The notes under the pieces are model-generated. The model was not told the DNA's origin and ran no database searches. It saw only the letters and a list, made by a program, of their open reading frames with translations. Positions 1 to 60,453 of a stretch of DNA of 60,453 nt are shown in pieces; position 1 is the stretch's first letter; every line of letters begins with the position of its first letter. The position numbers and the translations under genes are program-made. Origin of the DNA: Chloroflexota bacterium (GTDB lineage: Bacteria; Chloroflexota; Anaerolineae; Anaerolineales; VGOW01); assembly GCA_016197225.1 (NCBI GenBank), contig JACPWC010000007.1, positions 1-60,453 of the forward strand, in the 5' to 3' direction.

Positions 1-1031
1 AGCGAAGCGCGCGAATGCGACAGGAAAAGGAAGACGAGATCGAACGCGACCAAACCAGCATACAAAGCAAAACGTCGGCGATTCTGCCGGTGAACCAGGT
101 AGGCACGCCACATCAGCCAGGCGCTGGCCGCCGCCAGGATGAACCCCAAGTGGTTGGGGTTCACGGTCAAACCAGCATAGAGAAACTCGCCCGTATCAAG
201 GCTCCCCTCGATTTGCCCCGTGGGCGCAGCGGTCAAGGCAAACACAGCAAACAGCCAGAGAAAATCCAATGTCTGCGCTCGTTCGTGACGCATCACCCAG
301 GAATAACCGGCAATCAGCATCGTGGTGCTTACCCAGATAAAAACCAGCGACTTGGCGAGTGAAATCTGCGGCACCTCAGACCACGCAACGGTCATGAGCC
401 CCCAGAAGGCATAAACCAGAACCGCCCAGAACAGAGGATGCCCCAACACGCCAAGCACATCGCGCCCACGGTAAACCAACAGGAAAAATAACAACGCGGC
501 CAGAAAGCCCCAGCGCGTTGTGGTGTTGAAAATACCGTTGACGAAGGTAATGCCAGAGCCGATGAATGCCAGCAGACTTAGCGGGATGATCAACTCCCCC
601 GGTTTGAGAACGCGGCCATTCTCGCCTTCGCGCACCAGATCGTCCACGCATCCCACCCTATCCGTCGCGATCACCGCTAGGCTGGCGGCCATGGCCTCGT
701 TGATGACGAGTCCCCAAGGTTCCACGCGAGAAGGCAGGACAAACACATCCGCGCGACTATACGCATGTATCAAAGCATTACCCGAAAGCCGCCCGAGATA
801 TTCGACAGCGGGGTGGGTACGCGCAGCGGATTCTATTAAGCGGCGCATACTGCCATCACCGACGATTATCAGATGGCTTTTCCGGCTCTCCTTGGGCAAA
901 TCGACAAAGGCGTCCAGTAGATCTTGAATCCCCTTGTGCGGTTCCAGGCGACCGACGTAGAGAAACACCGTGGGTTTGTCACTGCATGAGGCAGAAGCTG
1001 CCTCCGCGCGATCACGATCAACCTGTTCCAT
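1..1031 (-). CDS. Fused fragment: GT4 glycosyltransferase C-terminal half joined to O-antigen ligase N-terminal half (runs off left edge)
   Basis: I translated this frame by hand; it has no stop codon from an ATG at 1031 to the left edge, about 343 codons. Residues 1-143 match the nucleotide-binding half of a GT4 glycosyltransferase: VFLYVGRLEPHKG opens it, LIIVGDG follows, and EPWGLVINEAMA is the sugar-nucleotide ExxxxxxxxE region. The acceptor-binding N-terminal half (normally about 160 residues) is absent. At ENGRVLKPG, where a GT4 should continue for about 80 more residues, the frame passes straight into hydrophobic segments typical of the O-antigen ligase/polymerase (Wzy/WaaL) family, with the hallmark NPNHLG and a later SHSRAS. 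Such proteins act in the inner membrane in polysaccharide assembly. Both halves are recognisable, but the fusion is very unlikely to be a working enzyme. It is either a deletion between two neighbouring cell-surface genes or an assembly chimera. Confidence 0.65.
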   Translation of the reverse strand, partial: MEQVDRDRAEAASASCSDKPTVFLYVGRLEPHKGIQDLLDAFVDLPKESRKSHLIIVGDGSMRRLIESAARTHPAVEYLGRLSGNALIHAYSRADVFVLPSRVEPWGLVINEAMAASLAVIATDRVGCVDDLVREGENGRVLKPGELIIPLSLLAFIGSGITFVNGIFNTTTRWGFLAALLFFLLVYRGRDVLGVLGHPLFWAVLVYAFWGLMTVAWSEVPQISLAKSLVFIWVSTTMLIAGYSWVMRHERAQTLDFLWLFAVFALTAAPTGQIEGSLDTGEFLYAGLTVNPNHLGFILAAASAWLMWRAYLVHRQNRRRFALYAGLVAFDLVFLFLSHSRAS

Positions 1032-2220
1032 GACTCAATCCGCCGACGAGTTGAGCGCCGGGATGGACGAGATCGAAAAAGAGGTCATGGACATTCGCGG
1101 GCTGTCGGCTTCCAAACCGGTGGAACGGCAGTTCATGACCAATGACGAACTGCGCGACTACAATCTCAATAGCTTTGAGGAAGATTACAGCCGCGAGGAA
1201 GCGGAAGACGACACCCGAACCCTGGTCGCCTTTGGCTTGCTCGACCCGTCGTTCGAGTTGTATGACTTCTACCTCGACCTGTATTCTGAAAACATCCTCG
1301 GCTTTTACGACGATGAGGCCGGGGAGGCGGGCAAGCTGTTCATCATCACCGAGAGCGGGCGGCTGGGCGCAGTGGAGCGCGTGACGTTCGCCCACGAGTT
1401 TCAACATGCTCTACAAGATCAGACCTACGGCCTCAAGGCCCTCGGCCTGAGCGACGAGGGCTGGGAGGCCGACTCGGAAAAATCCGCCGCCGCCCAGGCG
1501 CTGGTGGAAGGCGAGGCCATGGTGCTCGAAGGGCTGTGGCAGGAACAATACTTCACCCAGGCCGATTGGGATGAATACAATGCCAACGCCTACGCCGACC
1601 CGGACTCGGCCTACTACCGCGCGCCCGCCTACCTGCAAAAAGATTTCTACTTCCCCTACGACCAGGGCTTCCAATTCGTCAAGCGACTCTACGACCGGGG
1701 CGGCTGGGCCGAGGTGGACGCCGCCTTTGCCAACCCGCCCCTCAGCACCGAGATGATCCTGCACCCAGAAAAGTTTGACTCAGGTGAAGTTCCGCAAATC
1801 GTGGCCGCGCCCGTCCTCACCGACACCCTCGGCGCAAACTGGCGGCAGATTGACACCAACGTAATGGGCGAGTGGTACACCTCACTCATCCTTGAACAGA
1901 AAATTGACGAGGGCGAGGCGGCAGATGCCGCCGCCGGCTGGGGCGGCGACCGCTACACCGTCTCTTACAACGACTCCGCTGATCAAACCGTCGTCGCCTG
2001 GCACATTGTCTGGGACACGACGAGCGACACCGAAGAATTTGTGGATGCCTTCCAGCAGTACGGCGACGCCCGCTTTGGCGGCTCGGCAAAGGTTGGCGAG
2101 GGAAGTTTGTGCTGGCTGGACGGTAGCGCCTGCCTCTACTTCGCCCCGCAAGCTACGCTGTGGATTCTTGCACCCGACGCGGAAACGTTGGAGAAGGTGA
2201 GAGAGGCGGTTGATTTCTGA
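1030..2220 (+). CDS. HExxH metallopeptidase-like protein, 5' end probably lost
   Basis: About 396 residues from the ATG at 1030. The frame stays open back to 970, but that stretch is antisense to the glycosyltransferase fragment and looks non-native. HEFQHALQDQ (residues about 138-147) is a gluzincin-type zinc motif. A downstream EGEA about 30 residues later could supply the third ligand. I know proteins of this build as secreted or lipoprotein 'hypothetical proteins' of Chloroflexota, normally with an N-terminal signal peptide. None is present here, because the first residues already look like mature sequence (DEIEKEVMDIRGL). The start therefore sits at a junction where the opposite-strand gene is also cut. 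Function beyond probable proteolysis is unknown. The peptidase assignment rests on the motif alone. Confidence 0.7.
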   Translation: MTQSADELSAGMDEIEKEVMDIRGLSASKPVERQFMTNDELRDYNLNSFEEDYSREEAEDDTRTLVAFGLLDPSFELYDFYLDLYSENILGFYDDEAGEAGKLFIITESGRLGAVERVTFAHEFQHALQDQTYGLKALGLSDEGWEADSEKSAAAQALVEGEAMVLEGLWQEQYFTQADWDEYNANAYADPDSAYYRAPAYLQKDFYFPYDQGFQFVKRLYDRGGWAEVDAAFANPPLSTEMILHPEKFDSGEVPQIVAAPVLTDTLGANWRQIDTNVMGEWYTSLILEQKIDEGEAADAAAGWGGDRYTVSYNDSADQTVVAWHIVWDTTSDTEEFVDAFQQYGDARFGGSAKVGEGSLCWLDGSACLYFAPQATLWILAPDAETLEKVREAVDF

Positions 2221-2239
2221 GAGGCTTATTGCGTATTCA

Positions 2240-2278
2240 GTATTGCGTATTGCGTAGTGAGTAAACGATACGCAATAC
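2240..2278. repeat. TTGCGTA-type palindromic mini-repeat
   Basis: The ten bases GTATTGCGTA occur at 2240-2249 and again at 2247-2256. Their exact reverse complement TACGCAATAC is at 2269-2278, giving a hairpin with a 12-nt loop. The unit sits just upstream of the HAD gene. Read as protein on the minus strand it gives YAIRNTEYAI-like strings, a useful sign of this repeat family. Confidence 0.7.
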
Positions 2279-2301
2279 GTATTCGCCGCTTCGACACTTT
2301 G

Positions 2302-2997
2302 ATGCTCGACTTCGCCCGCATCCACGCCCTGCTCTTCGACCTGGACGGCACGCTAGCCGACACCGACGATGCTTACATCGCCGCCGTCGCCCGCATCATC
2401 CAACCCTTCCACGTTCTGTTTCCGGGCCGCAGTCCCACCCGCTTTTTGCGCTGGGGGCTGATGACGACCGAGACGCCCCTCAACTGGCTGATGACGGTTC
2501 CCGACCGCCTGAATCTCGATACGCTCCTGGCAACCGCCACCGACACTTTGTATCGCCTGCGCGGGCAAGGCTCGGCCAAACGTTTTCTGCTCATCGAAGG
2601 CGTCAGGCCGATGTTGGAGAGTCTGGCCGCCCGTTATCCGCTGGCGCTCGTCACTTCCCGTGACCGTCGCAACGCCGAAGGGTTTCTGGAGCAGTTTGAA
2701 CTGCGCCCTTATTTTCAAGTTGTGGTCTCGGCCCTCACCGCGCCCCGTATCAAACCACACCCGGCCCCGGTTTACCATGCGGCCCAGCAACTCGGCCTGC
2801 CGGTTGAAAACTGTGTGATGATTGGCGACACGACGATGGACATTCGGGCGGGCCGCCGAGCTGGGGCGCAAACAGTGGGCGTGTTGTGCGGCTTTGGCGA
2901 GCGAAGGGAATTGGAGCGAGCGGGAGCGACTCTGATTTTGAACAAGACTGCCGAGTTGACGGATGTGTTGTTGAAGCAACCGGCTTGGGAGAATTGA
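2302..2997 (+). CDS. HAD-superfamily hydrolase (phosphoglycolate-phosphatase-like)
   Basis: 231 residues from the ATG at 2302. An in-frame ATG at 2257 would add only residues encoded by the upstream palindromic repeat, so I prefer 2302. Haloacid dehalogenase motifs are complete: motif I FDLDGTLADT (nucleophile Asp13, Asp15), motif II VTS (about residue 115), motif III Lys in IKPHPAP, and motif IV GDTTMD. A helical cap lies between motifs I and II, as in the Gph/PGP subfamily. The likely reaction is phosphate-monoester hydrolysis; the substrate is not predictable, although phosphoglycolate or pyrophosphate are common for this group. The stop TGA abuts the next gene's GTG start, so it is probably co-transcribed with the roadblock gene. 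Confidence 0.85.
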   Translation: MLDFARIHALLFDLDGTLADTDDAYIAAVARIIQPFHVLFPGRSPTRFLRWGLMTTETPLNWLMTVPDRLNLDTLLATATDTLYRLRGQGSAKRFLLIEGVRPMLESLAARYPLALVTSRDRRNAEGFLEQFELRPYFQVVVSALTAPRIKPHPAPVYHAAQQLGLPVENCVMIGDTTMDIRAGRRAGAQTVGVLCGFGERRELERAGATLILNKTAELTDVLLKQPAWEN

Positions 2998-3366
2998 GTG
3001 CCTGATTCAAAAGAGCCTATCAAGGCCATCCTTCACGATATCCTCAGGGCCTCGCCCCACATCACGGCGGCGGCAGTGGTGCACTTGAGCGGATTGATCG
3101 TCGTTTCGGTGATGCCGTATTACGTGGAAGAAGAGCGCGTGTCGGCCATGTCGGCGGTGATGCTCCTGCTGGGCGAGCGCCTGACCGGAGCCATGAAGAA
3201 CGGCCAGCTCAACAAGGTGTACGTTCGGGGCGAAACCGGCCACACCGTCATCACGGCAATCGGCGAAGAGGCAGTGTTGTCCATCAATGCCAGCGATGAA
3301 GTGCCGCTTGGCTTGTTGTTTATTGAGATGGAACTGGCGGCTGAGAAATTGAGGGAGTTGGTGTAG
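2998..3366 (+). CDS. Roadblock/LC7 domain protein
   Basis: 122 residues starting with GTG directly after the HAD stop codon. The whole protein is one roadblock/LC7 fold: a leading helix, then AAAVVHLSGLIVVSVMP, a long helix with VSAMSAVMLLLGERL, and strands ending in PLGLLFIEMELAAEKLREL. In bacteria these small dimeric proteins usually partner with MglA-type GTPases or sensory kinases. No GTPase is present in this window, so the partner is unknown. The gene meets the ECF gene tail to tail. A short AGGGAAA/TTTCCCT dyad at 3367-3383 overlaps the gap and may end transcription, but it is weak. Confidence 0.8.
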   Translation: MPDSKEPIKAILHDILRASPHITAAAVVHLSGLIVVSVMPYYVEEERVSAMSAVMLLLGERLTGAMKNGQLNKVYVRGETGHTVITAIGEEAVLSINASDEVPLGLLFIEMELAAEKLRELV

Positions 3367-3381
3367 AGGGAAACCCTTTCC

Positions 3382-4275
3382 CTACTCTTGAACCAAATCG
3401 TAGACGACTATCACAATTGGCAACAGGATTGCCAGCGCGATCAGACCCGGCCCCGCCGCCGGAATAAACTCCCTTTCAATCGTCTCTGCTAAAGTAACGC
3501 CTATCAACCAGGTGTCGGCCACCGCGGTCAACCCCAGCCCGACGATGACGCCGACGCTTCCCCATAACGTTGCCAGCGCCCACTGCTGACGATTGGGAAA
3601 GGCAAAGCGCAGAGCAATAGCCAATCCTGCGCCGATCAGAACCGAGAGGCCCATGAGGAATGAAAGTTGAGTCGCCGGGCTGGCGAAGAAAAAGGCGGTG
3701 GCGATGAGTCCGCCCGCCCCGGTGATGGCCGTTGCCACGTCGAGCGACTGTTTTTCGTCGCTCATCAGAGTCGCCATCCCAGCTACGAGTCCAACAATGC
3801 CGTGCGCCACTGCCCAGTGCGGTGAGACGAGTCCCGCAAACAACTCGCCCACGATGGTGCCCGCCGCGCCGGTCATGAAGCCGACCGCCGGGCCGAACAT
3901 GAAACCGAAAAAGACCGGCACGACCAGCGCCGGTTTAAGCGTCACCTGGCTGAACGACGGGAGGGTGAATGTTTGCCCGTTGAACAGCCAGGCCAGCACG
4001 CCGTAAACAATTGCGCCCACGACCATCAACACAATTTGACGTGAGCCGACCGTCCAATCAAGTGATTCGGCGGTGGCATAAGCGACGCCAAGCACCAGCA
4101 TCAGGCCGATGATGGCCGTGAGCACACGCGGCTGAACTGCCGCCGGGCTGATGTCGAGGAGCGACTCATCCTGGCTCTTGATGACCGAAGCGATGAAATA
4201 GGCGACGACGACGAGCGCCAACAGCGCAACCAGGCAGGCGGCGAGGCCTTGCAAGTTCTTCAACGAGTTTGTCAT
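3382..4275 (-). CDS. ECF-transporter S-component-like membrane protein
   Basis: 297 residues, very hydrophobic. The first part (to about residue 80) has two to three extra membrane segments. The C-terminal part carries the ECF S-component pattern seen also in the gene at 12580: AIVYGVLAWLFNGQ, then PALVVPVFFGFMFGPAVGF and a helix with GTIVGELFAGL. S-components are the substrate-binding membrane subunits of energy-coupling-factor vitamin transporters. It lies 21 nt downstream of hmgA on the same strand, so it is probably the last gene of the tyrosine-degradation operon. No A or T subunits are adjacent. The ECF module at 10.9-14.1 kb could supply them, as in group II ECF systems that share one module. 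Substrate unknown. Confidence 0.7.
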   Translation of the reverse strand: MTNSLKNLQGLAACLVALLALVVVAYFIASVIKSQDESLLDISPAAVQPRVLTAIIGLMLVLGVAYATAESLDWTVGSRQIVLMVVGAIVYGVLAWLFNGQTFTLPSFSQVTLKPALVVPVFFGFMFGPAVGFMTGAAGTIVGELFAGLVSPHWAVAHGIVGLVAGMATLMSDEKQSLDVATAITGAGGLIATAFFFASPATQLSFLMGLSVLIGAGLAIALRFAFPNRQQWALATLWGSVGVIVGLGLTAVADTWLIGVTLAETIEREFIPAAGPGLIALAILLPIVIVVYDLVQE

Positions 4276-4296
4276 TTCTATTTGGCTCCTAAAGTG

Positions 4297-5457
4297 TCAT
4301 TCATGCTCAACCCAACTGTAAGCGTATCGTTCGTCTTCACACTCCAGCGCGAAAGCTGTGACGTGAAGCGGGTGGAAGGTGTCGCACATCACCGCCAGTT
4401 CTTCCGTGCGCGCCTTGCCGATGCTGGCTTCTGACGTGCCAGGGTGCGGGCCGTGCGGCAGGCCGCCGGGGTGCAGGCTGAAGTCGAATTGCTCCACGCC
4501 CTTGCGGCTCATGAAGTTGCCTTCGGCGTAATACAGCACTTCGTCCGAGTTGACGTTGGCGTGATTGTAGGGCGCGGGAATCGCCAGCGGATGATAGTCG
4601 AACATGCGCGGCACGAATGAGCAGATGACGAAATTCCAGCCCTCAAAAGTCTGGTGCACTGGCGGCGGCTGATGAACACGCCCGGTGATCGGCTCGAAGT
4701 CGGCAATGTTGAAGGCGTAAGGGTAGAGGAAGCCGTCCCAGCCGATCACGTCCAGTGGGTGATGATCAAGGATGTGGCGGTGAAACTCGCCGCGCGCCTT
4801 GACTCGCACCTCAAAGTCACCCGCCTCATCATGGGTCTCCAACTCTTTCGGCACCCGGATGTCGCGCTCGCAGTAGGGGCTGTGCTCGAGGAACTGGCCG
4901 TACTCGTTGCGGTAGCGTTGAGGCGGCTCAAAGTCGTGGGCCGACTCAAAGACCAACATCCGGTGGCCGGCGCCCCGAAGTTCCATCCGCCACGTTGTGC
5001 TGATCGGAATATTGAGATAGTCGCCCGGCCCGAAGTCCAGCTTGCCAAACTGCGAGTGAAGCGTGCCTTCGCCTTGATGAATGAAGTACAACTCATGCGC
5101 TTCGCCGTTGCGGTAATGATAGCTCATGGACTCAGTCGGGCGGACGACGGCCATCGTCACATTTTCGTTGCCCAGCAAAACCCGCCGCCCGCTGAGTGGG
5201 TCGCCGCCTTGTGGAACATCCTTGCTCTTGAACAGCCGGTGGCGGAGCGGGCCGTAATCCACGTACTCCACTTTAGCGCTGCCCAGCGTTTCGGCGTGCT
5301 TGATCTGCGTGGGCTGGTGGCAGTGGTAGAGGATGGACTGGATGCCGGAGAAGCCTTTGGTGCCCATCACCTGCTCGCGATAGAGCGAGCCGTCCGGCTT
5401 GCGGAACTGGGTGTGGCGTTTGGGTGGGATTTGGCCGAGGGTGTGGTAGAAGGGCAT
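4297..5457 (-). CDS. hmgA: Homogentisate 1,2-dioxygenase
   Basis: 386 residues, the shorter bacterial form. The enzyme opens the aromatic ring of homogentisate to maleylacetoacetate using Fe(II), a step of tyrosine and phenylalanine breakdown in the cytoplasm. The start MPFYHTLGQIPPKRHTQFRK is typical of the family. A cupin core is visible (YHYRNGEAHELYFIHQGEG, then FGPGDYLNIP). The C-terminal iron site is suggested by PYNHANVNSDE (about residue 297) and LPHGPHPG (about residue 334). The start codon lies 3 nt after the restriction-endonuclease stop, and its Shine-Dalgarno GAGGAGG is made by the last codons of that gene, so translation of the two is physically linked. With fahA and hppD upstream the pathway is nearly complete; no maleylacetoacetate isomerase is seen. 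Confidence 0.9.
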   Translation of the reverse strand: MPFYHTLGQIPPKRHTQFRKPDGSLYREQVMGTKGFSGIQSILYHCHQPTQIKHAETLGSAKVEYVDYGPLRHRLFKSKDVPQGGDPLSGRRVLLGNENVTMAVVRPTESMSYHYRNGEAHELYFIHQGEGTLHSQFGKLDFGPGDYLNIPISTTWRMELRGAGHRMLVFESAHDFEPPQRYRNEYGQFLEHSPYCERDIRVPKELETHDEAGDFEVRVKARGEFHRHILDHHPLDVIGWDGFLYPYAFNIADFEPITGRVHQPPPVHQTFEGWNFVICSFVPRMFDYHPLAIPAPYNHANVNSDEVLYYAEGNFMSRKGVEQFDFSLHPGGLPHGPHPGTSEASIGKARTEELAVMCDTFHPLHVTAFALECEDERYAYSWVEHE

Positions 5458-5460
5458 AAC

Positions 5461-6603
5461 CTATTCCTCCTCAGGTTCCTCATCCGTTTCAACAGGAGAG
5501 AAGCCGGATAAAAAATCTTGAATCCGAGTAGTAGCCAGTTTAGTCTTCAAATAGCTTTCTATTTTGCCGTCCGGCATAGAAGCGAGCTTGTGTTTGTAGC
5601 CCAATCGCGCTTCGAGACGTTGAGCCAAATCCCTCAGCCAATATCGCATGCTCATCTGAATAATTTCCGCTCCGATTTTATCGGCAGCCCTGCGGGTTTT
5701 GCTGGTATTGGGCAGGCGATCCACTACAATAAAAGTTTGTGAGGCGTGTGTTGTGCCGCCGATCTCCATCTCTCGGGCATAGCGTGTAAGTTTATCCTTT
5801 GAAATCTCCGAATTTCCTGGGCCGATGAAACCTATATCAAATCGGGCCAACTTGCCGGGCTGGTACAGCAACGTCGCATCGCATTCTCGCGTATCGGAGC
5901 TATCAGCCAGCCAAAAGACTTTGTGAGTTTTCGTGTTGGTTGTGCGCCCAACCAATTGGAATCCAAGCACGGAAAGGGCTGAACCAAGCACAAGCCGTTC
6001 AAACAACTTGCCATAGGTAGATTTATCTGAGCCGCGTATGGTAAGGGTCAAGCTTCCGATCGCGGTGGTCAGACGCGCAATATCCTCCCACCCCATTTCA
6101 ACCCTGTTGCCTTTCTTGTCTTCAACAAACCCCAAAGTCATTTTGAGGTCGCCCATGTCTGCACGGCATTGTGCCGCTGAGGCTTGAATGATGCTTTCAA
6201 ATTCCGCAACATAGGCTGCTCGCTCTTTAGGATCGCTTCTGAGAACATTCTGCACTGATTTTCCAGTCAGTCCAATGACCCACTGAGCCAGCCAAGTGCT
6301 GACTTTGTCATTTCTCTTCGTCTCTTCAAGTTGTTGCACAGCCATTTTTGATAGCTGACTAGAAAAATCATCAACTTCACTGAAACCGCGCGCGAATAGA
6401 GCTACCATAGCGCCGCTAATTTGTGCAATACGTTGCCGGGTCAACGGCTCTGTCTGTTTGCGAATGTTCTCCCCCATAAGAACACTCAAGACAGCTCGTT
6501 TGGCGGTCTCTAAGCCTATCCGTTCAATGAACTCTTTGCCGCCCCCCGTCAATAGAATTCGGCCACTCTCTGGGAACAAGTCGTTTAGCGAAACTTTATC
6601 CAC
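5461..6603 (-). CDS. Type II restriction endonuclease, CfrBI-like
   Basis: 380 residues. The N-terminus ([21 protein letters not shown] is the start of the match) and overall length resemble the CfrBI family of type II restriction endonucleases, which cut a CCWWGG-type site. I recall this family from memory, so the site here is only a guess. A C-terminal half with [20 protein letters not shown], followed by QTFIVVDR, fits a PD-(D/E)xK-like core, but I cannot fix the catalytic residues. The tail is acidic. It overlaps the end of the methyltransferase gene by 8 nt, as expected of a coupled restriction-modification pair. Its base composition is more AT-rich than hmgA and fahA on either side, suggesting acquisition by transfer. 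Confidence 0.7.
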
Positions 6604-7831
6604 GTTTCCGACTCCGTTTCACATGATATTCTCGAGGCTTCTCAAACAATCTGAGAGCGGGGGCTGGGGCCGTGCAGTTAAGCCACAGGATGTTTTCAGA
6701 AGCTTTGCCAAGCCAAGAGTCAACTGAGCCTTTGATGAGTTCGATGTAATCAGGGTTGATGTCAAATAACACGAACCGACGGCCCAGCTTTGCCGCCGCT
6801 GCCCCCACCGTGCCAGAGCCTGCAAACGGGTCCATCACCACGTCGTTTTTGAAGGAATAGTATTTGATGACTTTCTCAGCCAATTCCAGCGGAAAGGCAG
6901 CGGGGTGCTTTGAATTGGTTGCGGGTTGAATACGCCAGATGTTGGTGCGCTCATAATCGTCGTCGATCTTGGAGTCAGCTACTAATTGTCGGTCGGGGTG
7001 AGTGCGAATATGCCAGTCAATCAACATATCTGTCTGTTTGCGATAAACAAGAACATATTCGGTGACTGGCACGGCCTTGTATTGAAGAGGGTTTCGGTCA
7101 GCCGCAAACCGACGGCCTCGCCCGGTTGCCCAACCAGCGCCTTCAGGCTTGACCCAGATAATATCGTCTATGAAATCAAAGCCTTCTTCGATAAAAATTC
7201 GATGTAACTCAAAAGGCACCGCTATCCGTTTAGACGACTCATTCCGGCTTGCCCGCCGTATAAGAACAGGAGCCGTATTCATCACCAAGAAACGGCCTTC
7301 ACCCAAAATTTTATGTGCTCGGCGTATTACTTGGCGCATTTCAAACAGGTACTTTTCATATTCTTCATATTCACTATACTCAGGGCGAGCGTTAAAGTAG
7401 GGGGGCGAGGTGAAGATAAGATCAACAGAACCCGCTGGCATTTCGTCTATGAGGTCAACACAATTTCCTAACCCAACTGTGTTGCGGAGCGGCGAAAGAG
7501 TATACTCAGCCTTTGATTTGTGCTTGTGAGCCACTGACCCATTGCCTCGCTGAAGCAGGCGGGCCTCTAAAATTTCGGGCTTGGTCGTCTTGTGGTAGAG
7601 AATCTCTGTTGTATAAGCATCTATAACGACTTCACCGATTTTGGCGTTTTGCTGGTCGCAAAGAGGTACGCGCCAAACATGATACCGATCATCAACTTCC
7701 GGGAGCCCTAGTTTGGCGGCTTTTTTCAGATCGATTTCCGAGAGCCAACCATCGGTGATCTCCCTTGCTTGAGCAACCGTTGTCACTAAATATTTACGAG
7801 CTTCAGAAACTAATTGCCTTTTTCGTGTCAT
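6596..7831 (-). CDS. Site-specific DNA methyltransferase (beta class, probably N4-cytosine)
   Basis: 411 residues. Motif [14 protein letters not shown] (about residue 140) precedes motif [13 protein letters not shown] (about residue 332), the beta-class order. SPPY rather than DPPY favours N4-cytosine, as in M.CfrBI. Residues 1-110 are an extra N-terminal region with [18 protein letters not shown], possibly target recognition. The protein would modify the host site and protect it from the endonuclease encoded next. Its ATG overlaps the fahA stop as ATGA (7828-7831), so it is translationally coupled to a catabolic gene. AT-richer than its flanks. Confidence 0.85.
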
Positions 7832-8814
7832 GCTATTCTATTCCTCAGTATCCCCAACCTCTCAATCTCCAACTCCACTACATCGCCCAGCTGAAGCCAG
7901 GGGCCTTCGCCTTTGGTTAGCTCCAGCAGGCAGCCGGTGCCTACCGTGCCCGAACCCAGCACATCGCCGGGCAGGAGGAAGGCGTCAGCCGAAGCGCGCT
8001 CGACGATCTGGCCGAACGACCAGTGAATGTCCTTGAAGTTGCCGCGTGAGCGTTCGACGCCGTTCACCCGCGCCGCCATCTCCAGGTCGAACACGCCGGG
8101 CTTGCCCGTCGCCCGATCGCGCAATTCGTCAATCGTCACCAGCCACGGGCCAAGCGAGGTGGCAAAGTCCTTGGCCTTGGCCGGGCCGAGCATCTTCATC
8201 TCCTTGCGTTGAACGTCCCGCGCCGACCAGTCGTTCATGATCATATAGCCGAAAATATACTCTTCCGCTTTCTCTGCCGGGATGTCGCGCCCGGTCTTGC
8301 CGATCACGCAGGCGATCTCCAACTCGTAGTCGAGCGCCTGCGTGTATTTTGGACAAGGCACTTGTTCGTCGTGGCCGAAAATAGAATTAGGGTTGGTGAA
8401 GTAGAAGGCGGGGAACTCGTACCACTCCTCAGGCACTTCGCGCCCGCGGTTGGCGTAAGCGGCGGTGACGTGGCCCTCGAAAGCGTAGAAGTCGCGCAGA
8501 CTCATGGGGCGCGGCAAAGGCGGGAACAACTGCACTTCGTTCAGCCGCCACCCCACCCTGGCCCGGTGCGCTCCTTTCACCATCGTCGGGTCAACGCCGT
8601 CCAGCACGTTGAGCAGATTCCGGGCGTACAACCACGCCGGTTGCCCGGCATGAATCAGCCCAAAGACAGAATCCGGCAATGGCTCCGGCGGCAGGCCGCG
8701 CGCGCCCTGCGCCCAGCTTTGGGCCGCGTGCAAGTCAATCACCACATCGTCAAGCACCGTGCCGAGCCGGGCTTCGCGGGGAGAGTCGGGAGTGACAAAG
8801 GTAACGAGTTTCAT
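7828..8814 (-). CDS. Fumarylacetoacetate hydrolase family protein
   Basis: 328 residues. It belongs to the FAH family, which hydrolyses fumarylacetoacetate to fumarate and acetoacetate, the last step of tyrosine degradation. Family marks are the N-terminal KLVTF strand, the metal-site segment [35 protein letters not shown], and the C-terminal [13 protein letters not shown]. The context with hppD and hmgA supports true fumarylacetoacetase activity rather than a promiscuous acylpyruvase. It lies 61 nt after hppD across a palindromic repeat and overlaps the methyltransferase start by 4 nt. Base composition is GC-rich, like hppD and hmgA. Confidence 0.88.
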
Positions 8815-8817
8815 TTT

Positions 8818-8878
8818 CGATTTTGGATTTTAGATTTTGGACTGCAATCAGCAATCGAAAATCCCAAATCTAAAATCA
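8818..8878. repeat. GATTTTGGATTTT-type palindromic mini-repeat
   Basis: This AT-rich element fills the hppD-fahA gap. GATTTTAGATTTTGG (8826-8840) pairs with CCCAAATCTAAAATC (8863-8877). Its right end supplies the hppD stop codon (8876-8878). A related copy lies at 31984-32023 inside coding sequence. Confidence 0.7.
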
Positions 8879-10012
8879 CAAATTCCCCCGCTTCGCTTGC
8901 TCAATCTCAATACTCTCAAACAGCGCCTTGAAGTTGCCCACGCCGAAGCCGCGCGCGCCGCGCCGCTGGATCACTTCCAGGAACATCGTCGGGCGATCTT
9001 GAATCGGGCGGGAGAAAATCTGCAGGAGGTAGCCTTCATCGTCACGGTCGGCCAGAATGCCCAGGTCGGCGATGTCGTCGTAGCTCTCTTTGATCGCCCC
9101 GATGCGATCAGGCAAAGAGTCGTAATAGGCTTGCGGCACGCGCAGGAACTCAATGCCCCGGTCACGAAGCTCACGCACCGTCTTCACAATGTCGCCGGTG
9201 ATCATGGCGATGTGCTGGACTCCGGGGCCGACGTAGTAATCGAGATATTCTTCGATCTGGCTCTTCTTCTTCCCCTCCGCCGGCTCGTTGATGGGGAACT
9301 TGATTCTTCCATTGCCGTTACCCATCACCTTCGACATCAGCGCCGAGTACTCAGTGTGGATCACCTTGTCGTCGTAGTGGACGATCTGGCGGAAGCCCAT
9401 CGTCTTGTGGAACCAGTTGACCCAGTAATTCATCTTGCCCAGTTCGACGTTGCCGACGATGTGGTCAATAGCCGCCAGCCCGGTGGGAACCGTTGTCTTG
9501 TCCTCAGGCAATGGTTTGTAAGCGGGCTTGAACGCTCCGGCGTAGTCAGCCCGATCCACAAACTGGAAGTGCGTCTGGCCGTAGCCTTGAATGATGGCCG
9601 TGCGAATTGCGCCGTGATCGTCGCGGGCCTCGGTTGGCGGTTGGAGGCCCTTTGCGCCGCGAGAGGTGGTCTCGCGAAAGGCGGCTTCCACGTCGTCCAC
9701 TTCCATGGCAATCGTCTTCACCCCATCGCCGTGCAAAAGGTGGTGGGCGGCCATCTCGTCGTGCGGCGAGTAGGGCGTGCTGAGCACTAGTCGAATCTGG
9801 CCCTGCTCCAGCACCCACGAGGCGAAGCGGCGGTTGCCCGTCTCCAGGCCGCTAAAGGCAACGGGCTTGAAGCCGAGCGCCTTCCAAAAGAAGACGGATT
9901 GCCTGGCGTTGCCCACCCAAAGCTCGAGGTGGTCAATGGCGTTGATTTTCAGGAAGTCGGCCTCTTCATGCATGGGCCGTTCAACAGCAGGGGTCATCGG
10001 TTGGGTGGTCAT
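8876..10012 (-). CDS. hppD: 4-hydroxyphenylpyruvate dioxygenase
   Basis: 378 residues, full length. It converts 4-hydroxyphenylpyruvate to homogentisate with Fe(II), the entry step to the ring-cleavage pathway encoded downstream. It has two glyoxalase-like repeats: the N-terminal one starts NAIDHLELWVGNARQSVFFW, and the C-terminal one carries the iron ligands in DHIVGNV (His near residue 183), QHIAMITGDI (His near 266) and MFLEVIQRRG (Glu near 345). A strong AAGGAGG ribosome-binding site lies 9 nt before the ATG at 10012. It is the first gene of the operon hppD-fahA-methyltransferase-endonuclease-hmgA-ECF S. Confidence 0.92.
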   Translation of the reverse strand: MTTQPMTPAVERPMHEEADFLKINAIDHLELWVGNARQSVFFWKALGFKPVAFSGLETGNRRFASWVLEQGQIRLVLSTPYSPHDEMAAHHLLHGDGVKTIAMEVDDVEAAFRETTSRGAKGLQPPTEARDDHGAIRTAIIQGYGQTHFQFVDRADYAGAFKPAYKPLPEDKTTVPTGLAAIDHIVGNVELGKMNYWVNWFHKTMGFRQIVHYDDKVIHTEYSALMSKVMGNGNGRIKFPINEPAEGKKKSQIEEYLDYYVGPGVQHIAMITGDIVKTVRELRDRGIEFLRVPQAYYDSLPDRIGAIKESYDDIADLGILADRDDEGYLLQIFSRPIQDRPTMFLEVIQRRGARGFGVGNFKALFESIEIEQAKRGNL

Positions 10013-10067
10013 GTGGGGGAGCCTCCTTCGTGATCAAGATTACCACAAATCGCCATCTCTTCGCTAT

Positions 10068-10095
10068 TTGCGAATGAACCGGCTTGGACTAGAAT
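10068..10095 (+). promoter_or_regulatory. Possible sigma-70 promoter of the SAM hydrolase gene
   Basis: TTGCGA (10068-10073) and TAGAAT (10090-10095) are separated by 16 bp. They lie 26 nt before the ATG of the next gene, in the gap between divergent hppD and the SAM hydrolase gene. This is a moderate consensus match only. Confidence 0.4.
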
Positions 10096-10121
10096 AGTGG
10101 TCAGTCTCCCGGAGAAAATAT

Positions 10122-10916
10122 ATGAGCAATATCATTACCCTTATGACCGACTTCGGCCTTCGCGACGGGTTCACCGCCGTGATGAAGGGGGTGATTCTCA
10201 ACATCACCCCGACCGCGACCCTCATTGACGTGACTCATCTGATCTCACCACAGAACGTGCGCGAAGGCGCGGTTGTGTTCGGGCGCGGCGCGGGGTATTA
10301 CCCGGACGGCACGATTCACATTTGCGTGGTTGACCCCGGCGTGGGCACGGCTCGCCGCCCACTGGCCGCCCGCTTCGGATCGCAAATTTACGTCGGGCCA
10401 GACAACGGCCTGATTACGTTGATGCACGCCCGGGCCAAACGCGAAGGCTGGCTGATGGAGTTCTATCATCTGAACCAACCCCAATATTGGTTGCCGGAGA
10501 TCAGCAACATCTTTCATGGGCGCGATATATTTGCGCCCGCCGCCGCCCACCTGGCCGGCGGCGTCCCCTTAGACTCGGTCGGCTCGCCCATTACTGATCC
10601 TGTGCTATTCCCGCTAAGTCCGGTAGAATCAACGCCGAGCGGCGCGCGCGGCGAAATCATCCACATCGATCACTTTGGCAACATCGCCACCAACATTCGT
10701 CAAACAGATATTGCCGGGTTGGGTGAGGTAAAGGTAACTGTGCGCGGCGTGGAGATGCGCGGCCTGGTGCGCACCTTTGGCGAGCGCGCGCCGGGCGAAC
10801 TGGTGGCCCTCATCAACAGCGTCGGCGAACTGGCGGTGGCTGTCGTGAACGGCAATGCCGGGCAAAGGCTGGGCGCGCAGATCGGCGACACAGTTGAAGT
10901 GACTCGATTATCGTAA
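10122..10916 (+). CDS. SAM hydroxide adenosyltransferase (DUF62, SAM hydrolase)
   Basis: 264 residues. It belongs to the chlorinase/fluorinase superfamily; ordinary members hydrolyse S-adenosylmethionine to adenosine and methionine. ITLMTDFGLRDGFTAVMKG is the N-terminal SAM-binding segment, VVDPGVGTARRPL and YVGPDNGLITL are the central conserved blocks, and IHIDHFGNIATNI marks the C-terminal domain. A GGAG ribosome-binding site precedes the ATG by 7 nt. It stands directly upstream of an ECF transporter module, a neighbourhood I have seen for this family, which suggests a link between SAM or adenosine metabolism and vitamin-like uptake. The gene appears intact. Confidence 0.88.
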   Translation: MSNIITLMTDFGLRDGFTAVMKGVILNITPTATLIDVTHLISPQNVREGAVVFGRGAGYYPDGTIHICVVDPGVGTARRPLAARFGSQIYVGPDNGLITLMHARAKREGWLMEFYHLNQPQYWLPEISNIFHGRDIFAPAAAHLAGGVPLDSVGSPITDPVLFPLSPVESTPSGARGEIIHIDHFGNIATNIRQTDIAGLGEVKVTVRGVEMRGLVRTFGERAPGELVALINSVGELAVAVVNGNAGQRLGAQIGDTVEVTRLS

Positions 10917-10933
10917 TCACCGTATCATGACTC

Positions 10934-12394
10934 ATGGAAGGCCAGGTACTCCTGTACGGCGCGGATCCTAAAGACTACTCTCTAGCCAAACTGTCAGGGA
11001 TTGTCGGGACGCTTTTACAAGACCCAGAGAAACAGATTCTGGGCGCGCACGTAAAATCGGAAGTGAGCTTTGGGCCGGAGAACCTGGGCCTGCCCGCCAG
11101 TGAGGTATGGGAGCGTGTGGATGAGGCCCTCAACCGCCTGGACATCATGTACTTGCGCGACCGCGAGACCTTCTCGATCTCCGGCGGCGAAAAACAAAAA
11201 GCGGCTCTGGCTGGATTGTTGGCGATGCGGCCTTCTATTCTGTTGCTCGACGAACCGCTGGCCTCGCTCGACCCGGCCTCGGCGCGTGAGGCGCTGGCGG
11301 TATTCCGCCACCTGGCCGACGAAGGCTCCACGATCCTGCTGGTGGAGCATCGCGTGGAAGATGCGCTCAACGCCCGGCCAGATCGCATTCTCTATCTAAA
11401 GGAAGGTGAGGTGCGATATCTGGGCCGGCCTGATAACCTGGCCGAGGTGGTGGACTGGCACGAGGTGAAGCTCCCGGCCCAGCAAGTGATGCAACGCGTG
11501 CGCGCGACTGGAACCCCCACCCCGCCGCCCGCGCCCGCTGACCGCAAACTGCGAACCTGGTATGCCTCACCGCTGATTGTTTTCGATAACGTGTCGTTCG
11601 CTTACGGCGACGGGCCGGAGATTTTGAAAAACGTCTCGCTTGAGATTCGCACCGGTGAGACGGTTGCCATCCTCGGCCCCAACGCCGCCGGCAAGAGCAC
11701 GCTCATCAAACACGCCATTGGCCTGCTCAAGCCGCGCAAGGGCCGGGTGCTGGTGGACGGCAAGGATACGCGGGAACTGTCGGTGGCTCAAATCGCGCGC
11801 ACACTCGGCTATGCCTTCCAGAGTCCCACGCACATGCTCTTCGCGCCGACGGTGAAAGAAGAGCTTGCCTTCGGGCCGCAAAACCTGGGATACAAGCCGG
11901 AGGAAATTGACAAGTCAATCACCGCTTCCCTCGACGCTCTCAATCTGGCCGGCCTGGAATCTTATCCGCCGCTCTCGCTCTCGTTCGGCCAGCAGAAGCG
12001 GGTGACGATTGCCTGCGTGGCCACGATGCGCTCGAAGATTCTGGCCCTCGACGAGCCGACCGCCGGGCAGGACTATGGCAACTACATGTCGTTCATGGAC
12101 AGCATCCTCGGCGCCGACAACACTGCTGACGGCAATAAATCGCCGCTCTCGAATTTTGACGCCATGCTGTTCATCACCCACGATCTCGATCTGGCCGTGA
12201 CCTATGCCACGCGAGCGATCCTGGTTTCCAACGGCGCTATCGCCGGCGACGGCCAACCCGAAACCGTGTTGAAAGATTACGACCTGCTCAAGCGCTGCCG
12301 GGTGGTGCCCACCTCTTTGCTCGACGAAAACCTGAGGTTGCTGCCCAAGACCCACAAATTCCAGCGGGCGGAAGTGCTGGCCGGGGTGAAGTAA
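10934..12394 (+). CDS. ECF transporter fused ATPase (EcfA1-A2), first Walker A missing
   Basis: 486 residues with two ABC ATPase domains. Domain 1 begins at MEGQVLLYG, a point normally about 45-50 residues in, just after the Walker A loop. Its Q-loop (LLQDPEKQ), signature (ISGGEKQK), Walker B (ILLLDEPLASLD) and H-loop (LVEHR) are present. Domain 2, from about residue 215, is complete: Walker A GPNAAGKSTL, Q-loop FQSPTHM, signature LSFGQQKR, Walker B ILALDEPTAG, H-loop ITHD. A stop codon lies two codons upstream of the ATG in frame, and no ribosome-binding site is visible. The 5' end has therefore been lost, or the sequence is deleted here. As read, one of the two ATP sites could not bind nucleotide normally. 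It should energise the EcfT and S subunits encoded next. Confidence 0.85.
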   Translation: MEGQVLLYGADPKDYSLAKLSGIVGTLLQDPEKQILGAHVKSEVSFGPENLGLPASEVWERVDEALNRLDIMYLRDRETFSISGGEKQKAALAGLLAMRPSILLLDEPLASLDPASAREALAVFRHLADEGSTILLVEHRVEDALNARPDRILYLKEGEVRYLGRPDNLAEVVDWHEVKLPAQQVMQRVRATGTPTPPPAPADRKLRTWYASPLIVFDNVSFAYGDGPEILKNVSLEIRTGETVAILGPNAAGKSTLIKHAIGLLKPRKGRVLVDGKDTRELSVAQIARTLGYAFQSPTHMLFAPTVKEELAFGPQNLGYKPEEIDKSITASLDALNLAGLESYPPLSLSFGQQKRVTIACVATMRSKILALDEPTAGQDYGNYMSFMDSILGADNTADGNKSPLSNFDAMLFITHDLDLAVTYATRAILVSNGAIAGDGQPETVLKDYDLLKRCRVVPTSLLDENLRLLPKTHKFQRAEVLAGVK

Positions 12395-12579
12395 CCCTCT
12401 CCTCCCCTATGTTTGCCTTTCAACATCGGGAGGGCCAGGGTGGGGGTGTATCTTTTTGGCGTGAATGGGGTTGCATGTAATGGGCAAGCAGGATGGCCGG
12501 GGAGGCTTGAAACAACATCCTGAGAACACTCGTATCTTCAGCAACCTTTATCTATCTTTCACACAGGAGGAGAAATCTA

Positions 12580-13137
12580 ATGGACAAGAGCAATATGTGG
12601 AAGTTCGGCACGCGCGAAATCGTCTACTCCGCTATCGGCGCGGCGCTGTACGGCGTTTTGAACTGGGTATTCAACAATCTCCAATTACCCGGCACGTCAC
12701 TGGTTTCCATTCGCCCGCCGGTCGCCATTCCGATCTTCATGGGCATCGTGTTCGGCCCGTGGGTCGGCCTCTTCTCAGGCTTCTTCGGCAACGTCATCGG
12801 CGACCTGCTCTCCGGCTACGGCTTCTTTTGGGCCTGGGACGTGGGCAACGGCTTGATCGGGTTGATCCCCGGCCTTTTGCCATATATGGGTATCACCGAG
12901 ATCAAGACCAGCCGTGACTACGTGATGGCCGCTGTGGCCGCCGTGGTGGCCTCGCTCGTCGGCATCGCTTTCCCAGCCCTGATCGCCGACCCGTTCATTT
13001 TGCGTAACATTGACTTTGCGGGCGGCCTCACCACCGAGTGGCTTCCGGCTGGCGTCACCGATGCGGTCAACGGGGCTATTCTTACCCCAATTCTGCTCTA
13101 CGCCTGGAATGCTTTCCGTTCTCGCAGTGGGCGTTAA
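12580..13137 (+). CDS. ECF transporter S-component
   Basis: 185 residues with five to six hydrophobic segments. The order of segments matches small ECF S-components: AIGAALYGVLNWVFNN, then PVAIPIFMGIVFGPWVGLF, then GNVIGDLLSGYGFFWAWD. S-components bind the vitamin or cofactor in the membrane and are turned by EcfA/EcfT. An AGGAGG ribosome-binding site (12565-12570) lies 9 nt before the ATG. The 185-bp gap from the ATPase gene holds no gene or riboswitch I can recognise. The substrate is unknown. The related S-like protein at 3382-4275 suggests this organism uses several S subunits. Confidence 0.8.
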   Translation: MDKSNMWKFGTREIVYSAIGAALYGVLNWVFNNLQLPGTSLVSIRPPVAIPIFMGIVFGPWVGLFSGFFGNVIGDLLSGYGFFWAWDVGNGLIGLIPGLLPYMGITEIKTSRDYVMAAVAAVVASLVGIAFPALIADPFILRNIDFAGGLTTEWLPAGVTDAVNGAILTPILLYAWNAFRSRSGR

Positions 13138-13191
13138 AGATCACCCCTTTCCTCTTTCCCATCCAAGTGATGGGAAAGAGGCACCTGAATA

Positions 13192-14064
13192 ATGTTTGCT
13201 TCTTTTACCTACCTCCCCGGCCACAGCTTCATCCACCGGCTTGATCCTCGGACCAAGTTGCTTGCCTTCATTTTGATTATGCTTGGCACAATCGTCGTGG
13301 ACGATGTGCGCGTTCTGGCGGCGTTGCTCGCAATCTCATTACTCTATTATGCCTTTGCCAACCTGTCTCTGCGCTCGACCTGGAAAGCGTGGGCGGTCGT
13401 GCTCTTCTTCTCGGTGGTGCTGATCGGTTTATTTAGCACGACATTGTTTGGAAGACCACCCTCGTATGTCACCACCTCTCATCCGTGGTTCTCTTTTCCG
13501 GCCGTCAGTCTGCCCTTTGTCGGCACGGTTCAACGGACCATTACCTGGGAATTGGTCTTCTTTGGCATTGCGCGCGTTTTGCGCCCGCTCATCATCATGG
13601 CGACGATCCTGCCCTTCACCTTCACCACCAGTCCCTATCTTTACGGCGTTGCCTTCCGCAAACTCGGCCTGTCAGACGGCGTCTCGTTCGCTCTCGACCT
13701 TTCCCTGCGTTACGTCCCGACCATCGCTCGCGACTTCTTCATCACTGTAGATGCTCAACGCGCCCGGGGCTACGAGTTGGAAGTGAAAGGCGGCGGGGTG
13801 TTCAATATGATCCGCCGGGCCGCGCCCCTCATCGTGCCAGTGACGATCAACGCCATCGCCGGCGGCGAAGACGTGGTGGAAGCCATGGAACTGCGCGCCT
13901 TCGGCGTAGGCCAGCGCACCTGGGCCGACGCCGGTTCGCTTCGCTACACCCGCGCCGATTATTTCATCCTCGGCGCGGGTCTCGTCATCCTCATTACCTT
14001 GATCCTTCTCACCCGCTTCACGTCCTACGGCCCCTACTGGTTCCCCGTAAACTGGTTCGAGTAA
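13192..14064 (+). CDS. ECF transporter transmembrane component EcfT
   Basis: 290 residues. The family start FTYLPGHSFIHRLDPRTKLL is typical. Two coupling motifs, DAQRARGYE and ELRAFG, sit in the cytoplasmic helices that contact the ATPases. Five to six membrane segments are visible. It is the scaffold joining EcfA and the S-component. It ends the SAM hydrolase-EcfA-S-T operon, and an intrinsic terminator follows. Confidence 0.88.
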   Translation: MFASFTYLPGHSFIHRLDPRTKLLAFILIMLGTIVVDDVRVLAALLAISLLYYAFANLSLRSTWKAWAVVLFFSVVLIGLFSTTLFGRPPSYVTTSHPWFSFPAVSLPFVGTVQRTITWELVFFGIARVLRPLIIMATILPFTFTTSPYLYGVAFRKLGLSDGVSFALDLSLRYVPTIARDFFITVDAQRARGYELEVKGGGVFNMIRRAAPLIVPVTINAIAGGEDVVEAMELRAFGVGQRTWADAGSLRYTRADYFILGAGLVILITLILLTRFTSYGPYWFPVNWFE

Positions 14065-14090
14065 AGCCCGACTCTTCAAGCAGTTTCTTC

Positions 14091-14121
14091 ACAAAGGCGG
14101 CCCGACAGGCCGCCCTTTGTG
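14091..14121 (+). terminator. Rho-independent terminator after ecfT
   Basis: ACAAAGGCGGCC pairs with GGCCGCCCTTTGT with one bulged base and a short loop, followed by a T-rich stretch (GTTATAGTTTT). It separates the ECF operon from the DnaJ-FGE gene. Confidence 0.75.
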
Positions 14122-14138
14122 TTATAGTTTTAATCACG

Positions 14139-15368
14139 ATGGATCACTACGCCATTCTGGACGTTCCTCACAACGCCTCGCCGGAGCAGATCAAAGCCAG
14201 CTACCGCATCCTGGTCCAGCTCTTTCACCCGGATCGTCTTCAACACGTCAGCCCGGCGGTGCGCCAGTACGCCGAAGAGCGCCTCAAGAAGATCAACACC
14301 GCCTACTCGGTGTTGAGCAACGCCGAAAAAAGGGCCAAGTACGACGCCGAGAACGGCGCTTCCCCGGCCTCCGCCGGACGGCAGGGCAAGTCGGCCAGGA
14401 CGGCCCAACGCGAGCGCGGGCCGGAACCGGCTTACAGTTACTACACCCGCCCCAACGACGATGTCGAAGACTGGCTGAGACAGGAGAGCGAGTGGCGCGA
14501 ATTTCAAGAGGCCGAGGCCCGCCAACACCGGGCCAAACGCGAAGAAGAACAAAAGCGTAAAGAGGCCGAAGAGCGGGCCAAACGCGCCGCCGCCGCCAAC
14601 TTCCCCAGAGTGCGGCCACAAGAAAATAGCCTGGTGTTGCAGTTCGCGCCGGGGTTATGGACAACGCTGGTGCGCGTGCCGGCGGGCGAGTTCATCATGG
14701 GCAGTGACCCGGCTCACGACACTTCGGCCCGCGAAGACGAACTGCCGCAACACGCCGTTTATCTGGCCGAGTATTACATCGGCAAGTATCCGATCACCAA
14801 CGCCCAGTATCAGGTCTTCATGGAAGCCACGCATCCGCGAAAGCTGGGCGAAACGCATCGCTGGCAAAGCCCACCGGGCAAAGAGAATCATCCGGTAGTG
14901 AGCGTCACCTGGGATGAAGCGGCGGCCTTTTGTATGTGGCTGAGCCAGGAGACGGGCTACATCTTTCGGCTGCCGACCGAGGCCGAATGGGAGAAAGCCG
15001 CCCGCGGCACGGATGGCCGCACCTTTCCCTGGGGCGAAGGCTGGGACTTCAACCGGGCCAACGCCCTCGAAATGCGGCCCAGCGCCACCCCGGTCGGCCA
15101 GTTCTCGCCCGACGGCGACAGCCCCTACGGCGCCGCCGACATGAGCGGCAACGTGTGGGAGTGGTGCGCCGACCGCTACAACGGGAAAGAATACCAATCC
15201 CGCAAACGGCGCGTCGTCAAAAACCCGCACGGGCCGGAGGACGGCGAGGGTTGTGTGGTTCGCGGCGGCGCGTTCGACACCAGCGCCCGCCACATCCGGT
15301 GCGCCCACCGCAACTGGCATTACCCATTCAAACGCCACCACGATGTCGGTTTCAGAATTGTGGCCTAG
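14139..15368 (+). CDS. DnaJ-like J domain fused to formylglycine-generating-enzyme (FGE/SUMF1) domain
   Basis: 409 residues from the ATG at 14139; the frame is open far upstream but only as antisense or shadow of ecfT. Residues 1-70 are a J domain with the HPD motif at 30-32 and AYSVLSNAEKRAKYD at its end, so it should stimulate a DnaK ATPase. Residues 100-160 are charged and probably coiled coil. Residues about 177-409 are a complete FGE-sulfatase domain: VPAGEFIMGS, YPITNAQYQVFM, RLPTEAEWEKAARG, GNVWEWCADRYN and a final VGFRIVA. In bacteria most such domains are not true sulfatase activators; many occur in regulatory or conflict systems. It is followed 100 nt later by a STAND-WD40 ATPase, which suggests a shared role. 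The chaperone/FGE fusion is unusual. Confidence 0.88.
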   Translation: MDHYAILDVPHNASPEQIKASYRILVQLFHPDRLQHVSPAVRQYAEERLKKINTAYSVLSNAEKRAKYDAENGASPASAGRQGKSARTAQRERGPEPAYSYYTRPNDDVEDWLRQESEWREFQEAEARQHRAKREEEQKRKEAEERAKRAAAANFPRVRPQENSLVLQFAPGLWTTLVRVPAGEFIMGSDPAHDTSAREDELPQHAVYLAEYYIGKYPITNAQYQVFMEATHPRKLGETHRWQSPPGKENHPVVSVTWDEAAAFCMWLSQETGYIFRLPTEAEWEKAARGTDGRTFPWGEGWDFNRANALEMRPSATPVGQFSPDGDSPYGAADMSGNVWEWCADRYNGKEYQSRKRRVVKNPHGPEDGEGCVVRGGAFDTSARHIRCAHRNWHYPFKRHHDVGFRIVA

Positions 15369-15398
15369 CCGCGCTGTGCTATACTCGTCGCAACTTAC

Positions 15399-15462
15399 GA
15401 GACCTTAAGGGTCTCAACCCCTTCACTTCATTACGGGATGCTTCGCAAGACCCTTAGGGTCT
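15399..15462. repeat. Pair of GACCCTTAGGGTC palindromes
   Basis: GAGACCTTAAGGGTCTC (15399-15415) and AGACCCTTAGGGTCT (15448-15462) are two near-perfect palindromes of one family. They also pair with each other across a 32-nt loop. They end 6 nt before the ATG of the STAND gene and could mask its start region or simply be a mobile mini-repeat. Confidence 0.6.
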
Positions 15463-15468
15463 GGAACA

Positions 15469-18400
15469 ATGACCGACGACACTTCGCAACCCAACCCAGC
15501 CGAGAACACCGGCGGCTCAACCAACATCAATAACACCACCCAGGGCGGCATCGGGTTGGGTGAAGGAAGCCAGGTGACGATTGGCAGCGGCGACCTGACC
15601 GGGCGGGACAAGATCAGCGCCGGACGGGACGTGGTGCAGGTGGGCGCCGGGGCTACCGTCATCATCGGGGCGGCCCCCTCTGCCCCCGAAGAGGAAGCGC
15701 CCGCCCCCGGCAACCCGCCCTTCAAGGGCCTGCAATACTTCGACGAGAATGACGCCGAGTGGTTCTTTGGCCGCGAACATCTGGTAGCCAAGCTGGTGGG
15801 CCGGTTGCGAGACAACCGTTTTCTGGCCATCGTCATCGGCGCTTCGGGCAGCGGCAAATCGTCCATCGTCCGCGCCGGCGTCATCCCGGCCCTCAAACGC
15901 GGCGAGACGCTGGCCGACGGCACACCGCCGCCGGAGAACAGTGGCCGCTGGCCCATTCACATCATCACCCCCACCATCCATCCACTGGAGTCGCTGGCCG
16001 CCAGTCTCACCCGGGATTCCGAATCCGTCACCGCCACCACTACCCTCATTGACGATCTGACTCGCGACCCGCGCAGTCTGCACCTGGCGGTGCGCAAGGC
16101 CCTGAGCCGCAACCCGGCTAGCCGCCTGCTGGTCGTCGTCGATCAATTTGAAGAACTGTTCACTCTGTGCAAAGATGAGCCTGAACGCAAAGCCTTCATT
16201 GACAACCTGATCACCGCCACCGACCCCAAGGCCGACGGGCCGACGAGCGTCATCATCACCATGCGCGCCGACTTTTACGCCAACTGCGCCGCCTACGCCA
16301 ACCTGCGCGACGCGCTGGCGCATCAACAGGAATACATCGGCCCGATGAGTCCGGCGGAACTGCGGCGGGCGATTGAAGAACCGGCCAAACACGGGGACTG
16401 GGAGTTTGAAGAGGGGCTGGTTGATCATCTCTTGCACGAGGTGGGCATCAACGACGACGACGATCAGCCCGAACCGGGCGCACTGCCTCTGCTCTCGCAC
16501 GCCCTGCTCGAAACATGGAAGCGGCGGCGCGGGCGCAAGATGACGTTCCGGAGCTATGACGAGTCCGGCGGGGTACGGGGGGCGATTGCCAAAACCGCCG
16601 ACGCCGTTTATAAGAGCCTCGACGCCAACCAACAGACGATTGCCCAACGCATCTTCCTTCGTCTCACCGAATTGGGCGAGGGCCAGCAGGACACCCGCCG
16701 CCGCGCCGACCTCGCCGAACTGATCCCCAGCCCTGAAGAGGCCGACACGGCGCAATTAGTGCTTAAGAAGCTGGTGGACGCCCGCCTGGTGACGACTACC
16801 GAACACACCGTCGAGGTGGCCCACGAGGCCCTCATCCGCGAGTGGCCCACCTTGCGCGAGTGGCTGGCCGAGAGCCGTGAGCGCCTGCGCGTCCAGCGCC
16901 AGATTACCAAAGAAGCGCGCGAGTGGGAACAACAAGGCCGCGACACGGTTGATCTGCTTCAGGGCTTGAGGCTGATTCAGGCCATTGAGTTTGCCGAGGA
17001 GAATCCCGGCGAGCTGAGTCAACTGGAGCGCGCCTTTTTGGAGGCTTCGCGCCAGGAGGCCCAGCACCAGCAGGCCCAACGCGAGGCTGAGCGTCAGCGC
17101 GAACTGGATCGGATCAAGGAACTGGCCGAAACGCGCCAGCACCAACTGGAGACCGCCACCAAACTGGCCGAGACGGAAAAGAAAAACGCCGAAGAGCAAA
17201 CGCGCTCCGCTGCCAGACTGCGCCGCTTCGCCGCTTACCTGGCTGGCGCTTTTGGCGTGGCTTTGCTCATGGTGTTCATCGCCGCGTATTTTGGCAACCA
17301 GGCCCGCCTGACCTCGGATGCCAATGCCAGCCTGGCCGATCAAAAAGCCGCCCTGGCCAGCACTGCCGAAGCCGACCGCGCTTCGGCGCAGACACAGGAA
17401 GCGGTGGCTCAGGTCGCCAGCAACCTGGCCGCGTCGGAGCAAAAAATCGCCGAGGTCGAGCGCGACCGCGCCGACAAGCAGGCCCAAGTCGCGCTTTTGA
17501 ATCAACTGGCGGGCGAAGGCAATGGCCGCCTCTCCACCCAGTTCGATCTGGCTTTGCTCCTGAGCATTCAAGGCAATAACATCGCCAGCACGGTTGACCT
17601 CAAAGGCAGTCTGCTCAACGGCCTTGAATACACCCCGCCCCTCAAGAAATTCCTGCGCGGCCACACCGCGCCGGTCAAAAGCGTCGTCTTCAGCCCCGAC
17701 GGCAAATTGCTCGTCTCTGCCGGAGATGAAAACGATATTTACCTTTGGGATGTGGCGGCGCAGAAACAGTCTGGCTCTCCCCTCAGCGGCCACCAGAATC
17801 ATATTGCCAGCCTCGCCGTGAGCGCCGACGGCGCGCGAAGCGTGCTGGCTTCGGGCGACGCTGGAGGCCGAATCTTCTTGTGGGACATGACAGCGACCCC
17901 GCCGCAAAAGCTCGCCGAGTTTGGTGTCGGAGATAAAACAGTTTGGGCGCTGGCTTTCAGCCCGGATGGCAAAACCCTGGCCTCCACTAGTGGCAACAAT
18001 ATTCTTCTCTGGGATGTTTCAAACTTACCGGAAGGTGTGAAGCAAATCGGCCAGCCCCTCACCGGCCACAGCGCCGAAGTGCTTACCCTGGCTTTCAATC
18101 CAAATGGCGATACGCTGGCCTCTGCCGCCGGAATTTTTGATAACAGCATCATTCTTTGGAACGTCGCCACCCAAAAACCGATTGGCGAGCCGCTCAAGGG
18201 CCATGCTTACGGCGTTCACAGCGTGGCCTTCAGCCCCGATGGAAAGACGCTGGCCTCCGGCAGTGAAGACACGCGGGTGATTTTGTGGGACGTGGTCACA
18301 CAGAAGCAAATGGCATCGCTTGAAAGACACCGGGCCACCGTTTATAAAGTCGCCTTCAGCCCGGACGGCAAGACGCTGGCTTCCGGGAGCGCCGACAGCA

Positions 18401-19665
18401 CAATTGTGTTTTGGGATGTCAGCCGGAGCGATCGGCTGGGAGCGCATTTGAACACCTTCACCGGGCATAGCAGCACGGTTTACGATCTGGCCTTTGACTC
18501 CACCAGCAGTCTGTTTGCCTCCGCCTCAGCCGATACGACCGTGATCTTGTGGGACACTTCAATTCGCTCATCGCTAGGCAAGACTCTCGACGGTCACAAG
18601 TCCATCGTGCGCTACGTCGCCTACAGCCCGGACGGAAAACTGATCGCCTCGGCCAGCAACGATCCCAGCGTGATTTTGTGGAACGGCGAAACGGGTGAAC
18701 CCATCGGCCAGCCGCTGGCGGGACACCCTCTCACCTTCAGCCGCAACAATGCCGAGATCACCAACAATATCAACGCCGTCGCCTTCAGCCCAGACAGCAA
18801 GACCCTGGCCGACGGTGGCCGTGACGGCAAGATTGTTCTGTGGAACGTGGCCGACCCGGCCAGCCCACTACAAATCGGCGGCCCCATTGACGCCCACACC
18901 GACCGGGTGTGGAGCGTGGCCTTCAGCCCCGACGGCCAAACCCTGGCCTCCGGCAGTGAAGACAAGACCATCAAGTTGTGGGACTTATCGGACCTGCCAA
19001 ATGTCAAACTGATCACGACGCTCGACATTGCCGCTGGCGGCCACACCGACACGGTTCGCACCGTTGTCTTTCGGCCCGACGGGAAAATGCTGGCCTCCAG
19101 TGGCAAGGACACGACGATCAAGTTGTGGGATGTGTCGGACTTGCAGAGCGTCAAGCTGATCGCCACTCTCAGAGGCCACACGCGGGAAACCGTCAACGTG
19201 GCCTTCAGCCCGAACAGCCAACTGCTGGCCGCCGCCAGCGAAGACCAGACCGTGACTCTGTGGGACGCGGCGGCCCCGACCGACGACGACCGGCCCCGCA
19301 AACGGCTGGCCGGCCACACCTCGTTCGCGCGCGCGGTGGCCTTCAGCCCCGATGGCAAAATTCTGGCCTCGGGCAGTTCCGATGCCAACATTATTCTATG
19401 GGATGTGGAAAGCGGCGAGCGGATTGGCCCGCCCCTCGTCAGCCACACCGACTGGGTGCGCGGCATTTCCTTCAGCCCCGACGGGACAAAGCTGGTTTCG
19501 GGCAGCAGCGACTCCAAAGTGATCCTGTGGGATGTGAGCCTGGCTTCGTGGCAGAAGCGGGCCTGCGACATCGTGGCCCGCAACCTGACGCAGGAAGAGT
19601 GGAAGCACTACGTCCCGAATCGGCCTTACGAGCAAACCTGCGCGGATTACCCGCCGGGTCAATAA
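15469..19665 (+). CDS. STAND-type NTPase with 14 WD40 repeats
   Basis: 1398 residues. Residues 1-70 are a glycine-rich leader holding TQGGIGLGEGSQVTIG and GDLTGRDK, shared with the protein at 25677-29444. An nSTAND NTPase follows: FFGRE (about residue 98), P-loop GASGSGKSS (about 124-132), Walker B LLVVVDQFEELF, and a helical region with VEVAHEALIREWPTL. Residues about 510-580 are a charged coiled coil. A single membrane segment (AAYLAGAFGVALLMVFIAAY) is near 585-610. From about residue 727 to the end I count 14 WD40 repeats (SPDGK..LASGS..D..I.LWD), enough for two seven-bladed propellers. Such proteins are sensor switches: ligand on the propeller releases the NTPase, which oligomerises and drives a partner effector. 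No effector domain is present, so the effector is probably separate. Confidence 0.9.
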   Translation: MTDDTSQPNPAENTGGSTNINNTTQGGIGLGEGSQVTIGSGDLTGRDKISAGRDVVQVGAGATVIIGAAPSAPEEEAPAPGNPPFKGLQYFDENDAEWFFGREHLVAKLVGRLRDNRFLAIVIGASGSGKSSIVRAGVIPALKRGETLADGTPPPENSGRWPIHIITPTIHPLESLAASLTRDSESVTATTTLIDDLTRDPRSLHLAVRKALSRNPASRLLVVVDQFEELFTLCKDEPERKAFIDNLITATDPKADGPTSVIITMRADFYANCAAYANLRDALAHQQEYIGPMSPAELRRAIEEPAKHGDWEFEEGLVDHLLHEVGINDDDDQPEPGALPLLSHALLETWKRRRGRKMTFRSYDESGGVRGAIAKTADAVYKSLDANQQTIAQRIFLRLTELGEGQQDTRRRADLAELIPSPEEADTAQLVLKKLVDARLVTTTEHTVEVAHEALIREWPTLREWLAESRERLRVQRQITKEAREWEQQGRDTVDLLQGLRLIQAIEFAEENPGELSQLERAFLEASRQEAQHQQAQREAERQRELDRIKELAETRQHQLETATKLAETEKKNAEEQTRSAARLRRFAAYLAGAFGVALLMVFIAAYFGNQARLTSDANASLADQKAALASTAEADRASAQTQEAVAQVASNLAASEQKIAEVERDRADKQAQVALLNQLAGEGNGRLSTQFDLALLLSIQGNNIASTVDLKGSLLNGLEYTPPLKKFLRGHTAPVKSVVFSPDGKLLVSAGDENDIYLWDVAAQKQSGSPLSGHQNHIASLAVSADGARSVLASGDAGGRIFLWDMTATPPQKLAEFGVGDKTVWALAFSPDGKTLASTSGNNILLWDVSNLPEGVKQIGQPLTGHSAEVLTLAFNPNGDTLASAAGIFDNSIILWNVATQKPIGEPLKGHAYGVHSVAFSPDGKTLASGSEDTRVILWDVVTQKQMASLERHRATVYKVAFSPDGKTLASGSADSTIVFWDVSRSDRLGAHLNTFTGHSSTVYDLAFDSTSSLFASASADTTVILWDTSIRSSLGKTLDGHKSIVRYVAYSPDGKLIASASNDPSVILWNGETGEPIGQPLAGHPLTFSRNNAEITNNINAVAFSPDSKTLADGGRDGKIVLWNVADPASPLQIGGPIDAHTDRVWSVAFSPDGQTLASGSEDKTIKLWDLSDLPNVKLITTLDIAAGGHTDTVRTVVFRPDGKMLASSGKDTTIKLWDVSDLQSVKLIATLRGHTRETVNVAFSPNSQLLAAASEDQTVTLWDAAAPTDDDRPRKRLAGHTSFARAVAFSPDGKILASGSSDANIILWDVESGERIGPPLVSHTDWVRGISFSPDGTKLVSGSSDSKVILWDVSLASWQKRACDIVARNLTQEEWKHYVPNRPYEQTCADYPPGQ

Positions 19666-19701
19666 AAACGGGGCGGCTGAGTTGATCAGCCGCTCCGTTT
19701 T
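19665..19701 (+). terminator. Rho-independent terminator after the STAND gene
   Basis: AAAACGGGGCGGCTGA pairs with TCAGCCGCTCCGTTTT over a 5-nt loop with one G-U pair. The T-tract is part of the stem. Being symmetric, it can also serve the convergent gene from the right. Confidence 0.75.
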
Positions 19702-19705
19702 GAAC

Positions 19706-19761
19706 CGCGAAGGCGCAAAGATCGCAAAGAAATCTCTTTTTTCTCTTTGCGCCCTTTGCGC
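19706..19761. repeat. CGCAAAG-type palindromic repeat
   Basis: GGCGCAAAGATCGCAAAGAA (about 19712-19731) is nearly complementary to a stretch ending CTTTGCGCC (19753-19761), with a T-rich loop. CGCAAAG-rich palindromes of this type are common intergenic elements in environmental bacteria. It abuts the stop codon of the convergent gene. Confidence 0.6.
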
Positions 19762-20535
19762 CTACACGCTGGCCTTGCCCGACGCGCCGGGCAGGACGTA
19801 AAGGATGATGGCCTCGGCCAGCGTCACCACCTTCTTCGTCTTCGGGTCCAGCCCGCTGGCCGTGCCTTTGAAATACCAGGCGTAGCCTTTGGTCACTGTG
19901 TAAGCCGTATACTTGCGATCGGCGATGCCGGGAAACGTATTCTTCGCCAGCGTCAGAGCCGAGTCGGCGTTGAGCGTGCCGGTGTTGCTCACCGCCAACG
20001 AGTACACGCCCAGGCTCGACCCCTGCACGTCCACATTCACGTCGCCCGAAATCGTGCCACTGCCATAACTGAGCGAAGCCGCGCCGTTGCTCAGCACCGC
20101 GCCGTAAGACTTCACCGCCAGCTTGGCCGTTGCGCTCTGAGCCGCGCCACCTGATGTCGTCTGTGTCAGCAGTTTGTTCACATCGCCGGTCAACCCGCCC
20201 GCTTTTTTCACGGTGACGTTGATGCCCAACACTGTAGAGGCATAAGAAGTGATCGCCTTTGAAGCGTCGCCGGATGAAACAGTGGCCGGCGGCGTGACGG
20301 TGGCCTTGATGGCCGACACGGTTCCGGCTTTGGTGGCCGCCGCGGCGGCAGTGGCCGCGATCTTAGTGGAAGCCGCCCCGGCGGTGGCGGCCACGTTTGA
20401 CCCGCCCGCGCCGCGCGTGGGCAGGGTAGGCAAGGCAGCGGCCATGTTCGCCGAAGCCTGAGGCGCGGCGGCGGCTAACGCCACCGCGCAGGTCAGAGTC
20501 AAAACGAGAATTTGCAGGAAGAGTTTTTTGGACAT
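19762..20535 (-). CDS. Secreted low-complexity protein of unknown function
   Basis: 257 residues. A signal peptide is clear (MSKKLFLQILVLTLTCAVAL then an AAAAPQASA cleavage region). Residues 30-80 are rich in Ala and Thr. The rest is a predicted beta-rich domain with repeated small residues (SSGDASKAITSYASTVLGI; LSYGSGTISGDVNVDVQGSS) and a more globular end (TVTKGYAWYFKGTA). I do not recognise the family. It should be exported, perhaps cell-wall or envelope associated. It is monocistronic and convergent with the STAND gene. Confidence 0.7.
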   Translation of the reverse strand: MSKKLFLQILVLTLTCAVALAAAAPQASANMAAALPTLPTRGAGGSNVAATAGAASTKIAATAAAAATKAGTVSAIKATVTPPATVSSGDASKAITSYASTVLGINVTVKKAGGLTGDVNKLLTQTTSGGAAQSATAKLAVKSYGAVLSNGAASLSYGSGTISGDVNVDVQGSSLGVYSLAVSNTGTLNADSALTLAKNTFPGIADRKYTAYTVTKGYAWYFKGTASGLDPKTKKVVTLAEAIILYVLPGASGKASV

Positions 20536-20676
20536 TCAACATACTCCAGGTTAAGTTTCGGGACAGTGTATACCAAAACCGGGGCAGGTTGGGTGAAAAT
20601 AACGTAAAATGAACCACCTCTGAGCTCGTCATGCTAAAATAACTTCAATGATCGTCTTCCGATGGAGTAGTATCCA

Positions 20677-21039
20677 ATGGCTGCAAAACCTAAACGAGTC
20701 AAAGAAGCAAAAGCGCCCTATCGCGCAAAACGCAAATCCCCTGCTAAGTCACACTCGACAAGAGTGAATCTTCGTTGGGCTGATGTCGAAAGCGCAACCG
20801 GGCCTATCATCCTCGAACGAAACGGTCGGCCTGTGGCCGTGGTCGTCAAATACGCTAATTGGGTTGGAACCACTGCGCCCGACGCTATCACCAATGCTAG
20901 CGAGAAAGCTGACTGGCGAGCGCGCATTTTGAGCTATGCTGGAATGTGGCTGGATTTGCCAACCGAAACGTGGGCGGCACTGAAGGGCGAAATTGAGCGG
21001 CGCGCGGAATTTTTCGCCGAGAGAGGCACGAATTGGTAG
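20677..21039 (+). CDS. Probable Phd/YefM-like antitoxin
   Basis: 120 residues. A basic lysine-rich N-terminus (to about residue 28) precedes a segment with the antitoxin fold signature: VNLRWADVESATGPIILERN then GRPVAVVVKY. The C-terminal region (WADWRAR-like helix and ALKGEIERRAEFFAERG) would wrap the toxin. Its stop codon overlaps the TTG start of a PIN-domain gene, the usual antitoxin-toxin arrangement. The family call is moderate. The toxin partner is truncated, so the antitoxin may now be an orphan. Confidence 0.7.
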   Translation: MAAKPKRVKEAKAPYRAKRKSPAKSHSTRVNLRWADVESATGPIILERNGRPVAVVVKYANWVGTTAPDAITNASEKADWRARILSYAGMWLDLPTETWAALKGEIERRAEFFAERGTNW

Positions 21040-21386
21040 ATAAGCGATTACTCGACACTGATATTTTGATCGAGTTCTTTCGGAAGAATTCTGTGGTGGT
21101 GAACCATGCGGCAGATTACTTGGCTGATCACCCTCGGTTGAGCATTTCCATCATCACCTATTATGAAGTCTTGCGTGGCTTGAGGTATGTAAACGTAGAA
21201 AGCCAGCTACGTCTCTTTGAAAACTTTGCCACCGATGCACCCTCGTCACAAATAACTCGACTCATTTCGCTCGCATACCTGGGTTACAAATCGAAAACTG
21301 GACTGTTTGATTACCTCTCCTGCACCACCACCACCACCCTCTCACTCTCCGTCACATTCCCTGCCGCGTCCACCGCCCGAACATAA
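21033..21386 (+). pseudogene. Truncated VapC-like PIN-domain toxin
   Basis: It starts at TTG 21033, overlapping the antitoxin stop. LLDTDILIEFFR carries the first PIN acidic residue and YYEVLRGL the second. The match continues to about SKTGLFD and then breaks at about 21308, before the third and fourth acidic residues that complete the RNase site. The remaining codons (CTTTTTLSLS and on) are antisense to the end of the penicillin-binding-protein gene. PIN toxins cleave RNA and need all acidic residues, so this copy should be inactive. Confidence 0.75.
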
Positions 21387-24343
21387 ATCGAATGTTGCCC
21401 GGTTCCTCCTAACTTCCAGCGTGAAGTGAAGGGGGCGACGGTGGTCGTATCCAACTTCGCCCCATCCACAAAAACTTCGACGTAAGCCAGAGACAGGTTG
21501 TCTTGCGCCTCTGGCTGGATGACGACCGCTTCATCCGAGCCGAGGGCAAAGAGTTGGCCCTCGGTGGGTGTCACCAGCGTCACCGTCGGCGGGGTGTTGT
21601 CCACCGTCACCTGCACTGTATAGTTGACGAAGGTCTGGTCGTTCTTCACCACCAGCAGTTGCACCGAATAGAGTCCGTTCAACCCGGTCGTGTCCCAGGG
21701 TTGTAGATCGCCGTTCTCGATCTGTTCGCCCCGGTCGCCGCCGATCTGAGTCCACTGCGTGGGGTTCAGCCCCGGCCCGAACTGGACGCGAAAGAACGAG
21801 AAGTTTTCGCTCTTCACCGTGCCGGTGATCGGCGCCGCGCCGTGAATGTACGAGAACGGCTGCAAGGAGGCGATGAAGACATCGCCGCCGGCCACAGCCT
21901 CGGGCGGCGAGTAAATCGTGTCGTACTCGGCGGGCGGCTGAGGCAGGCCGGCCTGGCGCACCCAGTCGGCGGCCTCGGGCGGCAGAATTTCGTACACCCG
22001 CTTCTCTACCAGTTCGGGCGGCGTGTACACTGTGGCCAGCTTGCCCGTCTCGCGGTTGATCTGAAACGCCTGCCACACGTTGTCTTCAGCCGCCGGCTCG
22101 GTGCCGCTGATGAAAACTTCGTTGACCAGACTCTGGCAGTCGCGGGTGGGCAGGAGGCCCGACGGATAGCACACGGTAACATGATTGACTCCCGGCGGCT
22201 CCGGCCACTCTTCGATTGGCAAATTCTGCGTCGCGTATTTCATCACCGCATGCCAGATCGGCGCGGCCCCGGTGAGGCCGGTCACTTTTTCCATCGGCGA
22301 CGAATCGGTGTTGCCCACCCACACGCCTACCGCCGCCTGCGGCGTGTAGCCGAGCGTCCAGTTGTCAATGAAGTCGTCGGTCGTGCCGGTCTTCACGGCG
22401 GCGGGGCGATCAATCTCCAGCGGGTTGGGCCGGCCAAATGCGCCGATGCGGGCTTCGTTGTCCGAAAGCACGTGGGTGATCAGGTAAGCCAGCGGCGCTT
22501 CCAGCACCTGCTGAGTCTTCGACTCGGTGAACGAGCAGGCCTCGTCGTTCTTTTCGCCGCAGGCAACAAGCAGGCTGCCTTTCGAGTCTTCGATGCGCAG
22601 GATGGAAACGGGATCAAGCTGGCGGTAGCCACCCCGCCGCGACTCCGGGGGAACCGCCACTCCGGCCATGCGGCCTCCGTTTGCCATCACCGAATAAGCG
22701 TAAGTCATGTCGAGCAGTGACACTTCGCCGCCGCCGAGGGTGAGGGCCAGGCCGTAAAAGTTGGTCTCGCGGTCGAGGGTGTTGAGGCCCATGCGGTGGG
22801 CGGTGCGAATGACGTTTTCCACGCCAACACGGTTCATCATGTCTACTGCCGGGATGTTGTAGGAACGGGCCAGGGCAATGCGCAAGCTGACCGGGCCGTG
22901 AAACTGGCGGTCGTAGTTTTCGGGGACGTAGGGAATGCCGGTGTCTTGCGGAAAGGCCGTGCGCACGTCGAGCACCATGGTAGCCGGCGTGTAGCCTTGC
23001 GAGAAAGCAGTGAGGTAAGTGAAAGGCTTGAACGACGAGCCGGGCTGGCGGCGGCCATCGGCGGCCACGTTGAAGCGGCCATCAATCGCATCTTCCCAAT
23101 AATCCAGCGAACCGAGCATTGCCAGAATCTGGCCGGTCCTGGGATCCATGACGACGACTGAGGCATTGGACACGTTGTGATCCACGCCGATGTCGGCCTG
23201 GCGCATGGGCGGCAAGAAAGAGGCCGCCTCACAAGCAGTGCCGGAGTCGGTGGCGATGACCAGAGCCGGGTCGCCCCCGCTGAGGCGGGCGACCTGAGTC
23301 CGGGCGGCGCATTCCACTTGATCCTGCAAGCCCAGATCAATCGTGGTGATCACTTTGAGTCCGCCGCGAAAGGTGAGGTCGGGGCCAAGCTGGTTGACGA
23401 GTTCGTTGAGGGCAAAGAGGCTGAAGTGCGGGGCGCGGATGTCGAAGCGTTGGGCGAACGGGTGGAGGCGGCTCAATACATCTTCGGCCTTCGCCTGTTC
23501 GGCTTCGGCTTTGGTGATGTAACCCTCGCGGGCCATCGCGTCGAGCACAAGCTCTTGCCGGTGCTTTGCGTCTTCGGGCGCGTCGAGCGGGTTGAGGGCC
23601 GGGAACTGCGGAATGGCGGCCAGCAGGGCGCTTTCGGCCAAATCTAACTCGGAGGCCGACTTGCCAAAGTAGACGCGGGCGGCGGCGTCAATGCCATAGG
23701 CCAGGTTGCCGTAGAAGTTGGTGTTGAGATACCACTCCAGAATTTGATCTTTGCTGTAGCGCTCGGTCACTTCGGCGGCGATGAAGACTTCGCGCAGTTT
23801 GCGGTCGTAAGATTGCTCGGCCACTTTGCCGGGGGCGATGATGACGTTTTTGACCAACTGCTGGGTGATGGTGGAGCCGCCCTGCACCGACCCGCCGCGC
23901 AGGTTGGAGACGAAGGCGCGAATGATGCCTTCGACGTCGTAGCCGGGGTTGGTGAAAAACGTTTTGTCTTCGATGGAAATAGTGGCTTCGACGAAGTGTT
24001 TCGGAATCTTATCAATGCTCAGCCATTGCCGGTCTCCGGCGCGCGGGTCAATCACTTCGTACAGCAGTTGGGTTCCGGTGCGGTCATAGATTTTCGTCGT
24101 CTGAAAGAATTGGTTGTTGGTGGAGCTAAAGGCCGCTTCGAGCGTTTCGGCTGAGGGCAGGTCGGCGACGTAGCTAGTGTAGGCTTGCGAGAGGGCGATG
24201 CCGGCGATGACGAGCGCGGCGATGACGACGCTGACGGTAGAAAGGGCGAGCGTTGCCAGCGCCCGCCAAAGGCGGCTGAGGCCGTTCTGGCCGGCTTCGC
24301 GGCGCTGGCGGCGATGGCGGATGAGGGTGGAGGAGGATGGCAT
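21311..24343 (-). CDS. Class A penicillin-binding protein (PBP1A-like)
   Basis: 1010 residues from MPSSST at 24343; an in-frame ATG at 24364 would add residues encoded by a repeat element. It polymerises and cross-links peptidoglycan outside the membrane. A basic N-terminus and one membrane segment (VSVVIAALVIAGIAL) come first. The GT51 transglycosylase has SIEDKTFF (catalytic Glu near residue 120) and GGSTITQQLVKN. The transpeptidase has SSFK (Ser near 435), SYN, and KTGT near 650. An Ig-like or Y_Y_Y-type beta domain (TPPTVTLVTPTEG to the end) closes the protein. Its 3' end is convergent with, and antisense to, the truncated PIN gene. The first 25 or so codons recur twice at 25.35-25.66 kb. 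Confidence 0.92.
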   Translation of the reverse strand: MPSSSTLIRHRRQRREAGQNGLSRLWRALATLALSTVSVVIAALVIAGIALSQAYTSYVADLPSAETLEAAFSSTNNQFFQTTKIYDRTGTQLLYEVIDPRAGDRQWLSIDKIPKHFVEATISIEDKTFFTNPGYDVEGIIRAFVSNLRGGSVQGGSTITQQLVKNVIIAPGKVAEQSYDRKLREVFIAAEVTERYSKDQILEWYLNTNFYGNLAYGIDAAARVYFGKSASELDLAESALLAAIPQFPALNPLDAPEDAKHRQELVLDAMAREGYITKAEAEQAKAEDVLSRLHPFAQRFDIRAPHFSLFALNELVNQLGPDLTFRGGLKVITTIDLGLQDQVECAARTQVARLSGGDPALVIATDSGTACEAASFLPPMRQADIGVDHNVSNASVVVMDPRTGQILAMLGSLDYWEDAIDGRFNVAADGRRQPGSSFKPFTYLTAFSQGYTPATMVLDVRTAFPQDTGIPYVPENYDRQFHGPVSLRIALARSYNIPAVDMMNRVGVENVIRTAHRMGLNTLDRETNFYGLALTLGGGEVSLLDMTYAYSVMANGGRMAGVAVPPESRRGGYRQLDPVSILRIEDSKGSLLVACGEKNDEACSFTESKTQQVLEAPLAYLITHVLSDNEARIGAFGRPNPLEIDRPAAVKTGTTDDFIDNWTLGYTPQAAVGVWVGNTDSSPMEKVTGLTGAAPIWHAVMKYATQNLPIEEWPEPPGVNHVTVCYPSGLLPTRDCQSLVNEVFISGTEPAAEDNVWQAFQINRETGKLATVYTPPELVEKRVYEILPPEAADWVRQAGLPQPPAEYDTIYSPPEAVAGGDVFIASLQPFSYIHGAAPITGTVKSENFSFFRVQFGPGLNPTQWTQIGGDRGEQIENGDLQPWDTTGLNGLYSVQLLVVKNDQTFVNYTVQVTVDNTPPTVTLVTPTEGQLFALGSDEAVVIQPEAQDNLSLAYVEVFVDGAKLDTTTVAPFTSRWKLGGTGQHSIYVRAVDAAGNVTESERVVVVVQER

Positions 24344-24351
24344 GGGAGGAG

Positions 24352-24383
24352 AACAACGGATCAATCGAATTATACGGATTTGG
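24352..24383. repeat. Half copy of the AACAACGGATCA palindromic element
   Basis: AACAACGGATCAATCGAATT, followed by ATACGG, matches the left arm of the elements at 25195, 25290 and 25501. It lies between the penicillin-binding-protein start and the end of the GxxExxY gene, and it contains that gene's stop codon. Confidence 0.65.
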
Positions 24384-25182
24384 GTTTGAGGAAAGAGGGA
24401 GTGAGTGAGGCGTCGTGAAAGTTGGCGACGATGCCCAACGGAACTTGCTGATCACGCAACCAGTCGCAGAGCATTTCAGGGTGGAGGTCGGCAAGGTTTT
24501 GGATGGCGGCGGGAAAGACCAGCACTTCACTGCCAACGCGCAGGTGGCCGAACTTGAGTTCGCCGAGGATTGTGCCGTGATAGAAAACCTGAATGGCTTT
24601 TTGCGGTTTGACCGGGAGGCCGCGCAATTTGAGTTCGTGATAGCAGGCGTTGGCGTAGATGCGGTGAATAAATCCCGGCCCCAGTGTAGCATGAACGTCA
24701 AACAGCCCGCCGACGATTTCGTAGACCAGCCTTGGATCGATCAGTTTTGACGGAGTGAGGCTGGCGGCAGCGCGTTCGATTTGTGACTTCGCCACTCGCG
24801 GCTCGCGTGGCGCGAAGTAGAGCCGCTCAAACTCCGGCTTCGGCCCGCCAAAGTTGAGCAGTAATCCAACTTGCTTGCCTGTCGCTTTGAGGTAGGAAAG
24901 CAGTTGGGCTTTGTGCAAGCGAGTGAGGCCCGGCACGGCTTTGTTTTCGATGACGACTTCTCCGGCAATGACAATATCCAGAATTTGCTTGCCGACGATT
25001 TTCTCTTTGTAGAGAACTTGCCACTCCGGTTGGAGCGTACACACGACGCTCATCGCGTTCAAGTCATGCGCCATTGCCCGATCATAGAACCGCTCCGGGT
25101 AGATCCGCGATGTGCCGTTATAGACGTCGTAATAGGCGCGGAGAATGGAGGCGGTGAGGGCTTTATGGAGAAGTTCAGTCAT
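24370..25182 (-). CDS. GxxExxY-type protein, two fused domains
   Basis: 270 residues, about twice the usual GxxExxY length (about 125). The first domain carries YDVYNGTS, PERFYDRA and the nuclease-like pair LDIVIAGEVVIENKAV (Asp ... Glu-x-Lys). It ends near LLLNFGGPKPEFERL, the normal end of a single-domain protein. The second domain begins YEIVGGLFDVHATLGPGF, where GPGFIHRIY replaces the family's GxxExxY, and has no ExK. GxxExxY proteins share the PD-(D/E)xK nuclease fold, but their function is unknown. The start ATG at 25182 has no clear ribosome-binding site and is preceded by a palindromic element. Confidence 0.75.
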   Translation of the reverse strand: MTELLHKALTASILRAYYDVYNGTSRIYPERFYDRAMAHDLNAMSVVCTLQPEWQVLYKEKIVGKQILDIVIAGEVVIENKAVPGLTRLHKAQLLSYLKATGKQVGLLLNFGGPKPEFERLYFAPREPRVAKSQIERAAASLTPSKLIDPRLVYEIVGGLFDVHATLGPGFIHRIYANACYHELKLRGLPVKPQKAIQVFYHGTILGELKFGHLRVGSEVLVFPAAIQNLADLHPEMLCDWLRDQQVPLGIVANFHDASLTPSFLKPKSV

Positions 25183-25194
25183 GTGGGTTGAGGA

Positions 25195-25260
25195 AGAACA
25201 ACGGACGCTTCGCGCGAATTATGCGGATTGATCCGTCGAATTCGGTCGATCCGTTGTTCT
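25195..25260. repeat. AACAACGGATCA palindromic element, copy 1
   Basis: It begins AGAACAACGGAC and ends TCGATCCGTTGTTC, with GCGGATTGATCCG near the middle, so nested arms can fold into a long hairpin. It is the most diverged of three copies upstream of the GxxExxY gene. Confidence 0.7.
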
Positions 25261-25289
25261 GATTCATCGTTGCAGGGCAATCCTTTCAA

Positions 25290-25350
25290 CAACAGCGGAT
25301 CATCCGAATTACGCGGATCAAATCCGTCGAATTCGGTTGATCCGTTGTTC
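25290..25350. repeat. AACAACGGATCA palindromic element, copy 2
   Basis: The outer arms CAACAGCGGATCATCCGAAT and ATTCGGTTGATCCGTTGTTC pair with few mismatches. The inner arms CGGAT and ATCCG close over CAA. It forms one unit of a direct repeat with the following fragment of the penicillin-binding-protein gene. Confidence 0.75.
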
Positions 25351-25351
25351 T

Positions 25352-25449
25352 CCTCCTCCAGCCAGCGCACGCCACACGCGGCTAAAACCGTGCTGGCTGG
25401 CTTCGCGGCGTTGGCGGCGGTGGCGGATGATGGAGGAGGGGGAGGGCAT
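25352..25449 (-). pseudogene. Duplicated 5' fragment of the penicillin-binding-protein gene, copy 1
   Basis: On the minus strand it reads MPSPSSIIRHRRQRREASQH then GFSRVWRALAGGEQRI, closely matching the start of the protein encoded at 24343 (MPSSSTLIRHRRQRREAGQN). After about 25 codons the similarity ends in the palindromic element. It cannot encode a functional enzyme. Confidence 0.7.
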
Positions 25450-25500
25450 GAGGGGAAGTATAGGCCGAAAAGGAGAATCTCAAAAGGCGGCCCGCTCAAT

Positions 25501-25560
25501 AACAACGGATCATCCGAATTACGCGGATCAAATCCGTCGAATTCGGTTAATCCGTTGTTC
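25501..25560. repeat. AACAACGGATCA palindromic element, copy 3
   Basis: Nearly identical to copy 2: AACAACGGATCATCCGAATT at the left, GGTTAATCCGTTGTTC at the right, with the same inner CGGAT/ATCCG arms. It starts the second direct-repeat unit. Confidence 0.75.
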
Positions 25561-25561
25561 T

Positions 25562-25658
25562 CCTCCTCCAGCCAGCCCGCGCCACACACGGCTAAAACCG
25601 TGCTGGCTGGCTTCGCGGCGCTGGCGGCGATGGCGGATGAGGGTGGAGGAGGATGGCA
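25562..25658 (-). pseudogene. Duplicated 5' fragment of the penicillin-binding-protein gene, copy 2
   Basis: It reads MPSSSTLIRHRRQRREASQH then GFSRVWRGLAGGEQRI, closer to the intact gene than copy 1 over its first codons. With copies 2 and 3 of the palindrome it forms a direct repeat of about 160 bp (25290-25449 and 25501-25658). It lies 18 nt beyond the stop codon of the STAND gene. Confidence 0.7.
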
Positions 25659-25676
25659 TAGGATAATGTCTGTGAG

Positions 25677-28600
25677 TCAGCGCCCCGGGCTTTCTTGCAA
25701 GAATTGTAGTCTTTCTTCAGCGGTGAGTTGCCGGGTGATGCGTGACTCGGCAAGGGCAACCAAGTCTTCAACTTGCATCAGATACAGGCGCAAAATACCG
25801 TTGGCATCGGTGGTTGCCAGATATTTTCCGTCCGGGCTGTAAGTAATGCTGAGCAGAGCATACTGCGCCCCGACCAGCCTAATTAATTCCTGTCCGGTTG
25901 CCACATCCCAGATAATGGCAGTCTTATCAACACTGGCGGTGGCAAGCCGCGTACCATCAGGGCTGAAAGCGATATCCTTAACTTCTGCATTGTGTCCATT
26001 GAATACGCGAACCTGCGCGCCGGTTGAAGCATCCCAAAGGCGCGCAGTCTGATCAAGGCTGCTGGTTGCAATCCATTGACCATTTGGGCTGTAGGCCACG
26101 CCGACAACCCCGTCGCCGTGCTTTAGCGTAAATAACGTTTTCCCTGTTCCCACATCCCACACCCGCGCTGTGCCATCCATGCTGGCAGTAACGAGACGCG
26201 TATCGTCCAAACTAAAGGCGGCCTCCAAAATGAAACTCGTGTGATCCTCAAGAGGCGGTTGGATTTCGTCGCCGGTCGCAACGTCCCGGATGTGAACGAG
26301 GTTATCACGTCCGGCAGTGACGACAAGCCGATTGTCGTGGCTGAAAGTCACGGCGTGCATGATCCACCCTCCTGATTCTGTTAATACCTTAATCTCCCTG
26401 CCGCTGTTCGCATTCCAGATACTTACAGTACCATCGTCGCTGGGTGCGGCAATAAGTGAGCCATCTGAGTTGTACGTCGGGTGGCCGACATTGAATAGAT
26501 GGTCGTCCAGGAGCAATGACTCATCATCCGGTTTCTCGATATTCCAGACTCGCACCAATCCATCAGAGCCACCGGTGGCAATGTGACGGCCGTCTGGGCT
26601 GAATGTCGCTACGAGCGGTTGTTCCGAGCCGCTGAAGGCGCGCCACTCGACGCCGGGAGTCGTCTCCCACAAGCGGGCTGTGTTGTCACCTGCTGTGAGG
26701 AGAAGATTAGGGGCGGTTGGGGCAAAGGCAACCGTGTAGATTCCGCTCGTGTGGCCCCGCAGGACGGCTATTTCTTCTCCGGTGGCAACATTCGAGATAC
26801 GCGCCGTTTTGTCCCAACTGGCGGTAGCAATGTAATTGTCATCCGGGCTGAGGGCGGTGGCGCTAATGTACAAACTGTGGCCCGTAAACCGGTGTGACAA
26901 CAACGTTCCACTCGCCGCATCCCAGATGCAGGCATTGTAGTAATAGCCACCTGCTGTTACGAGTATGTCGCCGCTAAGATTGTAGGTCAGGTTAATCGGC
27001 CAACAATCATTGTCGCCGCCAAACTCAAACAACTCCAAACTTGCCGTGGCATCCCAAATGCGCGCTAAACCGTCTCCGCCAATGGTGGCAATTTGTGTGC
27101 CGTCGGAATTGAATGTGGCTGTGACCGGGAAGACGATAGGTGGATAAGCCATCCACTTCCGTCCTTCCCGCCCGGAAGCAGCATCCCAGATACGGACAGT
27201 GCCATCCTCCCCAGCAGTGACAATCAACTTTCCATCTGGCGAAAACTGGGCATCTCTGACAGCGCCTTCATGCCCGTTCAGAGTCTTCATTTCCTGACTC
27301 GTCTCCGCATCCCACACCCGCGCTGTCCCGTCCTTGCTCGCCGTGACCACATACTTGTCATCGGGCGAAAACCGGGCGCTCAAGACCGCGTCGTTATGCC
27401 CGGACAGCACGTAAAGTGCCTCACCCGTCACGGCATTCCAGACGATGGCAGTTTTATCATCGCTGGCGGTGATAATACGTTGACCATCGGTGGAAAATCG
27501 GGCGCTCCAGACTTCGCCGGTATGTCCGCGAAATGCCAATCGAATCTGCGAAGCGCCAAAGGCCTGATGGAGGGCATTCTCAGCTTCAAAGAGGGGGGCT
27601 GTTCGATAAGCTTCCAGAGCAAGCAGAACTGCTCGTTCCGGGTCGGCGTTGATTTGGTTCAAAGCGACCGCCGCCAATTGGCGGGCTAAGGAGATTTGAC
27701 TCTGGCGTTGGGCCTCAGTTGCATTCCGATTGGACAAAACCCCAAAGAACACAGCCGCTACAGCGGCCAACAGGGCCACCGCCCCTACGATGGTGAGCGT
27801 TCGATTACGCGCGCGTAAGCGGGCCGATGACTGTTCGGCCTCTCTCGCCCGTTCGGTTTCTGCTTTGCGGCGGGCTTCGGTTTCCTCGGCCAACTTTCGG
27901 GCGTCATCCAATTCCTTTTGCCGCCGCGCTTCATCTTCCCGTCGTTCACGTTCCACCTCAGCGCGACTCTCGGCCAACAACTGCTCTGCTTCTGCTGTGA
28001 GCCGCAACTCAGCAATGTACGGCTCAATCACCTTCAACCGATCTTCCGTCAGCAGAGTCTTGTAGCGGCGATACGCCCGCGCTTCCTGCTCCAGCAATTC
28101 CTGCGCCGCTTTGCGGGCCTGCACATCCGGGTCAAGTTTGATCTCACCCAGCAAATAATCGTGCGCCAATTCGTAAACCAGACCGTCATCGGTTTCGTTA
28201 GCGCGCAACAGACGGCTGTCTACCAACTGGCTCAAGATGATGTCGAGGGTTTCGGGCGTGACGCCCTTCACTCCCATTTCGGCCACGAGGTCGCGATGGA
28301 GGCGAACGACGCGCTGGGCCTCGGAAGAGATGAGGGTTTCGAGCAGGCGGCGGGCGGCGGCGCGTTGTTCGGGGCGCAAGTCACGCGACAGAACGCGCTC
28401 CAAATGCCCGCGCAAGATTCCGGCGGCCCCCCCTTCACGTTCATAAAGGGCGCGGGTGATGAGGGTCTGCCCGGCTTCAAGTTCTTCAAACAACGAGAGA
28501 CACACCAGTTGAATTTGCGGTGGGGCAATCTCGTTCTTGCCCAAGTCGTCGAGCAAGGCATCAATCAGGCCGGGTTCAAAGGCGAGGCCCTGCCTCTCGG

Positions 28601-29444
28601 CAGGCTTGGCGATCACCTCTTGCGCTTCGACGCGAGTCAAGCGGTTCAGGCGATAGTCGTTCTCGAACGGGCTACGAATGCGCGGACGGAAGTTGGCGAG
28701 ATTGCCGAAGTATTCACTCCGCAAGGCCAGCACCCAGCGCACGTTGAGGCCGTCATCGTACAAGCATTCGGCCAAATCGCCGATAAAAGCCTCTCGGTCG
28801 GTCTCGGCTAATTGTGTAAAGGCCTCTTCAAACTGGTCGAGCAAAATGTAGAGAGTCGTCTGCGCGCCAAGCACATTGCACACTTGCCGCAAGAAATCAC
28901 GCAGAGGCAACTGGCCGGGGTTGGCGATGAAAGCGCGCTTGATGACAACTGAGGGCGAGAGGTTGTAAGGGCGAAGGTACAACGGCAAGTGCCCGGCGGC
29001 GATCAGTTGTGGGGAAAGCCCGGCCTGCAGGAGCGAGGTCTTGCCCGCGCCGGACTCGGAGTGCAGAACGGTGAGCGGGCCACGCCCCAGGTTTTGCAGA
29101 AGGTCGTGGATGGCGCGCTCACGGCCAAAGAACAGTTCGGCGTCGCTCAGTCGGTATTCGAGCAAGCCTTTGTACGGGCCGCCCGTCTTGGCGTCGGCGG
29201 TCTCGCTGGCGCGGGTTTGCAGACGACTGACGAAGGCGCTGACACCCTGCGCCAACTCCTGCCGCTCAAACTCGCGCGCAAGTTTCGCCTCTTCTACGGC
29301 GCTGAGGGCGTGTTGGTAGATGTTCTGAATATTGGTGACGAGCTTGTCACGGCCAACCACATCGCCAGCGCCGATGGTGAGTTGGGCACCTTTGTCGAGG
29401 CTGATACCACCCTGAGAAATATTGCCAGTGAGATCGTCGGCCAT
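25677..29444 (-). CDS. STAND-type NTPase with 14 WD40 repeats (second copy of this architecture)
   Basis: 1255 residues. The N-terminal leader (ISQGGISLDKGAQLTIGAGD then VVGRDK) matches that of the protein at 15469. The NTPase has LFFGRERA (about 108), P-loop SESGAGKTS (about 128-136) and Walker B LYILLDQFEEAF, with a helical region ending VYELAHDYLLGEI. Residues about 440-535 are highly charged coiled coil. One membrane segment (TIVGAVALLAAVAAVFFGVL) is near 545-567. I count 14 WD40 blades from about residue 638; several lack the usual GH dipeptide, so it is more diverged than the first copy. It is probably a membrane-tethered sensor switch in defence or signalling. The NTPase and blade sequences differ enough that the two genes are not a recent duplication. 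Confidence 0.9.
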   Translation of the reverse strand: MADDLTGNISQGGISLDKGAQLTIGAGDVVGRDKLVTNIQNIYQHALSAVEEAKLAREFERQELAQGVSAFVSRLQTRASETADAKTGGPYKGLLEYRLSDAELFFGRERAIHDLLQNLGRGPLTVLHSESGAGKTSLLQAGLSPQLIAAGHLPLYLRPYNLSPSVVIKRAFIANPGQLPLRDFLRQVCNVLGAQTTLYILLDQFEEAFTQLAETDREAFIGDLAECLYDDGLNVRWVLALRSEYFGNLANFRPRIRSPFENDYRLNRLTRVEAQEVIAKPAERQGLAFEPGLIDALLDDLGKNEIAPPQIQLVCLSLFEELEAGQTLITRALYEREGGAAGILRGHLERVLSRDLRPEQRAAARRLLETLISSEAQRVVRLHRDLVAEMGVKGVTPETLDIILSQLVDSRLLRANETDDGLVYELAHDYLLGEIKLDPDVQARKAAQELLEQEARAYRRYKTLLTEDRLKVIEPYIAELRLTAEAEQLLAESRAEVERERREDEARRQKELDDARKLAEETEARRKAETERAREAEQSSARLRARNRTLTIVGAVALLAAVAAVFFGVLSNRNATEAQRQSQISLARQLAAVALNQINADPERAVLLALEAYRTAPLFEAENALHQAFGASQIRLAFRGHTGEVWSARFSTDGQRIITASDDKTAIVWNAVTGEALYVLSGHNDAVLSARFSPDDKYVVTASKDGTARVWDAETSQEMKTLNGHEGAVRDAQFSPDGKLIVTAGEDGTVRIWDAASGREGRKWMAYPPIVFPVTATFNSDGTQIATIGGDGLARIWDATASLELFEFGGDNDCWPINLTYNLSGDILVTAGGYYYNACIWDAASGTLLSHRFTGHSLYISATALSPDDNYIATASWDKTARISNVATGEEIAVLRGHTSGIYTVAFAPTAPNLLLTAGDNTARLWETTPGVEWRAFSGSEQPLVATFSPDGRHIATGGSDGLVRVWNIEKPDDESLLLDDHLFNVGHPTYNSDGSLIAAPSDDGTVSIWNANSGREIKVLTESGGWIMHAVTFSHDNRLVVTAGRDNLVHIRDVATGDEIQPPLEDHTSFILEAAFSLDDTRLVTASMDGTARVWDVGTGKTLFTLKHGDGVVGVAYSPNGQWIATSSLDQTARLWDASTGAQVRVFNGHNAEVKDIAFSPDGTRLATASVDKTAIIWDVATGQELIRLVGAQYALLSITYSPDGKYLATTDANGILRLYLMQVEDLVALAESRITRQLTAEERLQFLQESPGR

Positions 29445-29542
29445 AGCCGTTTTATATCACGAATGAGGCGAAGGCGCGAATAGCCCCGTTGCTCAAATTC
29501 ACCACAGGCGATATACTCCCCTCCGTCGAAGGAGATTGCCCC

Positions 29543-29938
29543 GTGAAGCCCCCTATCGTACTTATCATTGACGACGACCGAGAAATCGTCCATCTAATTG
29601 AAACTACCCTCAGCGCCAAAGGCTACAACCTGTCGGCGGCATTCGATGCCCGCCAGGGCCTGGCCCTGGCCCTCAGCGACCCGCCCGACCTCATCCTGCT
29701 CGACTACGGCCTGCCCGGCAAGGACGGCCTGGCCCTGCTCAAAGACCTGCGGGCCACGCCCGACATGGAGAACGTGCCGGTCATCATGATCACCGCCCGG
29801 CCTTCGTCCGAGTTGGTGAATGAAGTCAGGCAGTATCGAGTCTCCGGCTTCATCGCCAAACCGTTCGATATCGGCCTGCTCGTAGAACGGGTGATGAAAA
29901 TCGTGCCACTGGCGAGCGATGAACAGAACCGTTCATGA
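29543..29938 (+). CDS. Single-domain response regulator (CheY-like)
   Basis: 131 residues from GTG 29543, chosen because AAGGAG (29529-29534) sits 8 nt upstream; a TTG at 29489 would add 18 unconserved residues. The receiver domain is complete: acidic pocket IIDDDRE, phospho-acceptor Asp in LILLDYGLPG, Thr in MITARP and Lys in IAKPFD. There is no output domain. It is divergent from the second STAND gene and overlaps the following SDR by 4 nt (ATGA), so the two are co-translated. No histidine kinase is nearby. Confidence 0.88.
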   Translation: MKPPIVLIIDDDREIVHLIETTLSAKGYNLSAAFDARQGLALALSDPPDLILLDYGLPGKDGLALLKDLRATPDMENVPVIMITARPSSELVNEVRQYRVSGFIAKPFDIGLLVERVMKIVPLASDEQNRS

Positions 29939-30783
29939 CACCTTCCAAAACCATATTGATCACCGGTTGTTCCACCGGCTTTGGCCGCATCACCGCTTTG
30001 CATTTTGCCAAACTTGGCTGGCGGGTGTTTGGTACCGTTCGCAAAGAGGCAGATCAGGAAAGCCTGCTGAGGGAAAAGAAGGAAAGAGGGGAAATTGTTC
30101 CGCTGATTTGCGATGTCACGAATGAGAGTCAGGTGCAAGAACTGGGCCGGGCGGTAGCGGCCCAAACGCCGACGCTCGACGCGCTGGTAAACAACGCCGG
30201 CTCGGCCTTTGCCGCGCCGCTGGAATTGCTCCCGCCCGATGTCCTGCGCGAACAGTTCGACCTGAATGTGATCGCCCAACTGGCCGTGACTCAGGCCGTG
30301 ATGCCTTTGCTCAAGGCGGCGAAAGGAACGATCATCAACGTCAGCAGCATCGGCGGGCGGATCACCTCGCCCCTGCTCGGCGCTTACACCGCCAGCAAGT
30401 TTGCGCTGGAAGCCATCAGCGACACCTTGCGAGTGGAACTGGCCCCGTTTAGGGTAAAGGTGGTGGTGATCGAACCGGGATCAAGCCCCACTGCCATTTG
30501 GGAGACCAGCCTCAGCCGGGCATTGACGATGCTGGCCGAGCGCAACATTGACTCCCGCGCTTACGCGCCGCTGATTGAGCGGGTGAAAGAAACGTCAGTC
30601 CAGCGGGCCAGCGTCGGCTTCCCCCCCCAACTTTTCGCCGACACGGTTGAAAAGATTCTCGTCAGCCCCGATCCGCAAACCCGCTATCCCATCCCGGCCA
30701 GCGTCGGTTGGGTCATTCGCTTGCGCCGCTTTGCGCCCGACAAGTGGTGGGACGGGCTGGTGCGACGGCGAACGAAGTGGTGA
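29935..30783 (+). CDS. Short-chain dehydrogenase/reductase
   Basis: 282 residues, classical SDR. ITGCSTGFG is the cofactor glycine motif, NNAGSAF the structural motif, INVSSIGG carries the catalytic Ser, and YTASKFALE the Tyr and Lys. After the first strand FGTVRKEAD has an Arg-Lys pair, which favours NADP(H). PGSSPT and a long C-terminal region resemble the retinol-dehydrogenase-like group. Substrate unknown. Confidence 0.85.
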   Translation: MTPSKTILITGCSTGFGRITALHFAKLGWRVFGTVRKEADQESLLREKKERGEIVPLICDVTNESQVQELGRAVAAQTPTLDALVNNAGSAFAAPLELLPPDVLREQFDLNVIAQLAVTQAVMPLLKAAKGTIINVSSIGGRITSPLLGAYTASKFALEAISDTLRVELAPFRVKVVVIEPGSSPTAIWETSLSRALTMLAERNIDSRAYAPLIERVKETSVQRASVGFPPQLFADTVEKILVSPDPQTRYPIPASVGWVIRLRRFAPDKWWDGLVRRRTKW

Positions 30784-30826
30784 TTTGGAGGTTAGAGGTT
30801 GGAGGTTGGAGATTAGAGGTTAGAGT
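30784..30826. repeat. TTGGAGGTTAGAGG simple mini-repeat
   Basis: Variants of the units GGTTAGA and GGTTGGA repeat across the gap between the SDR and the methyltransferase. The minus-strand methyltransferase takes its stop codon TAA from inside this repeat. The same motif lies at 38030-38053 inside the helicase gene. Confidence 0.7.
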
Positions 30827-31575
30827 TTCTCGGCTACGAGAAAGTGCGAGAGGCCAAGACTCTGGAGGGGCGTGTTCTCGAACACATACAACCCGCCGCG
30901 AATCACTTTGCCCAGCGCGCCCAGCCGGGCAATGAGGTTGTCGTAGCCGCCGAAGATGATCGCGTGGCGGACGATCTTCACCGGCAGACCGTTGAAAAGT
31001 TTACGCAAGCCGCCGGTCGTGTAAGCCCGAACGTGCGGCGCGAGTTTGTTGCGAAGCGGGTCGGGCAAATAGTTGACGAGCGGGATGTTGCCGAAGTGAT
31101 AGCGCCCGCGCCAGTAGACGCCGTGAGTCTCCACCGGATACCAACGATTGGGGCAGAAGAGCACGAGCCGCCCGCCCGGTCTCCCCGACTCGGGGTCGGG
31201 GCTGCGTAGAACCCGGATCATCTCACGAACGGCGGCGACATCGTCCTGAACATGCTCGATCACTTCATGCGACAAGATCGCATCGAACGAGTCTGAGGCA
31301 TACGGCAGGAACTCACCCGCGCCGCACACCAGGTGATCCAAACGTTTAGCCGCCTCGGCCACCCGATCAAATTCTATGTCCAAGCCGTGAGCGCAGGCCG
31401 CAAACGCGCCAAGCTTTTCGACGTACATCCCCACGCCGCAACCATCCACCAGAACCCGGCCGCCTTCGATCGTCGGCGCGGCCTCGCGAATCAGGTTTAG
31501 CCGCCGCGCCTGCCCCGCCCGCCACACGTAAGACGGCTCGCCGCGCAGGGCGGCTTTATCAGAATGCCCGGTCAC
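30820..31575 (-). CDS. Class I SAM-dependent methyltransferase
   Basis: 251 residues. VLVDGCGVGMYVEKLG is motif I; HGLDIEFDRV, GAGEFLPYASDSFDAILS and HEVIEHVQDD are the later motifs of the Methyltransf_11 type. The C-terminal part (VNYLPDPLRN, YTTGGLRKLF) resembles ubiquinone- or glycan-type methyltransferases. Substrate unknown. Its ATG overlaps the stop of the pyridoxamine-oxidase-like gene by 4 nt, so the three minus-strand genes at 30820-32189 form an operon. Confidence 0.85.
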   Translation of the reverse strand: MTGHSDKAALRGEPSYVWRAGQARRLNLIREAAPTIEGGRVLVDGCGVGMYVEKLGAFAACAHGLDIEFDRVAEAAKRLDHLVCGAGEFLPYASDSFDAILSHEVIEHVQDDVAAVREMIRVLRSPDPESGRPGGRLVLFCPNRWYPVETHGVYWRGRYHFGNIPLVNYLPDPLRNKLAPHVRAYTTGGLRKLFNGLPVKIVRHAIIFGGYDNLIARLGALGKVIRGGLYVFENTPLQSLGLSHFLVAEKL

Positions 31576-32030
31576 GGTAGTTCGATTTCCTCTTTGAAGC
31601 CAAATCGAACTTTGTTGTCAATCAACCTGATCCACTTTGGCGTGAAGCGATAGAACTCACTGCGCGAGACTTCATCTTCGAACTCGACGACGAACGGGAA
31701 CCTGGCCTTGTACACCTCCCAGGCGTGCTCGCGGCCCGGCCCGGCGGGCAGGTGGTGAACGCGGCCTTCCATCTGCACCCCGGCGATTTCCTGCCAAGTC
31801 CACGCTTCGTTGTGAACCGTCACCGCGGCCTGACTGTTGACGGCGATGTTCAGGCTGTGGCGGCTTTTGGGGCTGGAGACGAAGAGGAGCGAGCCATCGT
31901 CGTCAACGGCGAAGAAGAGCGGGGCCGATTGCGGCTGGCCGTCGGCGTTGACGGTGGAGAGCGCCAGCGTGGAGTGAGCGGCCAGAAAATTTTGGATTTT
32001 GGACTGCGGATTTTCGATTGGGGCGTTCAT
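31572..32030 (-). CDS. Pyridoxamine 5'-phosphate oxidase-like flavin-binding protein
   Basis: 152 residues with a split-barrel FMN-binding fold: LALSTVNADGQPQSAPLFFA, then LLFVSSPKSRHSLNI and VQMEGRVHHLP. Proteins of this group bind FMN or F420 and reduce or oxidise small molecules; true PNPOx activity is not implied. The first 14 codons (NAPIENPQSKIQNF) are encoded by a palindromic mini-repeat of the type found between hppD and fahA, so either the N-terminus was captured from a repeat or the real start lies further in. The start abuts the stop of the small membrane gene. Confidence 0.8.
   Translation of the reverse strand: MNAPIENPQSKIQNFLAAHSTLALSTVNADGQPQSAPLFFAVDDDGSLLFVSSPKSRHSLNIAVNSQAAVTVHNEAWTWQEIAGVQMEGRVHHLPAGPGREHAWEVYKARFPFVVEFEDEVSRSEFYRFTPKWIRLIDNKVRFGFKEEIELP
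31984..32023. repeat. GATTTTGGACT mini-repeat within coding sequence
   Basis: It shares GGATTTTGGACTGC with related sequence at 8824-8845 and continues GGATTTTCGATTG. Here it lies inside the start of the flavin-binding protein gene rather than between genes. Confidence 0.6.
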
Positions 32031-32189
32031 TTAGCGCCTGCGTAAAGCGATCATTGCCCCGGCGGCGACGGCAATGACGCCCAGAATGATGTTGCCGCCG
32101 GGGATGCTGATGCCGACCACTGACAGCACACCCAGTACAATCAGGACGATACCAATGACAAGGCGAAGCGGATCATGGGTAAGTTTCAT
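32031..32189 (-). CDS. Small two-segment membrane protein
   Basis: 52 residues (MKLTHDPLRLVIGIVLIVLG at the start, ending ALRRR). AAAGGAG lies about 8 nt before the ATG. Two hydrophobic segments (LVIGIVLIVLGVLSVVGI and IILGVIAVAAGAMIAL) flank a PGGN turn, and a basic tail follows. Function unknown. It is the first gene of a three-gene minus-strand operon; the stop TAA is followed at once by the next ATG. Confidence 0.65.
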   Translation of the reverse strand: MKLTHDPLRLVIGIVLIVLGVLSVVGISIPGGNIILGVIAVAAGAMIALRRR

Positions 32190-32481
32190 ATGATGCTCCT
32201 TTGGGGATGAGGGTTGCCTTGATTTTACTCGACTCCGCAAACCCCAAGTGCCTTTGACGGTAATGCTTTGCCCTTGTCTCCGCCTCAGCCGGGGCGTATT
32301 CAATATCTCGGCCCACAGCGCGCCCAACCCACTTGTTGCAGGTTGGCAGGCCAACTTGTGGGGATTCGGCAATAACTTGCTTCAAAGAGCACATTTTCAA
32401 TTACCCGGCATTAGCAGAATGTTATAAGAAGGCAGTGTGTGGTAGGATTAATCGGCTGGAGTGAAAAGTTGATAGATAAAC
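32190..32481. other. Intergenic region without recognised gene
   Basis: About 290 bases between the small membrane gene and the end of the caspase-like gene. Base composition shifts here from GC-rich to AT-rich, marking the left edge of the acquired block. I see no tRNA, direct-repeat attachment site or terminator. Confidence 0.5.
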
Positions 32482-33603
32482 CTAACGTTTGCGGCGTTTT
32501 GTTCTAAACTCTAATATACCCACCTGTTTGGTGTTGTGATCTGAAACATAATTGCCTGTGTTAGGGTCACGAATAATTGTCTTTGGAATTTTTACCTTGC
32601 CCTGAGCGAAGGCTTTGCCTTTATCTGTAAGTTGCCGTTTCTTTTTAGCATTTGGAACGTCTTCCACTAAACCCCAAGGCTCGTAACTCAATTTGTTGTG
32701 ATTGCCATAAGCACCATTACCACAAAGGCTACGGATTTCTTCAGGGCTTAATTCTCTTGCCTGACCTTTGTTCCACAATGCTTTAATTATTTCAATGAAG
32801 TATCGCGCAAAACTCTCGCGTCGCGGTTCGAAAAGAGTGTTTCTGACAAAAGGGAACTGAGGCAGTGTATCGCCTAAATGCAGACGAGGTATTGACTCTC
32901 CCGTAGTATAACTTTCAACCAAGGTTCGTAGTGCTGGGAAAATGCCTTGAAGAGTCAGGAACGGAGTTTCTTTTTGAGAGGGAACGCCTCGTCGCGCGGC
33001 TTCGATTAAGTAATGGCTAAATATGCCGCCCCATCGGGTAGTAATAGACGTTTCATTACTCGCGCAGGAACATAACAGAGCATAATTGCTCGCATTGTCC
33101 TTTTGCACTTCTCCACGCATGTTCGTGATGAGCATACTGCTGGGGATGTGCAGGGAGCGACCTGCCATACCGCTATAACATGCGTCAATAATGATTACGG
33201 GGGTTACATTCTTTATAAGCAATGTTTGAAGGATGTCGCTAAAACGCACAACACTCAACGGCAACATTGTCTCTTCAGTCGGATGCCAAACAGTATCAAC
33301 CGTACAGAAGCCAAAATCATTAGAGCCGATTGGAGACCCATGCCCGGAGAAATAAAAAATCAGAATATCGCCATCTGCTGAACGACCCATTGTGTAGTCA
33401 TTTATGGCGTGGCGTAACTGAACAACAGTCGGGTTGATTATAGATTTGAACTGACTGGGCTTGAAGAGAGCCGTGTCTCGGTCTTCTACAAGCAAACTCC
33501 TCAAGTTCTCAACATCATTCGCTGGACCTTCAAGTGGGCCAAGATTCTTATAATGCTCGACGCCGACAGCGAGAATAGTGACACGAGATGTTAGTTGAAG
33601 CAT
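32482..33603 (-). CDS. Caspase-like (C14) peptidase with C-terminal winged-helix-like domain
   Basis: 373 residues. The caspase fold opens with RVTILAVGVEHYKN and ANDVENLRSLL. The catalytic dyad is His88 in YFSGHGSP and Cys142 in IIIDACYSG, both intact, with FSHYLIEAARRG after it. Residues about 270-373 form a second domain: ELSPEEIRSLCGNGAYGN, then LSYEPWGLVEDV, RQLTDKGKAFAQGKVKIPKT. That pattern resembles a winged-helix module seen in phage-type and defence proteins, so DNA binding is possible (inference). Bacterial caspase-like proteases usually act as abortive-infection effectors. It is AT-rich, transcribed divergently from a methyltransferase-nuclease operon, and shares a 118-bp regulatory gap with it. 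Confidence 0.85.
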   Translation of the reverse strand: MLQLTSRVTILAVGVEHYKNLGPLEGPANDVENLRSLLVEDRDTALFKPSQFKSIINPTVVQLRHAINDYTMGRSADGDILIFYFSGHGSPIGSNDFGFCTVDTVWHPTEETMLPLSVVRFSDILQTLLIKNVTPVIIIDACYSGMAGRSLHIPSSMLITNMRGEVQKDNASNYALLCSCASNETSITTRWGGIFSHYLIEAARRGVPSQKETPFLTLQGIFPALRTLVESYTTGESIPRLHLGDTLPQFPFVRNTLFEPRRESFARYFIEIIKALWNKGQARELSPEEIRSLCGNGAYGNHNKLSYEPWGLVEDVPNAKKKRQLTDKGKAFAQGKVKIPKTIIRDPNTGNYVSDHNTKQVGILEFRTKRRKR

Positions 33604-33668
33604 AATTCACCTGCATTCTACAAAACGGGCTTTCCTAAAACAACCTTGTAGTAAGATGATGCAACAGG

Positions 33669-33684
33669 TTGCGTAGTAACGCAA
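33669..33684. promoter_or_regulatory. Perfect 6-bp dyad in the divergent gap; candidate operator
   Basis: TTGCGT (33669-33674) and ACGCAA (33679-33684) flank AGTA. The dyad lies 38 nt before the methyltransferase ATG and 66 nt before the caspase ATG, in a place where one protein could control both. A GGAG ribosome-binding site for the methyltransferase follows at 33711-33714. No regulator gene of the C-protein type is present; the caspase's winged helix is a candidate. Confidence 0.45.
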
Positions 33685-33721
33685 ATGATATAGAATATCA
33701 GTTCTACACCGGAGATAACCT

Positions 33722-34537
33722 ATGAATTATATATACCAAGAAGACAACCTCAATGTGCTCGAAGAATTACATCCTAATTCGGTAGATCTAATTTATATTG
33801 ACCCCCCTTTCAACACGGGCAAATCGCAAAGTAGAACTTATATCAAAGTCAAGCAAACACCTAGTGGAGATCGAGTTGGTTTTAAAGAACAGCGATACGA
33901 AACGATTAATCTTGGAACGAAATCTTATGCTGACAATTTTGGCGATGAATTTCTAGAATTTATGGAACCTCGGCTTCAAGAGGCTAGGAGAGTATTGTCG
34001 GATCGTGGGGCGTTGTATTTTCATATTGACTATAGAGAGGTTCACTACTGCAGGATTCTTCTAGACAAAATCTTTGGCCCAACTAATTTCCTTAATGAAA
34101 TAATTTGGGCATATGATTATGGTGGCAAATCAAAGACACGATGGCCCGCGAAGCACGACAATATACTCGTTTATGTCAAGGACCCAAAGCAATATATCTT
34201 CAATGAACATTCCTTTGCAACACATCCTAAGAGGAAAGGCTCACTCCGTGTTTCGACAGCTGATGTTTGGTGGCATACAATTGTACCAACTGCTAGCAAA
34301 GAAAAAACGGGATACCCTACACAGAAGCCATTAGGCATTATTAACCCAATACTGGAGGTTTCGTCAAATCCAGGCGATGTTGTATTGGATTTTTTTGCGG
34401 GAAGTGGAACGACTGGTGAAGCTTGTTTGCGACTTGGGCGAAAATTCATTTTAGTTGATAACAATCACCAGGCAATAGAAGTAATGAAGAAAAGATTCGG
34501 CGCTCGTGATGATATTACTTGGTATTCCTCGCTATGA
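33722..34537 (+). CDS. DNA methyltransferase, beta class, probably N6-adenine
   Basis: 271 residues, complete. IYIDPPF (DPPF at residues 27-30) is the catalytic motif IV; TQKP (200-203), LDFFAGSGTTGEAC (motif I, 222-235) and ILVDNN complete the SAM site. Motif order IV before I defines the beta class, and Asp-Pro-Pro-Phe favours adenine N6. It is short, with little space for a separate target-recognition domain. Its stop overlaps the ATG of a catalytically dead paralogue (ATGA), so the two are made together and probably form a heterodimer. AT-rich and unlike the flanking genes in codon use. Confidence 0.88.
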   Translation: MNYIYQEDNLNVLEELHPNSVDLIYIDPPFNTGKSQSRTYIKVKQTPSGDRVGFKEQRYETINLGTKSYADNFGDEFLEFMEPRLQEARRVLSDRGALYFHIDYREVHYCRILLDKIFGPTNFLNEIIWAYDYGGKSKTRWPAKHDNILVYVKDPKQYIFNEHSFATHPKRKGSLRVSTADVWWHTIVPTASKEKTGYPTQKPLGIINPILEVSSNPGDVVLDFFAGSGTTGEACLRLGRKFILVDNNHQAIEVMKKRFGARDDITWYSSL

Positions 34538-35340
34538 AGAATCGGATATATTTCGGCGATGACTTGAAAATACTAGAAGAGTTAGATGACGGTTCAGCAA
34601 CTCTTATTTATATAAAGCCGCCTGTGGAAATTGACAATCTTTGGCGATTGCCCCTAAGCAACGAAAGCACCAAAGCGATTACGATTGGCTCCAGAAAATA
34701 TACTGACCTATATGATCAATACTTGGAATTTTTAGAGCCCAGGCTCGTACAAGCTCGCAGGGTTTTGTCATCTAAAGGAACAATTTATTTCCACTCCACT
34801 CCCGAAAAAGCACATTATTGTAAAGCTTTACTATTAGACGAAATTTTCGGGTCAGATAATTTTCTCAATGAAGCCATCTGGGTATATTCGAATACTCGAC
34901 AAAAATCCGAGAGACGATGGCTTGAGAAGCACGACAATATCCTTGTGTACATCAAAGATTTCGACAACTACATCTTCAACACTGATGATATAGATCGACT
35001 CGCTTACATGGCTCCTAATCTCGTCGGAAAAAAGAAAAGGAGCAGGGGAAAGCTACCAACAGATACTTGGTTTGAAGAGTTGACTCCTAATGGGCTTCTC
35101 AGCCAAATTATAAAAGCATCATCGAACCGAAAAGATCTGGTCGTTCAATTGTTTGCTATTGATGGTTCTGTTGGAGAAACCTGTTTGAAGCTGGGGCGGA
35201 AATTTATTCTACTTAGCAACAGCAAGAAAGCGATGAAGAAGACAGCTAAATCACTTGAAGGAAAATCAAATATAGAATGGTTGGAATTCGCAACGCATAG
35301 CAAAGGAAAAAGACGTGGGCCAACAAGAAGCGAGTTCTGA
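34534..35340 (+). CDS. Catalytically inactive methyltransferase paralogue
   Basis: 268 residues from ATG 34534. Co-linear with the preceding enzyme along its whole length: RIYFGDDLKILEEL, LEFLEPRLVQARRVL, NEAIWVYSN, KHDNILVYIKD, CLKLGRKFIL. Every catalytic motif is altered: DPPF is KPPV (28-31), HID is HST, TQKP is gone, FAGSGTTG is FAIDGSVG (207-214) and VDNN is LSNS. The frame is intact and the structural core kept, so this is a maintained pseudoenzyme rather than decay. By analogy with dead subunits of m6A methyltransferases it may recognise DNA or stabilise the active subunit. It overlaps the next gene by 26 nt. Confidence 0.85.
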   Translation: MKNRIYFGDDLKILEELDDGSATLIYIKPPVEIDNLWRLPLSNESTKAITIGSRKYTDLYDQYLEFLEPRLVQARRVLSSKGTIYFHSTPEKAHYCKALLLDEIFGSDNFLNEAIWVYSNTRQKSERRWLEKHDNILVYIKDFDNYIFNTDDIDRLAYMAPNLVGKKKRSRGKLPTDTWFEELTPNGLLSQIIKASSNRKDLVVQLFAIDGSVGETCLKLGRKFILLSNSKKAMKKTAKSLEGKSNIEWLEFATHSKGKRRGPTRSEF

Positions 35341-35869
35341 TTTTGAACTGCTTGCTACTATAACGAGGCACATTCGTCCAGAGTTCGACGAACTCGATGA
35401 GGCCTGGGAAGGTAGTCCCTTTGCTTGGGTGCGAAAGTTGCCGTCTGCTTCTCGTGGCAAAATGGGGAAGCGTATGGTTGCTGCTTGGTGTGCCGCTAAA
35501 GGTTTGATGATCGATTCAAGTAACAACTCTGAAGCAGATTTGTTGCTAAACGGTCATCGCGTAGAAATAAAATTCTCTACGCTTTGGAAAAGCGGTATTT
35601 ACAAGTTTCAGCAGATTCGAGAACAAGATTATGAGTATGCAGTCTGTTTAGGGGTTTCACCATTTCAAGCACATTGTTGGGTTGTAAGCAAGGCTCTGCT
35701 TAGGAAGCAGGTGATTGGGCACAAGCCACAACATAAAGGGGTAGAAGGTACAGATACATTTTGGTTTAGTGTTGACCCCAACAAACCACCTGAATGGATT
35801 GCGAACAGTGGAGGTACATTAGACCAAGCTTTTCAGGTTCTTAAGTCTTTAAGTAGAAAACGAAACTGA
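35315..35869 (+). CDS. Small PD-(D/E)xK endonuclease, probable type II restriction enzyme
   Basis: 184 residues from GTG 35315, overlapping the previous gene by 26 nt. SPFAWVRKLPSASRGKMGKR then leads to the nuclease core: EADLLLNG followed by HRVEIKFS (Asp75, Glu84-x-Lys86) and a later YEYAVCLGVSP. This is the classic acidic cluster of restriction-type nucleases that cut DNA with Mg2+. As the third gene of an operon with an active and an inactive methyltransferase, it is the likely restriction component. Recognition site unknown. The gene is AT-rich. Confidence 0.8.
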   Translation: MGQQEASSDFELLATITRHIRPEFDELDEAWEGSPFAWVRKLPSASRGKMGKRMVAAWCAAKGLMIDSSNNSEADLLLNGHRVEIKFSTLWKSGIYKFQQIREQDYEYAVCLGVSPFQAHCWVVSKALLRKQVIGHKPQHKGVEGTDTFWFSVDPNKPPEWIANSGGTLDQAFQVLKSLSRKRN

Positions 35870-35894
35870 CTCGTCACCATTTCGTACTTAATCG

Positions 35895-38408
35895 CTACCT
35901 CATCAAAGCATCCACTAGCCTCACCGTCAACGCCTTCGATTCCCCGCCATCCGCCCCAACCGGCCCAATGCAGGCCGGGCAACCGTCACTGCACGGGCAG
36001 TCGCGCACCAACTCCAGCGCCCCGCGCAGAAGCTCATCATGCAGTTCGTAGAGCCGCCCGCTCAGGCCGATGCCTTCCGGCACGCCGTCGTAAAACGTGA
36101 TCGTCGGGCCGCCGGTCTCTTTCGATTTCGACTCGACCAGGTTAGAGAGGTCACGCGGGTCGCACATCAGGTAAAGCGGGGCCAGGTTGCCCAGAGCATG
36201 AGCCAGCCCGCCCAGCGCCGATTTGGCGCGATTGGCCGACTCGACTTGGCGATGGCACGACGGGCAGAGCGTCATCAAGTTATCGAGTTCGTTGGCGAGT
36301 TTGTAATTTTCGTTCTCGCCGCGCACGTAGCCAAACTCGCGGAACGGGCGCAGGTGATGGACGTGATGCTGTGGGCCGTCGCGTGGCTCAACGGCGTTGC
36401 ACTGCTGGCAACGGAAGTTGTCGCGAGCACGGGCGGCGTTTCTTTGCGCTTCCCAGTTTGGACCGTAATCGTTCGGCCTAAGCAACACACCCTCGTCCAT
36501 CAACTGCTCGGCGATCTCCGGCGCGATCCACAACCAGTAAGCCGTCGTCTGAAACTCGCGCGGCGGAAGATCAATCTCGCCAAAGCCAACTGTCTCGTGC
36601 GTGTAACGTTTGACTTTGCGATAGCCGCTCGCCTGCGAGGTGACCAACGCCGTGCCGTGCGCCTTGCGCGCCGGGCCGCGTTCGTCGGCGTCGGTCACGT
36701 CCAGCACTTCCAACGTCGCCGACTCGCTGGCCTGGGTGTAATAGTCGGCTTCGGTCGCCGTCACCGTTGCGATGCGTTCATCCCATTTCAACTCGGCGAC
36801 AAGATACTGCCGCCCTTCATGCAGATAGACGGCACCGGTGTGAACGTGAATCGGGGCGCGGACAGAATCCACTTCCCCGATAACGACGGGTTTGCCGTCG
36901 GTCACGTCCTGGATGACGACACGATCATCACCGCTCGTTCTCAGGGATACCGCCTCTGCCGGGTAAGAGTCCCCCACCCACGTCGCCGTTCCACCCGACT
37001 CGTGCACCTCACCCGACTCTTCCAAAATCTCCAACAACGCCTCACCGGCTTCACCAAAAGTTTCGCCTTCTTCAAACGGCAGTTCAAACGCGGCGCAACG
37101 AACGTGGCTGAGCAAAATGGCAAGGTTGTCGGGGTTGATGAGGGCGTGTTCGGGCGACGACTCGAAAATGTAGCGCGGGTGGAGGGCGATGTACTGATCG
37201 AGCGGCGCGGCGGAGGCCACGAAGGCAACGGCTGACGTTTCTGATCGGCGGCCCGCCCGGCCCGCCTGTTGCCACAAACTGGCGATACTGCCGGGGTAGC
37301 CGGCAATCACCGCCGCCCCAAGTTGACCGATGTCCACCCCAAGCTCGAGGGCGTTGGTGGCCACCACGCCGCGCACCGAGCCGTCGCGCAGACCGCGCTC
37401 GATCTCGCGCCGCTCGTTAGGCAGGTAGCCGCCGCGATAGCCGCGAATGGCTTTGGGGTCAATTTGAAATTTCTCCGCCGCGTCGCGCACGTAGCCAAGC
37501 AGAACTTCGACGGTGGCGCGGGCGCGGCCAAACACAACCGTTTGCACACCATCGCCGATAAACTGGGCGGCGATCTCTTTGCTTTCCAACGTGTAAGAGC
37601 GGCGCAGGCCAAGCGCAGGATCGATGAGTGGCGGATTGTAGAGAATGAAATGTTTTTCGGCGCGGGGCGAGCCGTCGTTGCTCACGAGTGTCACCGGCGC
37701 TTCGAGCAGTTTCTCGGCCAGTTCTTTGGGGTTGGCAATGGTGGCCGAGGCGCAGATGAATTGCGGATCACTGCCGTAAAACTTGCAGATGCGTTTCAAG
37801 CGCCGGATGACGTTGGCCACGTGCGAGCCGAACACGCCGCGATAGGTGTGCAGTTCGTCTAGCACCACCCAGCGCAGGTTAGCGAACAACTCTGACCATT
37901 TGGTGTGATGAGGAAGAACGCCGGTATGGAGCATGTCGGGATTAGTTATTAGTAATTGGGCTTCGCGGCGGATAGCGGGACGTTGGTTTTGCGAAGTGTC
38001 GCCATCGTAGATGCGGATGGAGATTTGAGGTTGGAGGTTAGAGGTTAGAGCGCTCAACTCGGCGGCTTGATCCTGGGCAAGGGCTTTGGTGGGGAAGAGA
38101 TAGAGGGCGCGGGCGGAGGAGTCGTGCAAGCATGTTTGCAGAATGGGCAGGTTGTAGCACAGCGTTTTGCCGGAGGCGGTGCCGGTGACGACGACCAGAT
38201 TTTCCCCACGCAAGGCGGCTTCCACTGAGTCGGCCTGGTGGGTGTAGAGCGACGAGATGCCGCGCCGGTTCAGGGCTTCGATCAGCCGCGAGTCGAGTCG
38301 CTTTGGAAAATCGGCGTAGCGCGCCGAGCGCGACGGAATCTTTTCCCAGGCGGCGACGTTGGCCATGAATTTGGGATCGAGGCGCAGGCGATCAAGCAAA
38401 GGCATCAT
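35895..38408 (-). CDS. MrfA/YprA-like DEAD helicase with inserted HNH endonuclease
   Basis: 837 residues. The helicase core has TGTASGKT (about 76-83), DELHTYRG, SATIANP, and domain 2 with ATNALELGVDIG and QQAGRAGR. In the C-terminal DUF1998/MZB-type region a tetracysteine cluster (CPCSDGCPACIGP) is present, as in YprA/MrfA-type repair helicases. Residues about 646-722 contain a complete HNH nuclease: FRCQQCN, QHHVHHLRPF, NLMTLCPSCHRQVE. An HNH insert gives the protein a possible DNA-cutting role in repair or defence. The sequence SALTSNLQPQISIRIYDGDT appears partly derived from a mini-repeat (38030-38053). GC-rich like the core genome, so it is probably older than the adjacent AT-rich module. 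Confidence 0.88.
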   Translation of the reverse strand: MMPLLDRLRLDPKFMANVAAWEKIPSRSARYADFPKRLDSRLIEALNRRGISSLYTHQADSVEAALRGENLVVVTGTASGKTLCYNLPILQTCLHDSSARALYLFPTKALAQDQAAELSALTSNLQPQISIRIYDGDTSQNQRPAIRREAQLLITNPDMLHTGVLPHHTKWSELFANLRWVVLDELHTYRGVFGSHVANVIRRLKRICKFYGSDPQFICASATIANPKELAEKLLEAPVTLVSNDGSPRAEKHFILYNPPLIDPALGLRRSYTLESKEIAAQFIGDGVQTVVFGRARATVEVLLGYVRDAAEKFQIDPKAIRGYRGGYLPNERREIERGLRDGSVRGVVATNALELGVDIGQLGAAVIAGYPGSIASLWQQAGRAGRRSETSAVAFVASAAPLDQYIALHPRYIFESSPEHALINPDNLAILLSHVRCAAFELPFEEGETFGEAGEALLEILEESGEVHESGGTATWVGDSYPAEAVSLRTSGDDRVVIQDVTDGKPVVIGEVDSVRAPIHVHTGAVYLHEGRQYLVAELKWDERIATVTATEADYYTQASESATLEVLDVTDADERGPARKAHGTALVTSQASGYRKVKRYTHETVGFGEIDLPPREFQTTAYWLWIAPEIAEQLMDEGVLLRPNDYGPNWEAQRNAARARDNFRCQQCNAVEPRDGPQHHVHHLRPFREFGYVRGENENYKLANELDNLMTLCPSCHRQVESANRAKSALGGLAHALGNLAPLYLMCDPRDLSNLVESKSKETGGPTITFYDGVPEGIGLSGRLYELHDELLRGALELVRDCPCSDGCPACIGPVGADGGESKALTVRLVDALMR

Positions 38409-38432
38409 GCTATGATTATAGCCGTGTCAGGG

Positions 38433-38813
38433 ATGAAAAGTTTTGCGCGAGTGATGCTTTCAGTGTTGGGCGGCAACGTGATCGGGTATGCCGCCTTTCG
38501 TTTGGCGCTGTGGGCGGCGCCGCAGTGGTGGGAGGCCGCCGGGCCAAGAAGCGGTTTGGGGGAGACGATGTTGTTGATGGCCCTGACGGCCATCTCGTTT
38601 GCCGCGCCGCCAGTGATGGTGGGGGCGTTGGCAGCGCGGGCGGCGGCCCGCTACGAGCCGTTTGTGGGGCTGGCGGCGATGCTGTGGGGCGCGAGCGCGC
38701 GGTTGTGGTGGCCGCCGGTGCCGCTGTTGCCAGCGGAAAGCTGGGTTCTGCCGATGACGTTGATTCTGTTGTCGGGGCTGATGGGCGGGTGGCTGGCCGG
38801 CGGCTTTCGCTGA
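38433..38813 (+). CDS. Small multi-pass membrane protein
   Basis: 126 residues from ATG 38433 (MKSFARVMLSV); an earlier in-frame ATG at 38412 is possible. Four hydrophobic segments, including VIGYAAFRLALWAA, MLLMALTAISFAAPPVMVGA, FVGLAAMLWGASARLWW and VLPMTLILLSGLMGGWLAGG. No family recognised. It is divergent from the helicase gene by 24 nt and ends before a terminator shared with the rRNA operon. Confidence 0.6.
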   Translation: MKSFARVMLSVLGGNVIGYAAFRLALWAAPQWWEAAGPRSGLGETMLLMALTAISFAAPPVMVGALAARAAARYEPFVGLAAMLWGASARLWWPPVPLLPAESWVLPMTLILLSGLMGGWLAGGFR

Positions 38814-38824
38814 CCGGTTTAAAC

Positions 38825-38862
38825 AGAAAACGCCCGACTCGCTTTCGCGATCAGGCGTTTTC
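38825..38862. terminator. Bidirectional terminator of the rRNA operon and the membrane-protein gene
   Basis: AGAAAACGCC (38825-38834) and GGCGTTTTCT (38853-38862) form a perfect 10-bp stem over an 18-nt loop that itself can pair (GCTTTCGC). A T-tract is present on each strand. It lies just beyond the 5S gene. Confidence 0.75.
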
Positions 38863-38895
38863 TGATCAAACTACTTTCGTAATTTGCAAAAAGCC

Positions 38896-39013
38896 CCTTG
38901 GCAACGACCTACTCTCCCAGGCGGTCTCCCACCAAGTACCATCGGCGCTGGCGGTCTTAACTTCCGGGTTCGGGAAGGGACCGGGTGTACCTCCGCCGCA
39001 CAAATCACCAAGA
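38896..39013 (-). rRNA. rrf: 5S ribosomal RNA
   Basis: About 117 nt. On the minus strand the conserved loop segments are clear: CGAACCCGGAAGTTAAG near the middle and GGTACTTGGTGGGAGACC then GGGAGAGTAGGTCG near the 3' end. The terminal stem pairs CTTGG with CCAAG. It is the last gene of the operon. Ends are approximate. Confidence 0.9.
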
Positions 39014-39094
39014 GACGATTTTACGTTGTTGAACTGAATATTCAAAGAAACATGTAACTGCCAAAACTTCAAGTTCTCCGCACCACGTTGATTG

Positions 39095-42001
<2,907 letters not shown>

Positions 42002-42130
42002 CACGTGATGCGGAGAAATTGAAGTTCTCGCATTACATGTTTTTTTCAAAGACCTTTTGTTCTTTTGTCTCTCATGAATATTCAGTTTGAAAGGTGCTGG
42101 CCGCAACCTACGCGACCCGGCGTTGACCGC

Positions 42131-42230
42131 CGATGGATGCCCTGGAGCATTTTCCAGTCCATCCATCGAGTGCCAACAGTACTACCCTGTTTGTAAAAGA
42201 GACAAGAAGGCCCGGCAATCGCCGGGCCTT
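42131..42230 (-). other. 16S-23S spacer hairpins
   Basis: The 314-nt spacer between tRNA-Ala and 23S holds two strong hairpins. CGATGGAT (42131-42138) pairs with ATCCATCG (42161-42168). AAGGCCCGGC (42207-42216) pairs with GCCGGGCCTT (42221-42230) over a 4-nt loop and is followed on the minus strand by a T-rich stretch. The first may be a processing stem. The second looks like an intrinsic terminator. Confidence 0.6.
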
Positions 42231-42315
42231 CGATAAAAGACCTTGACGCGACTTGCCAAAACTATTCTTTGAAAGTCAACTGCTTCACCAAGCGAATTGT
42301 TTCCTCAATAAGCCC

Positions 42316-42391
42316 TGGTGGAGATGAGGGGGCTCGAACCCCTGACATCCGCCTTGCAAAGGCGGCGCTCTCCCAACTGAGCTACATCCCC
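42316..42391 (-). tRNA. tRNA-Ala (anticodon TGC)
   Basis: It has a full cloverleaf. The acceptor stem GGGGATG pairs with CATCTCC. The D-arm AGCTCAGTTGGGAGAGC, the anticodon loop TTTGCAA and the T-arm GGTTCGAGCC are all standard. Discriminator A is followed by an encoded CCA (42316-42318). It lies in the 16S-23S spacer after tRNA-Ile, the common bacterial order. Confidence 0.95.
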
Positions 42392-42423
42392 ATACCCTTC
42401 GGCCCGGCCTCAGGGTAATAAGG

Positions 42424-42497
42424 TGGGCCTTTCTGGACTTGAACCAGAGACCTTCCCCTTATCAGAGGGATGCTCTAACCAACTGAGCTAAAGGCCC
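42424..42497 (-). tRNA. tRNA-Ile (anticodon GAT)
   Basis: It has a full cloverleaf. The acceptor stem GGGCCTT pairs with AAGGCCC (A discriminator follows). The D-arm AGCTCAGTTGGTTAGAGC, the anticodon loop CTGATAA and the T-arm GGTTCAAGTCC are standard. The next bases are CCT, so CCA is not encoded, unlike the adjacent tRNA-Ala. It is the first gene after 16S in the operon. Confidence 0.95.
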
Positions 42498-42611
42498 GAC
42501 AATGTCTGACGGCATTGGCCTTTACAACTCAATAGTGACAAGAAAGGACGAAATGGGATCAAGCTTAGGAGTAGAACAACCACCCGAAGGCAATCATTCG
42601 GAACTCCCTAG

Positions 42612-44034
<1,423 letters not shown>

Positions 44035-44160
44035 ACTTTCAAACAGGACAAGCCTGTCTTCGGTCATTGGAATTTTTTCCCACCAGTTGGTGGGATGCTG
44101 GACCCATATTGTGCATTTCTTGTCACTATTCAGTTGTAAAGGTTCCAACAGAGCGGGGCG

Positions 44161-44189
44161 AGTTTACCACTCCGCTTTCTGTCTGTCAA
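44161..44189 (-). promoter_or_regulatory. rRNA operon promoter, proximal
   Basis: On the minus strand TTGACA (44189-44184) and TAAACT (44166-44161) are separated by exactly 17 bp. It lies about 125 nt upstream of the mature 16S 5' end, a normal leader length. Confidence 0.75.
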
Positions 44190-44349
44190 GACCCGGAGAC
44201 GCAAAACGCCGATGCATCTTGCTCTCATCGGCGAGGATTGCAGACCTATCAAACTTTACAGCTCTGGTCTCTGCGGGCCTCTTTGTCTCTTTAGTTGGTT
44301 TGTCTTTCCGCGCTTGTGTTACGGACGAGACTGCACTTCAACGACGGAG

Positions 44350-44378
44350 ATAATAACACTGTCATACAAGCGTGTCAA
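44350..44378 (-). promoter_or_regulatory. rRNA operon promoter, distal
   Basis: On the minus strand TTGACA (44378-44373) and TATTAT (44355-44350) are separated by 17 bp, close to the sigma-70 consensus. With the proximal site it gives tandem promoters, as usual for rRNA operons. Confidence 0.8.
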
Positions 44379-44408
44379 GGGCAATTTCAAAATTGATTCA
44401 CAAACAGA

Positions 44409-44437
44409 TTGAACCTCTATTCAAGGCGCGGTACAAT
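44409..44437 (+). promoter_or_regulatory. Sigma-70 promoter of xpt-guaA
   Basis: TTGAAC (44409-44414) and TACAAT (44432-44437) have a 17-bp spacer. It starts 30 bp from the distal rRNA promoter on the other strand. Transcription should begin near 44444, which excludes an ATG at 44436 as the xpt start and supports GTG 44466. Confidence 0.75.
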
Positions 44438-44465
44438 GCCGCCATCATTTCCAGGAGGCAAAACT

Positions 44466-45035
44466 GTGAACGCACTCAAAGAACGAATTCTCAAAGAAGG
44501 CCGTAATCTCGGCAACGGCATCCTCAAAGTTGACGGCTTCATTAATCACCAGGTTGACCCGGTTTTGATGAACGAATGCGGGCGTGAACTGGCCGCCCGC
44601 TTTTCATCTGTCGGCGCCACCAAAGTTCTCACCGCCGAAATCTCCGGCATCGCCCCTGCTCTCACCACCGCCCTGCACCTCGGCGTCCCCGTCGTCTACG
44701 CCCGCAAAACAAAACCGATCACGATGCCCGATCAAATCTTCCTCACCCTCGCTCCCTCGCACACTAAAGGCCGCACCGTCGAACTCATCGTCTCGCCAGA
44801 ATACTTGTCTCACGGCGAGCGGATTCTGATCATTGACGACTTTCTCGCCACCGGCCAAACCATCCTCGGCCTGGCCCGCCTCGCTCAAGCCGCCGGCTCC
44901 ACCGTCGTCGGCATTGGGGCCGTGATCGAAAAAACCTTTGAAGGCGGGCGGGCGGCGCTGGCGCCTCTGGCCGTGCCCATCGAAGCTCTCGGCATTGTCA
45001 CCGACATGAGCGACGGCAAGATCATTCTCGCCTGA
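44466..45035 (+). CDS. xpt: Xanthine phosphoribosyltransferase
   Basis: 189 residues from GTG 44466, with AGGAGG at 44453-44458; the frame upstream is leader and promoter. It joins PRPP to xanthine to give XMP, purine salvage in the cytoplasm. The family start is MNALKERILKEGRNLGNGIL in type. INHQVDP, EISGIAPA and the PRPP loop ILIIDDFLATGQT are conserved, and KTKP follows VVYAR. The gene ends 3 nt before guaA, so XMP made here passes to GMP synthetase encoded next. I see no purine riboswitch in the leader; only about 20 nt separate the predicted transcript start and the GTG. Confidence 0.9.
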   Translation: MNALKERILKEGRNLGNGILKVDGFINHQVDPVLMNECGRELAARFSSVGATKVLTAEISGIAPALTTALHLGVPVVYARKTKPITMPDQIFLTLAPSHTKGRTVELIVSPEYLSHGERILIIDDFLATGQTILGLARLAQAAGSTVVGIGAVIEKTFEGGRAALAPLAVPIEALGIVTDMSDGKIILA

Positions 45036-45038
45036 CAC

Positions 45039-46577
45039 ATGGACTCCATCGTCATCCTCGACTTCGGCTCACAATACTCGCAACTCATCGCCCGCCGCGT
45101 CCGCGAAGCGCGCGTCTACTGTGAACTCTTCCCCTGGAACGCGCCCGCCGAAAAAGTTCTGGCCCTGCAACCCAAAGCCTTCATCCTCTCCGGCGGCCCC
45201 AACTCGGTCTACGAACCCGGCGCGCCGACTCTGCCCGCCTACGTCCTCGACTCCGGCCTGCCCGTCCTCGGCATCTGCTACGGCATGCAACTCATGGCTC
45301 GCGCCCTCGGCGGCCACGTTGCGCCCGGTTCCCAACGCGAATACGGCCGCACCAACATTCAAACGTCAAGTGACTCAACCCTGTTTTACGGAATACGCAA
45401 CACGCACTACGTCTGGATGTCCCACGGCGACAAAGTTGATCAACTTCCTCCCGGCTTCACCGTCACCGCCACCAGCCCCAACTGCCCCATCGCCGCCCTG
45501 GAAGATTCAACCCGGCGGCTCTTCGCCCTCCAATTTCACCCCGAAGTCAACCACACCCAGCACGGGCGTGAAATTCTCCAAGCTTTCATTCGACAAATTG
45601 AAATCAAAGCTGAGTGGACTCCCGGCTCGATTGTGGACGATGCGATTCAGAAGATTCAGGCGCAAGTGGGCAGTGACAAAGTGTTGGCCGCCGTGAGCGG
45701 GGGTGTGGACTCTACCGTCGCCGCCGCCCTCGTCCATCGCGCCGTCGGCGACCAACTCACCTGCTTCTACATTGATACCGGCCTCATGCGCGCCGGCGAG
45801 TCCGGGCAAGTCGTCGCCACGTTCCGCGAGAACCTGCACGCGAAGCTGCACCCTGTCAATGCCGTCGAAGACTTCATGGAAGCGCTGGCCGGCGTGGCCG
45901 ACCCGGAGCGCAAACGCAAGATCATCGGCGAAAAATTCATCCGCTGTTTCGAGCGCGAAGCGCGGCGGCTTGGGAGCGACGCCAAATTTTTAGTGCAAGG
46001 CACAATTTATCCCGACGTCGTTGAGTCGAGCGGCAAAGGGCGGGAGCAAGCGGCCAAGATCAAAACCCACCACAACGTCGGCGGCCTCCCCGACGATTTG
46101 CAATTCAGCCTCGTCGAGCCACTGCGCTTCTTATTCAAAGATGAAGTGCGGGCTGTCGGCGCAGAACTTGGCCTGCCCGACGAAATGGTGTGGCGGCAAC
46201 CGTTCCCCGGCCCCGGTCTCGCCATCCGCTGTTTGGGCGAAGTGACCTGGGAGCGTTTAGAGAAACTGCGCGCTGCCGACAAAATCTTCACCGATGAACT
46301 GCGCGCCGCCGGAATGTTGAGAGGTGATACGGCGCAAGCGTTTGCCGTTCTCCTGCCGGTGAAGTCCGTCGGCGTGATGGGCGACTATCGAACTTATGAA
46401 GAAACCATTGTCTTGCGCGCTGTCACCACCGACGACTTCATGACCGCCGACTGGGCGCGCTTGCCTTATGACTTGCTGGCCAAAGTCTCCAGTCGCATTG
46501 TCAACGAAGTCAAAGGCGTCAACCGCGTGGCTTACGACATCTCAAGCAAGCCGCCGGCGACGATTGAGTGGGAATGA
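45039..46577 (+). CDS. guaA: GMP synthase (glutamine-hydrolysing)
   Basis: 512 residues, full length. It aminates XMP to GMP using glutamine and ATP. The class I amidotransferase domain (to about 190) has [10 protein letters not shown] with the catalytic Cys near 80 and [10 protein letters not shown] with His-x-Glu. The PP-loop ATPase has [13 protein letters not shown] (near 222). The C-terminal dimerisation domain ends in the typical ATIEWE. At residues about 115-125 [16 protein letters not shown] contains an unusual IRNTHY stretch that resembles the translated TACGCAATACGC mini-repeat. Its stop overlaps the ATG of the next gene. Confidence 0.95.
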
Positions 46578-47446
46578 ATCTCGGCCTCATCCTCCGCGAC
46601 TCGTGGCGCATCACCTGGCGAAGCTGGCCGCTGTGGTTGCTCACTCTGCTCCTGTTCGCCGTCTTCATCCCGGCGGGCTTGCTCTCGTTCTCGTTTAGCG
46701 CCGTGGCAACAGCCGTCACCTTCCCAATCGCAGACCCGCAACTGCTGTTCTTCGTTCGCCGCTTGCAAAGCGTGCCCGGCCTGGCGTGGGTTGGCATTAC
46801 CTTCGTGGCCTTCATGGTGTTGATTGCAACCACAGCCGTTGCCCTCATCCTTCAGGCCGCCACGATGCGCGGCGCGGCCCTGGCCGCAGAAGGCGGCAAA
46901 GCCTCGTTGGGCGAAATGCTACGCCTGGGCAAAAGCCGCGTTGCCAACATCGTCAAACTCAGCCTCACCTTCGGGCTGATCATCATCGCCCTCGGCCTCC
47001 TGCCCTCGCTGGCCCTTATCCTCCTGGGCGACAAATCGCCGCTCGGCGCAAGGCTGATCAATCTGGCTCAAACCGGCCTGACGCCGATCACCACCATTTT
47101 GAACCTGGTGCTATTGCTGGCCATCATGTCCATCGCCCTCGAAGACTTCACGCCGCGCAAAGCGTTTGGGCGAGCGGGCAGTGTCTTGCGCGTCGGCTGG
47201 TGGGCGTTCCTTCTAGTCGTCGGCCTGTCCGGCCTCGCCGCGTTGGTTACGGCCATCATTCTCGTCATCCCAATTTTCATCGCCATGCCGGTCGTCATTT
47301 TTGAAGCTCGAACCGGCCTGATATTGTTCGCGTTCAGCTACGCCTGCGCCGGGCCGCTTGCTCTCGGCTTTCTGCTCTTCACCGCCGTGTTCACGCTGGT
47401 GTTGTACACGCTCATCTATCGTGAGGCGGCTAAACTTACATCATGA
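46574..47446 (+). CDS. Multi-pass membrane protein of unknown function
   Basis: 290 residues from ATG 46574, overlapping the guaA stop (ATGA). About six membrane segments are visible, including [60 protein letters not shown] and [20 protein letters not shown]. Between segments, [17 protein letters not shown] resembles DUF975/glycerophosphoryl-type membrane domains that regulate lipid or stress functions. I cannot assign a function. It is probably co-transcribed with guaA and the gene after it (4-nt overlap). Confidence 0.75.
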
Positions 47447-48285
47447 CCCTCACTCACACTACTTTCTTTGATCGCCCGGCTTATCAGCTTTCAAACAAGC
47501 GCCTCTCGCTCACCGTCGTCCCGGCTCTCAGTGGGCGGGCGATGGAGTTGATCGTCCGCAAGCAAAACCTGTTCTGGATCAACGAGCCGCTCCTCAAAGG
47601 CGAAGCCGGGGGTGATCCAGCAATGGGCAACTGGATGAATTGGGGCGGCTACAAGACCTGGCTCGCCCCGCAGAGTCGGTGGCCCGATCCGAATGCGTTG
47701 TCGGATGAGATGGATAACGTCGAATGGGCCGTCGTCGGTCAAACCGACTCGCCGGTGGCGACCAGTCTTCACCTGCGCGGCCCGATCATTCCGTGGAGCG
47801 GCCTTCAGTTGAGTCGGCAGATCACTTTGCGAGCGGGCGAGAAGAAAGTGGCCGTGCGTGAGTCAATTCACAACGCGAGCGACACAACTCAAACGTGGGC
47901 CGCTTGGGCCGTCGCTCAGTTCCCAACGCCGGGCTGGGCCGTCTATCCGAGCGAAGGCGCGCGAAAGACTCTGGCCCTCACGCCGCCGAAGTTTCGGCGC
48001 GATCAGTTGCACTTCAAAGGCGACAAGAAATGGAAGACGGGGGCGCTCACGTCTGAAGGCTGGGGCGAGTATCAGGCCAAGAACTGGGCCAAGTCATTCC
48101 GCGCCAGCTTCGCCCCTCACGCCAACCTGCCTCACCCCGACAACTGCAACCTTGAAACGTGGAGCAACACCGACCCGGCCTACATGGAACTCGAATGGCT
48201 TGGCCCGCTGGTCACGCTCAAGCCGGGCGAGTCGTGGGCGTTTGAGACGGAATGGTTCATTGACTTGGCACCCAGACAGACTTAA
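47443..48285 (+). CDS. Aldose-1-epimerase-like protein (DUF4380 type)
   Basis: 280 residues, predicted beta-sandwich. It starts TFFDRPAYQLSNKRLSLTVV and has WGGYKTWLAPQSRWPDP, which matches the DUF4380 pattern as I remember it; LTLKPGESW-like ending (VTLKPGESWAFETEWF) also fits galactose-mutarotase-like folds. It probably binds sugar, but substrate and catalytic residues are not clear. Overlaps the membrane-protein gene by 4 nt and is followed after 9 nt by the DUF4058 gene, so this is a continuing operon. Confidence 0.7.
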   Translation: MTLTHTTFFDRPAYQLSNKRLSLTVVPALSGRAMELIVRKQNLFWINEPLLKGEAGGDPAMGNWMNWGGYKTWLAPQSRWPDPNALSDEMDNVEWAVVGQTDSPVATSLHLRGPIIPWSGLQLSRQITLRAGEKKVAVRESIHNASDTTQTWAAWAVAQFPTPGWAVYPSEGARKTLALTPPKFRRDQLHFKGDKKWKTGALTSEGWGEYQAKNWAKSFRASFAPHANLPHPDNCNLETWSNTDPAYMELEWLGPLVTLKPGESWAFETEWFIDLAPRQT

Positions 48286-48294
48286 AATCACGTC

Positions 48295-49068
48295 ATGCGC
48301 TCGCCATTTCCAGGAATGGATCCCTACCTTGAGCATCCTGCACTCTGGCCGGATGTTCACAACAGATTGATCGCCGCTATTGCCGACGCGCTAGCGCCAG
48401 TTCTTCGCCCACGTTACTATGTGGCGTTGGAGCGTCGAGCTTACCTGCTGAAACCAGATGATGTCGTATTCGTCGGTCGCCCCGACATCGCTGTGATTCC
48501 TCACAAAGAGTCACAGACTTTGAGCGCGTTGCCTCTTGCCGAAGCCGGGGTTTTAGAGGTGGATGTTCCCATGAACGACGAGGTGGGCGAGCATTTCCTG
48601 GAAGTACACGAGGTTGCTACCGGAAAGCTGGTGACGGTTCTGGAACTCTTGTCTCCAGTGAACAAACTGCACAGCGGGGGACGTGAGGATTATGAAGCAA
48701 AACGGGATGACGTTTTCAAATCCCGAACTAACCTAGTTGAGGTTGACCTGCTGAGAGCCGGCGAACCGATGTCAGTGATTGGCAAGCCGGTTCGCAGCGA
48801 TTACCGCATTTTAGTCAGCCGCGGCTCAAGGCGGCCTCACGCGCATTTATACACCTTCAATCTTCGCCAGCCCATTCCACTCTTCTCATTGCCGCTCTTG
48901 CCCGGCGACGCCGAGCCGCTGGTTGAGTTAGGCAGAGTGCTCCACGAATTATACGATCGCGCCTCATTCGACTTGAGATTGGATTATGCCCAGCCGCCCG
49001 TGCCGCCGCTGACTGAAACCGACATTGCCTGGGCGGACGAGCTAATCAAAAACGCTCCGAAGGTTTGA
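48295..49068 (+). CDS. DUF4058 family protein
   Basis: 257 residues. The start MRSPFPGMDPYLEHPALWPD is diagnostic of DUF4058. Later conserved segments are RPDIAVIP, VTVLELLSPVNK and KRDDVFKSRTNLVEVDLLR, which resemble a Uma2/PD-(D/E)xK-like core (Asp ... Glu-Leu-Leu-Ser ... Lys). The family is abundant in cyanobacteria and Chloroflexota, and its function is unknown. Its last codons form the left arm of a perfect 17-bp inverted repeat. Confidence 0.85.
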   Translation: MRSPFPGMDPYLEHPALWPDVHNRLIAAIADALAPVLRPRYYVALERRAYLLKPDDVVFVGRPDIAVIPHKESQTLSALPLAEAGVLEVDVPMNDEVGEHFLEVHEVATGKLVTVLELLSPVNKLHSGGREDYEAKRDDVFKSRTNLVEVDLLRAGEPMSVIGKPVRSDYRILVSRGSRRPHAHLYTFNLRQPIPLFSLPLLPGDAEPLVELGRVLHELYDRASFDLRLDYAQPPVPPLTETDIAWADELIKNAPKV

Positions 49069-49084
49069 AACCTTCGGAGCGTTT
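49050..49084. terminator. Perfect 17-bp inverted repeat acting as bidirectional terminator
   Basis: AAACGCTCCGAAGGTTT (49050-49066) is the exact complement of AAACCTTCGGAGCGTTT (49068-49084), with a one-base centre. The left arm encodes the last residues of DUF4058. It sits between convergent genes, and T-runs occur on both strands. Confidence 0.7.
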
Positions 49085-49086
49085 GT

Positions 49087-49932
49087 TTACTTTTCAATCG
49101 TCACCCTCATCACCGCCGTATCCTGCCCGCCAAACCGGTACTTGTAATCCTCACTGCCCTGCATGAAGTCGTAGCTGGTTCGCCCGTTGGCAATGGCCTG
49201 CTCGATCAGCCGCGCCAGCAGAACCCAGCCCGGCGAGAGCGCCGCGGCCACGTTAGGGTTGATGCCGGAGTTGTAGACCCAGATGCGATTGTTGTAATCG
49301 AACTGCGCGTAAGCCGCCACTTTCTTGCCGCTTACCTCAAGAAAGGCCAACTGCAACAGACCCAGTTTTTGGGTAATGGCAAAAATGTCGTGGAACGCGG
49401 CCCGCATTCTCGGCGTGAGGAAGGCGGCCTTGTTTTCAGAGGCGGTTTCCATCAGGGCCATGAAGGCTTCGGTTTCAGCGCCAATGTCGCGGCTGGAGTC
49501 GGCGATGTACCACGTCACCGGGTCTTCACTGCCCTGCGCCTTGCGTAGCTTGCGGTTGATCTCGCGCCGCTGTTTGCTATCAATCTGTTGAAGGTAGGCG
49601 TCAAACGTGTTGGGCAGGTTGACAATGGGGCAAACGTCGAGCTGAGTCACTTCGGCCTTCAAGCCGTCAGCCGTCGCCAGGCTCGCCAACGTTTGCGGCG
49701 TGGGCGTCCAGCCGGGAATGTTGGAGAACACGAGTTTGTTCCACTTCGGAGCCTCGGGCGAGGTAAGCCACTGCCACGTTGCGCGAGTGGCGGCTTCCAT
49801 CGAGTCAGCCGGGGCAATCACGTCCAGGTAATCGGCGATCTCCTCGCCGCCCACCCAGCGCACTGTCCCACCCTCAGCCGGATCAACAAACAACGGCGCG
49901 ATGGCCTGGAGTTTGCCTGCGTCGTCTCGCAT
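49087..49932 (-). CDS. GNAT-type (CelD/FemX-like) acetyltransferase, 5' end lost
   Basis: 281 residues as read. The C-terminal acyltransferase domain is clear: SKQRREINRKLRKAQ, TPRMRAAFHDIF, LQLAFLEVSGKKVAAYAQFD, NSGINP and YDFMQGSEDYKYRFGG, typical of the CelD/BioF2-like group involved in polysaccharide or cell-envelope modification. The first residues (MRDDAGKLQAIAPLFVD) normally lie about 80-90 residues into such proteins. The region upstream on this strand is the opposite-strand M23 gene, so the N-terminal domain is missing. Probably inactive or misassembled. Confidence 0.75.
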   Translation of the reverse strand: MRDDAGKLQAIAPLFVDPAEGGTVRWVGGEEIADYLDVIAPADSMEAATRATWQWLTSPEAPKWNKLVFSNIPGWTPTPQTLASLATADGLKAEVTQLDVCPIVNLPNTFDAYLQQIDSKQRREINRKLRKAQGSEDPVTWYIADSSRDIGAETEAFMALMETASENKAAFLTPRMRAAFHDIFAITQKLGLLQLAFLEVSGKKVAAYAQFDYNNRIWVYNSGINPNVAAALSPGWVLLARLIEQAIANGRTSYDFMQGSEDYKYRFGGQDTAVMRVTIEK

Positions 49933-50575
49933 CTTGTTGATTCTGGGCTACTACTTTTTGCCGCCGCTCGTCACCGGCGCAACCCGCTTCACCCAACTGC
50001 GCCAGTGGCTCACCGACCCCGCCGCCCACCCCGAACTCGCCATCGCCGCCGGGAACCGCTGTGGCGACGCGCCGTTTGTTCTGCCTACCGACGGCTATCT
50101 CGGCTTCGGCTGGGGCGACTCGTTCCGGCCCGGCCACAAGCATCAAGGGCTGGACATCTTTGGGGGAAGCGACTTGAATCAAACGCCCGTTGTCGCCGCT
50201 TACGACGGCTACCTCACGCGAGAGTCCGACTGGGTCAGCTCGATCATCATTCGCCATCCATCTGATCCGCTGAATCCATCTCGCCAGATTTGGACGTATT
50301 ACACGCACATAGCCGATCAATACGGCGCCTCCTACATCCTCTCAGACTTCCCACGCGGCACGCGCGAGCTTTTCGTCACTGCCGGAACTCTGCTCGGCTA
50401 CCAGGGCAACTACTCCGCCGACCCGGCTAACCCGGTGGGCATCCACCTGCACTTCTCCGTCGTCCAATCCAAACCCGATGGCGGCTACAAAAACGAACTC
50501 GACATCAACAACACCTACGACCCGATTCCCTACCTCGGCCTGGCGCTGAAAGACGGCGCCTGGAAATGCCCGTGA
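49901..50575 (+). CDS. M23-family metallopeptidase, 5' end probably lost
   Basis: 224 residues from ATG 49901, but the first ten codons are antisense to the acetyltransferase and look foreign; recognisable sequence begins near ILLILGYYFLPPLVTG (membrane segment or signal remnant). The LytM/M23 zinc site is visible as GHKHQGLDIFGG (His and Asp), THIADQ, and LHLHFSVV-like GIHLHFSVV. M23 enzymes cut peptidoglycan cross-bridges outside the membrane. Overlaps the flavoprotein gene by 10 nt. The start is uncertain because both head-to-head genes are cut at about 49930. Confidence 0.75.
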   Translation: MAWSLPASSRILLILGYYFLPPLVTGATRFTQLRQWLTDPAAHPELAIAAGNRCGDAPFVLPTDGYLGFGWGDSFRPGHKHQGLDIFGGSDLNQTPVVAAYDGYLTRESDWVSSIIIRHPSDPLNPSRQIWTYYTHIADQYGASYILSDFPRGTRELFVTAGTLLGYQGNYSADPANPVGIHLHFSVVQSKPDGGYKNELDINNTYDPIPYLGLALKDGAWKCP

Positions 50576-51753
50576 CAGAATACAAGCACGACATTGCCAT
50601 TGTCGGCGCGGGGCCGGCGGGGTCGGCAACGGCCTACTTCCTCGCCCGCGGCGGCCTCGACGTGGCCCTCATTGATAAGGCCACCTTCCCGCGCGACAAA
50701 ACCTGCGGCGACGGCGTCAGCCCGCGCGCCCTCCACGTCCTCGATCAAATGGGCTTGCTGGCCGGCCTCGCCGCCCGCTCCTTCCGCGTCAATCGCCTCG
50801 ACTTCTACACGCCCAACAGCCGCCTCTGCACCGCCAGCGTGCCGCGCATGAATGGCCTGCCCGGCTACACCCTCGTCGTCCCGCGCTTCATTTTAGACGA
50901 CGAGATCCGCAAACGTGCGCTCTCCGCCGGAGCGAAATTTTATCAGTTGGACATCACCGACTCGATCAAAGACAGCGATCGCATCGTCGGAGTCAAAGGG
51001 GACGGGGCAACCGTCACTGCCCAACTCACCGTCATCGCTACCGGGGCCGCTACCCGGCTCCTGCAAAAAACCGGATTCCTGCATGGCAAGCCGACTCTCA
51101 TGGTCGCCGCCCGCCAATACTTCGAGAACCTGCCGCCCGTCGCCGACCGGCTCGAATTCTACTTCGATCATATCCCGCTTCCCGGCTACGGCTGGCTCTT
51201 TCCCACCTCACCCACCTCGGCCAACATCGGCGCCGGCTACTTCGGCCCACGCGCCAACTCGCCGCGCTCCCTGCTGGAAAATTTCTATCGCGATCACCCT
51301 CGCGTGCGCGAGTTGATCAAAGATGCCAGGCCGGTCGGACCGATCAAAGGCTACCCACTGAGAGTCGATTTCCCCGACGCCGCCGTGATGGTCGAAGGCG
51401 GGATCGCCGTCGGCGAAGCCATTGGCCTCGTCAACCCGTTCACCGGCGAAGGCATAGACTACGCCCTCGAGTCCGGCCAGATCGCCGCCGAGACCATTTT
51501 GGCCGCGCCTGACTTCACCCTGAACGGCCTGGGCGACTACCCGCGCCGCCTGAACGCGCGCTTCAGAAACTATTTCGTCGTCATCACCCGGATGCGCAAC
51601 TTTTTCTACAACACCTTCATGCTCAACCGCCTCTTCGGGCGCGGCGCGAGCAACAAGCACATCCGCGAAACGATCATGAACATCTGCTTCGGCGAGACCG
51701 ATCCCCTGCAAGCCTTCTCGCCGAAGATGCTTTGGGAGCTATTCAAGCCTTAG
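50566..51753 (+). CDS. Geranylgeranyl-reductase family flavoprotein
   Basis: 395 residues. An FAD-binding Rossmann motif IVGAGPAGSATAYFLARGG is followed by FPRDKTCGDGVSPRAL, the family's CGDG mark. A second FAD contact GIAVGEAIGLVNPFTGEGID and the FGPRANSP region fit the geranylgeranyl-reductase-like group. These enzymes reduce isoprenoid double bonds or oxidise aromatic compounds. Candidate roles are membrane lipid or quinone side-chain reduction (inference). A perfect 19-bp inverted repeat follows the stop. Confidence 0.85.
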   Translation: MPVTEYKHDIAIVGAGPAGSATAYFLARGGLDVALIDKATFPRDKTCGDGVSPRALHVLDQMGLLAGLAARSFRVNRLDFYTPNSRLCTASVPRMNGLPGYTLVVPRFILDDEIRKRALSAGAKFYQLDITDSIKDSDRIVGVKGDGATVTAQLTVIATGAATRLLQKTGFLHGKPTLMVAARQYFENLPPVADRLEFYFDHIPLPGYGWLFPTSPTSANIGAGYFGPRANSPRSLLENFYRDHPRVRELIKDARPVGPIKGYPLRVDFPDAAVMVEGGIAVGEAIGLVNPFTGEGIDYALESGQIAAETILAAPDFTLNGLGDYPRRLNARFRNYFVVITRMRNFFYNTFMLNRLFGRGASNKHIRETIMNICFGETDPLQAFSPKMLWELFKP

Positions 51754-51754
51754 C

Positions 51755-51802
51755 AAACGTCAAACGACAAACGACACCATTGACGTTTGTCGTTTGACGT
51801 TT
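51755..51802. repeat. Perfect 19-bp inverted repeat (AAACGTCAAACGACAAACG)
   Basis: The arm 51755-51773 is the exact reverse complement of 51784-51802, with a 10-nt loop. The unit CAAACG/CGTTTG is repeated inside each arm. It lies between the flavoprotein stop and the SDR start. No T-tract follows, so it is more likely a mini-repeat than a terminator. Confidence 0.75.
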
Positions 51803-51816
51803 CACTTTTCACAACT

Positions 51817-52563
51817 ATGAAAGACAAAGTCACCCTCATTACCGGCGCCGGTCGCGGCATCGGCAAAGCCATTGCGCTGCGCTTCGCCGCCGCCGGCGCA
51901 AAAGTCGTCGTCAACGACGTCAACCCCGACACTGCCGATGCCACGGCCAAAGCCATCAGCGATAGCGGCGGTCAAGCGATTAGCATCATCGCCGACGTGG
52001 CCAACAAAATGGCCGTGCAGACCATGCACTACGAAATTCTCGAAAAGTGGGGCCGCGTGGACGTGCTGATCAATAACGCCGGAGTCGAACCCACCGGCTC
52101 GATTCTGACTCTCGACGAGTGGGCCTGGGATCGCACCCTCAACGTCAACCTCAAAGGCGCGTTTCTCTGCTCGCAAACGGTTGGCCGGGATATGAAGGAA
52201 CAGGGCGGCGGCGTCATCGTCAACATCTCCTCCATCGCCGGGCGGGCCGCCGGACTGCGCGACCGGGCCGCCTACGTCGCCAGCAAGACCGGCCTGGTCG
52301 GCTTCACCCGCGAGTGCGCCCGCGAGTTCGCGGCGTATAATATCCGGGTGAACGCCGTCTGCCCCGGCGTCATCATCACCGAAATGACCGCCCACCTGCG
52401 CCAGAACGAGGCCCAGATGAAGAAGTGGCTCGAAGACATCCCGCAAGCCCGCCTGGGCGAACCCGACGACGTGACCGGCCTCGTCCTCTTCCTCTGCTCC
52501 GACGACGCCAGGTACATCACCGGCCAGGCGTTTAATGTGGACGGGGGGAAGGTGATGAGTTGA
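51817..52563 (+). CDS. Short-chain dehydrogenase (FabG-like)
   Basis: 248 residues from ATG 51817; an earlier ATG at 51787 would translate the inverted repeat. Classical SDR: ITGAGRGIG, VVNDVNPD with an Asp that favours NAD(H), INNAGVEP, VNISSIAGR and YVASKTGL with catalytic Ser, Tyr and Lys. The C-terminal end FLCSDDARYITGQAFNVDGG is typical of 3-oxoacyl-ACP reductase-like members. Substrate unknown. Confidence 0.88.
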   Translation: MKDKVTLITGAGRGIGKAIALRFAAAGAKVVVNDVNPDTADATAKAISDSGGQAISIIADVANKMAVQTMHYEILEKWGRVDVLINNAGVEPTGSILTLDEWAWDRTLNVNLKGAFLCSQTVGRDMKEQGGGVIVNISSIAGRAAGLRDRAAYVASKTGLVGFTRECAREFAAYNIRVNAVCPGVIITEMTAHLRQNEAQMKKWLEDIPQARLGEPDDVTGLVLFLCSDDARYITGQAFNVDGGKVMS

Positions 52564-52585
52564 TTTGGGTTTTGGAGAACTGACT

Positions 52586-54307
52586 ATGTTGACACGCTTA
52601 ACCGTACGTAATTTCAAGCGTTTTGGTGCAATTGAAGTTGAATTAGGGAATCCCGTCGTATTTATTGGGCCAAACAATTCTGGCAAAACCACGGCACTAC
52701 AAGCATTGGCATTATGGGATATTGGCCTACGCCGCTGGAACGAAAAACGTGGCAGGAAACAAACACCAGAGAAGCGCCCTGGCGTAACCATCAGCCGTCG
52801 TGACCTAATCGCTACTCCAGTGCCAAACGCTAATCTCCTATGGCGCGATCTTCATGTGCGCGATTTGCAACGAGCAGATGGCAAACCCCAAACCCAAAAT
52901 ATACGCATTGAAATTGCTGTGGAAGGTGTCACAGAGGGTCAAGCTTGGCAATGCGGCTTGGAATTTGACTATGCAAATGAAGAGTCATTTTATTGTCGTC
53001 CACTTCTTCGAGCAGATGGAACTCGCATGCCCGTCCCAGAGAAATCCGGAAAGCAAAAGATTGCCTTTCTGCCGCCAATGTCTGGTCTAGCCGCGGTTGA
53101 ACCCAAATGGGAAGAGGGTCGCATTAACGTTTTAATTGGCGAGGGACAAACTGCTCAGGTATTGCGCAATCTGTGCTACCAAATTGCTCAGGAAAAGCCC
53201 GGTCAATGGCGGGAAGTTTGTGAATATACTCATGCGTTGTTTGGCGTAGCTCTAGACGAGCCCGACTATATTACTGAACGCGGCGAGATCACAATGTCCT
53301 ATCATGAAATGTCCGGCACACGTCTTGACCTTTCAGCATCAGGCAGGGGTTTGCAACAAACCCTTCTTCTATTAGCGTATTTGTATTCCAATCCAGGAGC
53401 TGTCTTGTTGTTAGACGAACCTGATGCTCATCTGGAAATCTTCCGCCAGCGACAAACCTATCAATTGCTCACCCAAATCGCCAGACAGCAAGGCAGCCAG
53501 ATTATCGCCGCCAGTCATTCAGAGGTTGTACTAAATGAAGCTGCTGGCCGCGATGTAGTTGTGGCATTTGTGGGCAAGCCGCATCGAATGAATGACCGTG
53601 GCCGACAAGTGTTTAAGGCATTGGCTGAAATCGGCTTCGATCAGTATTACCAGGCAGAACAAAACGGCTGGACTCTTTACCTAGAGGGTTCTACGGATTT
53701 GTCCATATTGCAGGCGTTTGCCCGTCAGTTAACGCACCCGGCATCTGACCATCTCGAGCGCCCCTTTGTCCACTATGTAGGCAATCAAGCTTCAAGAGCA
53801 CGGGATCATTTCATTGGATTGCGCGAGGCTAAACCGGATTTAGTAGGCATCGCTATTTACGATCGTTTGGAGAGAGAACTACAGCAACCACCGGGGCTAA
53901 TTGAAACGATGTGGTTTCGCCGAGAAATCGAAAACTATCTCTGTTATCCTGAAGTTCTATTAGCATACGCCACCGCCTCAGCACAAGCTGATCACCCTGG
54001 CCCGCTCTTTGCGATTGCTGAAGCTGAGAAACGTCGCGCTATCATGCAGGAGTGTATAACCGATTTGGTTCCGCCCGTGGCGTTACGCAACCCGGAAGAC
54101 CGTTGGTGGCACGAAGTCAAAGCTAGCGACGAGTTTCTTGATCGCCTGTTTGACAGCTTCTTTGAACGACTAGGATTGCCTAATCTTCTACGCAAAAGCG
54201 ACTATCATGTTCTGGCCGAGCTTGTGCCTGTTGAGCTGATTGCCCCCGAAGTTAAGGAAAAGCTAGATGCAATTGTCAAAATTGCTCAGAGTGCGCGCCC
54301 GGCCTAA
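52586..54307 (+). CDS. AAA ATPase-TOPRIM protein (OLD/PARIS-like)
   Basis: 573 residues from ATG 52586. An SMC/ABC-type ATPase comes first: LTRLTVRNFKRFGAIEVEL, Walker A GPNNSGKTT (about 28-36), a long insertion, signature LSASGRGLQQTLLLLA, Walker B AVLLLDEPDAHLE and H-loop AASHSEVV. A TOPRIM-like part follows: LYLEGSTDLSILQAFA (Glu near 367), VGIAIYDRLE, and RREIENYL. The second TOPRIM acidic site is weak. The layout is that of OLD-family nucleases or a single-gene relative of the PARIS ATPase/TOPRIM pair, both anti-phage. It is AT-richer than both neighbours and stands alone between metabolic genes, so it is probably an acquired defence gene. Confidence 0.8.
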   Translation: MLTRLTVRNFKRFGAIEVELGNPVVFIGPNNSGKTTALQALALWDIGLRRWNEKRGRKQTPEKRPGVTISRRDLIATPVPNANLLWRDLHVRDLQRADGKPQTQNIRIEIAVEGVTEGQAWQCGLEFDYANEESFYCRPLLRADGTRMPVPEKSGKQKIAFLPPMSGLAAVEPKWEEGRINVLIGEGQTAQVLRNLCYQIAQEKPGQWREVCEYTHALFGVALDEPDYITERGEITMSYHEMSGTRLDLSASGRGLQQTLLLLAYLYSNPGAVLLLDEPDAHLEIFRQRQTYQLLTQIARQQGSQIIAASHSEVVLNEAAGRDVVVAFVGKPHRMNDRGRQVFKALAEIGFDQYYQAEQNGWTLYLEGSTDLSILQAFARQLTHPASDHLERPFVHYVGNQASRARDHFIGLREAKPDLVGIAIYDRLERELQQPPGLIETMWFRREIENYLCYPEVLLAYATASAQADHPGPLFAIAEAEKRRAIMQECITDLVPPVALRNPEDRWWHEVKASDEFLDRLFDSFFERLGLPNLLRKSDYHVLAELVPVELIAPEVKEKLDAIVKIAQSARPA

Positions 54308-54328
54308 GAATTTGAAATTTATCAACTC

Positions 54329-55243
54329 ATGTCATCTCTTACAGTCCTCACCGACTCTCGCTCCCGCACCCTCTCCGCCGTCCTTGCCGCCACCGACTGG
54401 CCGGAGCGCGAACAGCGGCCCTTGCCGCGCGGCGTCCACCCGCAGGCGGCGGCCCTCAGGAAGCATGTTGCGGATTTCAAATCGCACCCGGCTGTCGCCT
54501 ACGTTCAAGCCGCCCTCAACGCCGACCCCGACCCGCGCCTCCTCTTCGCCCGCGCCGTGAACGACGAGGCCGAACTCGCCGCCCACCTCAACAGCTTTGC
54601 GGCAGAGGCCGGGCTTGAGGCGTATTGGGCCGCTAGCGACTCGGCCTGGGCCGAAGCCGTTGCCGAAGTACAAGCCCGCGTCAACGGCATTGACTTCGCC
54701 ACGATTCTCGACGAAGCCTTCGGAACTGCGTCTGCCGAGCTAATCATCCTGCCCAACCTGGCTTACCCGACGACTCACTCGCTCGGCTTTGGCACGCCTC
54801 AGCGTGTCTATTCGCTCATGCCGCCGCGCAAAGCCGTCGGCGAAAGCCCGCCCTGGCCCTTCCGCGACGACCGCGATTACATTCTGCGTCTCGCCATTCA
54901 CGACTTTACCCAGTGCCTGCTCGCCGACATGCTGGAAAAGAATCCCGGCCTGCTTCCCGAAAGCCCCATCTCCGAGCAACTGCCCGCCGACTTACGCGCC
55001 GAGCATCCAACCTGGACTCGACAAATCACGGAGTTGTTTGCCTACGGCATGATGACGATCTTTCTCAACCGGCTTGACGACGGCGCAGGCGACTCGTTTG
55101 CCCTTTTCGAGCGCCGCACGCGCAAGCTGACTGTTTTGCCCGCCGCCATCACCGCCGTCGCACACTATCTCGACGGCAGAGCCAAAGGCCAAATCGCCTC
55201 AATCAACGATTACCTGCCACAATTCGTCACCGCCCTCACGTAG
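54329..55243 (+). CDS. Protein of unknown function
   Basis: 304 residues, GC-rich, no signal peptide or membrane segment. I do not recognise the family. Visible features are LTDSRSRTLSAVLAATDWPE at the start, a helical middle (AELAAHLNSFAAEAGLEAYW), a strand AELIILPNLAYPTTHSLGFG, and ILRLAIHDFTQCLLADMLEK where a zinc peptidase of DUF4932 type would carry HExxH, but the motif is absent. Encoded 21 nt after the ATPase-TOPRIM gene; different base composition suggests it is not part of that system. Confidence 0.6.
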   Translation: MSSLTVLTDSRSRTLSAVLAATDWPEREQRPLPRGVHPQAAALRKHVADFKSHPAVAYVQAALNADPDPRLLFARAVNDEAELAAHLNSFAAEAGLEAYWAASDSAWAEAVAEVQARVNGIDFATILDEAFGTASAELIILPNLAYPTTHSLGFGTPQRVYSLMPPRKAVGESPPWPFRDDRDYILRLAIHDFTQCLLADMLEKNPGLLPESPISEQLPADLRAEHPTWTRQITELFAYGMMTIFLNRLDDGAGDSFALFERRTRKLTVLPAAITAVAHYLDGRAKGQIASINDYLPQFVTALT

Positions 55244-55286
55244 GGGCAAACCTGTGTGTTTGCCCCATCCTCAAAAGGACATTCTC

Positions 55287-55766
55287 ATGACCCTGCCCAA
55301 CACTTACACCCTCCGCCTCCTGCGCGCCCAGAGCCATCAACTCGCGCGCGAGATTGACCTCATGCCCGTCGCCGACGTTCTCTGGAAACCGGAACCAACC
55401 GAGTGGTCGGTTCACGAGTGTCTGACTCACATTCGCGATGTCGAGCGCCACATCTTCCGCCCGCGCATCGCCCGCATCGTGAGCGAAGACAACCCGACTC
55501 TCCCAGTCTTCGACGAAGCCGCTTACCACAAAGAACACTGGAACCCCGAAGAGCCGATCCAAAATATCGTCGCCGACTTTGTCGAAGACCGCGCCGCCGA
55601 AGTGGCCCTGCTGGAGGCCGCCGACTGGGCGCGCCCCGCCGTCCATGCCGTGCGCGGCCCCATCACCCTGGCCTGGCAAGCCGACTATGCTCTCTCTCAC
55701 ACCTGGGAGCATCTCAGCCAGATCATGCGTGTGCGATTAAGCTACGCCGTCCGTAAGGAAAGGTGA
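55287..55766 (+). CDS. DinB-like four-helix protein, first of a tandem pair
   Basis: 159 residues from ATG 55287, with AAAAGGA just upstream. The four-helix bundle pattern of the DinB/YfiT superfamily is clear: LWKPEPTEWSVHECLTHIRD with a metal-ligand His, a helix with EHWNPEEP, and SHTWEHLSQIM with two further His. These proteins bind divalent metal; some transfer bacillithiol or mycothiol, others have no known function. The next gene starts directly after this stop and is a diverged paralogue. Confidence 0.8.
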   Translation: MTLPNTYTLRLLRAQSHQLAREIDLMPVADVLWKPEPTEWSVHECLTHIRDVERHIFRPRIARIVSEDNPTLPVFDEAAYHKEHWNPEEPIQNIVADFVEDRAAEVALLEAADWARPAVHAVRGPITLAWQADYALSHTWEHLSQIMRVRLSYAVRKER

Positions 55767-56219
55767 ATGGAGCAACTCTACGAATACCGGGAGCGCCTGC
55801 TCAACCGCCTCGAGGCGATTGCCACTGAGATCGCCGGTGCCGTCACCGAAATTCCCCAAAGCCGTTGGCGCGAGCCGGTCAAACCGGATGGTCGCTCGCC
55901 GCGCGCCATCCTCTCAAGCTTGTGCGACGTCGAGCGATATGCCTACAGCCTTCGCCTGCAACGCATCCTCGCCGAAGACACGCCCACGCTTGACTCCTTC
56001 ACTCCACAGCCGCAAAACCCGGCGCTCACAATGACCGACCTGCTCGCCGAATACAAAACCCTGCGCCAAGCCGAACTGGAGATTCTGCGTCGCCTGCCGC
56101 CAGCCGGTTGGGGGCGCGTCGGGCGACACCCGACATTTGGTCTGCGCACCGTCCAGTGGTGGGCCGAGCGCACCCTCGAACACTCCAAACGTCATTTGCA
56201 AGAACTGCGAGGAGAATAG
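55767..56219 (+). CDS. DinB-like four-helix protein, second of a tandem pair
   Basis: 150 residues. YRERLLNRLEAIATEIAGAV, RSPRAILSSLCDVERYAY and WWAERTLEHSKRHLQEL follow the DinB layout. The first metal His is missing (SSLCDVE instead of THIRDVE), and one His remains in the last helix, so metal binding may be impaired. The tandem arrangement suggests duplication, perhaps with a heterodimer. It ends 2 nt before the enoyl-CoA hydratase start. Confidence 0.75.
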   Translation: MEQLYEYRERLLNRLEAIATEIAGAVTEIPQSRWREPVKPDGRSPRAILSSLCDVERYAYSLRLQRILAEDTPTLDSFTPQPQNPALTMTDLLAEYKTLRQAELEILRRLPPAGWGRVGRHPTFGLRTVQWWAERTLEHSKRHLQELRGE

Positions 56220-56221
56220 CA

Positions 56222-56995
56222 ATGACTTACGAACTCATCATCGTCGAAACGCATGGCCGGGCCGGGTTGATCCGGTTCAACCGTCCCAAACAGTTGAACG
56301 CCCTCAACGGGGCAGTGATGGAAGAACTGGCCGCCGCCGCCGAAGCCTTCGACAAAGATGACTCAGTCGGAGCCATCGTCATCACCGGCGACGAGCGGGC
56401 GTTTGCCGCCGGGGCCGACATCAAAGAAATGGCCGACGCCTCGGCCGTTGACATGCTTCTCAATGATCGCATCAGCAAATGGGATCGATTGCGAAAGGTG
56501 AAGAAGCCGGTCATCGCCGCCGTGTCCGGCTTTTGTTTGGGCGGCGGGTGCGAACTGGCGATGGCGTGCGATATGATCGTCGCTTCCGAGACGGCCAAAT
56601 TCGGCCAGCCGGAGATCAACCTCGGCGTGATGCCGGGGGCGGGCGGAACCCAGCGTCTCACCCGCGCTGTCGGCAAAACCGTAGCCATGGAAATGGTCCT
56701 CAATGGCCGCTTTCTCTCCGCCGCCGAAGCAGAGAGATTCGGCCTGGTCAATCGAATCATGCCAGTTGAACAATATCTAAGTGAAGCTCTGAAGTTGGCC
56801 AACGAGATCGCCGGGCGCGCACCGCTGGCGGTGCGTCTGGCCAAAGAGGCGGTCAACAACGCCTTCGAGTCCTTCCTCGGCGATGGCCTGGCCGATGAGC
56901 GCCGCGCTTTCTACTTTCTCTTCAGCACCGAAGATCAAAAAGAAGGCATGAAAGCCTTCTTGGAAAAACGTCAAGCCGAATGGAAGGGGCGCTGA
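56222..56995 (+). CDS. Enoyl-CoA hydratase/isomerase
   Basis: 257 residues from ATG 56222. Crotonase fold: FNRPKQLNALNGAVMEEL, oxyanion-hole segments FAAGADIKEM and SGFCLGGGCELAMACD, catalytic Glu region FGQPEINLGVMPGAGGTQRL with both glutamates (as in classic enoyl-CoA hydratase, EC 4.2.1.17), and LVNRIMP. It hydrates 2-enoyl-CoA in fatty-acid or amino-acid breakdown. Co-transcribed with the DinB pair by spacing. Confidence 0.92.
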   Translation: MTYELIIVETHGRAGLIRFNRPKQLNALNGAVMEELAAAAEAFDKDDSVGAIVITGDERAFAAGADIKEMADASAVDMLLNDRISKWDRLRKVKKPVIAAVSGFCLGGGCELAMACDMIVASETAKFGQPEINLGVMPGAGGTQRLTRAVGKTVAMEMVLNGRFLSAAEAERFGLVNRIMPVEQYLSEALKLANEIAGRAPLAVRLAKEAVNNAFESFLGDGLADERRAFYFLFSTEDQKEGMKAFLEKRQAEWKGR

Positions 56996-57023
56996 GAAAT
57001 TTTAGGCTATACTATCGGCCATC

Positions 57024-57872
57024 ATGGTTCCACTTGAGTCATTAACAATCCGGCGGCTTCCCCTCACCACTCCGGGCCGGGTGGGCTACCGCGACCTGGT
57101 GCGCGGTTTGCGCGAAGTGGGTCTCACACGCCACAGCCGGGTTGTTGTTCATTCATCGCTTTCGTCGTTTGGGCAAGTGGCCGGGGGCGCGGCCACTATT
57201 GTCGGCGCGCTCACGGCGGTGTGTCGCACCGTCGTCGTTCCCACGTTTACTTACCAAACTCTCGTCGTCCCTGAAGTCGGGCCGGAGCTGAACGGAATGG
57301 ATTATGGCTCCAACGGCAGTTACTCGCCCGAATTCTGGCGGCCTAACCTGCCGGCGCATCTCGATATCGGCTTGGTCCCCAACACCCTGCTCGGCCACTG
57401 GGCGGCTAAGCGCAGTTCGCATCCGGTGCTCTCGTTTGCCGCCGCCGGCCCCGACGCCGACGAACTGCTGGCCGGGCAAACCCTCGACGATCCGTTCGCG
57501 CCGCTTAAATGGCTGGCCGAGCGTTCCGGCGACGTGCTTCTGCTCGGCGTCACCCACCGGGTCAACACCACCATTCACGTCGCCGAAGAGCGTGCTGGGC
57601 GCAAGCCGTTTGTGCGTTGGGCGCTCACCCCGCAAAAGATCGTCGAGCTCGCCTGGCCCAACGACTCCTCGGGCTTCGACGCCATTACCGACGCCATCAA
57701 CCCTCACGTGATTCGCGGCCAGATTGGCCTGGCCAATGTTCAACGAATCCCGGCGGTCAAGCTCATCGAGGTCGCCGAGGCTCTAATTCAAAAAGACCCC
57801 ACCGCCCTCCTCTGCCACAACCCGGACTGCGAGCGTTGCCGGGATGCGAGGGCGCGCCTAACCCAAATATGA
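57024..57872 (+). CDS. AAC(3)-family N-acetyltransferase
   Basis: 282 residues. Antibiotic_NAT fold: VVVHSSLSSFGQVAGGAATI near the start, VVVPTFTYQ, LVPNTLLGHW, SHPVLSFAAAGPDA and LLLGVTHRVNTTIHVAEE. Family members acetylate aminoglycosides at N3 or unknown amines; chromosomal members in environmental bacteria often serve other substrates. The C-terminal CHNPDCERCRDAR holds three cysteines, which is unusual and may bind metal. The stop overlaps the ATG of the next gene (ATGA). Confidence 0.85.
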   Translation: MVPLESLTIRRLPLTTPGRVGYRDLVRGLREVGLTRHSRVVVHSSLSSFGQVAGGAATIVGALTAVCRTVVVPTFTYQTLVVPEVGPELNGMDYGSNGSYSPEFWRPNLPAHLDIGLVPNTLLGHWAAKRSSHPVLSFAAAGPDADELLAGQTLDDPFAPLKWLAERSGDVLLLGVTHRVNTTIHVAEERAGRKPFVRWALTPQKIVELAWPNDSSGFDAITDAINPHVIRGQIGLANVQRIPAVKLIEVAEALIQKDPTALLCHNPDCERCRDARARLTQI

Positions 57873-59896
57873 TGACAACCTACAAAAGTCTCATTACCCG
57901 CAAGCTTGAGCTTCTCACCTGGTATTTTCCCCTAATCCTCTTTTGCCTCCTGGCCCTCTGGCTCAGAACTGCGTATCTCACTAACGATCTCCCAACCAAC
58001 TCCAGCCCCGACGAGCCATATTATTTTCAGTGGGCTAAAGCCATCCGGGAAACCGGCTTGCCGAGCGTCGAAAATGGGCTGGGCTATCCGCCCGCTTTGC
58101 TCTACATGCTGGCCGGAGAGCAAATTATCGTCGAAGCGGTCCGAGGGGAAAAACTTATTCCTGCCTTTGACTACTTTGTGGTTGCCCGGGTTGTGAGTAG
58201 TATCTTCGGCTTTGCCAGCGTAGTGGTCTCCGGCCTGGTCGGTCGTCAACTGGGGAAGTCGAAAGTGGTGGGCCTCGTGGCCGCTTTGATGGCTACGATT
58301 TGGCCGGTGATGGTTGAGGCAGGCCGGCGGGGCATGGCGAACGCGCCCTGGCTCTTCTTCAGCTTGCTCACATTTATCTGCTTATACAAAGGCCGCGACC
58401 ATAGGCGAATTGTTTGGCTTTATCTGGCTCTGGCGGCTGGCATCCTGTCATTTCTGTTTAAGTACCAAACCGGCGTTGCCCTGATCCTGCCATTCATTTA
58501 TGCGCTTCTCTATTTTCGCGGCCTCAAGACCAGACTCGCGCCGCACCTGATCGCCTGGAGCGGCGCACTGCTTGCCCTGACGCTTTGGCTTGTGTTCTAC
58601 TACCAACTCTTCAACCTGGTCAATTTGCCCGGCAACGGCGCGATCAAGCACATCACGGCTGATGGCAAACTCGTTGGCCTGCAATCATGGGAGATCAATA
58701 TCCGTATCATCGCTGGTGTCGTGGCCGGCAACTGGTATTTGTGGGGTGCAGGGATCGCAACCGGAATCGCCCTCTATACCCTGATCACCAAAAAGTGGAA
58801 CGAGTTGATTGACGGCGGTCTGGCGCTCAGTTTCGCTGGCTTCATCTTGATGTTTTATTTGTTGATGTCAGTGGCGCCGCCTTTTCCGCATGAAATTTAC
58901 TGGATACCACTGACCTCGGCTTTTTATCTTCTGGGGGTGGCCGGGATGGCGGCCATTTTGAGGATAGTCAGCCATATCGTTGCAAAAGCCGCCGATGCTA
59001 AATGGAGCCGAATAACAGAGATTGTTTCTTTGGCTACGCTGGTGGCATTCAATGCGCCATTCATTTACACTCGGGGCCAAGAGCTTATCTGGATTTATGA
59101 ACATGCCTGGAGCAAACCATACACCGTCAAGTTGCTGGACGAGTGGTTCGATCAGCATGTGCCGCAGGGCGGGCGCGTTGTCTCCGAGCGAATCAAAATG
59201 CCCGACTGGTATATTTACGCGCCGCCTCTCTTTCATCGCTATGTTGCCGACAGCATCTTTGCTGAGTCGGTAGGAAGTTATCGGTCTCGCGGTTATGAAT
59301 ATCTGATCTGGAACAGCATGACCAGTAATCCGACAGACAGTCTGGCCGACCTTGATGCAGAGTCAAACAAGGCATATCTGGACGATGTCAAAGAGGTTCT
59401 ACGCCTGACCGGGGAAAATGTGGCCGGGATGGATATTGTGGTCTACCAACTTCCGCCGCTTCAAGAGCACCCGCTTTACTTTTGGTTTGGCGACAGGATT
59501 TCTTTCCGGGGCTTCGACCTGAATAGAGAGACCCTCAAGCCGGGAGATGAATTGCAACTGACATTGTACTGGATGTCAGTGATGCAAACGCCCGCCAACT
59601 ACATTGTCTTTGTCCACGTTTTGGCCGCCGACGGCAAGACGTTGCTGGTGGGGCAAGACGGGCCACCCGACAACGGCAACCGCCCCACCTGGTCGTGGCG
59701 CGGAGATATGGACTTTGTCACTGATCAGCACGCCCTCGCCATCCCGCCAGACGCGCCAGCCGGCTTTTATTCTCTGAAGGTGGGACTCTATGACGCCGAC
59801 ACTCAGCAACGCCTACAGATCTCTGAACCAACCCTTCAGCCTGTGGGCGACACGGTTACTTTAGCCGAAATCCGCATCCAAAAGCAGGCCCCTTGA
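57869..59896 (+). CDS. GT39/ArnT-type membrane glycosyltransferase
   Basis: 675 residues from ATG 57869. About ten membrane segments fill residues 15-430. The first periplasmic loop carries SSPDEPYYFQWAKAI with the Asp-Glu typical of lipid-phosphosugar-dependent GT-C enzymes, and RRGMANAPWLFF follows. Residues 430-540 are soluble. A C-terminal beta domain (LYFWFGDRISFRGFDLNRET onward, with LTLYW and VFVHVL) matches a module I know from the end of many Chloroflexota glycosyltransferases. It probably adds a sugar to a lipid or protein at the outer membrane face. The end overlaps the convergent zinc-ribbon gene by 36 nt. Confidence 0.85.
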   Translation: MMTTYKSLITRKLELLTWYFPLILFCLLALWLRTAYLTNDLPTNSSPDEPYYFQWAKAIRETGLPSVENGLGYPPALLYMLAGEQIIVEAVRGEKLIPAFDYFVVARVVSSIFGFASVVVSGLVGRQLGKSKVVGLVAALMATIWPVMVEAGRRGMANAPWLFFSLLTFICLYKGRDHRRIVWLYLALAAGILSFLFKYQTGVALILPFIYALLYFRGLKTRLAPHLIAWSGALLALTLWLVFYYQLFNLVNLPGNGAIKHITADGKLVGLQSWEINIRIIAGVVAGNWYLWGAGIATGIALYTLITKKWNELIDGGLALSFAGFILMFYLLMSVAPPFPHEIYWIPLTSAFYLLGVAGMAAILRIVSHIVAKAADAKWSRITEIVSLATLVAFNAPFIYTRGQELIWIYEHAWSKPYTVKLLDEWFDQHVPQGGRVVSERIKMPDWYIYAPPLFHRYVADSIFAESVGSYRSRGYEYLIWNSMTSNPTDSLADLDAESNKAYLDDVKEVLRLTGENVAGMDIVVYQLPPLQEHPLYFWFGDRISFRGFDLNRETLKPGDELQLTLYWMSVMQTPANYIVFVHVLAADGKTLLVGQDGPPDNGNRPTWSWRGDMDFVTDQHALAIPPDAPAGFYSLKVGLYDADTQQRLQISEPTLQPVGDTVTLAEIRIQKQAP

Positions 59897-60064
59897 ATCA
59901 TCGGGCCGGCTCGGTGATGGGTCTGGGTCGGGCATCACTTCAATGAGCATTGCCGGCAAAACGGCATCACTGCAATCCTCGCGATAGCCGCAACGCGGAC
60001 ACACAACTTTGCAGTGAATGCCAACCAGCGTTTCACCGCACCGCAAACAAGCAACAGGGTTCAC
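59861..60064 (-). CDS. Small zinc-ribbon protein
   Basis: 67 residues from GTG 60064. CLRCGETL and CPRCGYRED give two Cys pairs 14 residues apart, a zinc ribbon. The rest is acidic and proline-rich. Function unknown. The GTG overlaps the TGA of the TfoX-like gene, so the two are coupled, and its 3' end overlaps the convergent glycosyltransferase gene. Confidence 0.55.
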   Translation of the reverse strand: MNPVACLRCGETLVGIHCKVVCPRCGYREDCSDAVLPAMLIEVMPDPDPSPSRPDDSRGLLLDADFG

Positions 60065-60447
60065 CAGGTGCCTCGACTCTTCACCGTGCGCCGCCGCCGG
60101 GTCACTTCCTCGCCAACTTCCTGCAACAAGGCCGTCTTCACTTCCTGCGGCACGTCCTTCCAGTGCAACTCCATCAGCGCGCCCTGGAGGGCATACAGCA
60201 TGTTGAGCGTAACCTGATCGGGATAGGCCATTTTGACACGCCGGTAAGCCTCGACGACGCCGACGTTGTGCAGGTCTTCGGCTGAGGCAATGCCCACTGC
60301 CTCGATCCCGTGTTGCCGACCCGATGGCGGGACCTCCCGCGCCTCTCGACCCTCATGCCCGTGTGAGCCATGGACCAGATCCTTCTCGGCGCCCTCCTGC
60401 TGGTCCCCGTCTGCCTGCTGTACTGGACCGTCGTTACCCGGCAGCAC
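60061..60447 (-). CDS. TfoX/Sxy C-terminal domain protein, start uncertain
   Basis: IASAEDLHNVGVVEAYRRVK and LNMLYALQGALMELHW match the helical TfoX C-terminal domain, linked in some bacteria to competence regulation but found alone in many others. The preceding residues (PPSGRQHGIEAVG) resemble the helix-hairpin-helix-like start of that domain. The only ATG in frame is at 60447. From there to about 60350 the frame is antisense to another gene beginning at 60370, so the native start is probably near 60330-60350 or has been lost. Confidence 0.65.
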   Translation of the reverse strand: MLPGNDGPVQQADGDQQEGAEKDLVHGSHGHEGREAREVPPSGRQHGIEAVGIASAEDLHNVGVVEAYRRVKMAYPDQVTLNMLYALQGALMELHWKDVPQEVKTALLQEVGEEVTRRRRTVKSRGTW

Positions 60448-60453
60448 CGCGCC
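60370..60453 (+). CDS. Start of a membrane-protein gene, cut by the right edge
   Basis: An ATG at 60370 opens a frame that continues to the window end: MDQILLGALLLVPVCLLYWT then VVTRQHRA. It reads as a signal anchor or first membrane segment with a basic end. Only 28 codons are visible, so no family can be given. It is divergent from the TfoX-like gene. Confidence 0.45.
   Translation, partial: MDQILLGALLLVPVCLLYWTVVTRQHRA

What the first reader, a model, noticed from the sequence alone, without database searches (positions are those of the whole stretch)
32482..35869. Divergent caspase plus active/dead methyltransferase pair plus PD-(D/E)xK nuclease: candidate new defence system
Seen: an AT-rich four-gene block in a GC-rich chromosome. 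On one strand is a caspase-like protease with intact His88/Cys142 and a winged-helix-like tail. On the other is a tightly overlapping operon of methyltransferase, pseudo-methyltransferase and nuclease. The two halves share a 118-bp gap. Known: restriction-modification systems carry a methyltransferase and a nuclease, and bacterial caspases act as abortive-infection proteases. Inference: the protease may be a second line that acts when restriction fails, or may control the operon through its winged helix. I know of no described type II system with a dedicated caspase.
Basis: partly seen in the sequence, partly recalled or inferred. Interest (0 to 1): 0.85.

Follow-up and report, generated by a model that had tools for sequence, protein, structure and literature searches.

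The report
Restriction-linked caspase with paired methyltransferases
A bacterial DNA-marking and DNA-cutting defence gene set sits back to back with a gene for a self-destruct-type protease, and one relative keeps the protease and the marking enzyme intact without the cutting enzyme, which suggests that the protease works with this defence.

Summary
Window 32482-35869 carries, in a low-GC block, a caspase-fold protein (His88/Cys142 intact, C-terminal winged-helix-like domain) divergent from an overlapping operon of an intact beta-class MTase (M1), a catalytically dead paralogue (M2) and a PD-(D/E)xK endonuclease. M1 and the nuclease belong to a known type II family, which lacks a caspase nearby at 16 of 16 other strong loci examined.

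The caspase is not a random neighbour. Of six loci with it (window included), five adjoin a DNA MTase; the sixth is cut by a contig end. One MAG of another family of the order repeats all four genes in the same layout. Two loci have caspase and MTase but no nuclease (in one the caspase is broken). One has the caspase in a different (helicase, type IIG-like MTase, Mrr) operon. At what looks like one chromosomal slot, some genomes hold MTase-nuclease genes and others MTase-caspase.

M1 and M2 are eroded in complementary places, suggesting a heterodimer.

Most likely this is a restriction system with a linked proteolytic death effector, PrrC-like in logic. Activity, trigger and substrate are untested; the strict four-gene form is seen in two genomes. 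New variant of a known kind.

The parts
32482..33603 (-). caspase-fold (Peptidase_C14) protein, 373 aa; catalytic dyad H88/C142; C-terminal winged-helix-like domain about aa 262-360
32503..32829 (-). winged-helix-like C-terminal domain (GAYGNHSKLS..PW.L motif), elsewhere also on a PIN_8 protein, on another protein, and alone
33604..33721 (.). 118-bp divergent gap; no conserved operator found
33722..34537 (+). M1, beta-class N6/N4 DNA methyltransferase, motifs IV (DPPF), X (GYPTQKP) and I (FAGSGTT) intact; segment corresponding to RIPYMAPGLVG..GKLPT mostly lost or changed
34534..35340 (+). M2, pseudo-methyltransferase paralogue: DPPF to IKPP, GYPTQKP lost, YMAP..GKLPT segment kept; ATGA overlap with M1 (ORF list gives TTG at 34519)
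35315..35869 (+). PD-(D/E)xK type II restriction endonuclease of PADLOC family PDLC03515 (D75, E84, K86)

Best explanation
A type II restriction-modification system with a linked proteolytic death effector. M1, probably as a heterodimer with M2 (M1 supplying catalysis, M2 part of the site recognition), marks host DNA; the nuclease cuts unmarked DNA; the caspase is kept inactive while the methyltransferase complex and host methylation are intact, and is released when that complex is inhibited, displaced or meets unmarked or damaged DNA, its winged-helix-like domain providing a contact to nucleic acid or to the complex, so that the infected cell dies or stops. Shown here: gene content, intact active sites, layout repeated in a second family, caspase-MTase adjacency, nuclease-free forms, complementary erosion of M1 and M2. 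Inferred: heterodimer, silencing, trigger, protease substrate, cell death.
For: The same CASP<>M1-M2-RE layout in G403/L034, another family of the order, at 51/66/44/67% identity. CASP<>MTase without nuclease in G468/L033 (both genes intact) and G866/L037 (caspase broken), whose assemblies give 0 hits to the nuclease family. A 35% identical caspase with the same architecture in an operon with PLD-SNF2 helicase, type IIG-like MTase and Mrr-like protein (L036). So 5 of 6 such loci (4 of 5 without the window) adjoin a DNA MTase; the sixth, L035, is cut by a contig end. Control: 0 of 8 distant caspase loci (L039-L046, flanks up to 6 kb) and 0 of 6 others (L002, L025-L029, short flanks) have an M1/M2/RE-like ORF nearby. 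Caspase-linked MTases, both M2s and six MTase-nuclease fusions form one supported set (97/90) apart from the other 35 rows. Four of four fusion loci with both flanks lie between the same two marker genes, and MTase<>caspase lies beside one of these markers in L033 and in L037. RM-guarding suicide systems are an established idea (PrrC, PARIS; passages of PMC12707154).
Against: No functional data. Few loci, all in one phylum, mostly fragmented MAGs; the caspase gene is intact in only four (window, L033, L034, L036) and broken or cut in L037 and L035. MTase-RE systems do without the caspase at 16 of 16 loci. The motif of the winged-helix-like domain is nearly unchanged although partner MTases differ, and three genomes carry the domain with no MTase recognised by eye among nearby ORFs, so it cannot be assumed to read the methylated site. 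In L037 the MTase is intact and the caspase broken, so the caspase is dispensable there. Only one copy of the domain in the window genome, so no homotypic partner.
Confidence: 0.42

Rival explanations
1. Protease restriction: the caspase replaces the nuclease as the effector arm. The MTase complex reads unmodified sites and switches on the protease directly; the nuclease of the window is an additional arm.
For: Nuclease-free caspase-MTase loci with intact MTase motifs; caspase and nuclease modules seem to alternate at one chromosomal slot.
Against: Two such loci only, one with a broken caspase; the shared slot rests on one marker side in each; no evidence that MTase binding activates the protease.
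Confidence: 0.2
2. Passenger: an ordinary type II system and an independent caspase toxin that travel together in a small mobile defence cassette, each doing its own job.
For: Low GC/GC3 against the chromosome; nuclease family found without caspase; the caspase also joins a different RM type; the 3' side of the neighbouring helicase differs between two genus mates.
Against: Adjacency to an MTase in 5 of 6 loci, with two unrelated MTase types; same divergent orientation to this MTase clade in 4 of 4 (window, L033, L034, L037).
Confidence: 0.24
3. The caspase is a safety valve: it cleaves nuclease or MTase subunits to limit self-damage, as ClpXP does with HsdR.
For: Proteolytic control of restriction is known for type I systems (passages of PMC12707154).
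Against: Caspase-MTase pairs without any nuclease found.
Confidence: 0.08
4. The caspase is mainly a transcription regulator of the divergent operon through its winged helix.
For: Divergent orientation and winged-helix-like fold.
Against: No conserved operator or palindrome across three gaps; in L036 it lies co-directionally in mid-operon; the catalytic dyad is conserved.
Confidence: 0.06

Closest known systems
Type II R-M, PADLOC MTase_II PDLC03300 + REase_II PDLC03515
   Same: M1 and the nuclease match these models; MTase next to nuclease as at the 16 other loci
   Different: extra dead MTase M2 and divergent caspase; some relatives instead fuse MTase to nuclease and add a second nuclease
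PrrC / EcoprrI (RM-guarding anticodon nuclease)
   Same: logic: suicide protein genetically linked to an R-M enzyme (passages of PMC12707154; start of abstract of PMC2610378 in a listing)
   Different: protease instead of tRNase; type II instead of type IC; silencing not shown
Prokaryotic metacaspases/orthocaspases
   Same: C14 domain and His/Cys dyad; a 2012 survey says that three of 18 DNA-interaction metacaspase operons (217 operons in all) appeared connected to restriction (PMC3501461, one section read)
   Different: this winged-helix-like tail and the MTase pair are not described in the passages I saw; its tables were not open to me
EACC1-associated caspases (NF047832; Kaur et al. 2020, PMC7159879, passages only)
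   Same: same caspase superfamily
   Different: 76.7 bits against a cut-off of 140
Winged-helix-nuclease fusions (PMC11037411, passages only)
   Same: winged helix joined to an effector in restriction; some of these wH domains sense 6mA
   Different: there nucleases in modification-dependent type IV systems; here a protease beside an MTase, methyl sensing untested

Membership tests
Type II restriction-modification | MTase with intact catalytic and SAM motifs | tested here: met
   M1 keeps DPPF, GYPTQKP, FAGSGTT
Type II restriction-modification | adjacent endonuclease with PD-(D/E)xK-type residues | tested here: met
   PDLC03515 7.5e-51; D75, E84, K86 invariant in nine sequences; the fold itself was not modelled
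Type II restriction-modification | site-specific cleavage of unmethylated DNA | not testable with these tools
   none
Peptidase C14 (orthocaspase/metacaspase) | caspase fold and His/Cys dyad | tested here: met
   Pfam 2.8e-20; MALT1/metacaspase fold hits; H88/C142
Peptidase C14 (orthocaspase/metacaspase) | proteolytic activity | not testable with these tools
   none
EACC1-associated caspase (NF047832) | curated score cut-off | tested here: not met
   76.7 bits against 140
PrrC-type RM guard | suicide-type gene linked to an R-M locus | tested here: met
   that the caspase kills is not tested
PrrC-type RM guard | PrrC/RloC nuclease protein | tested here: not met
   no such domain among Pfam or PADLOC hits of the caspase protein
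PrrC-type RM guard | silenced by the R-M enzyme, released by anti-restriction | not testable with these tools
   none
DISARM / BREX | helicase and signature genes as part of the unit | tested here: not met
   no such gene within the four-gene block; the neighbouring helicase 35895-38408 has relatives at 82% and 76% in two genus mates without any of the four genes near

The most novel reading that the evidence does not exclude
A restriction system whose effector is a protease: a DNA methyltransferase marks self, and a caspase-winged-helix protein, not a nuclease, executes the response to unmarked DNA. The window and G403 would be a two-armed form with nuclease and protease and with a split (catalytic plus recognition) methyltransferase.
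Probability: 0.2. Interest if true: 0.88.

Novelty: new variant of a known kind. Interest (0 to 1): 0.62.

Why it matters
If the caspase answers to the methyltransferase, it links two classes of defence usually treated apart, modification-based self-recognition and proteolytic cell death, and adds a protease to the known RM guards. A nuclease-free caspase-MTase pair makes the question testable with two genes. The M1/M2 pair is also a natural example of a catalytic and a pseudo-enzyme MTase subunit that have lost complementary parts, comparable in principle to METTL3/METTL14 (comparison from recall).

Tried and rejected
Winged helix as operator-binding regulator: alignment of three divergent gaps and repeat searches gave nothing conserved; promoter-like (10 against 7.4 expected) and terminator-like sites (4 against 3.7) were near shuffle expectation. 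Winged helix as reader of the methylated site: its most conserved stretch is unchanged with an unrelated MTase (L036) and close to it in three genomes where I recognised no MTase nearby, so I do not rely on it. Homotypic adaptor: one copy in the window genome. Phage or plasmid carriage: no hit of one C-terminal domain sequence in phage or plasmid records, no caspase relative in the viral-contig scan (pattern-based); plasmid caspases (33 records) are all under 60% identical and none covers 80% of the query. M2 elsewhere: in 80 viral loci (the best kept of 159) and at the 16 other MTase-nuclease loci every hit matches M1 better than M2. Solved relatives by sequence: none for the profiles of the C-terminal domain and of the nuclease; the caspase matches metacaspase-1 entries weakly (0.006-0.008). 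Joining contig edges in G864 and G867 in thought, to place caspase or PIN gene beside the MTase-nuclease genes, was considered and dropped as unprovable. Empty site: flanks of the helicase differ in two genus mates, but no clean empty site was found. The second structure job went to the C-terminal domain; M2 and the nuclease were not modelled. Literature: searches showed no paper on a caspase in a type II system among the titles and abstract starts listed; several lists were cut (15 of 69, 12 of 34, 10 of 18, 15 of 18), and only open-licence papers are held.

Full report
What is there. Window 32482-35869 holds four genes with GC 0.40-0.45 and GC3 0.35-0.42, against GC 0.59-0.63 and GC3 0.73-0.77 for four other window genes, three near and one about 9 kb away. 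The caspase gene (373 aa, minus strand) has a Peptidase_C14 domain at 2.8e-20; H88 and C142 are kept in three full-length relatives. The AF2 model (14 aligned sequences, pLDDT 84.4, pTM 0.74) matches MALT1 paracaspase and metacaspases best. By the curated cut-off it is not an EACC1-type caspase (76.7 against 140 bits). Residues about 262-360 form a separate domain, modelled alone at pLDDT 87.5; its ten best Foldseek hits are winged-helix proteins (MarR, TubR, AspA type) at probability 0.96-1.00 but E 0.07-0.20, and its profile has no sequence hit in the PDB. I therefore call it winged-helix-like.

The operon. M1 is a beta-class MTase with all motifs. M2 is its paralogue. The ORF tool starts M2 at a TTG at 34519, but an ATG at 34534 overlapping the M1 stop as ATGA is the likelier start, and the M1 and M2 ORFs of L031 overlap by the same 4 bases. 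The nuclease matches PADLOC REase_II PDLC03515 at 7.5e-51, with D75, E84 and K86 invariant in nine sequences, window included.

M1 and M2 are eroded in complementary places. I took 24 single-copy family MTases: 20 from loci of this phylum and four of the 23 viral rows of the tree; 19 viral rows were left out. Of 120 columns at least 90% conserved in them, window M1 keeps 99, L034 M1 100, window M2 70 and L034 M2 73. In the 16 conserved columns of the RIPYMAPGLVG..GKLPT segment (chosen after seeing the result; probably target recognition, by its place before motif X) window M1 departs in 15 and L034 M1 in 11, the two M2s in 3 each. Outside it the M1s depart in 6 and 9 of 104, the M2s in 47 and 44. 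Both M2s have IKPP in place of DPPF and lack GYPTQKP. The same losses in two proteins only 44% identical point to a conserved pseudo-subunit rather than recent decay. The heterodimer is inferred.

The type II family without caspase. PDLC03515 was found in 15 of 400 phylum genomes and 15 of 396 class genomes, the window genome counted in both; seven places in the first search and four in the second are weak (E above 1e-13) and were not followed. All 16 other genomes with a strong match were fetched with wider flanks: 12 loci have a single MTase plus nuclease, 4 an MTase-nuclease fusion plus a second nuclease; none has a caspase hit in the fetched flank (some flanks are short, L164 is a 3.7-kb contig). 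Two more fusion loci (L175, L177) were found later in genomes that carry a PIN or caspase protein with this tail on another contig.

The caspase and its neighbours. In 151 genomes of the order there are, besides the window, two full-length relatives (51-52% identity) and weak matches in four other genomes. A pattern-based scan of the collection of 84,980 species returned 14 loci, six close and eight distant. The six: L034 (=G403), CASP<>M1-M2-RE; L033 (=G468), CASP<>MTase, next gene bioY-like, no nuclease; L037, MTase divergent from a caspase gene with a frame break whose contig ends inside it, no nuclease seen; L036, caspase between a type IIG-like MTase and an Mrr-like protein (PADLOC PDC-S02), with a PLD-SNF2 helicase upstream; L035, a caspase cut or broken at the contig start; L038, the same C-terminal domain on a PIN_8 protein at a contig start. 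With the window, five of six caspase loci adjoin a DNA MTase (four of five without it); the sixth, L035, cannot be judged on its cut side. The gene is intact in four (window, L033, L034, L036). The nuclease family is absent from the G468 and L037 assemblies, absent from the L036 one, present in G403, and present on other contigs in the L035 and L038 genomes; G468 is 88% complete, and completeness of the L037 genome is not given. Control: 0 of 8 distant caspase loci (flanks up to 6 kb) and 0 of 6 others (short flanks) have an M1/M2/RE-like ORF nearby; other kinds of MTase were not tested there. The viral-contig scan gave no caspase relative.

One slot, two effectors. Gene names in this paragraph are from the look of the sequences, not from a family search. 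In L152, L161, L162 and L163 the MTase-nuclease genes lie between an L,D-transpeptidase-like gene and an OmpR-like regulator gene. L037 has MTase<>caspase beside the same transpeptidase and NAD synthase genes; the best match to the regulator in that genome ends 169 bases from another contig's end, which fits the same slot but does not prove it. L033 has CASP<>MTase beside the same regulator and an imidazolonepropionase-like gene, and L175 has fusion and nuclease beside the same two. In the MTase tree (47 rows) the four caspase-linked MTases, both M2s and the six fusions form one set with support 97/90, apart from the other 35; the caspase-linked ones are not one group within it, and the M2s are long branches whose place is unsure.

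The C-terminal domain is wider than caspases. At E 0.001 it is in 1 of 396 class genomes, the window's own; a phylum sample at E 0.01 gave 4 of 400, the window and three genomes of another family, and 3 of 9 genomes of that family have it. Two carry it as a 123-aa protein near macro-domain and nucleotidyltransferase genes (Pfam); one has it at the end of a 418-aa protein without Pfam hits, membrane-like by eye, beside large STAND/TPR-like genes (by eye). I recognised no MTase among the ORFs within about 5.5 kb (by eye). So the domain can join caspase, PIN or other proteins. Its motif hardly changes with the partner MTase, which argues against its reading one methylated site.

How it most likely works. 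I commit to a restriction-linked death protease held in check by an intact MTase complex and methylation (0.42). PrrC is the model: linked to an R-M enzyme and activated when that enzyme is inhibited (passages of PMC12707154). The nuclease-free forms tie the caspase to the MTase rather than to the nuclease and leave open the bolder reading that the protease itself is the restriction effector (0.20). A passenger role in a mobile cassette remains possible (0.24).

What is known in print. Eight searches of open-licence papers listed no description of a caspase in a type II system; some lists were cut. A 2012 survey states that three of 18 DNA-interaction metacaspase operons, of 217 operons, appeared connected to restriction (PMC3501461, one section read); its tables were not open to me, so overlap cannot be excluded. 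A caspase homologue that cleaves an antitoxin is known (PMC7935541, title and start of abstract in a listing).

Noticed in passing
window 25677-29444 (-): nSTAND1 NTPase with many WD40 repeats, another likely conflict-system protein about 3 kb from the block.
   Followed up: partly
window 35895-38408 (-): Helicase with WHD_HRQ1, MZB (MrfA) and HNH domains; relatives in two genus mates at 82% and 76%, with different genes on the 3' side.
   Followed up: partly
L152, L161, L162, L163, L175, L177: MTase-nuclease fusion plus a second, separate nuclease gene (cut off in L177): possibly a nuclease heterodimer, another route to asymmetry besides M1/M2.
   Followed up: partly
L036 2524-8873 with L179 1324-4674: Operon of PLD-SNF2 helicase, type IIG-like MTase, caspase with the same tail, Mrr-like PDC-S02 protein and an Mrr_N protein.
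   Followed up: partly
L038 1-693: PIN_8 domain joined to the same winged-helix-like tail at a contig start; the genome's MTase-nuclease genes lie at another contig's edge (L175).
   Followed up: partly
L123 4982-8797: Four MTase genes of about 300-335 aa in tandem in a viral contig.
   Followed up: no
L037 5992-6557: Caspase gene broken while the divergent MTase is intact; the record is titled Chloroflexus, yet its flanking genes match those of the window's order.
   Followed up: partly
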